Below are positions 1 to 64,000 of a stretch of 64,000 bases of DNA, piece by piece (the first letter of the stretch is position 1; the number at the start of each line of letters is the position of its first letter). The notes under the pieces were generated by a model. It had not been told where the DNA came from. It did not search any database and saw only the letters and a program-made list of their open reading frames with translations. The position numbers and the translations under genes were made by a program. The stretch is taken from contig JAHEWK010000005.1 in NCBI GenBank assembly GCA_020740775.1, positions 1,860,001-1,924,000 of the forward strand. Direction: 5' to 3'. Source of the DNA: Ilyonectria destructans. Its lineage: Eukaryota > Ascomycota > Sordariomycetes > Hypocreales > Nectriaceae.

Positions 1-266
1 ACGCCCGTGTTTCGCAGCACCCTGTTCTTCCGACGAAGAGGGGCAACCGGTGGACCGTTTCGAACAGGAAACAGGAACCACCTCCAGCAGCAGCAGCAAC
101 CGTTTCCGCCCGCATCACCGCGTCCCGCACATGTCGTTCCCCGCCTCGCCCTCGCCTTTTCGCTGACAGTAGCATCCCAAGGGGGATTTGAAGAGCCTGG
201 TTTTGGAAGACCAACGCAGACGCGCAGCCAAAGGAACTAGAAAGAGGCTCCGGCACAACCGCCATC
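1..266 (+). other. 5' flank / leader of the 267-2903 gene
   Basis: This stretch holds C-rich and CAG-repeat sequence (a CAGCAGCAG run near 88-100) directly before the ATG at 267. A short open frame from 7 to 240 has no family features. I read it as leader and promoter DNA. Confidence 0.4.
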
Positions 267-2903
267 ATGGGCAAATTCTCCTTTAACCGCAAGAAGCAGC
301 CGCCCCAGGTGACTGTTACGGCCCCGGCTATAACCAAGGCCCAAAAGATCCTCGGATCCAGCGCCCTGAATTTCGACGGCGACTTTTCCGGCTCCAGGGT
401 CAGTCTTGCTGCCACTGAGCGGTCAATGGCCGTCAGTCGCGCGTCATCTGTCATGGCGTCGCCCAGATTCGTAAAACCGGACAGGGAATGGGGAGACGAG
501 TCGGACGTCGTTCCTCGCCACCTCCGAGGCAATGCGCTCCCCGAAGATGAGGACTACGACGAGTATGACGACCTCGCTTCCGACATGGTCAGCGTCCTGC
601 GGAAGCGACAGTCCTCGTCTACTCTAGTATCGTGGTATGACAAGTCTAAGCAGCCGCTGTCCATTTCCCAGCAGACGTCCAATTCGGCCATGGCCAAGGG
701 CCCGCCGTCCAAGGCCCACAAACTGCTGGACATGGGGCATACCCAGTCGAATACAAAGACCAAGAAGAAGAAGCCCGCCAAGCTCGACCTGTCGCATCTC
801 ATCTCGCGAAAGTCCAAGAAGAACGAGCCGACACCCTGGGAGGGTCCTATGCTTGATTCCGAACAGTTTGTCAAGTCGCCGTCCTTGGTCTCGGCTCTCG
901 CATCGCCACCTTTCCGCGGAAAATTGCACAAGCGACCGACCAAGGAGAGCTTGCGGTCAGAGCCTGTTCGGCCAGCTACTACCGAAACTAACCACCGAGC
1001 GAACAACCACCTCGAGGGCTTGCCGAACTTGTATGAGCACTACGAGCAAATGTCATTCCACCAAATCATGTACCAGGAATTGAGGCCCTCAGAGGGCGAG
1101 AACAAGGAGACCAAGAAGCAGCCAGAGCCGCAACCCGCCAAAATACACCGTCTTTCCGGCAGCAAATCCGCCCACAACCTTCACACACCATACCACGACG
1201 AGCAGGTTGTTTCACAATACGCAAAACGCATCCTCCCCCAGACACCTCAGACACCCCAAACCAAAGCGTCCAGCATCAGCAAAACCGACGCGTCTTCCCC
1301 AATTGATTACGCTGCCAGCGTATCTAGCCGGCACACGCGCACCTCCAAGGCGTCGAAGCGCACTGATCACAGCTTCCAGGAGTCGGATCTGCTGGAAAAG
1401 AGCGTCTTGTCGCTGTCTTCCGACTCAGAGGATGACATGTATCTGGATGGTCCCTCATCGGTTCCTGACTACCCAACCTCGGATGGCGGCTCCGCTTTTG
1501 ATCCCCGTCCAACGACATCCCGAACAAGCGCAAGCGCAGACAATAACAACAGCCGGTACAGCAAGGCGAGCACATACAGCAAAGCGAGCACGTACAGCAA
1601 GGCGAGCAAGCGAAGTACTGCGACCTCAAGCAACTTCCTCACTATCCCGAGCGGCAACCACATCAAGCCCCCCGTCGTTTCCGCGCGATCAAGCTCTCTC
1701 TCCGGAAGCTCTTCCAACACCATCCAGGAGGGTACCGCCCCCCGCTCTCCCTCGCAACTATCATGCATCTCCAACTCGTCGTCCGTCAACACGATGATGA
1801 CCTGGCAGAGCAAGACCGGTTTCGGACTGCAACAAGCCCGGGCCATTACTATGCAGTCTGCCCAGGGACCCGATGAGGACGACGCGGACTATGAATCCGA
1901 ACAGGAGCGAGAGAAGAACCGAGAGGACGAAAGGATGCTTGAGCCCAAGGCCTATGTTGAGACATCTCCTCCGCGAGCTCTTCTTCCCCGAGATTCCGCG
2001 GCCCACGCTGCGGATCAACCAACACCACCCCTGAGCCCTAGCTCCGTTGATTTCTACATCAGCTCCGCGCACTCCTCTGTTGACGGCCACGGCGGCCAAG
2101 GCAGCCACAACCGAATCATGGCCGTCACCCGCCAAGAGGAGATGCTCCTGGCCGCGCTCCGCCACAAGCGACAGGTCATGCGCGAGAGCATCCTTTCCGA
2201 GCTTGAGGACAGCGCCCGCGGCACCGAGAGTCGCATCCCCAAGGGCCACTACTCTAAGCCCTCCGAGGCTACCATTACTGAATCGACATTTGACCTCGAC
2301 TTCCCCGCGCCCCCGATGTGCAAGGACAAGACCACCGTCGCGGCGAATGGCACCACAGTTATTGACCTTCGCGCTGGCCTGGCTCAGACACACCTCCAGC
2401 CTATGCGCGCTGCGGACAGCCTCCCCCGGGCCGGCCCTGCCCTCCCCTCGTCCAAGAAGGCGGTCCTCAAGGCCCAGAAGGAGTTGTCCCGCACCGATCA
2501 CCACGAACGCATCCTCCTCTACCTCGACCACCCTATTCAGGGCGACAATGGCCCCATTGAGGAGGCTGAGCCGAGCCCTGACCTGAGCGACTTCATGGAG
2601 TTTGAGGCTGAGGAGTCTGAGGACTCTGGCGATGTCGTCTCCGATGTCATCCTTTACCAATCACAATCTAGCCACTCCAGTGGCCGCTCCAGACGAAGTG
2701 CGCCCAGCAAGCGTCGCTCCGAGGCCGTGACCCGACAGCGAGTACCAGACCTGTCTCCCGACCGCAGCGGCGAGCTCGACGTGCCCCGCCCCGACAGCCC
2801 TATCTCGCCCTCTCCCATGTCTCTGCCGCGTCGGGGAACGGTGAACAAGAAGACGGCACGTCTCAGCGCCGTCGGCCCCGCACGATGGGGTTATGAAGAT
2901 TAA
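267..2903 (+). CDS. large disordered conserved fungal protein, function unknown
   Basis: A single open frame encodes 878 residues. The start MGKFSFNRKKQ is the first ATG in frame and lies in a good context (atcATGGGC). The protein is mostly low-complexity, rich in Ser, Pro and charged residues, with an acidic patch near residue 95 (PEDEDYDEYDD). Near residues 430-450 an 18-bp DNA repeat yields three YSKAST-like units. The only stretch that looks strongly helical is about residues 620-650 (QEEMLLAALRHKRQVMRES), a possible short coiled coil. There is no signal peptide and no membrane segment. I recall similar long Ser-rich proteins in other Sordariomycetes but cannot assign a role. A scaffold or regulatory protein is possible, which is only a guess. 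Coding is supported by the length of the frame and its third-position C/G bias. Confidence 0.85.
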   Translation: MGKFSFNRKKQPPQVTVTAPAITKAQKILGSSALNFDGDFSGSRVSLAATERSMAVSRASSVMASPRFVKPDREWGDESDVVPRHLRGNALPEDEDYDEYDDLASDMVSVLRKRQSSSTLVSWYDKSKQPLSISQQTSNSAMAKGPPSKAHKLLDMGHTQSNTKTKKKKPAKLDLSHLISRKSKKNEPTPWEGPMLDSEQFVKSPSLVSALASPPFRGKLHKRPTKESLRSEPVRPATTETNHRANNHLEGLPNLYEHYEQMSFHQIMYQELRPSEGENKETKKQPEPQPAKIHRLSGSKSAHNLHTPYHDEQVVSQYAKRILPQTPQTPQTKASSISKTDASSPIDYAASVSSRHTRTSKASKRTDHSFQESDLLEKSVLSLSSDSEDDMYLDGPSSVPDYPTSDGGSAFDPRPTTSRTSASADNNNSRYSKASTYSKASTYSKASKRSTATSSNFLTIPSGNHIKPPVVSARSSSLSGSSSNTIQEGTAPRSPSQLSCISNSSSVNTMMTWQSKTGFGLQQARAITMQSAQGPDEDDADYESEQEREKNREDERMLEPKAYVETSPPRALLPRDSAAHAADQPTPPLSPSSVDFYISSAHSSVDGHGGQGSHNRIMAVTRQEEMLLAALRHKRQVMRESILSELEDSARGTESRIPKGHYSKPSEATITESTFDLDFPAPPMCKDKTTVAANGTTVIDLRAGLAQTHLQPMRAADSLPRAGPALPSSKKAVLKAQKELSRTDHHERILLYLDHPIQGDNGPIEEAEPSPDLSDFMEFEAEESEDSGDVVSDVILYQSQSSHSSGRSRRSAPSKRRSEAVTRQRVPDLSPDRSGELDVPRPDSPISPSPMSLPRRGTVNKKTARLSAVGPARWGYED
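1557..1610 (+). repeat. 18-bp tandem repeat inside the first gene
   Basis: Three copies of a unit close to TACAGCAAGGCGAGCACA encode the peptide YSKAST three times. The length is a multiple of three, so copy-number change would not break the frame. Confidence 0.7.
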
Positions 2904-3587
2904 ATGATCGAATACAGGACCTAATATGGATCGAAAACGATGGGCGTTTTTAATATTCGTTTCTTATTTCAGCCTTTGATATGGCTCTTAGACTGGAGCA
3001 TTTTTGGATACCTCGATCACACGATGATCGCACATACACACACATACACTTTTCCTTTGTCGACATGAACAACTATTTTGGATTCCTTGAGGGGTTTCTC
3101 GGTTACATATGAGGCGGCGGTTGTTTACTCAACACCGCTGCGGGTATGGGGAGCTTGAAAGCAAAGCTTCCCCCTGCCATGGAAATACCCGGTGGATGGG
3201 GCGGCGTTCTTTTTCCTTGACGAATTCTCGAGATGATTTATCTGGGGGGCATTCGTCTAGAAACTGCATGGAGAAAGAGATGGGAAAGACGAAAGAGTTA
3301 CAGGGTGGAATCGAGAACTTGATGAATGTGACGAAACAGGGGAGGCAAACTCATAATGTCAGCCAAAGCTGAATTTGGCTAGAAAGTCGAATGTGTATCA
3401 TATTGTAATTCACGCGAAATAGTCGCAGAACGGTCTTGACCCCGAGAGAGGGGTGATGAAATGGAAGGTGGTTGGTTCGTTAATCTTGTTCACTTGTGAT
3501 GATCTTCATTTGTGTTGTTCCCCTCATGAGATGAATTCGCGATGTTGGTTGCACAGCGACCGATCGTCCAATTCCGAAGTACCGGGC
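2904..3587. other. intergenic, convergent 3' flanks
   Basis: This is the tail-to-tail space between the first gene and Mms2. It contains T-rich and AT-rich 3' flank sequence typical of fungal terminators. I see no gene in it. Confidence 0.5.
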
Positions 3588-4355
3588 TTAATACTCCTCT
3601 CCCTCAGGAGGCTGAGGGATCTTCTTATGCTGAGGAGCAGCCATGTATCTGTATTCGGCGATTCGCACCACGTTAGCATATTTCCAGCCAACAGCCGACC
3701 TCTTTTCCAGCTCATTTCCTCTTTAAAACATACCTTCGCAGTTCGATCAGGATAGTCTCGATAGTATTGTTGCGCTTCCACTCGCTCAGGCAGGGAAGGA
3801 TGCTACTGAGCACGAGGCCTCGGTCGTCGACACAGGGCAGGATGACCTTTGTGGTGAACCTGACCTCCGGGGGGCGGTCGGGGTATTCGGGGCCGCAAGT
3901 GATTTCAACGCTGTAGATGCGGTTCTCGTATACGGACTGTGTTCAAGGAGGGCGCGAATGGCTGTGGTTAGCGTTTGAACGTATATGCGGTGAGACTTGG
4001 GCGCGATGGGGTTGGGGGGATAGGAGAGGACGGCTCTGTTAATCCCGTTTGAACACAAGTTTGGCGATAGGGGTTCTTTCGGGGCTGCGGTGGTGGTTTG
4101 GGGGAATTTAATTCAGCTCGGCATTGTCCAGTCCGGCCCAGGTGACCATCACGGTTATAGTTGGGCTGCGGGTTGGTTGAAGGCGCGGGCAACGGGTTTG
4201 CTTACATGGGGCGGGCCCAAGATGGTGCCATTCCAGTTGGTCATGAAAAGATCATCGGGATCCTTGAGACCGTAGCTGCAAGCCTCGGCGCCGAGACCCT
4301 TCTCGCCCTTCTCGAGCTCCTCCAACAGGCGGAAGTTGCGCGGGACCTTGGCCAT
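3588..4355 (-). CDS. MMS2: ubiquitin-conjugating enzyme variant Mms2 (UEV)
   Basis: Three exons (4206-4355, 3734-3936, 3588-3648) give 137 residues, the usual Mms2 size. The protein opens with [20 protein letters not shown] and ends PQPPEGEEY, both diagnostic for the family. Mms2 pairs with Ubc13 to build K63-linked ubiquitin chains on PCNA during error-free DNA damage tolerance. As a UEV it lacks the E2 catalytic cysteine block; the region where an E2 has HPN reads LPCVDDRG. Intron 1 is unusually long for this window (269 nt) and splits after GPPH; intron 2 is 85 nt. The start codon faces the stomatin-like gene, 537 bp away, suggesting a shared divergent promoter. Confidence 0.93.
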
Positions 4356-4892
4356 GACTGTATGTCGGACCCGTTCTTGCCGGAGAGGTCTTGAAGTTGT
4401 CTCGCTTCTTGTAAACGGGGCGGAAGAGGCGGGCCTGGGCGGGTGGCTGAGGGTGACAAAAGAAACGTTGGATGGCGGGTTGTGGTGTCAGGGACAGGAT
4501 GGATGGCCGAATGGCGGGACGTGGGATGGCGGTTTGGCGATATTCAAAGACAACGCGGGGCAGATTGGTTTGGGAGGGGAGTGATAGCAGGCGACCTGAG
4601 CACAGCCACACCCGCCTCACTCAAGCGAGACCTCCCTGAGGCAGGAGCCACATAAGGCTAGCCCGCCACACCGCGGCCCAGCTGCATTGCTGCATTGGCC
4701 ACTCGCGTCAGCGGAAATGTGCCTACGGGTAAACCTTGCCCCGGAAGCTCTCCCCCAGCTTTCCTCCTGCAAGCGAAGCTCCGACGAGTAGTTTTTCCCT
4801 CCAGCCCGGAGACGTCATCTGGCATCTGGCATCCTGACCCTCACCTTTGCTGCGACTCTTCGCCTCGCCGTCAACCCACGCAGCCAGCAGCC
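4356..4892. promoter_or_regulatory. divergent promoter region MMS2 / stomatin-like gene
   Basis: The 537 bp between the two start codons contain no convincing gene. The half next to the stomatin gene is rich in CT tracts, a common feature of fungal promoters. No clear TATA box is visible. Confidence 0.45.
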
Positions 4893-6188
4893 ATGGCCAC
4901 CTCCCTCACGAGGGCCGCCCTCCGCGTGCCCCGGTCGCGTCTCCTCCTCGCGACCGCCGCCTCCGCCGTCTCTGCCGTCGCCGCCCGCCGGACCCTGACC
5001 ACCTCGGCCCGCGCCCTCCTCCCCGCCGGCTTCGGCCCCCCCGTCGTCACCTCGTACTTCTCCAAGCCCCGGCTGCCCGCCAACACCGTCGTGCGCTTCG
5101 TCCCCCAGCAGACGGCGTGGATCGTCGAGCGCATGGGCAAGTTCAACCGCATCCTCGAGCCCGGCCTGGCCATCCTCGTGCCCTTCATCGACCGCATCGC
5201 CTACGTCAAGAGCCTCAAGGAGTCGGCCATTGAGATCCCCAGCCAGAGCGCCATCACTGCCGACAACGTCACCCTCGAGCTCGACGGCGTTCTCTTCACC
5301 CGTGTCTTCGATGCGTACAAGGCGAGGTGAGTTCTGAGTCTGCGCAGTGCGTGCCAATGGCGCCGTTGCTGGACGGCTGTCGATGAGAATTGCCCATTGC
5401 TAACGCACTCTGTGCTTGTCTGTAGCTACGGTGTTGAAGATGCCGAGTATGCCATCTCCCAGCTTGCTCAGACGACCATGCGATCCGAGATCGGCCAACT
5501 GACCCTCGACCACGTGCTCAAGGAGCGCGCCGCCCTCAACACCAACATCACGGCTGCCATCAACGATGCTGCCGAGGCCTGGGGCGTCACATGCTTGCGT
5601 TACGAGATCCGTGATATCCACGCACCTGGTCCCGTTGTCGAGGCCATGCACCGCCAGGTCACCGCCGAGCGCTCCAAGCGAGCCGAGATTCTCGAGTCCG
5701 AGGGTCAGCGCCAGAGCGCCATCAACATCGCCGAGGGTAAGAAGCAGAGTGTCATCCTCGCTTCCGAGGCCATGCGTGCTGAGCGTATCAACGCGGCCGA
5801 CGGAGATGCGGAGGCCATCCGGCTCAAGGCCGCCGCTACCGCCAAGGGTATCGACGACGTCTCTCGCAGTATCCTCAAGGGCGAGGCCAGTGCCCAGGCC
5901 GCCATCAGCCTAAGCGTTGCCGAGAAGTACGTCGATGCGTTCGGCAAGCTCGCTCGCGAGAGCACTGCTATTGTTGTTCCTGGAAACGTTGGCGATATCA
6001 GCGGCATGATTGCAACTGGTCTCAGCGTCTATGGCAAGGTCGGCGAGGCCCAAGCCCGAACAATGGCCAAGTCTCTCGCTGCTGAGTCCTCCACGAACCA
6101 TTCTACTTCCGAGGATGCCGCCGCATCGTCGACTGATGTGAAGGAGACGGTCCTCGATGTCTTCGACCAGACTGCTGCCAAGAACTAG
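4893..6188 (+). CDS. mitochondrial stomatin-like protein 2 (SPFH/prohibitin family)
   Basis: Two exons (4893-5326, 5426-6188) encode 398 residues. The ATG at 4893 is chosen because it begins a basic, Ser/Ala-rich mitochondrial presequence (MATSLTRAALRVPRSRLLLA) and follows a CAGCC context; an upstream in-frame start at 4695 gives no sensible extension. The SPFH core follows: QQTAWIVERMGKFNRILEPG, then the IPSQSAITADNVTLELDG strand and the long helix rich in Ala, Glu and Arg. SLP-2 proteins sit in the mitochondrial inner membrane, bind cardiolipin and organise respiratory complexes and proteases. The 99-nt intron splits a Ser codon (AG/C) with GTGAGT and TGTAG ends. The C-terminus is acidic and Ser-rich, which is common in fungal members. 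Confidence 0.93.
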
Positions 6189-7626
6189 ATATGTCATTCG
6201 GCCGAACCGAATGCCAGAGCGTTAACGCCCTGAAGAGGAGGAGATAGGCACCCTCACCCACCCACTCACTCAGTTGCCAACACATATTCCACACACACAA
6301 ACACACTCTACCACAAAAACGGCGTTTAGCGGGTGTACTTTTAGGGGATCCCTCGGGATCTTGTCAGACTCTTAGAGCAATGGGGAAGAGAAGCATGGAA
6401 GCGAAATGTGTATTATATGGTCGATTTCAAAGCCGAACGGGAACAAACAAAAACAAGATGCTCATCATCAACACCACCTAATCCGTTACGAAACACCTCT
6501 TTACTCAAACTAGTAAAATACAAGAAAGACAAAATCATGTAATGAAATACTCTCCAACGAGTTAGACAAGTCCTAAAGTATCCATGTTAACTGAGTAATA
6601 TATCACGGAACTATCTGTGCATTGTAACTCACCTTGATATCACGGGCTGAGAGAACTAAATGCTTTGTAAACGCCCCCACAATAAGTGCCTAAAGGATTC
6701 ATTCTTGGCTACTTGACACAATCCTTGATAGCTGCCCGTCGCCTTGATAGTGTGCCATTGAGATTATCCTTCCCGAGGAGCCTCTAAAGACGCTCCTAAA
6801 TGGGTATACCAATTAATTAGAACTTACTGTATCCACTTCTATGACGGCATTTATATCGCCCGCAATATGACTATTAATGGGATTGGTCACTTTCTTCAAA
6901 GCTCTTTATGGCCGCCGAAAGAAACGTCATCCGGCACCGGCGTATTCTCCAAGCCGAGTTCTGCCAAATCGTCACTCAATTCCGCACACTGACCAGTCTC
7001 TGGAAACAGAGCGATGTGTATATAACCTTAATCACATTGCAGGTCCCCACTTCTGCTAAGCTACAGCTCATCATCCAAGTATAGGAGTGCAATGTCTGTA
7101 ACCCGGCTGACAGGTGTTCTCCTCTACGTTCAGATTGCGTCTGTTTTCCAGTCCCTTTTTATCTAATACCGCTCGCCAGAGCGTAACAACTAGACTATCC
7201 AAGCTTTTATGGTACCTGCAGGGGAGCTCTCAAGCCACCCTGAGGACGCTCCACCGGCACACGCAGGGCTGTCATTACGACGCAATTTCGATACGGTTAT
7301 TTAAGAGATCAAAGGCACGCAACGTATACCTCTTTATCAATATAGTCGCATATTGCTGCTAGGCCAGGCAGAGAAAGAGGCTTCGGTTAATACTCGGGTT
7401 TGAGAAGTATGTTAATTGCCCTAGGCAGTGCTTGAACTTGGGCGGGGACGTTCAGCTATTTCCAGGGAGGATGAATCGGCCAAGAAGCAAAGAAGCGATC
7501 ACAAGAAATTTCTCCGTATCGCCCCAAGAGCTGTACTGCGTCTCCTAGCCGGTTTGTTTAAAAGACTGCTCCCTGCACTAGACGGAGCCACACCTTGAAC
7601 GAACCAAGAGAACACCAGACTCGACG
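6189..7626. other. intergenic, AT-rich, no gene seen
   Basis: About 1.4 kb with an AT-rich part (roughly 6400-6650) downstream of the stomatin-like gene. The short open frames present have no family features. No terminal repeats or transposase-like peptides were recognised. Confidence 0.5.
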
Positions 7627-9389
7627 ATGGATACAGAGGAGAACAGCAACCGAAAAACCACCCAACGCGCTCTCACCGACACGTATGCTCGCATAGAGGA
7701 TTCGTATTCCAAATACTTTGAGTTAGACCCCCTTCGTCCTGCGCCAGATATAGATAGCGAGGACCCGCGGGCCAACACACGGCGCAACAACGATGGGTCC
7801 CCACATCCTAGAAGCGTCGATCCATTGTCGAAAGATGACGCTTCTGTAGATCCAAGAATACCTATGTCCATTCACAAGGAGTACTATACTCCGCTGATAG
7901 AATATACGAATGCCAAACTCGCGAAAGAAAAAGACGCATTCAGTGACATAGGTGAGTAAATTGACGATGATTCAGACCTCAACCCCATCGCAGAAACTAA
8001 TCCGGACCTCTCAGGCTTTGAGGGTATCGATCCCGTGGACTTCCAGAGTGGTGTCTTTGCTCAGCCCCTGGAGCCATTACGGATAGCCCCTAAATACAAG
8101 AGTCCCAGCACTCCTACAGGAGGATGGGGCATTAAGAAGCTCTCTACACCCATGCCCCCGCCCTTCGGCAAGGCCAAGGAACCAGAACAGTTTCCAGAGT
8201 TACCTTCCAGATTAAGTAAGCTTTCAACTTGGATGGGGGAGTTCGCGCCGCTTTCCCAGCTGCACAGAGCAATGAGACCCAAGGTCCGGCCAGGACATCG
8301 GCGAATCGAGTGGAAATGTGTAGGTTGACCGTCTTCAGTCTGCAAGCCTAGGATCATCATCATCGCAAAATTTATCGGCGCTGATAGGTCTTACCTTGTT
8401 CCAATATATAGCTGCTGATCTTCAATACTGCAGGACTGCAGAACAATGCTATATGCCGACTTCAGTCTCGCTGACGGTGGAGATATCGACAGTCTGGAAC
8501 ATTCATTACAGAACCCCGTATCTGCTTCAACTACAAACCTGTCCACGGCCACAGCTAGCTCAGGCGTTTCTGGCAGTCAACCTCCGGCCGTAGAACCGCC
8601 TCCAAGAGGCTCGTCCACTCCAGCCGCAGTTGATGAAACGGGACGCCCGACAACTGTCAAGGAAGTTCAACAGCCGACCGCACGGCCCGCGTTCCTTGCT
8701 CTATGTGTCAACACAGGCGGAATATACAAGACCCTCACGGAGATCAGTACCGAGAAGATAGCGTGCGACGCAGAAGCGTTCAGAGTAATGAAGAAGGAGT
8801 ATTTGAAGAAGCGTGGGTTCCGGTCAAGGTTTAAACTCCTTATCAAGCCAATCACTGTGGAATTCATACAGGTGAGAAGACATTGACTTTGATGATTTGC
8901 AAGGCGCTCTGCACTAACTGAATTTTCAAGTTTACTCTCTGGAATCTCCGCGGTGGTTATATATCAGTCTGCAACAGGCCAAACGCCATACCCTCCGAAG
9001 ACGTGGGTAATTATCAGTACCTCCCCCGACCGCTGAAACCACTCCCTCCGATGCCGCCTGAGATATTTATTCACTACCTCGAGCACGGTGAGGGCGACCT
9101 CAGTCCCGCCCGCCATGACTGGTTGCCACGCCTGCCAAAGCGCCTGGACAAGCGTGTAATCGACTGTGATGAGACGTGTCTCGGTTGGGGATTACACATC
9201 ATTGAAGGCCCAAACAGGGAGTCGATTTTCATTCTTGCCATGATTACTATGTTCGCCAGCGTCCTGGCCACAGTGTTATGGTCAAAGCTGCAGGGCGACA
9301 TTCAGGGTGGTACCGGGCTAGGAGCTCTCATCGTGGCGTTCCCTCCTGCAATTCTAGCTGCGTTTCTCTTTCGGCTAGGAGCCATATAA
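7627..9389 (+). CDS. fungal hypothetical protein with CxC motif and C-terminal membrane hairpin
   Basis: Four exons (7627-7951, 8015-8319, 8434-8871, 8931-9389) join in frame to 508 residues. The exon 2/3 junction creates GHRRIEWKCDCRTMLYADF, close to a motif (RIEWxCxCG..LY.DF) that I recall in a large family of fungal proteins; this fixes the donor at 8320. The N-terminal third is disordered. The C-terminus carries GWGLHIIEGPNR followed by two hydrophobic helices (about residues 440-460 and 488-508) and ends right after the second. A membrane-anchored protein is therefore likely. The family has no known function to me; members are often found among incompatibility and NLR-type genes, an association I infer from memory. 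All introns have GT-AG ends. Confidence 0.8.
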
Positions 9390-9918
9390 GCATGTCCCGC
9401 AATAACATTAAGGCTTGGCGCTTCCATACTAGTCTTCTGTTGGTATGCGTGGCTGACGCTTCCATCTGCACCAAGAAAGGGGCGTGGCCGCCACCCGCTG
9501 CAGGCGCTCGGAGGTTCATCTCCCCTCACGTTAGTTGAAATCCGACCTCACTTTACATCCGGATCATGTAGAAGGGACGCACGTATCACAGGAGAGTAAT
9601 TTACGGATGGCAATACGGACGTTGGAAGAGGAGCAATTTCCGTTCAGTCATGTTGAATAGTAGTCTATTTGAGAATAGAAAGAAAAAGGTATATATAAAA
9701 CGATAAGGCGCTCCTGGCCTCGATATCAGCGCGCCCAAAAAGACTTCATCCCGTCTCAAACAGGGCAATTATGTTCCTCCACCCGTTGGCCGTGCCCAAG
9801 AAATCAGCGGTCCTCGTATTTGTGACCGTAAAGATGTACTCATGATAGTTTGAACAGTCTGTGTTGGAAATCCTCCTCAACCAACCAGCATTGTAGCTTC
9901 CTCATTCACGCAATGCAC
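9390..9918. other. intergenic, convergent 3' flanks
   Basis: The 529 bp between two convergent genes contain an AT-rich run with TATATAAAACG near 9690, more likely 3' flank than promoter given the gene orientations. No gene is seen. Confidence 0.45.
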
Positions 9919-10968
9919 TTATAGCAGAAGAGGAACGACAGCCAGGAGGCCGACCATGGCGATGGGAACGCTGATAGCACCAGCGCCGCTGCCGTTGTCG
10001 CCAGATTGGGCCCCCGCGGATGTGGACGCGGCAGGGGCGGAAGAGTCGGTCGTCGAGGGCTCAGAAAACGAGTCACTGCTGGAGGAGTCGCTGGAGGAGT
10101 CGCTGGAGGAGTCGCTAGAGGATTCGCTCGTGCTCTCAGGGGCGAAAGCGCTCTCGCTGGAAGCGCTGGCGGTGGCGAAGGTTTGCGTCAGGCTAAAGAT
10201 GTCGGTGTCGGAGGAGGAGTCATCGGAGGAGTCGCCGTAGGTGCAGGTGCCATCGCTCACGCAAGTCTGGCCGGTCAAGCAGTATTTGCCGTTGTCGCAG
10301 CAGACGCTACCAGAAGGCATGCAGCCAGTTCCGCACTCTTCTTGGAAGGAATAGCAGGAGCCAGAGCTGTCACCGTCGCCGCCGCTGCCGGAGCCGGCGA
10401 TGCTGCAAGTGCCATCACCATTGCAGCTCTCGCCAGCGAAGCAGTAACCGGTGTCGCAGCAAACAGCGCCAGAAGGCATGCAGCCATCGCCGCACTCCTC
10501 TTGGAAGGAATAGCAGGAGCCACCCGAGTCGCCATCACCGCTGCTGCTGTCGGTAGAGCAGTAGCCATCGCTCCCGCACGTCTGGCCAGCGTCGCAGTAG
10601 CCGGTGTCACAGCAGACGGAGCCCTCGGGCATACAACCGTCGCCGCAGATTTCGTTGCCGTCAGAGCAACCGGAGGCGGGACCAGAGCAGATCGAGCCGT
10701 CCTTACAGCAGCCTTCGGTGACACAGTAGTAACCGATCTCGCAATAACCAACGTTGCCACCACAGCACTCGCCACTCAATGGCATGCAACCATCTCCGCA
10801 CTCAGTCTTGCCAGCATCACAACTACTAGTCAAGCCAAGGTTGAGAGCTTGGGAGCCAGCGCCAGGGAGAAGAAGACCCTTCTGGCCGGACTTGGGGGAG
10901 TTGAATTTAAGGGGGGTGGTAGCGGTAGCGACGCCGGCAAGGGCGAAGAGAAAGGCTGAAGACCGCAT
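9919..10968 (-). CDS. cysteine-rich repeat protein, secreted, GPI-anchored
   Basis: One exon of 349 residues. It starts with a signal peptide (MRSSAFLFALAGVATA) and ends with a Gly/Ser spacer and hydrophobic tail (VPIAMVGLLAVVPLLL), a typical GPI signal. Between about residues 50 and 245 lie four imperfect cysteine-rich repeats of roughly 48 residues, built around CGDGCMP, a CC pair and GxTCxxDGxC. Repeats 3 and 4 both begin GSCYSFQEEC. Each repeat is separated by Gly/Ser/Asp linkers, followed by a Ser-rich stalk (DSSSDSSS units from a 12-bp repeat). The layout is that of a cell-surface protein with disulfide-knotted modules. Carbohydrate binding or surface adhesion is possible but unproven. 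A TATA-like TTATAAAG lies about 105 bp upstream. Confidence 0.85.
   Translation of the reverse strand: MRSSAFLFALAGVATATTPLKFNSPKSGQKGLLLPGAGSQALNLGLTSSCDAGKTECGDGCMPLSGECCGGNVGYCEIGYYCVTEGCCKDGSICSGPASGCSDGNEICGDGCMPEGSVCCDTGYCDAGQTCGSDGYCSTDSSSGDGDSGGSCYSFQEECGDGCMPSGAVCCDTGYCFAGESCNGDGTCSIAGSGSGGDGDSSGSCYSFQEECGTGCMPSGSVCCDNGKYCLTGQTCVSDGTCTYGDSSDDSSSDTDIFSLTQTFATASASSESAFAPESTSESSSDSSSDSSSDSSSSDSFSEPSTTDSSAPAASTSAGAQSGDNGSGAGAISVPIAMVGLLAVVPLLL
10072..10125 (-). repeat. 12-bp tandem repeat coding Ser/Asp stalk
   Basis: Four copies of a unit near TCGCTGGAGGAG on the plus strand encode repeated DSSS on the minus strand, in the Ser-rich stalk of the cysteine-rich GPI protein. Confidence 0.7.
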
Positions 10969-12724
10969 GATGTCTGATATGACAGAGAAAGAAAGAACTG
11001 AGCTAGTCAGTGCGGAAGGTCAACGATGGGGTGAATGGTTGTACGCAAGATCCCGAGGAGGGCTTCATTTCTCTTTATAAGGACCGGCAACGCTTGAACA
11101 ACACACACGAGCCTAGGCTGTGATTGTTCAGCCTCCTGCATCAAGGATAATAATGCCTTGTGGCTTCCCTCCCCACCAAGCCGGGAGAGTAGGCTCCAGC
11201 TCAACCAGCCTAGCCGGGGTTTCATGCATCACATGGCGCCACCAATATCTGAAGGGGGAAAGCTGGAGATGTTGGGGCTGGCCTTGTGGGTTGGTGGTGA
11301 TGGACTCGCACGGGTACGCGCGGGTACGGCTCCCGCGCCAATCTAGCCAACGCCCACAGCTCGACAGCGCGCCTCACGGGGCCAAAAGCTCTTCTGCCTA
11401 CCAGGTTGACGCACTTGCATTGACAAGCCTCATATTGATTTTCATGACTCTTCGACAAACCTTCCCTATCACAACCTCGTCAATGCATCGTCCGGTCTTG
11501 AGAGATCGCAAATTGTTGACCGCCCAACCGTCACATCCCGGAAGGCACCAGCACAAGCCTAGTTGTCAGACGGCCTAACCTCCGCCCGCACTCTAACAGG
11601 TCCACAGATTGGTGACATTGAACCCATCCCAAGGATGGCCGGCATTGCTGGTTGGTTGGGTGGGGATTTGCGCCTTCAGCTCTTCAGAACCCTAGCTCTT
11701 TTTTGGAGCTTGGGACTGGCTTTCGACAAGAAAGGAAGGCCAAAGGCGATCCTCGCGGGGCAAGCTTTGTGAGGCAAGCTTCGCGATGGGTCACACGTCC
11801 AGACACCAGCACAGCCACGTACCTCAATGTCCCTGCAACATGTCGTGGCTCATGGCTGGATGGTTCACAACTGAAATGCCGCGGCCAAGAGCGAGCCCAC
11901 CTTTGAAGCGAAAGGATCCCAGGTCGATTGCATGCCGGGATGCTGTCACATCGGTCGGAGTGCTGGTGATAGTAAGACTGTTGTTGCTTATTGTTAACTG
12001 GGCTGAAAATGAAACCGCGGCCTTAACAACGTTAAGATTAGGCTTCTTAGTGCAGGGTCCGGGGTAAGCAAATTTCAGACCGCCCATCCAACGGGAATTA
12101 GAAGACGGGAGCAATGTCTCCACCGGTCCACCATTCGTCTGCCCGACACCACTCGTACTGGTCGTATTTGATGGGATGAATCGGTCTGCGAGGCTTTAGT
12201 TGTTTTGCATCGCGACGCAGGGGCCCGTAGATAGGGCAGAAAACGTCCGTGGGCCTGCGGTAACCATGCCCAGGAAAATCTCCCCAATGTGGCGATCTGC
12301 AATGGCAGGGTCCTCCTCGCCAATGCGCAGGGACATCCCGAACTCCTTGGGCAGTCGAATAACCCTCATCACCAAAGGCTCCTCGGGCGGTCGGTTTTGT
12401 CCGATCTTATTGGTATCGACCCCGCACCGACGGTCCAAATCTGCCTCGCGAGGCATGCTACAGCCGAATGAGCTTGGCGCGGCTGTATTGAGTCGCGTCG
12501 GTATTGGCCTGGTGCCTGGGTGGGTGTGTTGATCGCAGCTAGTACACCTGCGAGAACCTGCTCGTGAGCTGTTTGTTCTGATCGTCGTGCCCTGTTTTGT
12601 CTGTTACTAAAGTAGGCGACCAGATATAGAGACCTGGTGGGTGACATTAGAGCATTGAGGCCAGTTGAATTGGCAAGCTACCATCCGATTGGAATCTGAC
12701 CTGATATTTTAAGCTCTTCTCCAC
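10969..12724. other. intergenic, no gene recognised
   Basis: About 1.76 kb upstream of the cysteine-rich gene and downstream of the MER3-like gene. The part at 11073-11082 holds a TATA-like box for the former. An 86-residue minus-strand frame (12196-12456) looks somewhat protein-like but matches no family I know. Confidence 0.45.
11073..11082 (-). promoter_or_regulatory. TATA-like box of the cysteine-rich GPI gene
   Basis: On the minus strand the sequence reads CCTTATAAAG, about 105 bp before the ATG at 10968. Position and sequence suit a core promoter element. Confidence 0.4.
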
Positions 12725-13831
12725 TCACACTTGAACAGACTTCTGTATGGTTGTGCCAACGATTTCCTCACATGCAAAGACAATCTTCAGCACTTCACCC
12801 TTGGTTGCACTCAAGCCGATGACCATTTCTTTGTCTCCCGCCAATCTCTTGACACTTCCCCTCCAGAACCACACGAGCCTTCCATCATGGCCTTCCACCA
12901 CCAGAGTTGCCCAGGGACTGAGCTTCTTCCAGCTTGGAATTTGCTCGTTTTCAAATCCCAGCACCACACGAACAATCCAAGTCAAGACAGGCATTGATGG
13001 CACGGCTTCGGCCATCAACAGCCCATCTTTATTGGCAGCGGAAGATCCAGTGTATGGTGGTGAGCGGTATTGTCCAAGCATCTCAAAGTTGAGAGTTAGC
13101 ATTGGGAATCCGGCAAGCTCGTGCAGCATCTTCTGGCCAAATGGGGGGTTGCGACTTAACAACCGCTCAATGTGGTAGAACTCCAACCGTGACAATTGTC
13201 GAATGTTTTTGACGCCAGCCTCGACCAAGCGGTTCATCTTGACAAGGCCGACTCCGTCGACTTGTAGCAACTGCTTCTCGCTGTCCTCCCAAACCCCAGC
13301 CTTGACACTTCTCAAGACATCAAGGGCGGTATTCACACCCTTTCCATCCTGTCTTTCCCCTAAGATGTCCACTAGACACCTCAGAACTCGGTCCAACAGT
13401 TTGTGCATACGGCCAAGTTCCTGATGGAGCTCCTTGCGTGCAGTTGCTGAGAGCTTATTGGGCCATTGAGTTCGTAAGAGATCGACTTGGATGACGAGGA
13501 AGGCCTTGTGCCATGGAAGATGGAGATTCTCCGTGATTGGGTAGGGGATTGCGGAGTGATCATTGACTTCTCGGAGGAATGCCTTCTCGGATTGTTTGAT
13601 TGGGAATGACCGAAACTCGGCTGCGAAACATGCTTTCTTGAGGATGTCGGGGCGGGTCGGCGATTTGGCGATGGTGCACAGGGTTTTGAAGGTTGTCGAG
13701 GCCAGCTTGTAGCGCAGCTGGATTTCATTCGAGCCTTGAGATGGAACTGGAAGCTGAGAGGTTACACGTTCCAAGGGATCGATGGTAGACGAAGGAGTTG
13801 GGTTCAGCTGACTCGGTGTAGCCATGGTCAT
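12725..13831 (-). CDS. stand-alone Sec63-domain protein related to MER3/HFM1 C-terminus
   Basis: One exon of 368 residues, with possible starts at 13831 or 13825. Residues about 30-250 resemble the Sec63 domain that follows the helicase core in the meiotic helicase MER3/HFM1: a strand ending EFRSFPIKQSEKAFLREVN, a long helical part, a helix-hairpin-helix LLQVDGVGLVKMNRLVEAG, and RNPPFGQKMLHELAGFPML. No DEAD-box helicase motifs precede it: the frame begins with only about 25 unstructured residues. MER3 normally exceeds 1,000 residues, so this is either a separate Sec63-only gene or a truncated duplicate. The rest of the frame is uninterrupted, with beta-strand-like sequence such as WATLVVEGHDGRLVWFWRGS, so it may still be functional. 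The helicase part is not within the 2 kb upstream. Confidence 0.75.
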   Translation of the reverse strand: MTMATPSQLNPTPSSTIDPLERVTSQLPVPSQGSNEIQLRYKLASTTFKTLCTIAKSPTRPDILKKACFAAEFRSFPIKQSEKAFLREVNDHSAIPYPITENLHLPWHKAFLVIQVDLLRTQWPNKLSATARKELHQELGRMHKLLDRVLRCLVDILGERQDGKGVNTALDVLRSVKAGVWEDSEKQLLQVDGVGLVKMNRLVEAGVKNIRQLSRLEFYHIERLLSRNPPFGQKMLHELAGFPMLTLNFEMLGQYRSPPYTGSSAANKDGLLMAEAVPSMPVLTWIVRVVLGFENEQIPSWKKLSPWATLVVEGHDGRLVWFWRGSVKRLAGDKEMVIGLSATKGEVLKIVFACEEIVGTTIQKSVQV

Positions 13832-15820
13832 TGGCCACGATGCGACTCTGTCACACCGTCAGAGGTCTGATGTGCCGGGTGAGAGTTACCGAGTTCGAGT
13901 CCCGTCGCACTTAGGAGAACGAGGAATCTTGGAAAAGCACTCGCCAGCGAAGCGAGTTGTTTTGTGTTTCCTCATGTTTGGCGTTGATGCCTGGGGCATG
14001 GTTGGCGAAATCGGCAGGCGGCAAGTGCACCTTCCACGGCAAGTGCAGACCCTCGGAACAGCAAAACTGTGACACAGGCCAAAACTCACAACCCGCCTGC
14101 GGATGGGCGAGGATGGTTATATGATGAAAGACAAATGCCGTTGGGTCGAGCCACTAAGCACTTTATAGTCAATGAGATGCGCGTTCTACTGGCATGGCGT
14201 GTTGGCGGGCTGCCCCCAATCTAGCATTTGCTTCGACTTTGCCTCGTTGGGCCAGATTCCGCCCACAAGGCTCAACCACGAGTGGGCCAAATGCCTACAA
14301 CTGCCGCAACGTCTAAGCTTATTACGAGAAGAGTCGCAATGCTGCCTTCAGTATGCCTAGCTCTGGCTCGCTAATTTCAAGCGCCACAGCTGAACAAAAA
14401 CTGCCTACGGGTGGTCGGTGCAGAGGCAGCTGAGATGGGGAGTAAGACCTAGAAAGTGCTGTAAACGCCATGCGCGAGTCTCTTCGCTAATGACTGGCTG
14501 AAAGGCGCCACAAGACAACTCGGCGTTTGTGGTACATTTAATGACACATCGCATAACCATCGTGGGTACGGGGCACGAACAACGCAATTCGATGTTCTGT
14601 ACGTCTACGAAGTCGATTCGAAGCGAGAACTGTGCGCAACCTGACGTTGATGGGCCTCGCGACTAATTATAGGTAGGCATGCTACTTGCTAGGGGTAATG
14701 ATTGTCCACGTCGCATCGCCTGCCAAGGCAACTTCTCCTGTACACACATCGCCAAGGAAACGCATCTGGGGTAGCCAAGAAAATGGCTTGCGCATTGGCA
14801 GGGATCGTACGGAAGCCGTCGTATTGGCAATAGGTGCCAAGTGTCCGGCTTCCAAGTCTTGAGAGTTCGGGGGCTGGCTTAAACTCGGTAGCTTCCGCCG
14901 TGTTAGCGCCGGCATTGATCAGGTCCTGGTGACGTCGACGACAGGTTCTTGATACCTCAGAGATAGCGGGATTGGCCCTGCTCGCCGAATCCATGCGGAG
15001 AGTTTCAGCGCCTACTATGTAGAAACGACGCTGAGTGGGCGGGGACCAGCTGCACAAGCATGCCGCGTACACCATGTCGATCGTCACAAGTGCCCATTGG
15101 GCAACTGATTGAAACCCCAAGACTGGAGTTGCACGAATGCAGAAACTCTTTTCCAAGCAAGCAGGGATCCAACACCCGTTTCGCCCTGGCGGCTGACGAG
15201 TTCAAAGCTGAGAAACGCCTTCACATCCGGCTGCGAATGCTTATCGCCGGTTGGGTCCCACTCAACCGATTGCCACGCCGCGTCTCAGCCGCCCACCAAC
15301 TCTCACCGAGACAGTTGACTGGCCTGACTACCTATGCTGCGGCAGCTAGGAGAGACACAGCTGAGATTCCCACACTGAGCTATCGAGGCCCAGAACGCGC
15401 CCGCTTTTACCCAGGCACCTGAAGTTGGTTGCACCGACGTCACTCCTAAAGTCGCGGCCTCGAGTAACAACCTTGGATGCTACACATGGACACGTGCGAT
15501 CAGCATTATGCATCACTTAACTTCATGCAACCAAGCTACCTGCCTTGGAAGTACAGGGCTACCTAGGTAGGTAGGTAGGTACCATAGCAAGGGCGCCTTA
15601 TGCGAGGCCGCCATCCCACGTTGCTTCTTGCCTCAAACTTTGGGCAGGTGCCATACGCCATCGCCCAACGTCGCGGGGATCAAAAGCAGCCTGCCTCCCT
15701 TCTCCCCAACTCCTTCACTCTGCACCCTCATCCTTCGAGTCCACACCAAAACATAACTACATACCACCACATTGAGCCCTCAATACCAGACTCTCACGCA
15801 ACACCCTACAAACTCTCATC
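13832..15820. other. intergenic, no gene recognised
   Basis: About 2 kb upstream of both flanking genes (divergent). It contains an AGGT microsatellite at 15565-15580 and CT-rich leader sequence before 15821. A 155-residue minus frame at 14689-15156 has several cysteines but no signal peptide or family motif. Confidence 0.45.
15565..15580. repeat. AGGT tetranucleotide microsatellite
   Basis: Four AGGT units in a row, within the promoter region of the M4 peptidase gene. Confidence 0.7.
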
Positions 15821-17245
15821 ATGGCTTGTCGTCATTTTATCGTCCCCCCGCATCTCCTCCGCGGCATTGCCGAGAGCAAGGTCAACCCTGACCACATTCG
15901 CAAGGCCGCTATGGAGTCTCTCGGTGCCCGTGAGAAACTCACCAAGGTCCGCTGCGATCGCTTCGCGGCCCTGGCCACTCCCCGTGGCTATCAGCGCTCT
16001 GGCGAAGGGCCTTCCGGCGTCCAACGACAGCAAATCGTCCCTCCGGATATGCTCCGAAACATCTCCGAATCAGAGCAAGTCGATGAAGCCGCACGCGTCC
16101 GCGCCAAGCGAGATCTCGAGCACCTCGAAGGTCTCATGGGTCAGAAGCAAGGTAAGTCAACCCTCTATCGATTCTCTCCACAGCTAACAGGGCATTCTCA
16201 ATCCAGCCCAATCGTCCACCCAGCAAACCCTAAGTGCGAGCAAGGACTCAAAGAAAGAATCACCTCACCGGGCCATTTACGACGCCAAGAACACATCGGA
16301 TGAGACAGAGCTTCCTGGAAAGTTGATTCGCAGTGAAGGCGAAGACAAGGTCAAGGACAAAGCCGTCAACGATGCCTACGAAAACGTCGGCACCGTCTTG
16401 GAGTTCTACAAGAAACACTTCCAGTGGAATTCCATTGACAACAAGAACATGGACGTCATAAGCAGCGTTCATTTCGGTGAAGCCTACGAAAACGCTTGTG
16501 AGTGTCTATGTGCCTCCCCATACTCGCTTGCGATCCTAACATGCCGCAGTCTGGGATCCTGAGAGACTTCAGATGGTCTTCGGCGACGGTGGCGACTTTC
16601 TCAACAACTTCACTGGTTGCATTGACGTCATTGGACACGAGCTCACACATGCCGTCACTGAGCACACTAGCCCTCTCGACTATTCGGGTCAGCCCGGTGC
16701 CTTAAATGAGCACGTCTCTGATGTCTTTGGCATCATGGTCAAGCAGAAAGTTCAGGACGAAAAGTCCGATGTGGCTGACTGGCTCATTGGCGAAGACTGT
16801 ATCTTGCCTGGTGTCAAAGGAGTTGCGTTGCGAAGCATGAAGGCCCCCGGCACCGCCTACGACGACCCTCGATTTGTATGTGGATCAATATCCCTAGTAA
16901 AGTGACGAACGGCCGTGGCTAACGATGTAACAGGGCAAAGATCCACAGCCAGCTCACATGAAGGACTACAAAGTTATGGTCGATGACAACGGAGGTGTGC
17001 ACATTTATTCTGGAATCCCGAACAGAGCCTTCTATCTTGCATCGGTGGCTTTTGGCGGTTACTCGTGGGAGAAGGCTGGCCAGATCTGGTGGAAGTCTAT
17101 GAATTCGGGGAAGATTGCGGCTAGGAGCCAATTCAGGCAGTTTGCGGACGTCACTGTCGAGACTGCGGAGGAGGAGTTTGGCGAAGACGCAGCCAAGATC
17201 GTCCGAAAGGCCTGGACCGACGTCGGAGTTACTCGCAGCATTTAG
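15821..17245 (+). CDS. M4 family (thermolysin/protealysin-like) zinc metallopeptidase
   Basis: Four exons (15821-16151, 16207-16497, 16550-16875, 16934-17245) give 419 residues. The zinc site HELTHAVTEH starts at residue 237, with the third ligand E261 in GALNEHVSDVFG, and the catalytic His region reads GGVHIYSGIPNRAF. These are standard M4 motifs. The protein has no signal peptide. Instead it begins with the short protealysin-type propeptide motif (CRHFIVPPHLLRGIAES), and a second, similar motif (QRQQIVPPDMLRNISES) follows about 65 residues later. M4 enzymes of this subgroup are mainly bacterial, where the short propeptide occupies the active site. The presence of three normal fungal introns argues that any transfer from bacteria is old. 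An intracellular or non-classically secreted protease is inferred. Confidence 0.9.
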
Positions 17246-18202
17246 GATTCAAGCTCAGACTCCTGGTGCAATGTCCTTTAATTGGTCTTCAGTCCTGGGG
17301 CACATTCACGATCCCTGGGAGGTGTTAGTACGAATACGAGTACCTAAGTCATCAGTTTACAATGGAGCTCGATGATTGCTCTTCTTCTCTCTCACCAACA
17401 AAGCATTTCGTCTTCGTAACGTATGTCAATATACTAAACCTAAGTCGATGGGTGACTTCCGACGTACTCTTACAGTACCGAGGCTGCTGGAGATGTCAGC
17501 GTTAGTGTGCTTACCGTCCTTCGATCAGGATTCGATCCAATGTCGGGGCAGATGACCCCTCAGGTGGGCATCCCGAAGACAAAGTGTTCAGTGACAAATT
17601 ATGCGCATTTTTATTAATTACAACGCTTTACAGTAACTGTTTACATCAATTCCCCTAGTATGATAGTTCCTATGCGCCTTGTTCTGTACGGAATAGACAT
17701 GTCATCTAAGGAGGGGACCCCCGAGGTTATGAGGGGCACTTATTTCACTTGAGTCCTCAGTCCAAATTATGGTGAAGGAAGCCCATAAGTCTCTCTGTAT
17801 CGTCAACTTTGTGCCAAAGGGAGATCGGCAGCCTTAGGCAGTCAGCACATAACACCCCTTGGGCAACTACGAGCGAGATATGTTTGTCCTCAAAACTTTC
17901 TACGCGTCTTTCTCGACCACTATTTGTCTTATTTATCATGTAGTTCCAGTCACGTCAATGCAGATATGGATCAAATTGTTTTGCCTTGGCCAACGCAGTT
18001 CATTTTTTGAGCGATAGTATCAGCACGCCCCCAAGGGGGAGCGGTCTAATCTATCGAAAAGGGGGAATATATACACCGCAAGAATAAAGTGAAGTAATTA
18101 ATGGCAGCCATCTCTCGATCAGATGGCAACTAAGCCGCCGTCTTGGCGGTTGCTGTCTGTAGCCACTTCTCAAGGGCCCGCCGCAACAAGACGTTGCATA
18201 GC
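17246..18202. other. intergenic, convergent 3' flanks
   Basis: About 960 bp with AT-rich patches (17600-17650) between convergent M4 and pectate lyase genes. I see no gene in it. Confidence 0.5.
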
Positions 18203-19204
18203 TTACAGGCTGAGGGTGTTGCCGGCAGTGCCGTAGACCTTGGCCTTGACGCTGCTGGCGCCGTACTTGGTGTAGCTGTAGGGGATGCTGCTGCTCTTGA
18301 AGGAGCCAGCGGGCGCGTTATTTGTGGCGCCGTTGAGGGTAACATCGCTGACGGTGATGGTTCCAGTGGTCTTGGAGTCGACGGAGGTGAGGGCATCAGC
18401 GGAGCTGCTGCTATCGAAGACAGTAGACTCAACAAGGACGCTAGCACCCATGCGGGAGTTCACGCCAGTAGTACCGATGGACAGGTAGTAGTTGTTGTAG
18501 ATGTGGACAGTGCCGAATCGGACGGAGGGGGCACGGGAGTTGATGTTGTACCAGTAGTTGTTGGCATAGGTGACGTGGAGCTTGCCCTTGTCCTCGCTAG
18601 AGTTGCTGTCAGAGTGTCCGACAAGGGACGCCTTGTAGTGGTCGTGGAGGAAGGTGTTGGAGACGGTAACCCAGTCAGAGCCGTGGTTGATGTCAAGGAG
18701 ACCATCATAGTAGTCCTTGCCGTTGTTCTTGTCCGAAGACAGGTCGCAGTGGTCAACCCAGACGTTGGTGGAGGCCTGGATGTTGATGGCATCGCCGTTG
18801 GTGGCCTTGACCTTGGAGATGGCAAGGTTGCGGACGATGACGTTGGAAACACCCTTGATGTACAGACCAACGCCGGAGAGCTTAGCACCGCTAGCACCGA
18901 CAATGGTGGTGTCGGAGGTCACCTTGACCTGGGTAGCACCAGAGATGGTACCCTTAACGTAGACGACCTTGGCGCCGGAAGCGGTGGCAGCCTTGGTGAA
19001 CTGAGCCAGGGTCGAGACAGTGGTGGTGGAACCGCCCTTGCCACCCTTAGTACCGCCGTTCTGAGTGGCGTAACCAATGGTGCAAGTCTCGGTGATGGAG
19101 GCACGCTTGGCAAGAGCGTTGGTAGCACCCTGCTCAATGGTGGGAGTAGGGGCGGCGCTGGCAATGCCAACAAGGGCAAGCTGGAAGATGCTGGAGAACT
19201 TCAT
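18203..19204 (-). CDS. pectate lyase, polysaccharide lyase family 1
   Basis: A single exon from the ATG at 19204 encodes 333 residues; the open frame upstream of it is leader. Residues 1-18 form a signal peptide (MKFSSIFQLALVGIASAA). The PL1 parallel beta-helix motifs are all present: VWVDHCDLSS, DGLLDINHGSDWVTVSN, HDHYKASLVGHSD and RAPSVRFGTVHIYNNYY, the last including the catalytic Arg region. The enzyme cleaves de-esterified pectin by beta-elimination in plant cell walls, outside the cell, with calcium. The length is that of compact fungal PelA/PelB enzymes. A TATATAA sequence lies about 185 bp upstream. A short degraded relative lies at 23.3 kb. Confidence 0.95.
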   Translation of the reverse strand: MKFSSIFQLALVGIASAAPTPTIEQGATNALAKRASITETCTIGYATQNGGTKGGKGGSTTTVSTLAQFTKAATASGAKVVYVKGTISGATQVKVTSDTTIVGASGAKLSGVGLYIKGVSNVIVRNLAISKVKATNGDAINIQASTNVWVDHCDLSSDKNNGKDYYDGLLDINHGSDWVTVSNTFLHDHYKASLVGHSDSNSSEDKGKLHVTYANNYWYNINSRAPSVRFGTVHIYNNYYLSIGTTGVNSRMGASVLVESTVFDSSSSADALTSVDSKTTGTITVSDVTLNGATNNAPAGSFKSSSIPYSYTKYGASSVKAKVYGTAGNTLSL

Positions 19205-21470
19205 TTTGATGTTGGGGTGATAAAAGACTGTAAAGTTTTGTGTTTGTTTGAAAAGACTGTGGGGATGTGCGGAACCGGTCCAGACACGAGAACGAATGTG
19301 ATCAAAAAATGAGAGAAGGGGGAAAGAAGGCTGTGAAGGACTGAGAACTACAGAAACAAAATCTACAACATGGCCGTGGTGGCTGATCTTATATATCTTT
19401 GCGGTACGTGGCGGCTCCGCGCTAGAATTAACCTTACATAGGTATCTTAATTCCATTAGGCTCCATAGCGCCACGATGGAATGAACAAGGAGGTTTCCAT
19501 GGGTCGATGACCAGACTTACACCAGCTTGGGTCCCAGATGCCAGGGAATCGGGGCCAGGGTGCGCGTTGCAGGGGGAAGTTACACCAATAGGAGAATTCT
19601 CCGTTCACGTTCTGGACCTCACTCAACGAAAACGGATGCGTGCCCAGTGCGATTGAACAACACCCTGGCTGTCGATGGGTGATGGGATGAAACGGAGGTG
19701 GGGCCGGGGCGTTCGGCGCTGGACTACGGAGGACGGAGGTTGCAACCCGATCGGGACGAATCCGGCCAGACGTGCTCACTGAATGGCTGGTGGGAGGTTC
19801 ACCCCACTGGGAAAAGCAGCCCAGCGCACCTGCAGGACTTGGCCTGAACGACGTGTTACAGAATTCGGTTTGCGGCTTGCTACAGTGATCCGTTCAGACC
19901 GTTCGCGCGGGATCTAGCTACGGTGCTAAAGTATGGGCTCCCGAGGCTGGAAAACTGCCTACGCGGCCTGCAATGGACAACCACATCAACGCCTCTGTGG
20001 GACTGAAATACAGACTAGGGGTGACGTTCCTTAGCGTAGCGGATTCAATCTTACGCTGTGCAACAAAGCTGCATAACCCTTAATTTTCCTCAAAGCTCAC
20101 GAGGCCTTCATGGACTGTGGGGGATGCCAAGCATGCCACAGGCTGACAGTGTCCCCAGATGCGGTCCCGCCATTACGTCTTCCACAGTCTGCAAGATGTC
20201 TTCTCGGCGGCGCGGCGATCAGAACGCCGCGGTTGCACGAGGGCCAAGACGTGATGCATCCTTGTCGTGGCGGATATTGCAATTCTTGGGTGTGGGGATG
20301 CAGTTGACGGGATGCCAAGAGGACCTGAAATCCCGACGCAGTAGTACGAGTATGCGTAATCAATCAGTAGAAAGAGTGCCTCAGGAATTGGCTATTTCAA
20401 GGGAAACAGAGCTACCAAATTTCCGGTCGTGCCGTGTCAGTTTGCAGACTCGCAAGCCTGTCGACGGACATGCTAGACGGATTCAGACACCGTCCAGACG
20501 GTGAGAACCACAATACCGCCAAAGGATTACTGCGTACGTAGTACGTGGGAGTCTAGTGCGGGCCCATCTAATCCGACAGGGTGGCTCACCGTTCCCCTAG
20601 TCGATATATCGCCAAGTACCAAGTCTACCAGGGGCCCTGGAATCAACCGCTCGATTTGGGTGCGCTACCATGAATGGCCCATGCTACGACACCCTTGATC
20701 ATCTGATGCCACGCAACTTTATGCCATTTAAAGACCCAACAGACCCTGCCGCGGAATGTCAAGACGGATAACACGGCTTCGCTGCCACGGTGCCAAGTCC
20801 TGGACGACCAAAGTCGACGACCGCGGAAGAATTCACTACGCCAGGCTCAAAATTGCTCACCCCTCTCCTGTTTTGGGGGTGACAACATGAATCTTTGTTT
20901 CAGGTGAGTAGCCTTAAAGTTAAAGTTTAGAATTGGCTAGTATGTCGACATCGAAGCTAACATTCGAGTGACGACGACGACGACAGCTGTTGGTCCTTAC
21001 GATATACTGGATTTGGGGTTGACGTTTGAGCCTCCTCGGTTGAGCAGCTCGGACCAATTTTTCCGAACAACTCCCTCAGAGGCAGAAAATAGAGGAGCGG
21101 AAGCCAAGGAATTCCCAGCTTGAAGTCTTGCTGGGTGGGCTCAAGCATACAGAGGCCAAGACGAGAGGCCCAGATGACAAGCTAAGCGCGAAGCCAAGAT
21201 ACAGGCCGAGAATAGGGGCCGAGATGGCAGGCTGATGGCGGACTGGTGAACCTCCTCCTGAGTTCAATTTATCACCAAGATTCGTGTTGGAGTCTCGTTT
21301 CTATCGGCATTCTTCAACCAGCTTCGGGATTCCAATTATGTTCCTGAAACATACACTCGTGTCTTCATACACTCATGGCTTGAAACACTCTTCTTTGCAC
21401 CAACGCGAAGTTCGAACCAATCTAGCGCCAACTACTCTAGTGTTGGCCAAGAGCCCGACTTGACAAATTG
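19205..21470. other. intergenic, no gene recognised
   Basis: About 2.3 kb upstream of pectate lyase and downstream of the PARG-like gene. Short open frames on both strands lack family features. A palindromic run ACGTAGTACGT sits near 20530. Confidence 0.45.
19388..19396 (-). promoter_or_regulatory. TATA-like box of pectate lyase gene
   Basis: The minus strand reads GATATATAAG about 185 bp before the start codon, suiting a strongly regulated, inducible gene. Confidence 0.4.
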
Positions 21471-22898
21471 TCACCCACTTCCCGAAGCCCTTCCTGATAT
21501 CCACTCAAGAATCTCCATCTTCTTCAGCCCCCCCGGGACATCTGACAGCAGACTCCGCAGATCCCGGGCGGACATTCTCTCGCACGTCTTCACCGCCGCC
21601 TCGAATCGATGCCCCATCCCGTGCTGCTCCGGACTCAGCATTACATGCAACTCGACGCCCGCCGCCGAAGCTGCGAGCCACAGCACGATGAGCTTAACGC
21701 CGGGGTCACCGCAGAAGGCACCACATCCCCACAGCCCCGTCCATACGGCACTGCAATCGGGGTACGCAGCGAATCCTGCCACGGCCTTGAGCAACTCGCG
21801 GTCGACGTTTGCCGGCAGTAGGTCGGGCAGTATCTCATCAGATGCCTCCACCATATCCATCTCCAGGGCATCCATGAAGATGAGCCGGCCCCCACGCCAA
21901 GTTCGCACCCATGAGTCGAAGTCCCCCGTAGACGGCGATGACCGAACAATCCAGGAAATATCCCGCCTCTGACCGCTGACGTTCAGTACAGCTCTTGCTC
22001 CGGAGACGGTGATGACAGTGTTTTCAAGGAGGTGTGGTGCGACGAGGACAACGGGACAGGCCTCAGGGGCAATCCCAACAAATATCTCCTCCTGCGTGGC
22101 GGACTGGCCAAACCCGATAACTTTGTTCGCAGAGATGACAGCGGCGCCTTCGGGGCCTTGAACCTCTGGTAGGTGAGACTCTGTATTGTGGTCGTCCAGG
22201 TAATCGACATGCGCTACTCCCAAGGAGACTCCCTCGAGGGACACCTCGTCCTGTTTATGCAGCACGTACGTCACATACCTCCCGGGATCCTCAGGGGCAG
22301 TCTTGTGGTCTTCCATCAAAGCTTTAGCCTCGGGGAGACTCTCAAAATACGCAAACACTGAAGTTAAGTACATCTCGACCGCAGCCGGGTGTCTCTGTCT
22401 CGAAGCGTACCAGATGCCGAAGTCCTGGTATCCATCATCTTGTCTTTGCAAGAGTCCAGAACACAGGAATTGATGGACAACCAAGCAGGCGACTTGGCCG
22501 CGACTCAGACGTAGTAGGCGTCCTAGTTCAAGGAGGTCGAGCTGTCCCTCGGGGAAGTAGAGCGGGAGGTCAAGTGCGATCTCGCGCAGATTAAGCCATG
22601 TCGAGCAGAAAAAGTCTTCTGCCTGAAAGCCATCACCCGCAAGAAAACTCTTCAAGGATCCGTAGTCGTCTCCATGGGTGCCTTCAGCGTTGGCAGCGAT
22701 GGTCTGCAGTCTGTCGATAAGGTGTGTTGCTGATAAGACAGGCTCTTGGAGAAGATGCTGCAACAAAGGCCAGAAGGGAATCCGGCCTGCTTCATCCTCG
22801 TCGACGATGATGTTTTCGGGCAGGTCGCTGAAACGATCGAGGACGCGACAGGAGGGTGAGTTAGGGAGGATGAAGGTTTGGGGTCGCACTTCCATCAT
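21471..22898 (-). CDS. divergent poly(ADP-ribose) glycohydrolase (PARG family)
   Basis: One exon of 475 residues. The order of PARG features is complete: the helical LSRGQVACLVVHQFLCSGL, then ANKVIGFGQSATQEEIF (residues about 258-273), then a region ending VSGARAVLNVSGQ, and finally WTGLWGCGAFCGDPGVKL near the C-terminus, which matches the TGNWGCGAFGGD block of known enzymes. PARG removes poly(ADP-ribose) by cleaving ribose-ribose bonds. The catalytic QEE is intact (Q269-E270-E271). However, the usual triple-glycine loop before it is IGFG here, so activity may be altered. No targeting sequence is obvious. The start at 22898 is the first Met in frame; Met2 is equivalent. Confidence 0.85.
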   Translation of the reverse strand: MMEVRPQTFILPNSPSCRVLDRFSDLPENIIVDEDEAGRIPFWPLLQHLLQEPVLSATHLIDRLQTIAANAEGTHGDDYGSLKSFLAGDGFQAEDFFCSTWLNLREIALDLPLYFPEGQLDLLELGRLLRLSRGQVACLVVHQFLCSGLLQRQDDGYQDFGIWYASRQRHPAAVEMYLTSVFAYFESLPEAKALMEDHKTAPEDPGRYVTYVLHKQDEVSLEGVSLGVAHVDYLDDHNTESHLPEVQGPEGAAVISANKVIGFGQSATQEEIFVGIAPEACPVVLVAPHLLENTVITVSGARAVLNVSGQRRDISWIVRSSPSTGDFDSWVRTWRGGRLIFMDALEMDMVEASDEILPDLLPANVDRELLKAVAGFAAYPDCSAVWTGLWGCGAFCGDPGVKLIVLWLAASAAGVELHVMLSPEQHGMGHRFEAAVKTCERMSARDLRSLLSDVPGGLKKMEILEWISGRASGSG

Positions 22899-23307
22899 GG
22901 GTACTCTAGCGCTGAAACTGTGATGTCAGTGTCCGGTCGTGATGGCTTGATCAACGCAGCATCGGCTTCTTCATTCTCGTGTTCGTTGTCTTGCCTCGAT
23001 CTGAATCCAACTTTGTCCCGGTTATATGTAGATGGCTCGTATTTGTTGCTTTCGCTGTTAGCGTAGCTAGCTGGTAGAATTCCCTCAGCCACCGTGGGCC
23101 ACGGATGCTGCCTAGAGTCGGCGAAGAGTCACGTCTCACATCGACCTATCTCAGCGCCAGCCATATCCAGTCAAATCATTAACCAAGTTATACTCGATAC
23201 CAACTGAATCAACGAGTAAAGTAAATGGCGAAGATTTGCATCTAGATATATGTAATTTTACTAGCCACACGTGGGCATCGGTGCCACTTGCGTCCCCAGC
23301 CACTTAA
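22899..23307. other. intergenic upstream of PARG-like gene
   Basis: About 400 bp of promoter-side sequence; nothing further is recognised before the pectate lyase relic. Confidence 0.4.
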
Positions 23308-23440
23308 GCGCTAAAGTGGTCATTGAGTCGACGACCTTCAAGGATGGCAATGACGCTGATGCCCTCGTCTCTGTTGACTCTAAGGCTACTGGGGGCATCA
23401 CCTTAGGCGATATTGGGCTCAGCTGCGCTACTAATATGCA
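23308..23440 (+). pseudogene. pectate lyase relic (PL1 fragment)
   Basis: Translation gives KVVIESTTFKDGNDADALV followed by SVDSKATGGITLGDIG. This aligns with the intact pectate lyase segment VLVESTVFDSSSSADALTSV and SVDSKTTGTITVSDVT over about 40 residues without gaps. The fragment is on the opposite strand to the intact gene, about 4 kb away. There is no signal peptide, no upstream catalytic part and the frame stops soon after. It is a decayed piece of a second pectate lyase. Confidence 0.75.
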
Positions 23441-24399
23441 ATATATTTTATCGTAAGGGAGCTAGATCGCTCTATTATTGAGGATATAAATGTACTAGGT
23501 TCTACGTCCTAGTTTCTAAAGTGATGCTCCACGGTATAAAGAATCGTAACTCATTCATCACACAGCGCAATTAACTGAACAATTGACCAAAATCATGCGC
23601 TATGTAATACAGAATCGTATCAAAATGAAAACAGACATAGCCAAAATACACAGTATCCTTATCCTATGCCTTTGTCTGATCCATTCATTTTTCCAAAAAA
23701 AATTACGACGAAAATGGCCGACTTTAGGGTAGCTAACACAGGTTCTTCAACAGATGATCGGAGTCCATCGCAACAAGGGAAATATGGCAATTCGAACCGA
23801 GATCAAACAAATACTCTTGTATAGAAACGGCTATGGAGATGGAGATGTAATGGCCAAGAAACTGCGCTTGAGCCAAATATCCACCACATTCCCTCTCTCC
23901 TGAGCCAGAGCCCATTGTGTTAGTGACTCCCTACCTCGATCACTCTCATGCAACCAGTGTATCCCCAATACAGTGCCATGTCTCACTCCCAGAGCTCTTC
24001 ATTGACTACGAGGCGATATCTTTCCTTCGAGTAAATAAATACCTACGTCGACCCTTTCCCGCACCTAGTAACCTCCCGTCCTGCATCATTTGCTAGCTCC
24101 AGCCTCATGATTTCTAAGCGTGTGAGTCAAACTAAGCCCGAGACAAGTAAGCCATCTTTGATTCGGATCAATACGATGATATCCAGTGAGACACGGTGCG
24201 GTGGAATGAATAAATGACCGATGGCCGTTGACTTGGAAGTGGTGGACGCTGTCTCGGACCAGAGAATTCCGCTCGAGTAGTCTTAATTTCGGCCGACTAA
24301 GAACTTTTCGCAATAATCAATTAGCCAAGGGAGTGTGTGCCTGTGTCTTTACATCCATCAGAGACTCATTTTCAGTAGTTCGGGCACCGCGACTTCGTG
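23441..24399. other. intergenic between two gene relics
   Basis: About 960 bp, AT-rich in places (23560-23720), with no gene recognised. It lies between the pectate lyase and Crh relics and may be decayed coding DNA beyond recognition. Confidence 0.4.
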
Positions 24400-24610
24400 T
24401 TCAAAGTCTTGGATCTTAGCCTTCTTATTGGTCTTGGTCTTAGTCTAAGTCTAAGTCTTGGTATTCATCTTGGATTCAAGATTAGCCTTCGGCTAAAGAG
24501 CATCTCCCTGGGAGAAATTCGGGTCTTTTCATCCTCATCACCAGATCAGCCGCTAACTCGATCAGCAAAAACGTATTCCTTCTCGTTGGTGTTCTGACTA
24601 GGGCATCCTT
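24400..24610 (-). pseudogene. relic of a Crh-type transglycosidase 3' end
   Basis: On the minus strand SQNTNEKEYVFADRVSG aligns with the intact neighbour GQNSNVKEYVYGDKTGN. It is followed by an acidic SGDEDEKT (compare KGDGSDDETT) and then a degenerate Lys/Thr-rich tract resembling the TKT-rich stalk of that gene. Stops and frameshifts interrupt it. The relic lies on the same strand as the intact gene, about 1.4 kb beyond its 3' end, as a decayed tandem duplicate would. Confidence 0.55.
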
Positions 24611-25989
24611 GCAGGCGCTCTTCCCCGCGTAAGATGGGATGAAAGGAAGTAGATAAGGGACTAAATTTCAAGGGGCCGGCTGGCGTCCCCAGACTCCAGC
24701 CGGCGCTGGTCAGCAGGACCGCGCAGAATAAAGCGTCTTCATTTCCCATCGAGGACCGCCCAGATGATAACTTAGCCCAAACGCGTACGGATCATAACAA
24801 ATCAATCTTGGCGACTGTGCTGATTAGAATGTCTCTTGGTTCTTTGTCGCCCACCACAGCACGGCACAGCAACAAGATTGATCTTCGTAAGTGAAAAGTC
24901 GACCCCCATACATCTCACATTCATCATGACTGTCTCTCACGAATCTCATATCATATTCACGTCCAAATCATCCCCCCTCATCCTTATCTCCAACCATGTC
25001 AAAAATGCTCTCCACCCCTGCCGCCATGACATCAATCCCCGCGGCCACAACCCACCCCAGCCCTAAGTCGGCCGTCCCTTGCATTCGCGCCTCGGATCCC
25101 GGCATTGATCCCTCTTAGCGCTTCTCCCGACTCTCCCCTGTGAACTGTCCCCATTCGGCCGCGCTGTCACCTTTGCGAGCCCGCTAGTCCGTATAGTGCT
25201 GTTGGCCCAGGGCTGCCCAGGGCCCAAGGGAGATGAGCAGCCATGGGCGTGCGACAGCCCCAAACGAGATGAGACAACCAAGAGCTCGTGTTCGGCGACA
25301 AGTCACCGGCACGGATTGGCCGCTGACCGGAGTTTCGGGCCCCCTTCTCAAACATCTCCGAAAATCACTCACTGTCGGGTTGAGACCGCCCATCTTGTAA
25401 ATCACAAAGGCAATTGGAGCAAGTCAGTTAAAACAATTGCAGGTATCAAACGCTGCCATCTATCATTTATAAATCTGTGCTAAGGTATCGATCGCTGGGA
25501 GCCAAAACAGCTCCACGCAATATAAATCAAGAATCTACCCAACTTCTTCAACTGCTGTGATCATCCATGCAATGCATTTCCCCGTAAATCTGATCATGTC
25601 CTCCGATAAAAACACCCATGTAAAAGTCGTCCCGAACAAAGCGCCCCAAAGATCGTGCCACATGCTTATGCCCTGGTGCCGGGCGGCGCCGGGAGATAAG
25701 CCAAGGGGTCGTGGCAGTATCTTGATGGGTGCGACGAACGGAGTGCAAGCCCCATTATAACGTTGAACCCTCAAACATGCATTGTTTGCCAAGCTCCTTA
25801 TCATCTTTTTTTCTCCTCCTAAGTCTTTTCTGTTGTTTTATCCCATGGTTTGGACAAGGTGGTCGCCTGGCAAGCGTAAGGATCGTCTTGAAATATGTGA
25901 ATTAGATGGGCTGCTCTCCGCACGCAGGTGCAAAGTCTCTACATGCTTCGTGACCCAAATGAAGATATAGTACAATCAGAAGCGAAGAC
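24611..25989. other. intergenic, no gene recognised
   Basis: About 1.4 kb between the Crh relic and the intact Crh gene. Short frames only; no structure beyond patchy AT-rich runs. Confidence 0.4.
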
Positions 25990-27329
25990 TTAGATCAGGA
26001 GGTGGACAACAAAGAGACCAACACAGGCCATGGCAATGTTGCCGCCCATGCGGGAAGCAGAGTTGGCAGGAACAGTGCTGACGGTCTCGGAGGAGCTAGA
26101 AGAGGTGCCGGTGGCAGTGCCGGAGGTGGCAGCAGCCTCGGAGCTGGACTCGGAGGCGCCGGTGGTGGTGGCGGCAGCAGTGCTGAAGGTGGTCTGCTCG
26201 GTAGTCTTGGTCTCCTTCTCAGACTCGGTCTTGGTGGTCTCCTCCTCGGTCTTGGACTCGGTGGTCTTGGTCTCCTTGTCATCCTCGGTCTTGGTGGCGG
26301 CGGAGGTCTTGGTCTTGGAAGCAGCCTCAGTGCTGGTGGTCTTCGCCTTGGCGGTGGTGGTGGTCTCGTCGTCAGATCCGTCACCCTTCTTGACGACGAT
26401 GCTGTCCCAGTTGCCAGTCTTGTCACCGTAGACGTACTCCTTCACGTTCGAGTTCTGGCCGGGAGCATCCTTGCCCATGTAATCAACAATGCTGATGCTC
26501 TGGTAGTAGGCGTTGAAAGGAGCGTCGTCGAAGTCTTTCGCTTGTTAGTCGTATTCTATAGTGATGTTAGGATGGGGGACATACTGGTGTAACCTCCGGC
26601 CCACTCGACAGTGCCCTTGGCAGTGTTCTTGCCACCAGCAACCCACGTTCCGAGCTTAACTTGCATGGGGGTCTGGGGGAAGCCATTGGCGCCATGGGCA
26701 TCGGCAGCGAGAAGAGTGCGAACAATGGCGTCGTCGATGAGCCAGTTGACAGCAGTGGAAGTCCACTCAATGGAGTACTTGTGGTAGCTGGTCAGAGGAG
26801 CGGCGACGGGGTGGTAGGCACCACGGTCGTAGGTGCTGGTGTCACCCTTGCTGAAGTAGTTGGTCTGGACCTGGGCGTTGTCACCGCCGACCCACTCCCA
26901 ATCAATCTCGTCGAGATCATCGGACTGAAGGACGGCGCTGGTCACGATACCCTGGCCCTCGGCGGCCTGGACAACGACATCGACACGACCGAAGAAGAGG
27001 TAGTTGTTGGATCGGACGGTGGGGGCGTTGCTTTCCTTCTGAATGACGAAGTTGGCACCCTTGGAGTTGTAGGTCAGGTCGGTGCCAATCATCTCGTGGA
27101 AGATGTCGCAGCTCGCTCCATCCTTGGTGAAATCGCAGGCGGCTGTCTTAGCACCGAAAGCAGGGTCGGCAGGACAGCCTGGATGTGGTGTTAGTTACGG
27201 GACATCTTGCGGTTGACGATGCGGGGACATACTCTTCTCAAGAGGGTTGCAGTCAGTGAAAGTCTGAGCAGAGACCAGACTGGACGCGGCAATAGCCAGC
27301 GCGGCAACGGAAACGGACTTGGGGAACAT
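25990..27329 (-). CDS. GPI-anchored cell wall transglycosidase, GH16 (Crh family)
   Basis: Three exons (27233-27329, 26585-27178, 25990-26534) encode 411 residues. A signal peptide (MFPKSVSVAALAIAASSLVS) is followed by the GH16 domain with the catalytic motif DEIDWEWVGGD. A chitin-glucan crosslinking-type layout continues with WAGGYTNFDDAPF across the second intron. The C-terminal third is a Thr/Ser/Lys/Glu stalk (long TKTE-rich stretch) ending in a GPI signal (GGNIAMACVGLFVVHLLI). Crh enzymes transfer chitin to beta-1,6/1,3-glucan at the cell surface. Both introns are 50-54 nt with GTATGT donors and split Ser and Asn codons. The first ATG upstream in the same frame (27410) would place residues before the signal peptide and is rejected. 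Confidence 0.94.
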
Positions 27330-27771
27330 TGTCGTTGGATTAATGAAGCGAATAACAGTTGCAGGAGCGATTGTAATGGCAACGAAAGCAAGTTCGAGGT
27401 TGGGCGTCAAGCGAGAGAGACAGCCTCAGATGTACCGGAGAGAAGGTATTATAGTTTGATAGCGAAGGACACGAGATGCAAGAGGGCAGGCTTTCAAAGA
27501 GAGGCGGAAGCGTTGGATATTAATAAAAGGCCGGCCGGGACAGTCTGAACTAGAGGCGGCGGTTGGGGCAGAGGGTCGACGCCTTCGCCTTGGGGGCTGT
27601 GGAGCTTGAGACGAGCACCCCCTGACGCCGGCCTGCCAAGGGCGACAGGGGGGTAACGAGGGCGAGGGGCCGGATCCCTGGAATCCCAGACCCTTGTACG
27701 AAGCAGAGTCACTAAGCCAGAGCGAGAGTGGGTGCGAGAGGCGAGAGAGTGGGAGTCAGAGCGAGCGAGCG

Positions 27772-27816
27772 AGACAGCCCAGACAGCCCAGACAGCCCAG
27801 ACAGCCAAGACAGGCC
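27772..27816. repeat. 9-bp tandem repeat (AGACAGCCC)
   Basis: Five adjacent units; the first three are identical and the last two differ by one base each. Confidence 0.85.
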
Positions 27817-27980
27817 AAGCTTGGGAACCACGGGGGCGTCGGCGGCTGAGACATTGCAGCGAATCCAGTTCTCCCTCGACAACGCCACGGTCCAGATGCG
27901 TCGCATGGCGCTGCTAAGCTGCCTCCGAGGCTGACAAGGCATGACTGAGCACGTCTGCATTCGGTTGTGAAGTGGGAGTT

Positions 27981-28006
27981 GCATCTGCATCTGCATCTAT
28001 GCATCT
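27981..28006. repeat. GCATCT hexanucleotide repeat
   Basis: Three perfect GCATCT units followed by a two-base spacer and a fourth unit. Confidence 0.8.
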
Positions 28007-31000
28007 TTCTGCCCTATGCGCCGGCAGCCGTCCACTGTGCGCGTGATTGTCGGGTGCCGCCATGCCGGAGTTCCCTGCCAGAGGCGATTCCATCATGGTC
28101 GGATTGTCCGTCGTCTAGAACACGAGCTTCACGCACCCGGACCGGGACTGCTCTGGCTGTCTCGTACTGCTCGCCCGCTGTCTGGGTGCTCTATCCGCCC
28201 ATGACGAAAGGGCCCTCTCGTGTTGCGTTCCCTGCCATATCGAGACGGCCGAGTGGTGCCAGGCGGGCCCCGTCGGACCCGTCACGAAGCTGCCCGTCCC
28301 CAGCAACGCCCACGAGATAGCCGTAGTGCCCTGGTGATCGGCTCGTTCCTCCACTGTCTTCCCCCCCTCCTCCAGTCTTCCAGGGTCCACATGGGGAGCG
28401 CGACAGACGAAACAGGCTCGTGGTCAAAGCATGGAGGGCATGTGCGATACGAGGCGCGCATTCTATCTTCAGAAGGCAATTTCATGCTTGAAGCTTTGTG
28501 CGGTGCCCGTGAATGCCGCGAACCGCCGCCGATGGTGTAGTGAAGCTATTTTTGCCTGTTTTGACACAACACGGCACAAAGGGAAATGACCGGAGTGCCA
28601 GTCTGCATCAGGTCACGAGGTGTCAGGCTTTGAGTGGCTTGATGTTTGCCTCTGCACTAAAGAGTACCTAGGTATCGTAATGCTTTGCATTCCCAACAAC
28701 AAAGCACCTTGTTATTTGGTTCTCACCAAGCACTTGGCAAGCAACTGTAAGCCATCAACCGGCATCTAAGCAGAAGCTTCCAGCGAGCAGTACTACGTAA
28801 GGCTCTGGGGATTGTTACCAGGCCACCCACTCACTCTCTCTCGACTGGTGCGTGCCGTCAACGCCGAGAAGTCAAGCCACCCCTGCGCCTCCCCGCTGCT
28901 TGACTCAAAGAGGGTTGGTCGCCAGGAAAGGGTCTCCGCCAAACCGCCAACGACCTGGCTTCTCTGCCCGTTCATGCATTCGCTCGAGAGGGTCAGCGGC
29001 CAACACTGTGGAGCTGGGCCCTGGACCACAGCCCACAGCCCGCAGCCTGGAGAGCCTGGAGTTTGGTTGGTGCACAAGTCCGTCGTCGCCCTATGGCCGG
29101 TGGAGCGACGGCTTTGCCCATTTGATTCGCTCCCTGGGAAGCCCTTGGTGCGTTCTGGGCTGGGACGCACTGGAGAGATGGACGCTTTGGTCAAGTCAGA
29201 AAGCAAGGGAATCCTAGATCAAACGGCGAAGACGGCTTCAGATCTCTCTCTGCTCCTTGTTCATGTCCTTGCCGTCCTGCTGACCTTGGCTTTGCGCTGT
29301 GCGCTGTGCGCTCTGCTGTCGGCTGGGTGCCTTATCGCATCGCGCTCGCCGTGCGCCGCGACGTATGTAACCCCCCCGGCGGTTGAGAATTGCCGGCCCC
29401 CGTCGTCTCGTATCACCGTCCACCTGTGCCTCTTTAGCTTCGTCGCCCCTCGTCCCTTTGCTCTTTTGCCCTCACCTCACCCATTTCGGTAGAGACCTGC
29501 TATCTGGTCTTGGCAACGCCGAGCCCAAAAAGGTCACCCGCCAGGGTAGGTATGAAGCCTGAGCAACGGCAACACGAGAGAGCAATTCGGTCTCGCACCT
29601 TGGCGCGGGTCACCCCAAGTCGATCAGTACCAGAACTCACCTGGCTTTGGGTCTCGCCCAGAGACCTATTCAACCACTCGTATTCGACCGTCCTTGGCTT
29701 TCGTTAGTCCCTGGGAGTAGTCGGCTCTAGGCCTCGGGCACCGCTGCCGTCAAATGCTGAGAGATGAGGCGCTTATCGAGCGGCTGGCTTTAGCGGCTCT
29801 TGGTGTCCCCGTAGCCTGGCCTTGGTATATTGCCCGAGGTATGAACGGCACTGCTCAGGCGGGTAGGACGGCTCTAGGGCACGCCCAAGGCAGCCGCTCA
29901 GTGAGCCTTAGCTGTGGCTTCCTCCAACATGGCTGAGGACGGCTTGCTGTTGGTGCCGCTCTGCGCCGTGGCTGGTCGACTATTGCATGATGCATTGCAT
30001 GGGAGGAGTCCTGAGCTGGGTTGCTGAAGCTCTGCGCGGGTGAGCCTGGTGAGACGCTTTGAGCGACTGATTGGGCAGTGGCCGCTCCAGGGTCCCTCCA
30101 TCTCCATGCTTCTATGCTACGTAGTATGGTAGTATGATCCCATCCCGTCACCTTGTCCCATCGGCCAGCCGTCTCCACCGCGCCCATCCCGCCCGTTCTG
30201 GACTGGACCCTCGACGTCACTTTCTCGTTCTCTTCCCGGCCGAATCGACACGAGGACTTAGGCACGCGGGATGCGGAACACCACCACTCCGTCCACCACC
30301 CCAAAATAACCCGAAGGAGGTTTGCCATCACGAGCTTCACTCCAGTCCACAGACCGGCCCAGCCCGTCTAGGTTTGCGCTAAAGCTACGACCCTCCCTCA
30401 AGGAACATTTTCTAATTTTATTCCAGTTCTTGGCCGACCTGGGGTTAGGCACTTGGCGTGGCCGTGGCGGACGAGGTCTGCAGCTGCCACGGCCACGCTC
30501 CAATGTAACGGAGGGGAGGGCTGATTGTCGGTGATTTTTTCTTTTAGGGGTCGGGGAATTGGGGATTGTCTGAGCCCTTTGTGGGATGGAAGTCCGGCGA
30601 CCAGTCAGCGGCGCATCCTCCCCTCCATCCCATCACACCCCGGCACTCTCCCACTCTCCCTCCCTTCCTGGGCCCATCTGGGATGACCTGGGATGGCCTG
30701 GGACGGCCGCGAGCTTGCTGTAGGGCCACCCGCTCGCGAATCGCGTCGCCTCCCGCCCCTCACTCATGCAACGTGCGATCTTGGGCGCTGCAGCCATGGT
30801 GACCGCATGGTTGGCGTGGCTTTTGGCTGCCGCCTGCGACGTGACGAAGGGTCCTGTCATCTTTGCGGTCCATCACATTTTCTAGATCATGCTTTTCGTG
30901 CTGACAATGCTGACAGCATGTCTTGCAAATTCAATTGCGATTCGGCTGGCAGCTTACAGCTTGCAGCCACGCCAAGTCTGACTGCCTTTTCACCGCTCAT

Positions 31001-33299
31001 GCGCCCGGCAACACTGATTGCGTGTTTCACCACCTCAGACCCCATGTGTTGCTTTTGTTTCCTCCCCTCTGTGCTGTGTGGGATTCCGGAGGCACTTGCC
31101 TCACCCTCACGGCCTGAGACAGCGTTGGTCTGCGACCAGCTTGACACTGCGCACGTCGATCCTACGGAATGCCTTCCTGTCTCGGATTCGTGCTCACCAG
31201 CCGTATCGGCTCGGACTCGTAGACCGCCCTTCCGCTCGATTCCGCACCGAAAGCGGGAAACCCTAATTCCCCATCTCTGAACTGTACGAATATTATGGAG
31301 AAGGAGCTTTTCGGTCGGAGCCGATCCCTCGTCGGATCTCGTTTTGCCGCTGACTGATGAGATCCGCTATTCGTTCTCTCCCTCTCCGGATTTGTCCAGC
31401 CCGCAAACCTTCCAATTGTTCTCGGAGGCCAACCGCCGAACGGCCCCCTGCTTCGAAACGAACCCCTGAGTTTCAGAAGCCAAGAGGATCATCGAACCAC
31501 CTCGGTCCGTCTAGGTGCGGACAATGTTATGCTAAACCGCCAAGCGATCATCATACCGCGCGATTATTCTCCTCTAGACGACTGAAATTGATTGACTGAC
31601 AACCTTTAAACAGAAGGTGACAGGCAACCCTGGTGGAGAACCACAAAGAACCAACAGTCAACCCCGAAACACGAGACGATAATCAACTCCACTTGACACG
31701 AGCTGATCGTTGCTCCCCTTTTTTCCCACCTTGTCGCAACCAACAGAATCCCCTCGATCCATCAGTGATCCACTGTCCCGGTGTATCAGACGAAGCCCTA
31801 TTTCCACTCTTCGTGTGTAGCGATGACAAGCATGATGCAATGACAACCCTCGCTTGTTCTAGGCCAAGATCAGTTGACCGGGTGCGAGGTGCCCGTTACG
31901 GAACACCCAGTGAGCGCTCTCGCCGTTGCTTGACACGGCCGTGGCGTACGGCACCATTCATGTACCCGGCCGTTCTTCCACTCGCGTTTCTGGGGTCTGG
32001 ATCCGGCCAGGAATAGTGATCGGATCGGGGTGCGCGGGTTGCGCCCGCAATTCTGTGACAGGAGGTTCCACCGCATGTCACCGATCGGTGCCTAGACAAT
32101 GGCTGATCTGGTTTTCACAATACCTTTGAACATGGATCCGCCAAGGTTACGGGCAGATCAATTGGATACTTGTGTTAGCCGACCAATATATTTTCTAGTG
32201 TTGTAGACTTGCGCTGATCACTCGGCGTCTATCCGGCATGGGGCTCCTCTGCCGAGCATAAACGACGGTCGAGTTGGTTGCTGTTGGGCGGGGCATTGAC
32301 GAGGGATCAACCTGGTCTATAGCTGAAGAGAATATGTTACAAAGGACCTCCCTGTGAGGATCCGATACTCCAACGAAAAGTTGGGGTGGAATGGCTATGG
32401 ATCGTCCTCGTCCCACCGTGAGTTGAAATCTATATGAAACTGATGTCATGCGCCTTGATCATTCCAGGGCCATGGGTCGGATTAAACTCTCGTCCAACAG
32501 CCCGGCTTGTTGTTTCCTCAATTCCTGCAGACTGTTTGAGGGAAATGAGGTTTCCTTGTACGGAAGATTTTCATCTCGCCTCTTCTATCCAAGACCTGTT
32601 GTGCAGCCGAGGAATGACAGGAAGTTTGGCGAAGATGGCTTCGGATAACTTGTTCCACGGCAGCAGCATGGCTTCCCTCGTCCCACAGTTAATTAGGCGT
32701 GGGCTGCAGGCAGCCCCGCATTCCCACCGAAGCGGTCGCTGCGGGGTCCCTTTCCAGCGGCCAGTGCAGTTGGTGTTACAACATTTAAGCCTATTTACAC
32801 TCGAGCGAAAGGAACCGGTGGTCTGGAAAATGGTGCCGACAACGCTGGAACAGAAAAATCACTGCATTAAAGAAGTGATGGCGCTGCCCTCTGAGTTGGC
32901 TTGTCGTCCTAATTCATCGCTTTTTCCATTCCGGAAAAGCTTTTGAAGCGCATCATGACGTCTGAAATAAGTGGGAGAGCATCAGAACAGCTTATCAGTT
33001 GTCGAAACCCCGCCTCGCTGCCCAGGAGATGTAAGCTCCTACCCAAGGCCTCCAACACTACCTTCGATACGATAAAATTCCTGAAGAAATAGACACTTGA
33101 TTTTTCCCATAATCGACTATGCCAACTGTCGCTGGGCGGGGTCAGCGGAAAAAGTAGTGGTAGCGTCATGGATATCCACCAACCCCTCCGGCTTCAACCC
33201 ATCAACCTCGGTTCTATGATCTTTCCATCTAGTATTTTTGCAGAATTAAATGGGCTAGACTTTTATAGACTCAATTAACTAATACACCGTTCATACACA

Positions 33300-34481
33300 A
33301 TGACCACACAAGATTACAAATTCGAGGGCTGGCTTGGCCTGGACCCCAAGTCCGTCGAGGGTAACATGGTCTGGCAGGAGTTTGAGCCCAAGCCGTGGGA
33401 GGAGACCGATGTCGATATCCAGGTCACCCACAGTGGTATCTGCGGCTCTGACATCCATACGCTTCGCAGCGGCTGGGTGAGCAATTGCTATAAATGCGTG
33501 GTGAGATGACGAGAGCTAACGATGCTCTAGGGTGAGGCTCCGTACCCTCTCTGCGTAGGCCATGAAATTGTCGGCATCGCGGTGCGCATCGGCTCGCAGG
33601 CTGAAGGTGGTATCAAGGTGGGCGACCGCGTAGGCGTGGGCGCGCAAAACGATTCGTGCCTCGGGCGTCAGGGCGACTGTGATGAGTGCGCGGCGGGACT
33701 CGAGAGCTACTGCCCCAAGATGGTGGTCACATACGGCTCGACGCATTACAATGGTGGCAAGTCTATGGGAGGCCACGCGACGCACCACCGGTGTCCGTCG
33801 CACTTTGTAGCCAAGATTCCCGATGGGTTGGCTTCGGAATACGCGGCGCCGATGCTGTGCGGCGGCTTGACGCTGTACGCGCCGCTCAAGTACCACGGCT
33901 GCGGGCCGGGCAAGAAGGTCGGCATTGTGGGCGTTGGCGGGCTGGGGCACTTTGGCGTGTTGTTTGCGAAGGCGCTCGGTGCGGACAGGGTTGTGGGTAT
34001 TTCAAGGAGTATGAGCAAGAGAGATGAGGTGTTGAAGATGGGAGCGGATGAGTATATCGCGACGGAGGATGATGCAGATTGGGCCAAGAAGAACGACAAG
34101 AGCCTTGATCTCATTGTCTCGACCCTGTCATCCTCTAAGGCAAGTTGAACACCTCCTTTTATATCGTCATCCACTGACAACACATGGCAGGTTCCGATAC
34201 AGGACTACCTCAACCTGCTCAAGACGGACGGCACGTTTGTACAGGTGGGCAACCCCGACGACGGCGGGTACACAGTGCACCCGATCACGCTCATCGTGAG
34301 ACGCATCAAGTTCACAGGGTCAAGCACAGGCTCGCCTCGGGAGATGGCCGAGATGTTGCAACTGGCGGCGGACCAGAAAGTCCATCCCTGGGTCGAACAG
34401 CGACCGATGGGCGACGCCAACCAGGCGATTGTGGATATGGAAGCCGGCAAGGCGCGGTATCGCTACGTGTTGACGAATTAA
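33300..34481 (+). CDS. zinc-dependent NADP(H) alcohol dehydrogenase (cinnamyl-type, Adh6/Adh7-like)
   Basis: Three exons (33300-33476, 33531-34139, 34191-34481) give 358 residues. The catalytic zinc site is CGSDIHTLRSGW joined to YPLCVGHEIVG; the structural zinc loop follows (SCLGRQGDCDECAAGLESYC); the Rossmann motif is VGIVGVGGLGHFGVLFAKALG. This is the arrangement of fungal Adh6/Adh7-type enzymes that reduce aromatic and branched aldehydes in the cytosol. Intron 2 (34140-34190) begins with GC (AAG/GCAAGT) and ends CAG; the reading frame needs it, since otherwise a stop follows at once. Intron 1 is 54 nt. No targeting signal is present. Confidence 0.94.
34140..34190 (+). other. GC-AG intron in alcohol dehydrogenase
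   Basis: The donor reads AAG|GCAAGT and the acceptor ATGGCAG|GTT, length 51 nt. GC-AG introns are a minor class recognised by the normal spliceosome. Confidence 0.85.
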
Positions 34482-35831
34482 GAGGGCACAAGACTTAGGA
34501 TTGTGAGTGAGGTTTGAGGTTAGCGTTGGGTAAGAGGAGTTTGGGATGATGTTCTTTCTAAGATGGATGATGGAAATGACCTATACTATTTGTTGTTCAT
34601 TGCCGAGCAGACAAGTGGTCTCAGTGCTTAAGGATACTCATTTTATGGCACTGTCTAGAGACGTTTAGAACTACCGTTGCTCAACTAAAAGAGTGATGAA
34701 CTTGATATAGTTAGGACTATTCATCTCAATTTTGGCCAGCTTCGTCACCACTCTGCTGGTCTTCACCTCACTAGGCTGTCTGTTCACGAGATATTATCGG
34801 ACCAGTCCCTGCGGAATTTCTACAAGAGAAGACGGTCGCCTAGAAGAGACGGAAGAACTCCAAGCACCTCAGAAGCTCATGGATTTATACCAGTGTTCAA
34901 GGTAGACGAGAAAGACTACAAAACATAGGGGTCTGGGCATGGGAGCTCTGGTGTGCCCGAAAATACCCTCGAGTCAATGGACGGGAGATTGGGTGATATT
35001 CGATGTCGGAGATGTGGAAATGATAGGGGTTTGGGGCTTTCAAGCCTGTCAGTTGGCATTTAGAGGCAAAGGGGGGTGAGGCAGCATACATTGCTGATAT
35101 TCTGGCCGATATGACAAAGTATTTGCGCCGTGTTTCCCCTATCATAGCCGGAAGATCATGACCTCGTTGGGCGGACTACTTTAGTGCCATAACCATATGC
35201 TAAGCCCTTGGCTGGGAATTTGAGAACGTACTACGAGATGTGTAACAGGTATTCATACTATGAGTGCTCCGAGTGTTGTCGGTGTAGGGCTTGTGGTCAG
35301 TATAGGCCGCTGTGGTCAGAAAAGGACTGTGCTGAGCGTGATACGATGGTGGTATCGAAATACGAGGCGACATGGGACTTCCCGTAATCAAGCGCGACTT
35401 GCCAGGTTTTAGGATCTTCGCTGAAATAATTAGTATCCCATTCTAGTGTAAAAATCGAAAATTAAATATTCAACCACAGCACAGCTGCCACTTTTCGCCC
35501 AGTGTTGCAGCTTCAGCTATTCACTTCCCACCGACCTAGGCAACGATACTAGTGCGCTATTTGGCCGTAACTGTGCCTTGAATGCACACATGCGGCCCTA
35601 AAGCTGTGACGAAGATAGGTTGGAACAAACACCGTCGGATGGGGCGTGGAAAACCCTGACATAGACTTGGGAATCCACACTTTGGTCCCTTTGGGAGCAC
35701 AAGTAGGGTAAGAGCCTGAAACGCTTGTCTATTTTCGAGACTTACTCGATGTGTTTCCGTAATAAAAGAATATTCTACAACGACATTATGCTTTGGCGCT
35801 TCCCCTCCTCCAGCGTCGAACGACCGGCTAA
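34482..35831. other. intergenic, no gene recognised
   Basis: About 1.35 kb downstream of alcohol dehydrogenase and upstream of the helicase pseudogene. Only short frames without features are seen. Confidence 0.45.
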
Positions 35832-37999
35832 ATGGGATGCCAAGTTGATACGCAGCCTGGAAAAAGTCCTACTCTCAGTTCTCATCCCCTGAACAAAGAT
35901 GATATAGTTCTTCTTGTCCGCCGGCCTCTGAAGGAGTATACAGATCGTGGTCCCGACTTCAAGGTCAAGGTCTTCGAAAACCGTACAGCTGCCAATTCGT
36001 CATTGAACGAAAGGCGTGACCGATAGAATTTGGTTGCCCTAAACTTCGACCTTCAACTCAAGGATATTCAGCAAAGGGTTGAGGCGGTTTGCTTATTCGA
36101 CCCCAATGCAACGCCGACCAACGTTGCCGCCTGTGGGATACCCACTGAGGTATAGTCCACGAATACCAACACCCACCTGATCACAGTCCCAGCCGACGCT
36201 CAGATCAGATTCCGCATGGGTTTGCACCGAGACATCATCCGCGGCACTGGCTTCTACCCTACTTTGCGGCTCGAAGCGAAGCAAGAGTTCCCGCACTTCT
36301 TTGATCACGAGGCTCCATCTCTTCCTATGACTAACTTTCTCAAAACCAACGATGAGCGATACATAAAGGCATTGATGATGGAGGCTCTTCCGAATGATCG
36401 CGCTCGATTCTAGAAGTACCTTAGCGAGCGGCCCCTTGGCTTAGGTATCATCACCGCAGTAAGTCACAGCTTTGTCCTAATCATTAATTGGCACTAACAT
36501 GAGATAGGGACCCGGTTTTGGAAAGACGACTGCGTTGGCTGTTGGAACGATCGCCATGTCCTCACTAGGCAAAATCTACGGCAGCAGACCAACACACGTT
36601 GCTGTCGAGAACTTCTCTGCGCGCCTCGGCTTCATCACGGCTAGTGTCACAAACCGCTACAACAAGGGCAAGAAGGCTGACGATCCCTCTCGAGCTCGCC
36701 GCCTGCTCGTCATTCGCGGCAACAAAATAAGTGATGAGGTCGAGGCCTTGTTCAATTTATTGAAAAACCCTCGTATTGGGAATGCAGCAGCCCCTCATCG
36801 GTGGTGGACGCCCCCTTCCAAATGGACGATGCACTTATCCCTTGCGTTCTGGTTCCTTGTGCTGCTACGCTCCCCTAGTGTTCAAGAACTTCATCCAGAT
36901 GATAGTGTAGCTATCTTCAAGCTGCGTGACACAATAGACAAGAGGGATGACTTAGCGCGACTCCGCGCCAACGGGGTCTGGTGCAATGGAAATGGCCGAG
37001 TACGAGAAAAGCGCCACTGTTCCCCGACTCGAAATTGAGGCGATCACGAGAGAGAGCGTGTTCGCTGCCGAAATCGTGTGTACGACTCCGGCGCGATATT
37101 GTCAGGAGCCATATGCCACCTGGAAGAACGAAAACGCTCGGGGAATTGCTATTGATGAGGCTGCGAATATCAGCCGCCCTGACTTGTACACGGTGTGGGG
37201 CAACACCCTCCCACCATGTCTCATGGCGGGCGACGAGATGCAGTTATCTCCTACAGTCATAACCATGGGTGACAAAGATGCTGGCGGAAACTTCGTGAAC
37301 CGCCTAGGCAACGACGGGAAAATCTCTCCTCTATCGTTCCTAAAGGCAACTGGCTGGCCGATATACCGACTACGAACCCAGCTCTGAATGGCCAATGGCC
37401 TATTTGACCTCGGCCACGATGAGTTCTACAGCGACGTGCCTTTTGAGTACGGCCTAGGCTGCGATATTGGCCTCCCAGGACACCAAATCGGCCGCCAACT
37501 GGAGACGTTCCTCAACCAAAGGTATCCAGAGTTGACCCCGGCTCAACCCGGGAAGATGCAAGAGGTGTTTGTCCACTGCGAGCGCTCAAATACCTTTTTC
37601 GGTCAGTTTACTGGCTCAAGGATGAACCGCGGCCAGGTCAAAATCGCACTTGATCTGATCCGTGATTTTGCCAAGGCAACAAAGGTGAGCCCTGCTCGCA
37701 TCATTGTCATCACGCCTTACAAGGCCAACCTTGGTGTCATCGAGTCAATGCGCAAGAAGTCGGACTACTCGATAATTTCTGGCATGCAGCCCGCAGCGAC
37801 GGTTGATTCATTCCAAGGCCGCGAGGGCGATGTTGCCGTTGTCATCATGGGCACAACACGGAAGTCCGGCCCAGGGTTCACAACGGATGAGCCGCGGCTT
37901 AATGTTATGACCAGTCGCGAAAAGAGCGGGCTAGTTATAGTTGGCGACATTAATGTGGTGGAGTGGATAGACGAGGGAAGAAGGGTGGAGAGGAAGTAG
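35832..37999 (+). pseudogene. UPF1/DNA2-type superfamily 1 helicase pseudogene
   Basis: The recognisable parts are Walker A GPGFGKTTALAVG just after an intact intron (36459-36507), a DEAA-type Walker B in GIAIDEAANISRPDLY, motif III LMAGDEMQLSPTV, and the C-terminal VDSFQGREGDVAVVIMGTTR with a final VIVGDINVVEW. These belong to the fungal UPF1/NAM7-like helicases. The gene is broken: in-frame TAG at 36024, 36153 and 36411, TGA at 37385, and a +1 frameshift near 36970. The three TAGs are each one C-to-T step from CAG and the TGA one step from CGA, as RIP would produce. Motif III also carries changes (the common form is AGDxKQLPP). The remaining frame is otherwise readable, so decay is recent. 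Confidence 0.85.
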
Positions 38000-39013
38000 A
38001 ATTAGGAGGACGGAGACAAGGCAAATTCCCTTCAGGTCATGAGCCGCAATGGCAAGAGGCAATGGACGAGAGGCGCCGCCCTGCATCGCGTTCTGACGAG
38101 GAATCACAAGAATGGTCGGATGGTTCGCGCCTAGGCCCCAAGTTCGGCTGAGAAGGATGCGAGGGGCGCATTTGAACAGTATGTCTAGAGAAATTGTAAC
38201 CATCAACCTAACCTAAGTCTTAAAAGTTAATAAAGGCAAAGCTAAGAACTTTAGCTAAGACTTTAACTAATAATTGCAATAATAATCATAATTTTTGGGC
38301 CAATATTAATAATCCTACGACTAAAATATAAAAATTGATTATAGGACAACAATTTATTGTTCATCCATACTCTATCTAAACGTCTTTGAGATTATATAGT
38401 AGCCCGTCATCTTGGCAATATTGATTGACCAAAGCATGAAATAAGCCGTCTAATTAAGACATCTGTAAGCCCGAGGGGATCGACCCAAACCCAGATACCG
38501 GAATATTCGCATGAGCTAGTGCTCCCCTCCAGGGAATGGGTGATGACACAGGTGCTCGCTAGGCGCATGGAGACTTTGGAATGGAAGCCATCGAAGCCTG
38601 GTCTTGGTCCCAACACGCCATCTGGAGTGCTGTGGCGGTGAATTACCGGCGCCCAAGCCTGGCTCCAGCGACGAAGTGTCCGTCTTGCGGGGCGTACATT
38701 GGGGGAACCTAGGCGAAGGACGACTTAACCTCCGCCGTCACCATCGCATACGGTCGCACATGCACTGCATCCTCTGAGAATCAAGACTCGTCGGCTGCCG
38801 AGACTCTCCGCCACATCAGGCTGCGCATCTGCAGCCCAAACTCCTCACACGTGATGAGCTGAAGTGGTGGCGCCGGCCTGCCTGCCTCGAATACTGCCAA
38901 CCTCCGATTTCCATCGCAACATTTTCGAACAAGTCCTAATCATCTCTATTGGCGCCGATGCTGGCCTGCTGAAATATCACACCGATCGACACACTCCGTT
39001 CCGGATATCGAAC
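38000..39013. other. intergenic with AT-rich block
   Basis: An AT-rich block at about 38215-38400 follows the helicase pseudogene and is consistent with RIP-altered DNA. Otherwise this is the promoter side of the kinase-TPR gene; no gene is seen. Confidence 0.5.
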
Positions 39014-41554
39014 ATGGCGAATCTGAACCGACCCGACGGCTTCACCGACCTGGTGCGGGATTCAAGGCTGCAAGCAACTTTCCGAAGCGACGGACAGCAA
39101 AGCTGCACGATCCACACCCGATCGGCTGGTCATCGAACGAGACAAAGACGAGACATATGGATACACAAACAAGAGCTAGGGTATGGCGGATATGGATCTG
39201 TACAGTTGCAGCTGAAGGAGGCGCCAGATCCTGGTCTGCCACAGTATCGGGCGGTTAAGAGCATTCGTGTGTCGGAGAACGACTTCAAGTCAAAGCGATC
39301 GCAATACGTTCGAGAGCTCGAGTCCCTTGCCAAGTTCTCCCACGAAAAGGTTAGCTATATTATACACACTACTTTACAATTCTTGCAAGCTAACAAACAG
39401 GAATCGCAGTACACGGATTTCTTCGTCAAGTTCAGTGGTTGGTATGCAAGTCCTGGATGGCTTCATATTGCAATGGAGTACTGTGAACTCGGAGACCTGA
39501 AGAAGTATCTCTCTAATGCTCAGAAATGCCCCAACAACCGCTTGCCCGAAGATCAAGTCTTAGACATTGCATCTCAGGTCCTCAATGCCTTGTCAATGAT
39601 GCATGGAGAGCGGTTCGCCCACCGAGACCTCAAGCCGGCAGTAAGACTCCCCTATGCAATAGGCATACACGTTTCAAGATATAATACTTACACCAATATA
39701 CAGAACATTCTCATCAAGAGTCACCCACCAGAACCGTGGTGGGTGAAGATGTGTGATCTTGGTCTCAGCAAGCGGATTGGAGATTTCTCAGGATCTACCA
39801 TGGTGCCCGGAACACGGAATTTCATGCCGCCCGAGATTCTGGGTTTCATTGGAGACTCTAAAGCTGCCGATCCATACTTGGGAGATATGTGGTCTTTTGG
39901 AGAGACAATCTTTCAAGCCCTTACTGGCCAACCTACGTTTGACAACCCGACATCCATCAACAGATACTGCAACAACCAAATCCAATTTCCTGATGCAGCT
40001 CTCAGGGACTTGGAAGTAAATGAAGATGCAATCGGCTTCATTGGTTCAGTAATGAATTCGAATCCATCGAAACGGCTTACGGCAGACGAGGCACTGGGTC
40101 ATTGTTGGATCAAACTGAACACGCGGACGCCACCAGAGGAAGGAGATGTACGCCTTCTAAATGCTTCCGATGAATCTTCTAAGTGGTCTCTAGAGGTACC
40201 ATTCCGACCGCAGATGAACTACGATATGTTGGCGACTGCTAAATGGACAACCATGAGCAGTCATTACGACTCACCAAGCACCATGAGAAATACGGCTCAG
40301 AGTCAAGGAGTACACAAAAGTTCCTCGCAATCACTATCAACGAAAGGGACGAGAGATGATGCGAAAATGCCACCGGTTGAAGATGAGACACCCATCGCCA
40401 GAGAAGGTCGTGATACATCACCAAACAACGAGGGTAATACTATCCAAAACCATACCGAGGATGTGACTCTCCGACCGCAGTTCTTACCTTCGACAAAAGG
40501 CGAGCCAACGAGGAAAACGGAAACGATCCGAGAGGACCCGGTTAGCATCAAAGACTTCGAGAATATTCGAGATATACGTTCACGCGCCGAAACCTACTAT
40601 CGAGAGAAACAGTATCATAGCGCAGAGCAGATGTTCCGAAAGGTTCTTGAGCATGACATAAGGGAACTAGGCAGAGATCATCTTGACACGATTGAAACCA
40701 TGAAGAGGTTGGCTTCTTGTCTTGGAAACCAGAGACAACATGAAGAGGGAGAGGAGATCCTCCGAGAGATATTGCATTTCAGTGAGCAGGTATCAGGGGG
40801 GAAACATCCTAGGACGTGCACTTCTCTTCACCAGCTCGGTCGGTCAGTATATGATCAAAAGAGATATCGAGAGGCAGAAGAGCTCTTCCAGAAGGCCCTA
40901 TCTCTCTGTGAGAAGGTGTTAGGGAGAGAGCATCTTGATACACTACTCACTCAGTACTGGCTTGCTCAATCAGTATTTAGGCAGGAGAGATATCAAGAAG
41001 CAGAAGAGGTCTTCCGAAAGAACCTATCTCTTAGGGAGAAGGTATTGGGCCGAGAGCATCCTGATACACTACTTACTCAGTACTGGCTTGCTCACTCAGT
41101 ATTTAAGCAGAAGAGATATCAAGAGGCAGAAGAGGTCTTCCAAAAGAACCTATCTCTCAGGGAGAAGATATTGGGCCGAGAGCATCCTGATACACTATTC
41201 ACCCAGTACTCCCTTGCTCAACCAGTATTTGAGCAGAAGAGATATCAAGAAGCAGAAGAGGTCTTCCGAAAGAACCTATCTCTCAGGGAGAAGGTATTGG
41301 GCAGAGCGCATCCTCATACACTATTTACTCAGTACTGGATTGCCCAATCAGTATTTAAGCAGAAGAGATATCAAGAGGCAGAAGAGGTCTTCCGAAAGAA
41401 CCTATCTCTCAGGGAGAAAGTATTGGGCAGAGAGCATCCTCGTACATTGGATACCCAGCGTTGGCTGAACACATCGCTTTCCAAAACGGGGATAAAGAAA
41501 AATTCGGGTCCAGTCAGAATTTTGAAGGAAATCTTCGGATCAACCTCCAAGTAG
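39014..41554 (+). CDS. protein kinase fused to kinesin-light-chain-type TPR array
   Basis: Removing two introns (39350-39400 and 39641-39703) gives 808 residues. Start 39014 (MANLNRPDGF) is chosen as the first ATG before the kinase; the frame is open further upstream but only from a GTG. The kinase domain shows the Gly loop GYGGYGSV (56-63), the lysine in YRAVKSI, HRDLKPAN created by joining exons 2 and 3, CDLGLSK in place of DFG, and MPPEILG. A linker follows, then seven 42-residue TPRs from about residue 495. Repeats 3-7 are nearly identical around the motif EEVFRKNLSLREKVLGREHP. Both introns are multiples of three without stops, so unspliced transcripts also read through. Similar kinase/STAND plus TPR proteins are linked to fungal self/nonself recognition; a role here is inferred. 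Confidence 0.88.
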   Translation: MANLNRPDGFTDLVRDSRLQATFRSDGQQSCTIHTRSAGHRTRQRRDIWIHKQELGYGGYGSVQLQLKEAPDPGLPQYRAVKSIRVSENDFKSKRSQYVRELESLAKFSHEKVSYIIHTTLQFLQANKQESQYTDFFVKFSGWYASPGWLHIAMEYCELGDLKKYLSNAQKCPNNRLPEDQVLDIASQVLNALSMMHGERFAHRDLKPAVRLPYAIGIHVSRYNTYTNIQNILIKSHPPEPWWVKMCDLGLSKRIGDFSGSTMVPGTRNFMPPEILGFIGDSKAADPYLGDMWSFGETIFQALTGQPTFDNPTSINRYCNNQIQFPDAALRDLEVNEDAIGFIGSVMNSNPSKRLTADEALGHCWIKLNTRTPPEEGDVRLLNASDESSKWSLEVPFRPQMNYDMLATAKWTTMSSHYDSPSTMRNTAQSQGVHKSSSQSLSTKGTRDDAKMPPVEDETPIAREGRDTSPNNEGNTIQNHTEDVTLRPQFLPSTKGEPTRKTETIREDPVSIKDFENIRDIRSRAETYYREKQYHSAEQMFRKVLEHDIRELGRDHLDTIETMKRLASCLGNQRQHEEGEEILREILHFSEQVSGGKHPRTCTSLHQLGRSVYDQKRYREAEELFQKALSLCEKVLGREHLDTLLTQYWLAQSVFRQERYQEAEEVFRKNLSLREKVLGREHPDTLLTQYWLAHSVFKQKRYQEAEEVFQKNLSLREKILGREHPDTLFTQYSLAQPVFEQKRYQEAEEVFRKNLSLREKVLGRAHPHTLFTQYWIAQSVFKQKRYQEAEEVFRKNLSLREKVLGREHPRTLDTQRWLNTSLSKTGIKKNSGPVRILKEIFGSTSK
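40613..41494 (+). repeat. seven tandem 126-bp repeats coding TPRs
   Basis: Each unit encodes one 42-residue TPR. Units 3-7 are highly similar at the DNA level (for example the recurring CAGAAGAGATATCAAGA), while units 1 and 2 have diverged. Confidence 0.9.
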
Positions 41555-42547
41555 AAAGGTGTATTGTATTGGGATTTATATAATTGAAGAAAAAGTCGTA
41601 GATGGAAATGAGATGGACACACATGTCTTGTGCAAACTTCAATGAGTCTCAACATCGCCTGATGTAAATCGAACCCAATACGGAATGGAACCTGGCATCA
41701 CATCATCATTGTCACCATATTGAATTCATTTCCCCGGTATCAAGGTACCGAGGTTTTATGTTGCTTGCCCCAAACTAACTACCGATGCACCTCAATACCT
41801 AACTACCGCAATCCTTGGATAATGCGTCCAGAACGACCGAAGAGAATGCATCAGAAGGGGTTTCGTTCCGGCACTGATACGATCCAAGAAACCTTTATCT
41901 ACTGCGAAGGCTCACGTAAGTTAAGGCGTACACTACTTGCGCCGTACGAGAGCGGCTGAGTGATTTGCGTTGTCTCAACCCCGATCAAGCAGAAGGACCA
42001 TGCTGGCCTAAATGGTTCTTGCCTGCGCGGGGCGCCTTTGTAGGATATGGTTACGGAAATTGCAATAATTTTTCACTAGGCTACGGGGCTCTAATAAGCC
42101 ACAAAGTTGAGCCATATACTAAGACCAAGGCTCAGACCAACAACAGTAACCCTGAGACCAAGATGTAAAAATTGACAGAGGCAGAAGAACCGGTAAAGTC
42201 TGAAGTCCCCTGTAGATCGCCCCGCCCGGAAATTAACGTCATCGCAGGGAAGCCAATCCCTGGCGTCCGTGGCCACCATTTTCCCCGAACGTACCCCAGC
42301 TGGTTCATTCGACACGAGCCTCCACGCACTCGTGCCTTGCTTCATGAGGGCCGTCACCTGCGTGCTGCAGGCGACAAGTCACACCAATCTACATATTGTA
42401 ATCTTCAGCTGCGTGCATTTTCCCTGTCGTCTGGTTGCGGCGTCCCACAAACAGGCCTCACCTACAGTGATCGTCGTGGTTGTCCAAGGCAGCACGCGAG
42501 GCGGCCCTGCAGACTTCCGGTGTGACCCTTCCCCCATTGGTACGGCG
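41555..42547. other. intergenic, possible helicase relic
   Basis: A frame at about 41860-41910 reads DTIQETFIYCEGS, resembling MQEVFVHCERS of the helicase pseudogene at 37.5 kb; this is too short to be sure. The rest is the upstream region of the sirtuin gene. The frame open from 42269 into the sirtuin lacks family features before 42548. Confidence 0.3.
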
Positions 42548-43785
42548 ATGGCTTCTGCGTTGCGTCGAGGACTATATGTATCCCATCCCATCCTTCATTG
42601 TGAACGTTTATTATCGCGGTCACGCGGATCTTCATCGCGCCCATTGTCCACCCTTGTGAGACTCCAGCCGCATCCAGACTTTCACTTCCCCTCATCACGA
42701 CCCCCGCAACGCGCTTATAGCACCAGCACCATGGCGCCTCACAACGACGTCGAGGCCTTCCATGAGGTCCTCCGCTCTAGCAAACGTATCCTCGCCCTCT
42801 GCGGCGCCGGCCTCTCTGCCTCCTCCGGCCTGCCTACTTTCCGCGGCGCCGGTGGCCTCTGGCGCAATTATGAGGCCACGCAACTGGCCACCATGAGCGC
42901 CTTTCGCACCGACCCGGGCCTCGTCTGGCTGTTCTATGGTTACCGACGTCACATGTCCCTGGGAGCTGAGCCCAATGCTGCCCACCATGCGCTCGCTGCT
43001 CTAGCCCGTGAGAACAAGGAATTCCTATGCCTGACGCAGAATGTCGATAGTAAGTGCCATCCGTCTAAGCGGAATCTCTGTCTTTGCATGGAGTGAGGCA
43101 CTGACTCCACCAAAGACCTTTCGCAACGGGCAGACCACCCACCGGAGCAACTACGCACTCTCCACGGCTCCCTCTTCGACATCAAGTGTTCCAACAACGC
43201 CTGCGGCTGGATTCAACATGACAACTACGATGACCCGTTCTGCCCAGCTCTCGCCCCTGCCTCCGTGGACATGCCCCCGGGAGAGAAGCTCCCGCTGCTG
43301 GACCCCTATCACCGGATCAAGCACGTCCCCGAGGAGGAGATTCCCAAGTGCCCCTCCTGCAACAAGGGGCTTCAGCGACCTGGCGTGGTGTGGTTTGGCG
43401 AGGACTTGGACGGAACGATGATGGCTGAGATTGACAATTTCATGAGGGCGGGGAAGCTGGTCTGTACCCCTCAATACCTCTGTCCAACCCTGAGGACAAG
43501 ATTGGGTAGCAAGTTCATCAAGCTGACAGTTTCTAGGACTTGATGTTCGTCATTGGCACGTCGGCGCAGGTCTGGCCAGCAGCAGGCTACATCTCGCGGG
43601 CCAAGGCGCTTGGGGCTCGCATCGTAACCGTCAACCCAGACGCGGAAAACGAAGACGAGATGTTCAAGGTGAAGCCGGGCGACTTTGCGTTTGGAAAGGA
43701 CGCTGCTGAATACATGCCGCTGCTGCTGGAGCCCGTAATCGGGAAGCTTCCGGAGGGCGGGAAGAAGCCAGGCAAAGACAATTAA
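42548..43785 (+). CDS. sirtuin, SIRT5-like class III NAD-dependent deacylase
   Basis: Three exons (42548-43049, 43116-43459, 43537-43785) give 364 residues. The NAD site reads GAGLSASSGLPTFRGAGGLW, followed by the SIRT5-type FYGYRRHM (Tyr and Arg that bind acidic acyl groups), TQNVDNLSQRA, the HG catalytic His in LRTLHGSLFDIKC, and four zinc cysteines (C-x4-C and CPSC). The product likely removes succinyl, malonyl or glutaryl groups from lysines. The first ATG gives a basic, Ser/Arg-rich mitochondrial presequence; a second in-frame ATG at 42731 (MAPHNDVEAF) would make a 303-residue form without it. Intron 2 has a GTCTGT donor. The next gene lies 621 bp downstream in the same direction. Confidence 0.92.
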
Positions 43786-44406
43786 GGGACGCTGTAACTG
43801 TCCCAATTGTGAGATTAGTGGGGTCAAGAGCGCTGGGGGTTTCCTCTTCAGAATTGTAGTTTGTAGCAAGTGCAAAGGGATGGCTTATTGATTTCGGTCA
43901 CGCTATACTATCAGATCATGTACGCGGTTGAGATGGCCAATTAGAGCTCAGAATGCTCCGAGGTGGCCGCAACGGATGGTGAGCCCACGCCATCAAAGTT
44001 GCCGTCCTGGTCGACGACTGCCTCTCCAAGTCCAGGCGATAAGATCATGGCTAGGTTTCGGCGTGTTTCGGCGAATATTGCCCTGACGGGATGCGACGTC
44101 ATGACGGGAGGGGGTATTGACAGGCAAGAAATTCCGACTATACTAAAAATGCCCAAGCTTTAAGTGACGTCTTGGCAGATTTTCCCCTCCATGACTGCGC
44201 AGAGTGCGCTGCAGGCAGACAAGGCATAATATCACGACGAATAAAATAACTGGCACCATGACCCATCCGCGGATTCCACCTTTACAACTCCCCGACACTT
44301 GAGGCCCGACGCCCACCGTCCACGAACTATATACTGCGAAAACCCCATCATCGTCCTCGTCTTCCCCCTCGTCTTCCCCCTCATCCTCCGACCCAAACCG
44401 CCCATC
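43786..44406. other. intergenic, promoter of the Saf4/CCDC130 gene
   Basis: The 621 bp between the two same-strand genes end in a CT-rich tract (CTCGTCTTCC repeats, 44355-44390) right before the ATG, typical of fungal core promoters. Confidence 0.5.
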
Positions 44407-45450
44407 ATGCAGGGCTTCAACATGGGACGCTACGTCCCGCCCGACGTCGAGGGCACCACGTCGGGCAACCGCCTGCACGGCAAACACGCCCTCGGCAAGC
44501 GCGCCTCCAAACTTGCCTCGCACGGCGCCCTCACGGTGCGCTTCGAGATGCCCTTCGCCATCTGGTGCTCGTCGTGCCCGCGGCCGACCGTCATCGGCCA
44601 GGGCGTGCGCTTCAACGCCCAGAAGCGCCGCGTCGGCAACTACCTGTCGACGCCCATCTGGGCCTTCCGCTTCCGCCACGTCGAGTGCGGCGGCGACATC
44701 GAGATGCGCACCGACCCCAAGAACACGGCGTACGTGGTCGTTGAGGGCGCCGCCAAGCGCGACACGGGCGAGGACCGCGCGCGCGAGGGCGACAGCGTCA
44801 TCCTGACCGACCAGGAGCGCGAGGCCCTGCGCAAGAATGCCTTTGCGAGCCTCGAGAAGACCATCGCGGACCGCGAGCAGTTGAAGCAGGCGACAGAGCG
44901 GATCGAGGATCTGGAGGAGGCGTCACAGCGCCATTGGGACGACCCGTACACCCAGAACCAGAAGCTGCGGCGCGCATTCCGCGTGGGGAGGAAGAGCCGC
45001 GAGAGCGCCGCTGCGGCAAACGAAGACCTCAAGGACCGCATGAGCTTGGGGATCGACCTGGTGCCGGCAACCGAAGAAGATTCCCGCCGTGCCGCCCTGG
45101 TCGACTTTGGTCCCGTGGACGATACCGCTCAGGACCGCGCCCTCGCCAAACCCTTGTTCGGCGGTGGCTCCAGCAAGAAACCCCAGGCTCCATCCAAAGG
45201 CGTCCTGCTCAAGTCCGAGAAGGAGGTGTCGCGGAGAAAGGAGACACTAGTGTCAGAACTCATAGGCAACACTCGAGCAACCCAGGACCCATTCCTACGG
45301 GATACTCGAGCTGGAGAAACCAAACCACCTGCCAGGCTGCCAGGAGTGAAACGGAAACGCACTCTACAGGAAGATATAGCTCCGGCTCCAAAGACCCTCG
45401 TGCAGGAAGCGAGTGTCTCGACCGGACTGGTGAATTACGACTCTGATTAA
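44407..45450 (+). CDS. Saf4/CCDC130 splicing factor (CWC16 family)
   Basis: One exon from the ATG at 44407 encodes 347 residues. The domain contains ALTVRFEMPFAIWCSSC, GVRFNAQKRRVGNY, STPIWAFRFRHVECGGDIEM and RTDPKNTAYVVVEGA, which place it with CCDC130/Saf4 and not the paralogue Yju2. The zinc site has a CxxC pair, while the second pair is His plus Cys (RHVEC), a substitution that keeps a metal ligand. A charged coiled-coil middle and a C-terminus ending LVNYDSD follow, the latter like the acidic end of CCDC130. The family joins the spliceosome around the catalytic steps. It is tail-to-tail with Ubc8, 421 bp apart. Confidence 0.92.
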   Translation: MQGFNMGRYVPPDVEGTTSGNRLHGKHALGKRASKLASHGALTVRFEMPFAIWCSSCPRPTVIGQGVRFNAQKRRVGNYLSTPIWAFRFRHVECGGDIEMRTDPKNTAYVVVEGAAKRDTGEDRAREGDSVILTDQEREALRKNAFASLEKTIADREQLKQATERIEDLEEASQRHWDDPYTQNQKLRRAFRVGRKSRESAAAANEDLKDRMSLGIDLVPATEEDSRRAALVDFGPVDDTAQDRALAKPLFGGGSSKKPQAPSKGVLLKSEKEVSRRKETLVSELIGNTRATQDPFLRDTRAGETKPPARLPGVKRKRTLQEDIAPAPKTLVQEASVSTGLVNYDSD

Positions 45451-45871
45451 TGAAGGATGAATTAATTGATGAAAAACGGCATGGAACAGCATAGATTATA
45501 TAGTTAAGATACCCCGGCACATTATTATGGTGCAATCCTATTGAAATTCAAATATTCTGCGGTTCTGTCTGCTGCATCCTCGGACGAGGCGAGCAAAGCC
45601 AACTGTAGGATGCCGAAGCTCCTTGTCAATTCCGACTGCTAATCCCCAGCAGTCCTCCAACTTGGTCTTGCCCAACGAATGCCAAAAGCGCAGTGATATA
45701 TTCCTACCTACCTTGATCCCAGGAAACAAAATTCGATCCAACCCAGTCTGGGGTGGAGGCCCGTCGGGGTGGTTGTAACTCCGTCCAATGAAGGCTCCTT
45801 GCCGTGCCTTGATCCCATTACGCCGTGAGAAACAATTGCTCGTCGAGCTAATACGGTGCCGATAGGGCGCT
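45451..45871. other. intergenic, convergent 3' flanks
   Basis: The 421 bp between the convergent Saf4/CCDC130 and UBC8 genes are AT-rich near 45460-45530. No gene is seen. Confidence 0.5.
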
Positions 45872-46875
45872 CTATACATCATCCATCTGGCCCGCGGGCT
45901 CTTCGTCGTCGTCGCCGAAGCTAGCGACCGAGGACAAGTCATCATCATCCTCGCTCTCGGCGCCAGCCTCATCTGCAGCATCCTTGTTGGCGTACTTCTG
46001 CACGTACTCTGTTCCACAGTTAACATTGCGTCGGAGATGAGGATCGACGGGCGTTGCGCACCTTTGACCTTGACATCATAGCTCTTGGGTTCCCTGATCA
46101 ACAAAGCAGCAGCTTCGCCATTGAGGGGATCGGTGGGGTTGGGGTATCGCAGGAGCTGAGGCAGAAAGACCTCGAAAATGTTGATCATATCGAACATGGG
46201 GGACCATGTCTGGTTGATGACGTCGAGGCAGACGGATCCAGACCTGAGGTTCTCGTTTCAGTATCCCCATTTCCGACCAGACCCTTCCAATTTGGATGTT
46301 GAATTTCACTCACAGCTCATCGATATTGGGGTGGAAGATGCGGTTGACGAATCCGATGCTGGGAGACTTGTACGGGTAGGTGTCGGGGAGCTCGACGTGG
46401 ACTTTCCAAATACCACCCTCGAAAGGAGCTGCCAGGTGTCAGCGGACACACCTAGTTGAGGGGCTCTGTATAGTACTGACTTTCGGCCGGGCCCTTGAAT
46501 CGGACAAAGAACTCTTGCCTGGAGCTTCGGTTAGAGGTGGACGAGGTGTCGGTCGGGAGAAACGGCGCTTACACTGCTGCATGTCAGTATATCTACCATC
46601 GTTAGCGCCGGGGGATCTTACTGTTGTCATTAACCAACGTGACTTCATAGTCGCTCATGAGCCTGTATCTGTTAGCGAGTCGCCGTCGAGGTTGCGCAGA
46701 GCTGCATCGTACATCCTGCGACACTGTTAGTACCTCAGACCATATTCCATGGGCAGATTGCTCCGGCGTACTTCATGACCTGAGATCGAGGTCGTGGTCA
46801 GCTTTGATCGCACCAGTGGCCTCTCGGGGGGCCTCGACTCACATCTGTCTCGATCCTGCGGCGTGGGCTACTCAT
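45872..46875 (-). CDS. UBC8: ubiquitin-conjugating enzyme E2 Ubc8 (UBE2H) with micro-exons
   Basis: Nine exons sum to exactly 558 nt, 185 residues: 46843-46875, 46772-46779, 46713-46715, 46622-46662, 46573, 46481-46518, 46314-46428, 46062-46243, 45872-46008. The product starts [20 protein letters not shown], has the HPN block RIFHPNID, catalytic Cys85 in [15 protein letters not shown], and an acidic tail ending QMDDV, as in fungal Ubc8/UBE2H. Ubc8 works with the GID/CTLH E3 ligase in degrading gluconeogenic enzymes. Exons 2, 3 and 5 are 8, 3 and 1 nt long. Without them the frame fails or residues K14-M15 and M29, conserved in yeast (VMKLLMSD, NDSMQEF), are lost. Each flanking intron (48-63 nt) has its own GT donor, branch site and AG acceptor. 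The 1-nt exon is the boldest part of the model. Confidence 0.9.
46573..46573 (-). other. UBC8: 1-nt micro-exon of UBC8 (exon 5)
   Basis: A single T lies between an acceptor CAGCAG and a donor GTAAGC. It forms the middle base of the Met29 codon A|T|G. The intron before has GTAAGA and GCTAAC; the intron after has CTCTAACC and CTCCAG. The alternative is a 4-nt exon CAGT, which would insert one residue and lose the Met. Confidence 0.65.
46713..46715 (-). other. UBC8: 3-nt micro-exon of UBC8 (exon 3)
   Basis: Reads GAT between GTCGCAG and GTACGA. The preceding intron has a perfect TACTAAC branch site and the following one GCTAAC. It completes Lys14 and starts Met15. Confidence 0.75.
46772..46779 (-). 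other. UBC8: 8-nt micro-exon of UBC8 (exon 2)
   Basis: Reads GTCATGAA between CTCAG and GTACGC. It encodes V12, M13 and two bases of K14. Confidence 0.85.
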
Positions 46876-49069
46876 TATTGCGGTAGATGGCGGCGCTGGG
46901 AGTGGGAGTGGGGTTGAAGCGTTATCCAAGGACTCGGGAACCGGTCGAGCGTGCGGTGGTGGAAGCGTAGGCGAGCGGAGGCGGGATAATACTCGGTAGA
47001 AAGATTGAAGCGATTTGGAACTGGCTTCGTGGCTGACGACGGGAAATGGCGAGAAGATGTCGACGTGGTTGAGAGCAGTGAGCGCAGGTGGTGGGTGAGG
47101 GGAGGTGAATCGGCTTCCGGTCCAAGTCACAAGTCACGCGGACCGACCTTGGTGTCGTGGACAGCCACTCGTGCAGGCGGAAAGAGGGGCCGAGTATTTG
47201 CGGGGCTTGTCTTTATCGATAAGTGCCGTTGATAGGTACCTTGTGCGTCCGCATTGAAACGATCATGTCCTCACCACGCCACGTTTCATCCGTCGTCATC
47301 CGTGGACATTACCGCTGAGAAACACTAATAGTGAGGCTGCAGGGCCGGGCATCAAAGCTTGGAAACGACTGCCCAAGCCCTATTACTTCTCTGGGCTGAC
47401 CCCTAACCGGCTCTCTGCTCGCCGAGGATTGCGAAACCAGTGAGCGTCATCCAAAGACACGGCCTATCCAAGCCACGCGCCATCAATATTTGCTCCAAAC
47501 CAAGGCGCCACGTCAACAAAAAGGCGGGGGCTTGTTCACATGCTTTCACAATCGACGAGACAATGTTGCACCAGTGTTGCATTTACGGACGAAGCGGGCA
47601 CTTGAGCTTGTTGACGGAACATGGCTGCTAAATCCAAGTGGCTAGATGGACCCTGTCTTAGTGGGCTGCCAGCGAGTCACAGGCGAGGACTGCGTGGTCT
47701 GTCACTCATCCCTTTCGCAGTCCGAGGCTCCCAATGACATTTCCCCGAGTCTTCCGGCTCAATGATTAATCACAAACGGTAAGTAAGGCACCATTTAGGT
47801 TGGGCCCTGATTGAAGTACTCAGGTACTATGCGTGGGTGATCAACGGTCGGATGCGAGACAACATTCGAGGAAGGGCGCAGAAGTTGGCGGATAATTTAT
47901 GAAGCTTATTTCGAGCACAACATAGCGTATAAGCAAAGAATCATTGTCGCGAGTAGCTGGTCCCAGACAACCCCTATGCATCCCGGTGGAACCAACAACC
48001 TTAGAAGGATCAAGCCTTGGGGAAGCTTCGGCTGCAGACTACAGGACCGCGGTCTTCCCGAAAAGAGGAAATGACCTGTGTGCGAATCAATGGATTCAAG
48101 TTTAGAAGAACTATCCACAGTGTGAACTACCGCGCTTCGTTAACTGGGTTGAGGGAAATGGACGGGATCAGAGCTTCCGAGCCAGGAATGAGGCCGACTA
48201 CCTGAACACACATCAGGTTCCACGGGTAGAGGCTGATGGCATAGGACACTAGTATATTTGTTTAAAAACTACGCGCAAGGCAGCGGGGCCGGGCTCCTGA
48301 TCATACCCTCGTGCAGACCAGTTTGGTATGCTATAGCAAAGCACAAACCTCCTTACTGACCACAATGGGCACTCCTACAGGCGGCTGGAGTGATGGAACA
48401 TGCCAAAAGGAAGACTGCAGTAAGTCGTAGCACTGCCTGCTGGCCTAAGTATGGCATATTCGACGGCAGAATCATTCATTGAGGTGGTGCGCCTTCCTCG
48501 CGCTGCTCATCGCACAGAAAGGCCTTCGCCTTCGAACGCTGTAGCGATGGCCATGGCAGTAGGAATGCAAGTTATGGAGTGCTTTTTGTTTCTCGTGAGA
48601 TAACAATCGATTGCGGATGTTCGCGGTTGGCACCAAACTTTAATTTGTGCGGGAGAAGAGAAATATCGCTGGTTGTCACTTTTCAACAATGCCAACAGCA
48701 TTCCATAGCCCGAATGGGCCTCTGTGGTAGTTGTTTCGTGTCTCCGTAGCCAACCAGTGTATTCACGAAAAGTCTCTGACCGAAATGTAGGCCATTGGAT
48801 GTTGTACAGGCTCAGGGTCCTGACAATGATCATCAGTCTCCGGGCGGGCATCAATGCAGCGAGAAAGGATGGGACCCGAGTTCTTCCAAAACGGCACAGA
48901 TCTGGGACTCCAACTGAAAGGAATAGTCCTACAAGAATTCCACTTGGTTGAGGTTAGGCAGCAACAACGCAGAAAGCCTGCTAACTCCCTCAACTTGTGA
49001 CCAAGGAGCCTGCCTTTGCGTCATACATCAGAGCTGCTATCGATGCCGACGTTGCAAAGTCCATCAACA
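46876..49069. other. intergenic, no gene recognised
   Basis: About 2.2 kb upstream of UBC8 and downstream of the DUF6594 gene. Minus frames at 48507-48993 look degraded and have no identifiable family. Confidence 0.4.
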
Positions 49070-50071
49070 CTAACCCGCAGGTACACATATGCAATTGCCC
49101 GTTCCCGAATTCGACGGAGATGAAGAGACGAATACAACGAGTACAGCGGCATATGCAGCTGTCGACGCGAATATCTCTGCCCTTCTTGCATTCGTCAAGA
49201 CCCTAACGCTGGCTGCAAAGAGAACCGTGAACATAGCAATTACCCCCAGCTGTGCATTCTCCTGGTCCAGAAGATGCAGCAAGACTATGGCCCCAAGCAG
49301 GAGGATTGCTGCGACAACGGTGCTGACTGTAGCCGCTACCCAGGCGACGTGGTTTTCTTTGATATGTTCAGTCTTATCTGTAATTCTTGTTGTCTTTTAA
49401 CTGTTAGAATTCTGCAGAATTATAAAGTCTAGGTAAATAGTACCTTGAATATCCAATAATCCTGTAGGAAACGTGAGAGAAGGTCCTTGTCAGCCGGCCG
49501 TCTGATGGCAATAAGATCTCGATGGTTACATTTGTCGAGTCGTTTCTCAGCAAGACCGGCGAGGATTGACCGATGACGCTTGTTTCCAGTGTGGTCGTCT
49601 ACACATTCATAGGACTGGCTGTATACAACCTCTAGAGCCCGTTTCCTGGGTCCTTCAAGCGTTGCTATTTGGTTTTGACGTAGCAGTGCTTCTTCTGTGT
49701 GTTTTATTAGCAGCTGGTATATCCCATACACTGGAGCAGATCTCACGATATTCTTTCAGGGTCTCTCTGATTTCCTCGGCTATCCTCATCCGAGCATGCT
49801 CAGGACGAGCCTCGTTCTTTGCGTTCTCCTCGAAGGCTTCCCAGACTCGGATGGAACGGCGCGTCTCATTGTCCGGGCTGTGTGCGGCTTGCTCATCCGC
49901 CTGGTCTAGCTTCCACTCAAGGTATGCGAGCCTGCTCTCAAGGTGAAGGAGATTTCGTGCACTGAGCCGGTCGAATTTGCGAAAGATGAAGGCTTCATAG
50001 TCCGGGTTAAAGGCTATCCTATCGGCCAAAACCGGGAACCCTGTCCTCTCCGTGACGTTTTCGATATCCAT
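49070..50071 (-). CDS. DUF6594-type fungal membrane protein
   Basis: Three exons (49747-50071, 49444-49694, 49070-49393) join to 299 residues. The N-terminus has the family pattern of a short Pro/Leu stretch, IFRKFDRLSARNLLHLESRL, and a coiled-coil AYLEWKLDQADEQ. The C-terminus has three hydrophobic helices, the last two reading GVIAMFTVLFAASVRVLTNA and EIFASTAAYAAVLVVFV, a layout I know from fungal DUF6594 proteins. The acceptor of exon 3 (TTAAAAG|ACA) is chosen because it alone keeps the frame without a stop; a more typical ACAG acceptor 15 nt further would shift it. Function is unknown. Such genes are often abundant and variable between strains, a general impression and not shown here. Confidence 0.75.
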
Positions 50072-51133
50072 TTGATGGTAACTGCTTCGGAAGTGGTTCT
50101 ATCGTAGTTCTCTGATTGCAACGCAGTCTTGTGAGCGGCTTGATAATTCCGTGTAGGTTCATGCCTTGACACGAGATACAGGTATATATTGGATGTTCCC
50201 CCATGGCGAGCCTGAGATGACGGCGGGGCGGCACAACCGCTGAGCTGAGCTACCTTTCAGAAGGAAACTCGACAAATCCACCCTGTGCACTGCCGCAATC
50301 GCACCAAGTTTTCAATGCACGAGCCGACAATGCGCCACGCCAAAAAGATCGAGATCTTTTCCTTCACTGGGAAAATCTTTGACCCTCTCCAAGGGATGTG
50401 TACATCAGGCCAATTGCGTGGCGAGTCACTTGATGTATGGGTGTAAATGTGGCGGCCGAAGTTGGCGGATCATTGTCAAGTATGCCCTCTAGTCTTGCAC
50501 CACATCCCATGGCTCTCGATTCTTCGCGACTCTAGGGAATGCCAAGGGGAGAGAACAAAAATGGCCCGCGACGGTGCACCGTAGCCACACGCTGGGCGGT
50601 TTCCAGCAGCTCTCTGCCCAAGGCATTCTCTTGGGCATCACGGTTGGTCAGTCGTGGGGGTCATGTAATGCTCCGCCACACCTCCGTGTCTCCCTCCATG
50701 TCCAGGCGCATCCCACCGCTCTCTATCTGTTTTTCGCATTCTCACGAGCTGTCCTCTTTCAGCACATCCCAACCATCCTGATCTCTCTGGAGGCATTACC
50801 TCCCAAAAGGAGATCGGGGGTCGGGCATTAGAAAACCTCACGGACGCTTGGGTCAGTGAATACGCCTGTTCTACGATAAGCCAATTCCCAACAGGCTTGC
50901 TCCAACACCTCATCGGTCCATTGACAGGTAGCCACCTTCAAGTTGTCTTTCCACTGCGTCCCATCATCGTCGATAACATCAACAACACCTCCACGCCTCG
51001 CCAGCCCGAACTTGAGCATCAGATTCGCCAATCCCAACCGACGAGGCCTTCTCGTGCCCTCGCACCGGTAGTCATACAGGAGAATCCTCCTACTACCAAC
51101 CTACACCCTAATACGTTACACAACACCGACGCG
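50072..51133. other. intergenic, upstream of two divergent genes
   Basis: About 1.06 kb between divergent starts. The frame open from 50897 runs into the next gene but its first 79 codons look like leader. No other gene is seen. Confidence 0.45.
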
Positions 51134-53024
51134 ATGTGCATCAGCAAGATCTACACCTGGGTTTACCCAGACGGCCGAACCGAGCAGACCCACCAGCCTA
51201 CACTCTGCGGAAACTCACTAAACGGCCAACCATGTATCAACTACATCGTCTTCCAGCACCCTAGCCAGTTTCTCTCCTACAACAAGTCTACTGCGCCCTC
51301 GACTCCCCTCTACCGCTCTGGTGACGACGCCGACGAGTCAGACCGCTCCATCGGCAGCTCTAATAGCAAGAAGAAGCGATCCTCCGGTGTCTATGTCAAC
51401 GGCCAGAAGGTCCTCGACCTGAACCGTCGCGAAGACCACCGCGAGCGCATCGTGCGGGTTGACCCCCCCGAGCGCATCGTGCTGGTTGACGAATGCGCTT
51501 TCGGCCCCGATCCTGATATCGAGTACGTAACCCGCTGTCGCCGGCCCTCTAGAGCCCCCTGCTCGCCACTAACTTCTCTGTCCCGCCTAGCATCGTCGCC
51601 GGTCATGGCCTCGGTGGTAACCCCCGCAACCTTCCTCATGACTCCCCTCACGCCCAACGCCCAATTACCTGGTCACCAAGCGAAGCGAGCCTTCGTGGTG
51701 TAAAGTGTTACGAAGTTCCGGGAACGATCAACAGTGTTCCTGTCAATGCGTTGCCAGACTGGGGCTCTGCGGTAAACGCCGTCTCCGAGGACTTCGCGAG
51801 GCGGCACGGTCTGAAGATCAAAGCCACGGACACACAACCGATACGCCTTCTAGGAGGACATATCGCCGAGAGTGTCGGTCGAATTGTTGGCCACTTCAAG
51901 TTCCAGGGCGAGAGACACGACTATCGCCGTAAGTTCCACGTGCTCCGGAAGAGCGTGTACGACATGGTATTAGGTAGGAAGTTCCTTGACCAGACAAAGA
52001 CGTTGACCCAGTTTTGTCATCGCATTGTCCAGCGGGTCCGTCCCTGTGTCCAGAAGGGAAGGCGCCTTTTCCTCCTAGATGAATCTCCAAAGGAGCGCCT
52101 TCGTTGTACTATTAACGGCATTGACGCCTCGGCGTTTCCGGATACTGGATCGGAGCTTATGCTTGTTTCAGGAGACTTTGTCCGCCGTAACAAGCTTAAT
52201 GTCAACCGTGGAAATGAATATAGAAGACAAGTCGAACTCATTGACGGCTCTACTATCCACACGGATGGTATGGTTCTGAACGCCGAGTTGCAATTTGATA
52301 TACCTCCAATGTCATCACAAGAACTGGACTATGATCAGTATCTCAGCTTCACCGCTGGCCTTTACTCGCTTACTAGCCGCAGAGCCAAGGTAATAAGGCC
52401 AAAGTCAACTTTTATCTGCGACTTCCATGTTATCGAGGATCTGCCGTGCGATATCATTCTCAGCAATGAGTTCATATTCCAGAACCAAGTTTTCTCTAGG
52501 TTCGAGAGTCTGTTTCACTCCAAGCAAGCCAACACTTGCTCGGGGGGCGATTCAATCCTTGATCATGGTCTTCTATTCATGAGAATTAAGAGCACGAGGA
52601 CCTCCTGGTTTTCCCGGCGGCCAGCGCCGCCAGAAAGCGAGATCAATACAAGTAAGTCACCCTTATTTGACAACAGGCGCGAGATATGTTGACATCACTA
52701 GTTCCTCTCGGAGGCGGCTCATCGTGGGAGGAGCGTTGGGAGATTGAGGAGACACGAAGAAACCATTCACAGCTGTCGATCACGCTTTTACCAGAGCCTC
52801 AAAGGTCTTTTGAGCAGAGAAACGAGAGCCAGAGACAGACAATCTGGGACAAGAAAAATCCGAGACCACTACCAGCAACACGTTTTACATCTTCCAACCC
52901 AAGTTTGAGGCGAAGACAAGTCCCTAGGGTTCCTTCACCGGCGGTGCCTCATTCGACAGAACGTTCTACAAGCTTGATAACCTCATCGACTCCCGTGAGT
53001 CCAGATGGGTTCTCACAGCCTTGA
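51134..53024 (+). CDS. fungal protein with two retropepsin-like domains
   Basis: Three exons (51134-51522, 51591-52651, 52702-53024) give 590 residues. The start MCISKIYTWVYPDGRTEQ is a common opening of small fungal proteins. Two aspartic-protease-like units follow. In the first, the active-site position is DWGSAVNAVSEDFARRHGL (D186) with MVLGRKFL as the later hydrophobic-Gly motif. In the second it is DTGSELMLVSGDFVRRNKL (D314) with IILSNEFI. So the second has an intact DTGS triad but lost the Gly of the later motif, and the first keeps the Gly but has Trp in place of Thr. The C-terminal 110 residues are disordered. There is no reverse transcriptase or integrase nearby, so this is a cellular gene, not a retroelement. 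Function unknown. Confidence 0.75.
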
Positions 53025-53509
53025 CTTCCAGGAAATGTGCACATATGGCCCCAGGTTTGAAGGAGGACATGTTGGCTTAGGCGTTGGATAGAATTTATGT
53101 TAGATACTCCGACGTACGATGTTACAGGACGGCTCGTTAGATATCCAAAACATCTTGCTTCATTAACGCTTAGCCCAGAGGCTTTTCTTGTTGAGGTCCA
53201 GATACTTAGTATGACTCTCCGATGCTGCTGCGATTGTGTACAGGCGTTCGTTATGCAATGAATATGTTGCATTATGCTCAGATACAAAGTTTCGCCGGGT
53301 GAGTGGTGTTAATAAGATCTGAAAATTGTTAGGTAAGGTTGAGTTTCGCCGTGGATTAAGCTCACAGGGTGGCCACACAGCCACATCGATTAGTAACAAT
53401 ATTCATGCTGCAACGATGCTTCTCAATACTAACCACGGCGGCCAAGCATCTCAAAGAACTTCAGAAGGAGTCTCATCACAGATTCTGCACACCAACTACC
53501 ACTCCCATC
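53025..53509. other. intergenic, no gene recognised
   Basis: The 485 bp before the Nudix gene contain nothing recognisable apart from likely promoter sequence. Confidence 0.45.
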
Positions 53510-54540
53510 ATGGCCGACAACAACAATAAGAACGAAAAAACCGAGAAGGCAACTTTACTGCAGCTCATTGCAGTCAACGATAGGTATGGACAGCCAGGGA
53601 TTTTGAATCACACAATTACAATTAATAACATCGTGATTACAGTTATCCCTATAACGCCTCGTCTTTCGACCCACTTTACCGCCTTTACCTGCCCAGGGAT
53701 GACCGACCCCATGGCTATCTACTACCGGAGGTTGTAGAGAAGATGCCATGGACTAAAGATTTCAAGATCACGCACGAGAACCCAAGGAGAGTCGATGTTT
53801 TGGATAGCTCCGACGGCAAAGATACGTCAGCAGCCTGCAACAAAGCGCTCGCTAAGGTGGTTACAGCCTGCCAGGAGAAAGATCTCTTCAACCTGAAGGG
53901 CGAGCAATACGAGGAGTTCGCGATCGTAGGCGTCCAGTATCCCGTCCGCCTCTTCAGGTATGCTGCACCCCTGTTCGGCATCGTCAGTCAGGGTGCCCAT
54001 CTTACTGCATACATCCGTACATCAAGCGGGTTGAAGATATGGGTCCCTCGTCGAAGTCCTACGATAAGTACATTCCCCAATAAGCTGGACAGCACCGTCG
54101 CTGGTGGCATCTCCGCCGAGGACACGCCATTCGAGACCATCATTCGAGAAGCAGAAGAGGAAGCGTCTTTAACCGAAGATCTCACTCGACGAGATGTTCT
54201 GTCGGCAGGAGTGCTCACGTACATCACTTTGCTCGAGCAGGGTCAGGGAGAAGTTGGAGGTCTTATCAAGCCAGACATGGTTTATGTATACGACTTGGAG
54301 GTTTCTGAAGATGTGATCCCAAAGCCACACGATGACGAGGTTAAGGAGTTTTACCTCATGACGCCTGACGAGATCAAAACAGCATTGCTTCGGAAGGAGT
54401 TCAAGACGAACTCCGCGGCTGTTATGATCGATTTCTTTATCAGGCATGGAATCATCACAGCCGATAATGAGCGCGATTACACCGAGATGAGCATGCGTCT
54501 CCATCGCACTCTTCCATTTGCCACGGCACCACGGCTATGA
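53510..54540 (+). CDS. Nudix hydrolase, thiamine pyrophosphokinase-related (DUF4743 type)
   Basis: Two exons (53510-53583, 53643-54540) give 323 residues. The N-terminal half matches the DUF4743-type domain that precedes the Nudix fold (YRLYLPRDDRPHGYLLPEVV, and LFGIVSQGAHLTAYIR). The Nudix box is AGGISAEDTPFETIIREAEEEASL in two parts: the REAEEEA core binds the metal, while the usual Glu before it is Asp. A C-terminal helix region includes DFFIRHGIIT. Yeast and plant relatives hydrolyse damaged forms of thiamine diphosphate; that substrate is inferred from the family. The 59-nt intron splits a Ser codon. The protein has no targeting signal. Confidence 0.9.
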
Positions 54541-55227
54541 AGTCAGGCACGAAGCCCGATTTAGTCTATGTGTACAGTGGTTCTGTTCTTTTATGGACCG
54601 TCAGCAGATCTTGGAGTGATATCACTGTGTGATCTGTGCCCTGGATATACAATATCTTCCACGTCTTTCATTGTCATGTCGCCGATAGCTGCAAAGAATT
54701 GACCTAAATGGCTTAGGAACACTCAAGTATCGAGCTCTGAACGCTTTGCCTGACTATTCAGGTACTAGAGATTCTCACATTCCTACAATACTGTACAATA
54801 AAGTAGGGCTGACAGGAGGGTGGCTCGTGTTGATGGAGAGTAAGCGAACATGCATGGAGCAACAGCGAGGCGGACGTCACCCTATCTCGCAATGTGCCCG
54901 TAACGTTACTACATATGGTGCAAATACTGATGCAAGGTGCTGAAAAGCTGTGCTTCAATAATGTGACCAATTACTGTTCGCCTTCGCTCACCGATAACGC
55001 AGAGAGTTGCACATGAAGCACTTTCCCGTATTCTTTGGCATACATTACGTTTGCAGATGACGTTTCCAATGGTGGTGAGGCCAGGCAAGATACCCAGTAA
55101 ATATCTGCCATATCGGAGAAGTCAATTTGAGCCGCAACTATTACTCGAGTAGCCTTAAGGCCAGGACCAGGGATGTTCATTACTTACCACCTGCTCGTGC
55201 CTCAGTTACCATCTGCTCGCTCTTCAG
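54541..55227. other. intergenic, no gene recognised
   Basis: About 690 bp. A 69-residue minus frame (54971-55180) has no recognisable family. The N-terminal part expected for the next oxidoreductase is not found here. Confidence 0.4.
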
Positions 55228-55947
55228 GCTCGCAAGCATGTACTTTGTGCGAGCCCCCTTAGCTTATCGAAAGCGGAAACAGAAGCGTGTTTAATCTAGC
55301 TGCGGATAACGGTGTTGTGCTTTTAGAGTCGATCCCCTCTGCCTTCACGCCGGCACTGGAACGAATGACCGCTATTGCACAGAATGGCAAAATCGGCCGA
55401 GTCCTCTCCATCTCCATCAATTTGAGCGCTCCACTGACTAAAGAGACAACCCAGCAATGCTGTACTCTCACGTTAGATGGTGAGCAACTCTGCGTTGGTC
55501 TTGTTGGCGAAGCTTTGTTGCCTGTCGTCCATGTATTGCACGGTCGCTCAGTCCTTGATGTCCGCCGTAAGACGGCCAGCTCCGGCTCGAATGACGATCC
55601 AGTTCACATTTGCCAACTGACCATATCTTATAACAACGCCACAGCAACTGTCACGATAGGTCATGGCGTCATCATCCCTGAGACTCTCACAGTCATCGGT
55701 AGTGAAGGCTATCTAACTATGCCCGCGCTGGCGCCGATCATCAAGTTTCCATCTGCAGTTCAAGGACATCAACTTCGAAGAAGCGTCAGATGAACAAGAT
55801 TTTCACTTCCCAACTAGGCGCGGCAGATACAGCTTTGACTTAGCTGAGTTTGTGACAGTTATTAAGCTGGGGCGTCGGCAGAGCCATATGGTCACTATTG
55901 ACAATCATGTACAGATTGCAGCGCTTATTGAGCAGGCCCTAGCATAG
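55228..55947 (+). pseudogene. broken Gfo/Idh/MocA-type oxidoreductase
   Basis: Three pieces in alternating frames match one protein. Frame 1 begins ARKHVLC and continues PLSLSKAETEAC (from 55228). Frame 0 continues NLAADNGVVLLESI and GKIGRVLSISI to GSEGYLTMPALAP (from 55287). Frame 1 resumes FKDINFEEASDEQDFHFP to the stop at 55947. The order is that of the Gfo/Idh/MocA family after the Rossmann fold: conserved EKP-type loop, central sheet domain and C-terminal helix. The two shifts near 55285 and 55757 cannot be explained by introns. The NAD-binding N-terminus is missing. Confidence 0.55.
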
Positions 55948-56204
55948 TATTAGCTATAGGACATAGAGGCAAATAGTAGTGAGGACATTTCAGGGGGCGG
56001 ACCGGTGGCAAGCGGTCAGGTTAAGGTGTAGGGATTCAAGGGGCAGGGCAAGGTGTGAGAGAAGGGGGAGACGAATGTCGCCGCCCTCGTGCTGAAGATG
56101 GCACCCGAGGCCGACTTGTATGTGGGTAAGATCTCAAGTGCTCTTGTAATTGACTGTTACTACTACACTCAAACAGAACATGAGCAATCGACTGTCTCCA
56201 AGAC

Positions 56205-57690
56205 ATGTCTTGCTATCAGCATCTCTCCGGAGAACCCGAACCCGAGGGCAGGGAGTACAGTCACGGCGACCGCCAGCCCGGTTCCTCCGAGAGTCTCACC
56301 GGTTCCCATCCCTCTGAGCTCTTGCTCACCGAATCTGACCGTGCCTACCTCAGTCTCATTGCCAGAGACAAGCCTGAAAATATCTGGGACGGCTACCCTT
56401 GCAGGCAGCCGTTCTTCAAAGCCATGTTCGATGACGAAGACTGTACTCTCTTTGGAGCCCAGTCTGGCAATGTCCAGGGAGCTTATCATCATCTCTGGCA
56501 GCGCTCTAAGCTCATCGATACGCTCGACGACCATTTCGGTTACAAGCTGTCTGTTGGAGCTCAGCCTGGGGACTGGCAGGGTGACCAAATTGACCTCTTG
56601 CGCACCAGCGAGGTCGAGCTTGTCGATTTTTTTGTTTCTGTTATTCACTGCCTCTTTGACAAGGCCGTTTACGATTTAAACTTAGCAGGGGTACCAACCC
56701 TCAGCGCAGGGGCGAAACGGTTCAGATCCCGTGCAACATTAAGACCAACCCGGGTCTACTCCCGATGGCTGCGAACCATTGCATCTTTTGAAAAGATGGA
56801 CAATGTCCCGCCCCCAGGGTGGCATTGCGTAAGTCTTCTGACAGTTTGCCAATTCCCCGCTTGAAAGACAACATGCTGATTAGTCTTGGTCAGCCCAACA
56901 GTGTTATTGAGAAATTCTTCAAAAAAAAGATCAGCCATTACATCATTGAAACCCTAACGTTGACTTACTTCAAAGATCAAAACTCATTTCCAAGATCGCT
57001 CGCGCAGCTACCCCTAATGGACTCGAATACAGAGGTTAGTCACAAATCAGCGCTCCATATCGACGGTCTTTAGGAGCTACCTCGAGGTACTCTATCACTG
57101 CTGCAGTTTCATTTCCTTCTCCCCGCTCACAGGTATTTCGGCAAGTCTAGCAAGCCACTAACGCACGAGCAATGGATTGAGAATCGCTTCCGAGCTTTGC
57201 GGCTTCTCGGCGTATTTGCATCTTTTGCTGGCAGCCTTGGAGTTGCACTGCTGTCCATGTTCTCTGGAGAACCCAGTCTCATCTCAAAGGTCATCAATCT
57301 CAAGTCTCGTGTGTTTGGGAGCGCAAGGGCCGACGATGTTATCCGCATACTCCGGCTCTTGCCTCTGGTCATTGTATATGTCCTTACCCGGCCGTGTGAT
57401 AATGGAGCTCTCGAGAGTCTGAACGATAAGTCTGTCACGCGGGAAGATAATTCGATGCTGAAGATGTCCAACTTTTTCTCAAAATTTGGCAAAACATGGT
57501 CCACCTAAGTGTTCGCGGTTCTCGACACTCTGGAGCCTCTTTTTCTGAATACAGGAAGGCGCACGGCCGTAGGGGTTGAGTACTATAAGGACAGGTGGGT
57601 AACGCTCAAGGCCAGGAACAGGGCGCATGCACTAGAGATTCTGAGGAAGACTAGAAAGACGCGCAAATGAAATTTATTATCCGGTTCAGG
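56205..57690 (+). pseudogene. uncharacterised locus, probably broken
   Basis: A frame from 56205 encodes about 205 protein-like residues (for example SDRAYLSLIARDKPENIWDG and LFDKAVYDLNL). After a frame change near 56820, a second part contains LGQPNSVIEKFFKKKISHYI. A plausible intron (GTTAGT to TGCAG, about 57034-57105) leads into a third part, RYFGKSSKPLTHEQWIENRF followed by a hydrophobic helix (LLGVFASFAGSLGVALLSMF), ending before a stop at 57506. Further coding-like residues follow to about 57670. I do not recognise the family. The frame change has no good intron, so it may be a pseudogene or a gene with errors in this assembly. Confidence 0.35.
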
Positions 57691-59174
57691 ATAATTTGCA
57701 TCCCTTCCATTCTATGGGGCACTTTCAAGGCCCTTCTATTGCGTCCCTTTCTCAATACATTCACGGATCGTAGACACTACAACCTACAATTGCGCTTGCA
57801 TCGACTGAAAGATCCACAAGGGTGCCTTTCAGGGATAGGTGGTGTCGTCCCCGGTGACAGCATCAGATGCCGAAAGGGCTCGAATTGCACCCGTTCACTT
57901 ATAAGTCACATTGATGAGGAAACTGGTACATACGACCATAGCTCTTAGAAAATACGGGACCCCGTCCGCTCTCCCTTAGTCAAGCTGAGAAGCGGTGAAT
58001 TAGTACTCGGGTCGGTGACGACCGGGGAATCCTCACTGTTGTATGTTTTTTTGTTCATTTTTATTTTGGCATCATTTTTGGTGGTGAAGAGTTGATGACA
58101 GTGAAGGCTCGTTGGAGTTGGCCTCAATGTGGCGGCCATGTAATATGTCACGTTACTGGAATCGCAGAGGCGTTGAAACCCCATAACTCGCCACCACTAA
58201 CATGGCGGTGCAATAATCCAGTGCATCGTTCCTCCAAACATTTGGATTGCAAGCCTGTATCTCAATAAATGTATTGAAAGCAACTTCCATTCTTTTCTTC
58301 GAATTGTTTGACTCGCTTATACACACCTGCACCATTGGCCCTGATTCATAGAAGTCCGGGGGTGCATTTGACTCCTGAACGTTGAATGCATGGCAACTCA
58401 AACCCTATTCTCTTCCTTCTCTCAATACAATAACTTCATGTCCCTTTAAAAGCTCCCGCATCAGATTCCCGAATCCATCTTTGTCAACTTCCTCGGTATA
58501 ATGATTGACTTACTCGCACTCACCAACTCCGGTCCCGTGCCGCCATCACTGCCCCACCCCCGGATCTCCGCCCTACGGCCGAACAGCCTCGGCACGTCCA
58601 AGCCAGGCACAGGCACGCTGCGCAGCACACACGTCTGCCCTAGCTCACTGACGTAGGCTCACTAATGGCAAAATCCCCTGCCTGTACCCATTCTCCGCTC
58701 TGCCCCGCCACTTCCCCAACACCCGCCATTAGGCCCCTCGGTCGCTCGGCCACGGAGCTTGCTGCCTGTGCTGCGCCGGTTGAGAATACGTACCCACAAC
58801 CAAGGCCAAATTAGCCCCACCGGGATGAAAAAACCACTACAGTGCCGCACTTCGGGTTAAGATTGTACTCAATTGTACGGATCGCTAGTCTCACAATTAC
58901 AACGTACAGGTTATCACAGTCAAGATGATTAAAAAGCCGCCGGCGCCCATTCTCACGACTCGCGCTGTGTTAAGCTCCTTTGCCTCTCACAACTAAGGAA
59001 TCCGATTTACATTTTTCTCTGTGTCTTTTTCCCTCTTTTTTTTCCATTAGTCATTGGTATTGGTGGAACCCATCCCAGACTCGGGACTTAAAGGTACACT
59101 CAAGTGTCACGAGTTCTTAGACCGCGGCGCAACCCACCCAATCCTCTCATAGACACCCCTTTCACTTGGCTATC
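57691..59174. other. intergenic, no gene recognised
   Basis: About 1.5 kb upstream of the ketopantoate hydroxymethyltransferase gene. A T-rich tract lies near 59010-59050, close to the likely start of transcription. Nothing else is recognised. Confidence 0.45.
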
Positions 59175-60254
59175 ATGTCGTCGGTTGTCGCACCCTTTGT
59201 GAGGTCGTGTGCCTCGTCCCTCCTGTCTCGGAGCACACGACCCCTCCGACTGGCATCATGGACCCTCGGCACCGCCACCCGGCCCCTCGCTGTGGCTCAG
59301 GCCCGGCACAGTTCGCATTCCCCAATGGGTTCGACGCCAACCAACCAACGCAAGAAGGTTACGCTGGGCACCATCCGGTCGCTGCACCGCAAGCAGGACC
59401 CCATCACCGTCATGACGGCTCATGACTTCCCAAGTGCACATGTTGCCGACCATGCTGGCATGGATGTCGTCCTCGTCGGTGACAGTTTAGCCATGGTCGC
59501 ACTTGGCATGGAGGATACCAGTGAGATCTTGTTGGACGAAATGATCCTGCACTGCCGATCCGTTGCAAGAGCCACTAAATCAGCATTTACTGTAAGGACT
59601 CCGCCCCCTTGCATTGTTTGAACATGCGCTGACCAGAAATAGGTTGGTGATTTGCCTATGGGCAGTTATGAGATTTCTCCTGAGCAAGCCCTCGCTTCAG
59701 CTATCCGCGTCATCAAGGAAGGTCGTGTTCAGAGCGTCAAGCTTGAAGGTGGTAAGGAGATGGCCTCGACCATCCGCAAGATTACCACCGCTGGCATTCC
59801 CGTCCTTGGCCACATCGGCTTGACGCCCCAACGTCAAAATGCCCTTGGGGGCTTTCGCGTTCAGGGCAAGACGAGCAACAGTGCCTTGAGCATCCTTGAA
59901 GATGCTCTGGCTATTCAGGAGGCAGGCTGCTTCGCCATGGTCATCGAGGCCGTCCCTGCTGAGGTTGCCGCCCTCATCACCGAGAAGCTGTCCGTCCCGA
60001 CCATCGGTATCGGTGCTGGTAACGGTTGCTCTGGCCAAGTCCTCGTGCAGATAGACATGATCGGCAACTTCCCTCCAGGCAGATTCCTCCCCAAGTTCGT
60101 CAAGAAGTACGGCGATGTCTGGGGTGAGAGCATGAAGGCCATCGAGGCGTACCGAGATGAGGTCAAGAGCCGAGAGTATCCTGCACCGGAGCACACCTAT
60201 CCAATCTCTTCCGAGGAGCTTGAGACCTTTACCAAGGCGGTCAAGGACATGTAA
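59175..60254 (+). CDS. 3-methyl-2-oxobutanoate (ketopantoate) hydroxymethyltransferase
   Basis: Two exons (59175-59591, 59643-60254) give 342 residues. The core shows ITVMTAHDFPSAHVADHAG, the metal site DVVLVGDSLAMV, VGDLPMGSYEISPEQAL across the intron, the KLEGG block, LGHIGLTPQ, MVIEAVP and PTIGIGAGNGCSGQVLV, all expected of PanB. The enzyme makes ketopantoate from alpha-ketoisovalerate and methylene-tetrahydrofolate, the first step towards pantothenate. The first 45 residues are Ser/Arg-rich and look like a mitochondrial presequence, in line with other fungal enzymes. The gene ends 214 bp from the tail of ATG12, which is convergent. Confidence 0.96.
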
Positions 60255-60468
60255 TGTGTTGGCCAATGACGAGCTGGTTGTTGGATCCGACTTTGTGATA
60301 GCGTTGTGAGGAGAAAGACGAGCGTTTTTGCAACCAAGAGCATGGCATAGCAAAGCATTAGAGTTAGCATATGGCGGAGTTCTGAGTGGGCTGAACCAAA
60401 GGCCCTTATTTGTTCTTGTATCTTCAGCATCCTTCGAAGCATACCAACCCGCATGGGCATTTCATCAT

Positions 60469-60987
60469 TCATCCAAATGCAGGAGTTATCGAGTATGCAA
60501 CGATCAGCTGGCCGTGTGAATTCTTAAAGCACTGTGACATCTCCATCTTAGCACATGGGCGGCAATCAAGACTGGTAGGACATACCTGGTGCAAGTTTCC
60601 AACCACCTCATCCAACGACGGCGCAAACGCACTGTTAACGTACAAAAACACGCTGTCTGAGTTTTTGCACCGCAGTTTGCGCCGCAGGTACCGCACCACC
60701 TCTTCGAACTTGCGCGCTGCGCTGATCTTGCACACGTCCTGTGCGAGCGCAGGCGCCGATCCGACGGGCTTGAATTTTATCACCACCTTGTCGACGGCAA
60801 AGCCGCCTGCGCTGGCCAGCGCGGCACTCGCGTCTCGAGGTAGGTCCGCTAGGACGACGGAGGCAGACATGGTTAGTAGCAGGTCTGGAGACTCGGCGCG
60901 GTCGGGCGTGTCGGTCTCGGCGTCGACGTCAACGGCCGGTGGGGATGGGGACGATATGCCATCTTGCGGTGGAGGATAGTCCGGCAT
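60469..60987 (-). CDS. ATG12: autophagy ubiquitin-like protein Atg12
   Basis: Two exons (60586-60987, 60469-60531) give 154 residues. Start 60987 ([10 protein letters not shown]) is the usual fungal Atg12 opening; the frame is open upstream to 61221, but that part is basic and unlike Atg12. The ubiquitin-like fold has [31 protein letters not shown] and [20 protein letters not shown]. The C-terminus reads [12 protein letters not shown], with the terminal Gly that is linked to Atg5. The 54-nt intron (GTATGT to CACAG) falls after LHQ and before CFKN, as expected for the family. The Atg12-Atg5 conjugate acts as the E3 for Atg8 lipidation on the phagophore. Confidence 0.95.
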
Positions 60988-61420
60988 GGTTGTACTGAGA
61001 AGCGAAACAGGGGACGCTTTGGAATATGAGGCTCTAGCAGATTTGAGTGTGTCGGTGTGAAGCCTGCGGAGTTTTCTTGAATGATAATGTGCAGATGTGC
61101 TGATGCAAGTGATCAGGCTGCCGAATGATTGCCTACGGCCTGAGGTGTGAGAGAACGTGGATGAAGTGGGACAGTGCGGGGCGCCCACAGCACCGTGCAC
61201 TGGCTTCAAGATACGAGACAACTTCAGTTCTCCTATATAGCTTCAGGTTCGTCCTGCTTCGCTTAGGTCATGATGTTTCCCAAAAAAATGCATGTGAGGT
61301 TTAAAATGAATATGAAATTTTCAGGCGTTTCTTTCCTCGCCAAAAATATTATCATGAGGTGAGATCGGCTCTAATCTAACCACGGCAACACAAACCAATT
61401 CCTTCTCAAGGACGCTTTCT
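60988..61420. other. intergenic upstream of ATG12
   Basis: The 433 bp between the two same-strand genes contain the ATG12 promoter and the 3' flank of the aromatic amino acid lyase gene. No gene is seen. Confidence 0.45.
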
Positions 61421-63592
61421 CTAGTAGTTTTCATTCATAGACTTGCATAGCTCATCATATTCCCCAGTCGTCCGGGGTGCAGGCCGCGACGTTTCCATGG
61501 CTTCCATGACCATGTCCATCAAGTCGCCCTTCAAACTCTCGTACACCATGCTGACCCAACTTCCAATAGTCTTCTTGTTCTCTGTCGGAAGTCCCTTTTG
61601 AGCATTGTATAGCGGGTCGTCGTCAATTCCGCACTGCGTCGGCACACCCAGCTTCGATCGCACCCAAGTATACAGTTGGGCAGAACCGTCACCCAGCTTA
61701 GTGGCCACATCAACAGGGCGGACGGCCATGTTGGGGTAGAAGATGGATGATGACGTGTCGACGACGGCCTTGTGGAAAGCTGCTCTAAAAACGGCAATGC
61801 TGGAGATTGAGCAATCTGTGTTCTCAGTCGCCAGGAACTGGGTGACGGGCGCCATTGCAGCGTCCACCGTCGGCAAAACGCGATCCTTCCAGGAGCCAGC
61901 GTTGTGGGCATACCAAGCCGACTCAATGACGGGGAATGCAACCTCGGTGAGCTTTCCGATTTGTCCCTCGCTCAATCCAAAGGCATGGAACGGTCCGTTT
62001 TGCGTGGTATCCCTCAATCTGTCGCGCAGAGTCTCCAGGAAAAGACGGTGGCTCGCACGAAGGTCAACCGCCTGGCACGAGATGTAAATGTGGCAAGCGC
62101 ACATATGAGCAACCAGATCCGCGGCCTCCATAGTTCTCCGGGCTGAGAGAAGTGCCATAGAGTTGATGCCCTGGTTGTGCATCTCGGCAGACATGATGTG
62201 GGATGAGACGGGGTGCGCAAGCGCTGCCAGCTCCGTCATGTACGCAGCCATGTTAACGTCGATGCCCTTCATGGTAAAGTTCTCCTTGTCGCTGACGTTT
62301 AGGTTGGCCTCGAGGCCGTTGCTAGTGCAGGGGTTGATGATCTCGCTGACCTGGGAGAAGAGCATACGTCCAATCATCTGCAGCGCCAGGCGCGTCTTGT
62401 CCATGGCAGAGGTGATGACGACGGCCTGGAAATTTCCTCCTGAATAGACCTCTCCCACCGCCTTGCCATCTTGCTCCGATGCATCAACCAAGGGGTTATC
62501 CGACGTGGAATTCAGCTCCACAGAGATCTGTCGCTGGGCCAGAAGGAGGTCCTCCAGGTAAGGCCCAATCCACTGGGGGCTCGTCCGCGTGGAATACCGA
62601 TCCTGCCAGAGTCCCTCGCCGGTTCTCTTTCGGTTATCCAGACCAACGACAAAGCTGGAGCCGCGCAGGAAGCTGCGAATGTTTGCTGCGGCCTCAATCT
62701 GGCCAGGGTGTGGTCGTACAGCATGGATAAAGGGGGTTGCCCACTCAACGTTGCCGCCCATGCTTTCGGATGCGAAGGCCGTCAACATCTGGGCCATAAC
62801 GGCGAGCTGCTGTGCGTCGTGGAGCACAAGACTGGCTAGGGACACGGAGGGCGCAGTGCCGTTAATGAGACCAAGGGCCTCCTTGGGGCCAAGGCCGCTG
62901 GCTGAGAGACCGCTCTGTTGAAGCGCCTCGGATGAAGGCATCACCTTAGCCGCTTGGCCCTCGCCAACCTGCACGAAGATATCGGGGTTCCCGGTTACCG
63001 CGCCAGCAATGTACGACATAGGCATGAGATCGCCCGACGCAGAGATGGTGCCCCGGATCGGCACCAGGGGGGTGATATCGTGATGCAGCAACTTCACCAG
63101 CCTCTGGAGGACCTCAAGCCGGACAGAACTCTGGCCTCGCATGTTCTGGTTGGCGCGGGCGACAATGGCTCCGCGCACCCACTCGGGCGGCATGACGTGG
63201 GAGGGCTCGCGTTCCGAGTTGCTTCCAGGGGCCTTGTCGAGGGATGTGATGATGGCGCTCTGGGTGTGCTGCAGGACACCGATCTGGTTTTCGATCCAGT
63301 CATCGGTGCGCACGTCAGCGCTGCCGCCAAAGCCAGTGTTGACTCCGTACACGACATACTTGTTGGCCAGGTAGTTGTTGAGGGCGTCGACGCTCAGGGC
63401 GATGCGGCGAGCGAGGTCCTCGTCCTGGCTGATCTCAGGCTTAACACCATAGCGGGCCACGGCAATTATGGAGGAAATGTCAAGGCTATTGCCGTCCAGG
63501 ACAATCTTACTCTTGCCAGTCTTGAGATCCTGCAGGCGCCGCCATATACCCAGCGTCGAGGTGGCGTGGGCCGGCGTCTCGAAGGTCTTCAT
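61421..63592 (-). CDS. phenylalanine/aromatic amino acid ammonia-lyase
   Basis: One exon from the ATG at 63592 gives 723 residues, the usual length for PAL. The prosthetic MIO group forms from A185-S186-G187 in GTISASGDLMPMSYIAG. The catalytic Tyr82 lies in VVYGVNTGFGG, and further conserved blocks are VELNSTSDNPLVD and SGGNFQAVVITSAMDKTRLA. The enzyme releases ammonia from phenylalanine (and perhaps tyrosine) to give cinnamate or coumarate. The substrate-selective region reads VLQHTQSAII. The frame is open 77 codons further upstream, but that part looks like leader. PAL in fungi is used for catabolism or secondary metabolites; no cluster genes are visible up to the window edge. Confidence 0.93.
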   Translation of the reverse strand: MKTFETPAHATSTLGIWRRLQDLKTGKSKIVLDGNSLDISSIIAVARYGVKPEISQDEDLARRIALSVDALNNYLANKYVVYGVNTGFGGSADVRTDDWIENQIGVLQHTQSAIITSLDKAPGSNSEREPSHVMPPEWVRGAIVARANQNMRGQSSVRLEVLQRLVKLLHHDITPLVPIRGTISASGDLMPMSYIAGAVTGNPDIFVQVGEGQAAKVMPSSEALQQSGLSASGLGPKEALGLINGTAPSVSLASLVLHDAQQLAVMAQMLTAFASESMGGNVEWATPFIHAVRPHPGQIEAAANIRSFLRGSSFVVGLDNRKRTGEGLWQDRYSTRTSPQWIGPYLEDLLLAQRQISVELNSTSDNPLVDASEQDGKAVGEVYSGGNFQAVVITSAMDKTRLALQMIGRMLFSQVSEIINPCTSNGLEANLNVSDKENFTMKGIDVNMAAYMTELAALAHPVSSHIMSAEMHNQGINSMALLSARRTMEAADLVAHMCACHIYISCQAVDLRASHRLFLETLRDRLRDTTQNGPFHAFGLSEGQIGKLTEVAFPVIESAWYAHNAGSWKDRVLPTVDAAMAPVTQFLATENTDCSISSIAVFRAAFHKAVVDTSSSIFYPNMAVRPVDVATKLGDGSAQLYTWVRSKLGVPTQCGIDDDPLYNAQKGLPTENKKTIGSWVSMVYESLKGDLMDMVMEAMETSRPAPRTTGEYDELCKSMNENY

Positions 63593-64000
63593 GATGGAAG
63601 CTGGAAAGCTGCAGTCGTAGCCAGCAATTAGGACGTCAGCACCCGTTCCCGGTCTTATATTCCGTCTAAGCCCAACGGAGGTGGCGAGGAGGGATGGATG
63701 GAGAAAAGGAGGGTCTGAGGTGGGAAACCGTTGAGTCCACGACGTGGCCCCGGAATGTCGGTATTTATTTTCTGGGGAAATCTCAAAAAAAGCAAGACAA
63801 AACGCCGGAAGTCGGAGCTGCAAGCCCCAATGTAAGACTCAGGAGAAGTCACAGATGGAGATTTATCAGTGGCTGGACCGAATTGGCTTGGGTCTGGTCC
63901 AATGTCTTGGGTCCGTTGCTCGTGGGCGTTTTTTTATGGGAACGGGGCTGGACGGGAGGTGTTTGTGGCTTCCACATGAAAACCCTGGAAAAGGAGATTG
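63593..64000. other. upstream region of the ammonia-lyase gene
   Basis: The 408 bp to the window end contain promoter-side sequence of the minus-strand lyase gene. No other gene is recognised. Confidence 0.4.

Follow-up and report, generated by a model that had tools for sequence, protein, structure and literature searches.

The window, a 64,000-nucleotide stretch of the Ilyonectria destructans genome, carries on its minus strand (46875-45872) a nine-exon UBC8 gene that includes micro-exons of 8, 3, and 1 nt. The exons measure 33, 8, 3, 41, 1, 38, 115, 182, and 137 nt and encode a protein of 185 aa; they sum to 558 nt, the total given in an initial annotation of this DNA. The micro-exon positions proposed there (46772-46779, GAT at 46713-46715, and T at 46573) were reproduced, as were flanking introns of 48-63 nt with GT donors and AG acceptors, a description that introns 1-5 (63, 56, 50, 48, and 54 nt) fit. 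All eight introns are of the GT-AG type and span 48-70 nt. The gene is laid out as follows:

46843..46875, minus strand: exon 1, 33 nt, codons 1-11
46780..46842, minus strand: intron 1, 63 nt, GT-AG, branch motif GCTGAC
46772..46779, minus strand: exon 2, 8-nt micro-exon GTCATGAA, the last 5 nt of which are required by the contig ORF P0004
46716..46771, minus strand: intron 2, 56 nt, branch motif TACTAAC
46713..46715, minus strand: exon 3, 3-nt micro-exon GAT, which finishes K14 and makes M15 with the next G
46663..46712, minus strand: intron 3, 50 nt, branch motif GCTAAC
46622..46662, minus strand: exon 4, 41 nt
46574..46621, minus strand: intron 4, 48 nt, branch candidates GCTAAC and ACTGAC, tandem acceptor CAGCAG
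46573..46573, minus strand: exon 5, 1-nt micro-exon T, the middle base of the M29 codon
46519..46572, minus strand: intron 5, 54 nt, branch motif TCTAAC
46481..46518, minus strand: exon 6, 38 nt
46429..46480, minus strand: intron 6, 52 nt
46314..46428, minus strand: exon 7, 115 nt
46244..46313, minus strand: intron 7, 70 nt, without a match to the branch motif used
46062..46243, minus strand: exon 8, 182 nt
46009..46061, minus strand: intron 8, 53 nt
45872..46008, minus strand: exon 9, 137 nt including the stop codon, acidic tail

The reading frame is lost when exon 2 or exon 5 is omitted; without exon 5, the coding sequence is 557 nt long, with a frameshift and internal stops. Omission of exon 3 costs one residue, and omission of all three micro-exons leaves in-frame stops. 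No Rfam match was found within positions 45500-47600 of the window. Tail-to-tail with UBC8 lies a gene of the Saf4/Yju2 family of splicing factors (44299-45450, plus strand; PF04502, 235.4 bits), with no link to the micro-exons implied. Elsewhere in the window, Pfam matches were obtained to an aromatic amino acid lyase (ORF 61421-63823, minus strand), a poly(ADP-ribose) glycohydrolase (21471-22898, minus strand), a pectate lyase (18203-19474, minus strand), and a protein kinase followed by tetratricopeptide repeats (38864-41554, plus strand).

The predicted 185-aa protein contains a UBC domain (PF00179, UQ_con) scoring 131.6 bits against a cut-off of 27, with the match starting at residue 12. 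In a phmmer search of solved chains, it aligned without gaps to residues 1-183 of yeast Ubc8 (239.4 bits), which together with human UBE2H (229.1 bits) was its nearest relative; the top-scoring chain from another subfamily by name, yeast Ubc13, reached 96.8 bits, with two otherwise-named chains in between. Ubc8/UBE2H is the E2 enzyme that serves the GID/CTLH ubiquitin ligase in yeast and man.

To place the micro-exons among all possible splicing patterns, chains across exons 1-6 were enumerated with GT-AG introns of 40-130 nt, yielding 30,942 stop-free chains, 9,110 of which have the phase required by exon 7. The 8-3-1 chain ranked first among these 9,110 against both yeast Ubc8 (221; runner-up 211) and human UBE2H (148; runner-up 147, a one-point margin), in support of the earlier proposal that the N-terminal half can be rebuilt with these three exons. 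When exons shorter than 9 nt were barred, the best score against yeast Ubc8 dropped to 185. Shuffling the exon 1-4 interval 2,000 times never gave a score as high as that observed for the 8-nt and 3-nt part, and this part of the structure is far from chance. For the single T, the exon 4-6 interval was dinucleotide-shuffled 5,000 times; 80 of the shuffled sequences (1.6%) allowed an in-frame T exon, and one flanked by the signals YAG and GTRNG arose in 1 of 5,000. Thus, a bare T alone is a 1.6% coincidence, and it is its splice signals, along with the evidence from P0004 and the homologues, that carry the 1-nt exon.

P0004 is a 173-aa ORF on a 2,660-nt contig (source lgn, 13 member sequences) that is identical to residues 13-185 of the predicted protein and runs unbroken across seven intron sites. 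It holds both M15 and M29, the latter between N28 and Q30. Since methionine has one codon, M15 fixes G-AT-G, and with it the GAT exon, while M29 fixes A-T-G and the T exon; M29 within a contiguous ORF indicates that exactly one nucleotide is kept at exon 5. The suggestion that K14-M15 and M29 are restored at the spacing of yeast Ubc8 also holds. A protein search of the genome to which the window belongs (71.7 Mb, 74 contigs) returned a single high-identity UBC8 locus, with three exon matches on contig C45; none of the 18 candidates that it scored was an intronless copy. Because the ORF of P0004 is not obtainable from a genomic contig and no intronless copy appeared among those candidates, its continuity over the introns indicates that the P0004 contig is likely cDNA. 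P0004 begins at M13, so that support for exon 1 and the initial 3 nt of exon 2 comes from relatives; intron 1 would contribute an in-frame TGA if retained, and this start could reflect either such retention or a truncated contig.

Conservation of the residue-15 and codon-29 joints was surveyed in homologous proteins. The first search considered the best 120 of 5,742 matches; two added searches with N-terminally altered queries, which favor altered models and one of which was a form carrying CAGT as exon 5, brought the number of listed homologues to 223. Genera were assigned to Pezizomycotina or to other groups, with the placement of five species looked up, and P0214 was placed in its group by its description; proteins derived solely from the contig collections lgn, jgi, ena, and merc were treated as contig ORFs. 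Among the best 120 of 5,742 matches in the first search, the codon-29 joint was intact in all 30 contig ORFs, and the residue-15 pattern was matched by 29 of them, the 30th being P0004, in which the residue is present and the protein starts at M13. The annotated Pezizomycotina models from the same best 120 of 5,742 matches had an intact codon-29 joint in only 10 of 87 cases (77 altered), and both joints were intact in 6 of 87. Among the 223 listed homologues, residue 15 and the codon-29 joint were intact in 58 of 58 contig ORFs, and the codon-29 joint in 17 of 135 annotated Pezizomycotina models. Outside Pezizomycotina, 27 of the 30 annotated proteins in this set matched the codon-29 pattern, and the remaining three (P0192, P0212, and P0213) differ only in the residues preceding an uninterrupted MQEF. 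Two proteins bearing the names of Quercus suber and Pyrus communis (P0001 and P0103) were found among the fungal UBC8 matches by full-length score, and their N-termini look plant-like. No fungal UBC8 DNA of relatives was found in the collections genome_contigs, where only three prokaryotic relatives were identified, or viral_contigs.

Tandem acceptors of the NAGNAG kind, such as the CAGCAG ahead of exon 5, raise the alternative that splicing uses the first AG, making exon 5 the 4-nt CAGT and replacing Met with Thr-Val. The CAGT chain stays in frame and reached second-tier scores of 206 (yeast) and 145 (human). However, P0004 shows M29 rather than Thr-Val, in agreement with the preference for a 1-nt T in the initial annotation, and the corresponding sequence NDNTVQEF occurs in none of the 223 listed homologues, even though one query was the CAGT form itself. 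Branch-site geometry also bears on the choice. A branch motif was found in seven of the eight introns, including introns 2-5, where motifs had been noted previously; in intron 4, two candidates are present, ACTGAC at 10 nt and GCTAAC at 28 nt from the intron end. The distance in the six other motif-bearing introns is 9-18 nt (12 nt in intron 5), a range that 10 nt matches better, suggesting that intron 4 more likely branches at ACTGAC than at the GCTAAC named earlier. From ACTGAC, the second AG of CAGCAG lies at 10 nt, within the range of the other introns, and the first AG, which CAGT needs, at merely 7 nt, outside it; the T is therefore favored over CAGT. Use of CAGT as the main form is accordingly very unlikely, and CAGCAG (46574-46579) could give rise to CAGT as a minor in-frame Thr-Val isoform.

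The protein deposited at NCBI for I. destructans (P0008) departs from the predicted UBC8 at two joints only and was reproduced letter for letter from the window DNA by skipping GAT and opening exon 6 at 46567, directly after an AG within the intron-5 donor GTAAG that serves as its acceptor. This model reads 48 nt of intron 5 as coding and thereby gains 16 residues. Its GT-AG sites do exist in the window, yet it is extremely unlikely to be the correct one: P0004 conflicts with it, it drops a residue found in 58 of 58 contig ORFs and adds 16 found in 0 of 58, and its UQ_con match is both lower-scoring (124.5 bits, vs. 131.6 for the prediction) and later in starting (residue 37 vs. residue 12). 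P0008 is accordingly a mis-spliced reading of the same genomic sequence, and its letter-for-letter recovery places the window in I. destructans or a very close species (Nectriaceae). P0008 also bears on whether the gene only appears fragmented through an assembly error, given that small sequence errors can mimic micro-exons. That explanation is scarcely credible, in that the separately deposited P0008, which may share the assembly, was reproduced from the same letters, including the 48 nt of intron 5, and the models of relatives break at the same joint.

The altered models of relatives fall into recurrent types. One, NDN-S-x-QEF (23 of 135 annotated Pezizomycotina models), has K, M, E, T, Q, L, A, or G at x; all of these can be encoded by a codon with a final G, which is what a 4-nt shift of the donor GTNNGT after AACA, to its second GT, would be expected to give. 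The seven amino acids that lack such a codon were found at x in 0 of 23 models, yet account for 29.8% of the residues in these proteins. A Tuber model (truffle, Pezizomycetes) belongs to this type. NDN-M-Y-A/V (7 of 135, with names from Fusarium, Beauveria, Hortaea, Salinomyces, and Aspergillus, representing three classes) is expected if the acceptor before T is used and the donor GTAYGY is then read as coding, and NDN-K-F (14 of 135) corresponds to an acceptor moved by 5 nt. At residue 15, two models (P0012, Beauveria, and P0157, Pyrenophora) contain K-M-Y, the expected outcome of reading on through GAT and the donor that follows it; two further K-M-Y matches lie elsewhere in the protein. The N(x)RQEF type (8 of 135) is poorly explained, and 23 of 135 models were left unclassified. 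The NDN-R-QEF models P0063, P0087, P0174, P0180, P0196, and P0207 would need a G at the position of the T, which could reflect either a different 1-nt exon or a modeling error.

The apparently incorrect models differ from one another, yet fall into classes that a missing single base would produce. Such error classes, read from protein models, hint at an old 1-nt exon with a wide distribution in Pezizomycotina. There is good reason to think, though with less assurance than for the gene structure itself, that this exon (and probably the 3-nt exon as well) predates or arose in the ancestor of Pezizomycotina and would have been kept in most classes.

As to how these exons are joined, there is high confidence that the UBC8 mRNA consists of the nine exons, including those of 8, 3, and 1 nt, and that its introns are most likely defined whole and removed consecutively. 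Exon 5 is flanked by two spliceosomal introns, each with its own donor, branch motif, and acceptor; such short introns with complete signals would most likely be recognized as whole introns (intron definition), without exon bridging. A single base separates the acceptor of intron 4 from the donor of intron 5, making simultaneous spliceosomes implausible and two-step removal likely. Introns 4 and 5 would then most likely be excised in succession, either removal leaving an ordinary junction for the other. In the pre-mRNA, pairing to U1 includes a bulge and has an energy of -7.2, compared with -4.9 once intron 4 is gone; these values do not discriminate between the two orders of removal.

The median intron of F. 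graminearum is quoted as 56 nt (PMC12940212). Stwintrons, or nested introns, of related fungi resemble introns 4 and 5 in that abutting introns are excised consecutively, and under such a reading the T would not be a real exon. Introns 4 and 5 differ from stwintrons, however, in that the elements of both are whole and the base between them stays in the mRNA. Tried by definition, the stwintron candidate was rejected, as no donor, branch site, or acceptor is interrupted and the T lies between the two introns; this alternative is exceedingly improbable.

Single-nucleotide exons have precedents. The initial annotation knew of none in fungi, a statement made outdated by the 1-nt exon of Fusarium CYP621A published in February 2026 (PMC12940212; Nelson and Syed 2026). 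CYP621A, a P450 of unknown function whose exon G was confirmed with reads, is according to its authors the first fungal nuclear gene with a 1-nt exon (PMC12940212). Like that of UBC8, it is a nuclear 1-nt exon from Hypocreales that is needed for the frame and a conserved motif and was overlooked by annotation; in contrast, the UBC8 exon is a T, belongs to a core E2 gene, lies near 8-nt and 3-nt exons, and shows protein-model signs of conservation across Pezizomycotina. The plant precedent cited initially, Arabidopsis APC11, was found as described, although it is not the only one, VPS55 also being known in plants (PMC8831610). APC11 has a constitutive 1-nt exon (PMC4674806; Guo and Liu 2015), for which its authors favor intron definition with introns removed successively (PMC4674806). 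The two cases thus share a 1-nt exon in a ubiquitin-system gene and the same favored mode of removal, whereas that of APC11 is from a plant, is an A located 333 nt into a 422-nt interval, and was construct-tested (PMC4674806). In land plants, VPS55 (Yu et al. 2022, PMC8831610) has an old, conserved 1-nt exon that is absent from reference annotations, with mispredicted N-termini (PMC8831610), a pattern suggested for UBC8 as well; conservation of the VPS55 exon was established from DNA and RNA-Seq (PMC8831610), whereas that of UBC8 is deduced from protein models. In Trichoderma, Xlr2 (PMC11121469) provides another hypocrealean micro-exon missed by gene models, although that exon acts as a sugar-dependent switch within a transcription factor (PMC11121469). 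Other literature on 1-nt exons comprises a placozoan mitochondrial case and fungal mitochondrial mentions. No report of a micro-exon in UBC8 was found by title or abstract in the open-licence PubMed Central literature. What is new here is a 1-nt exon in UBC8 and the presence of three micro-exons in one core gene, 1-nt exons themselves being already known; the UBC8 exon is probably notable for its age as well.

If the proposed ancestry is true, the UBC8 exon would be among the oldest single-nucleotide exons known, and most mold UBC8 protein models in public databases would be wrong near the N-terminus. The structure described here gives a corrected N-terminus for an E2 enzyme and for its I. destructans record, and the gene models of relatives, each failing differently, form a ready test set for annotation programs. 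As a small, conserved, and intron-dense gene of genetically tractable molds, UBC8 would allow direct tests of both the order of intron removal and the minimum spacing of splice sites.
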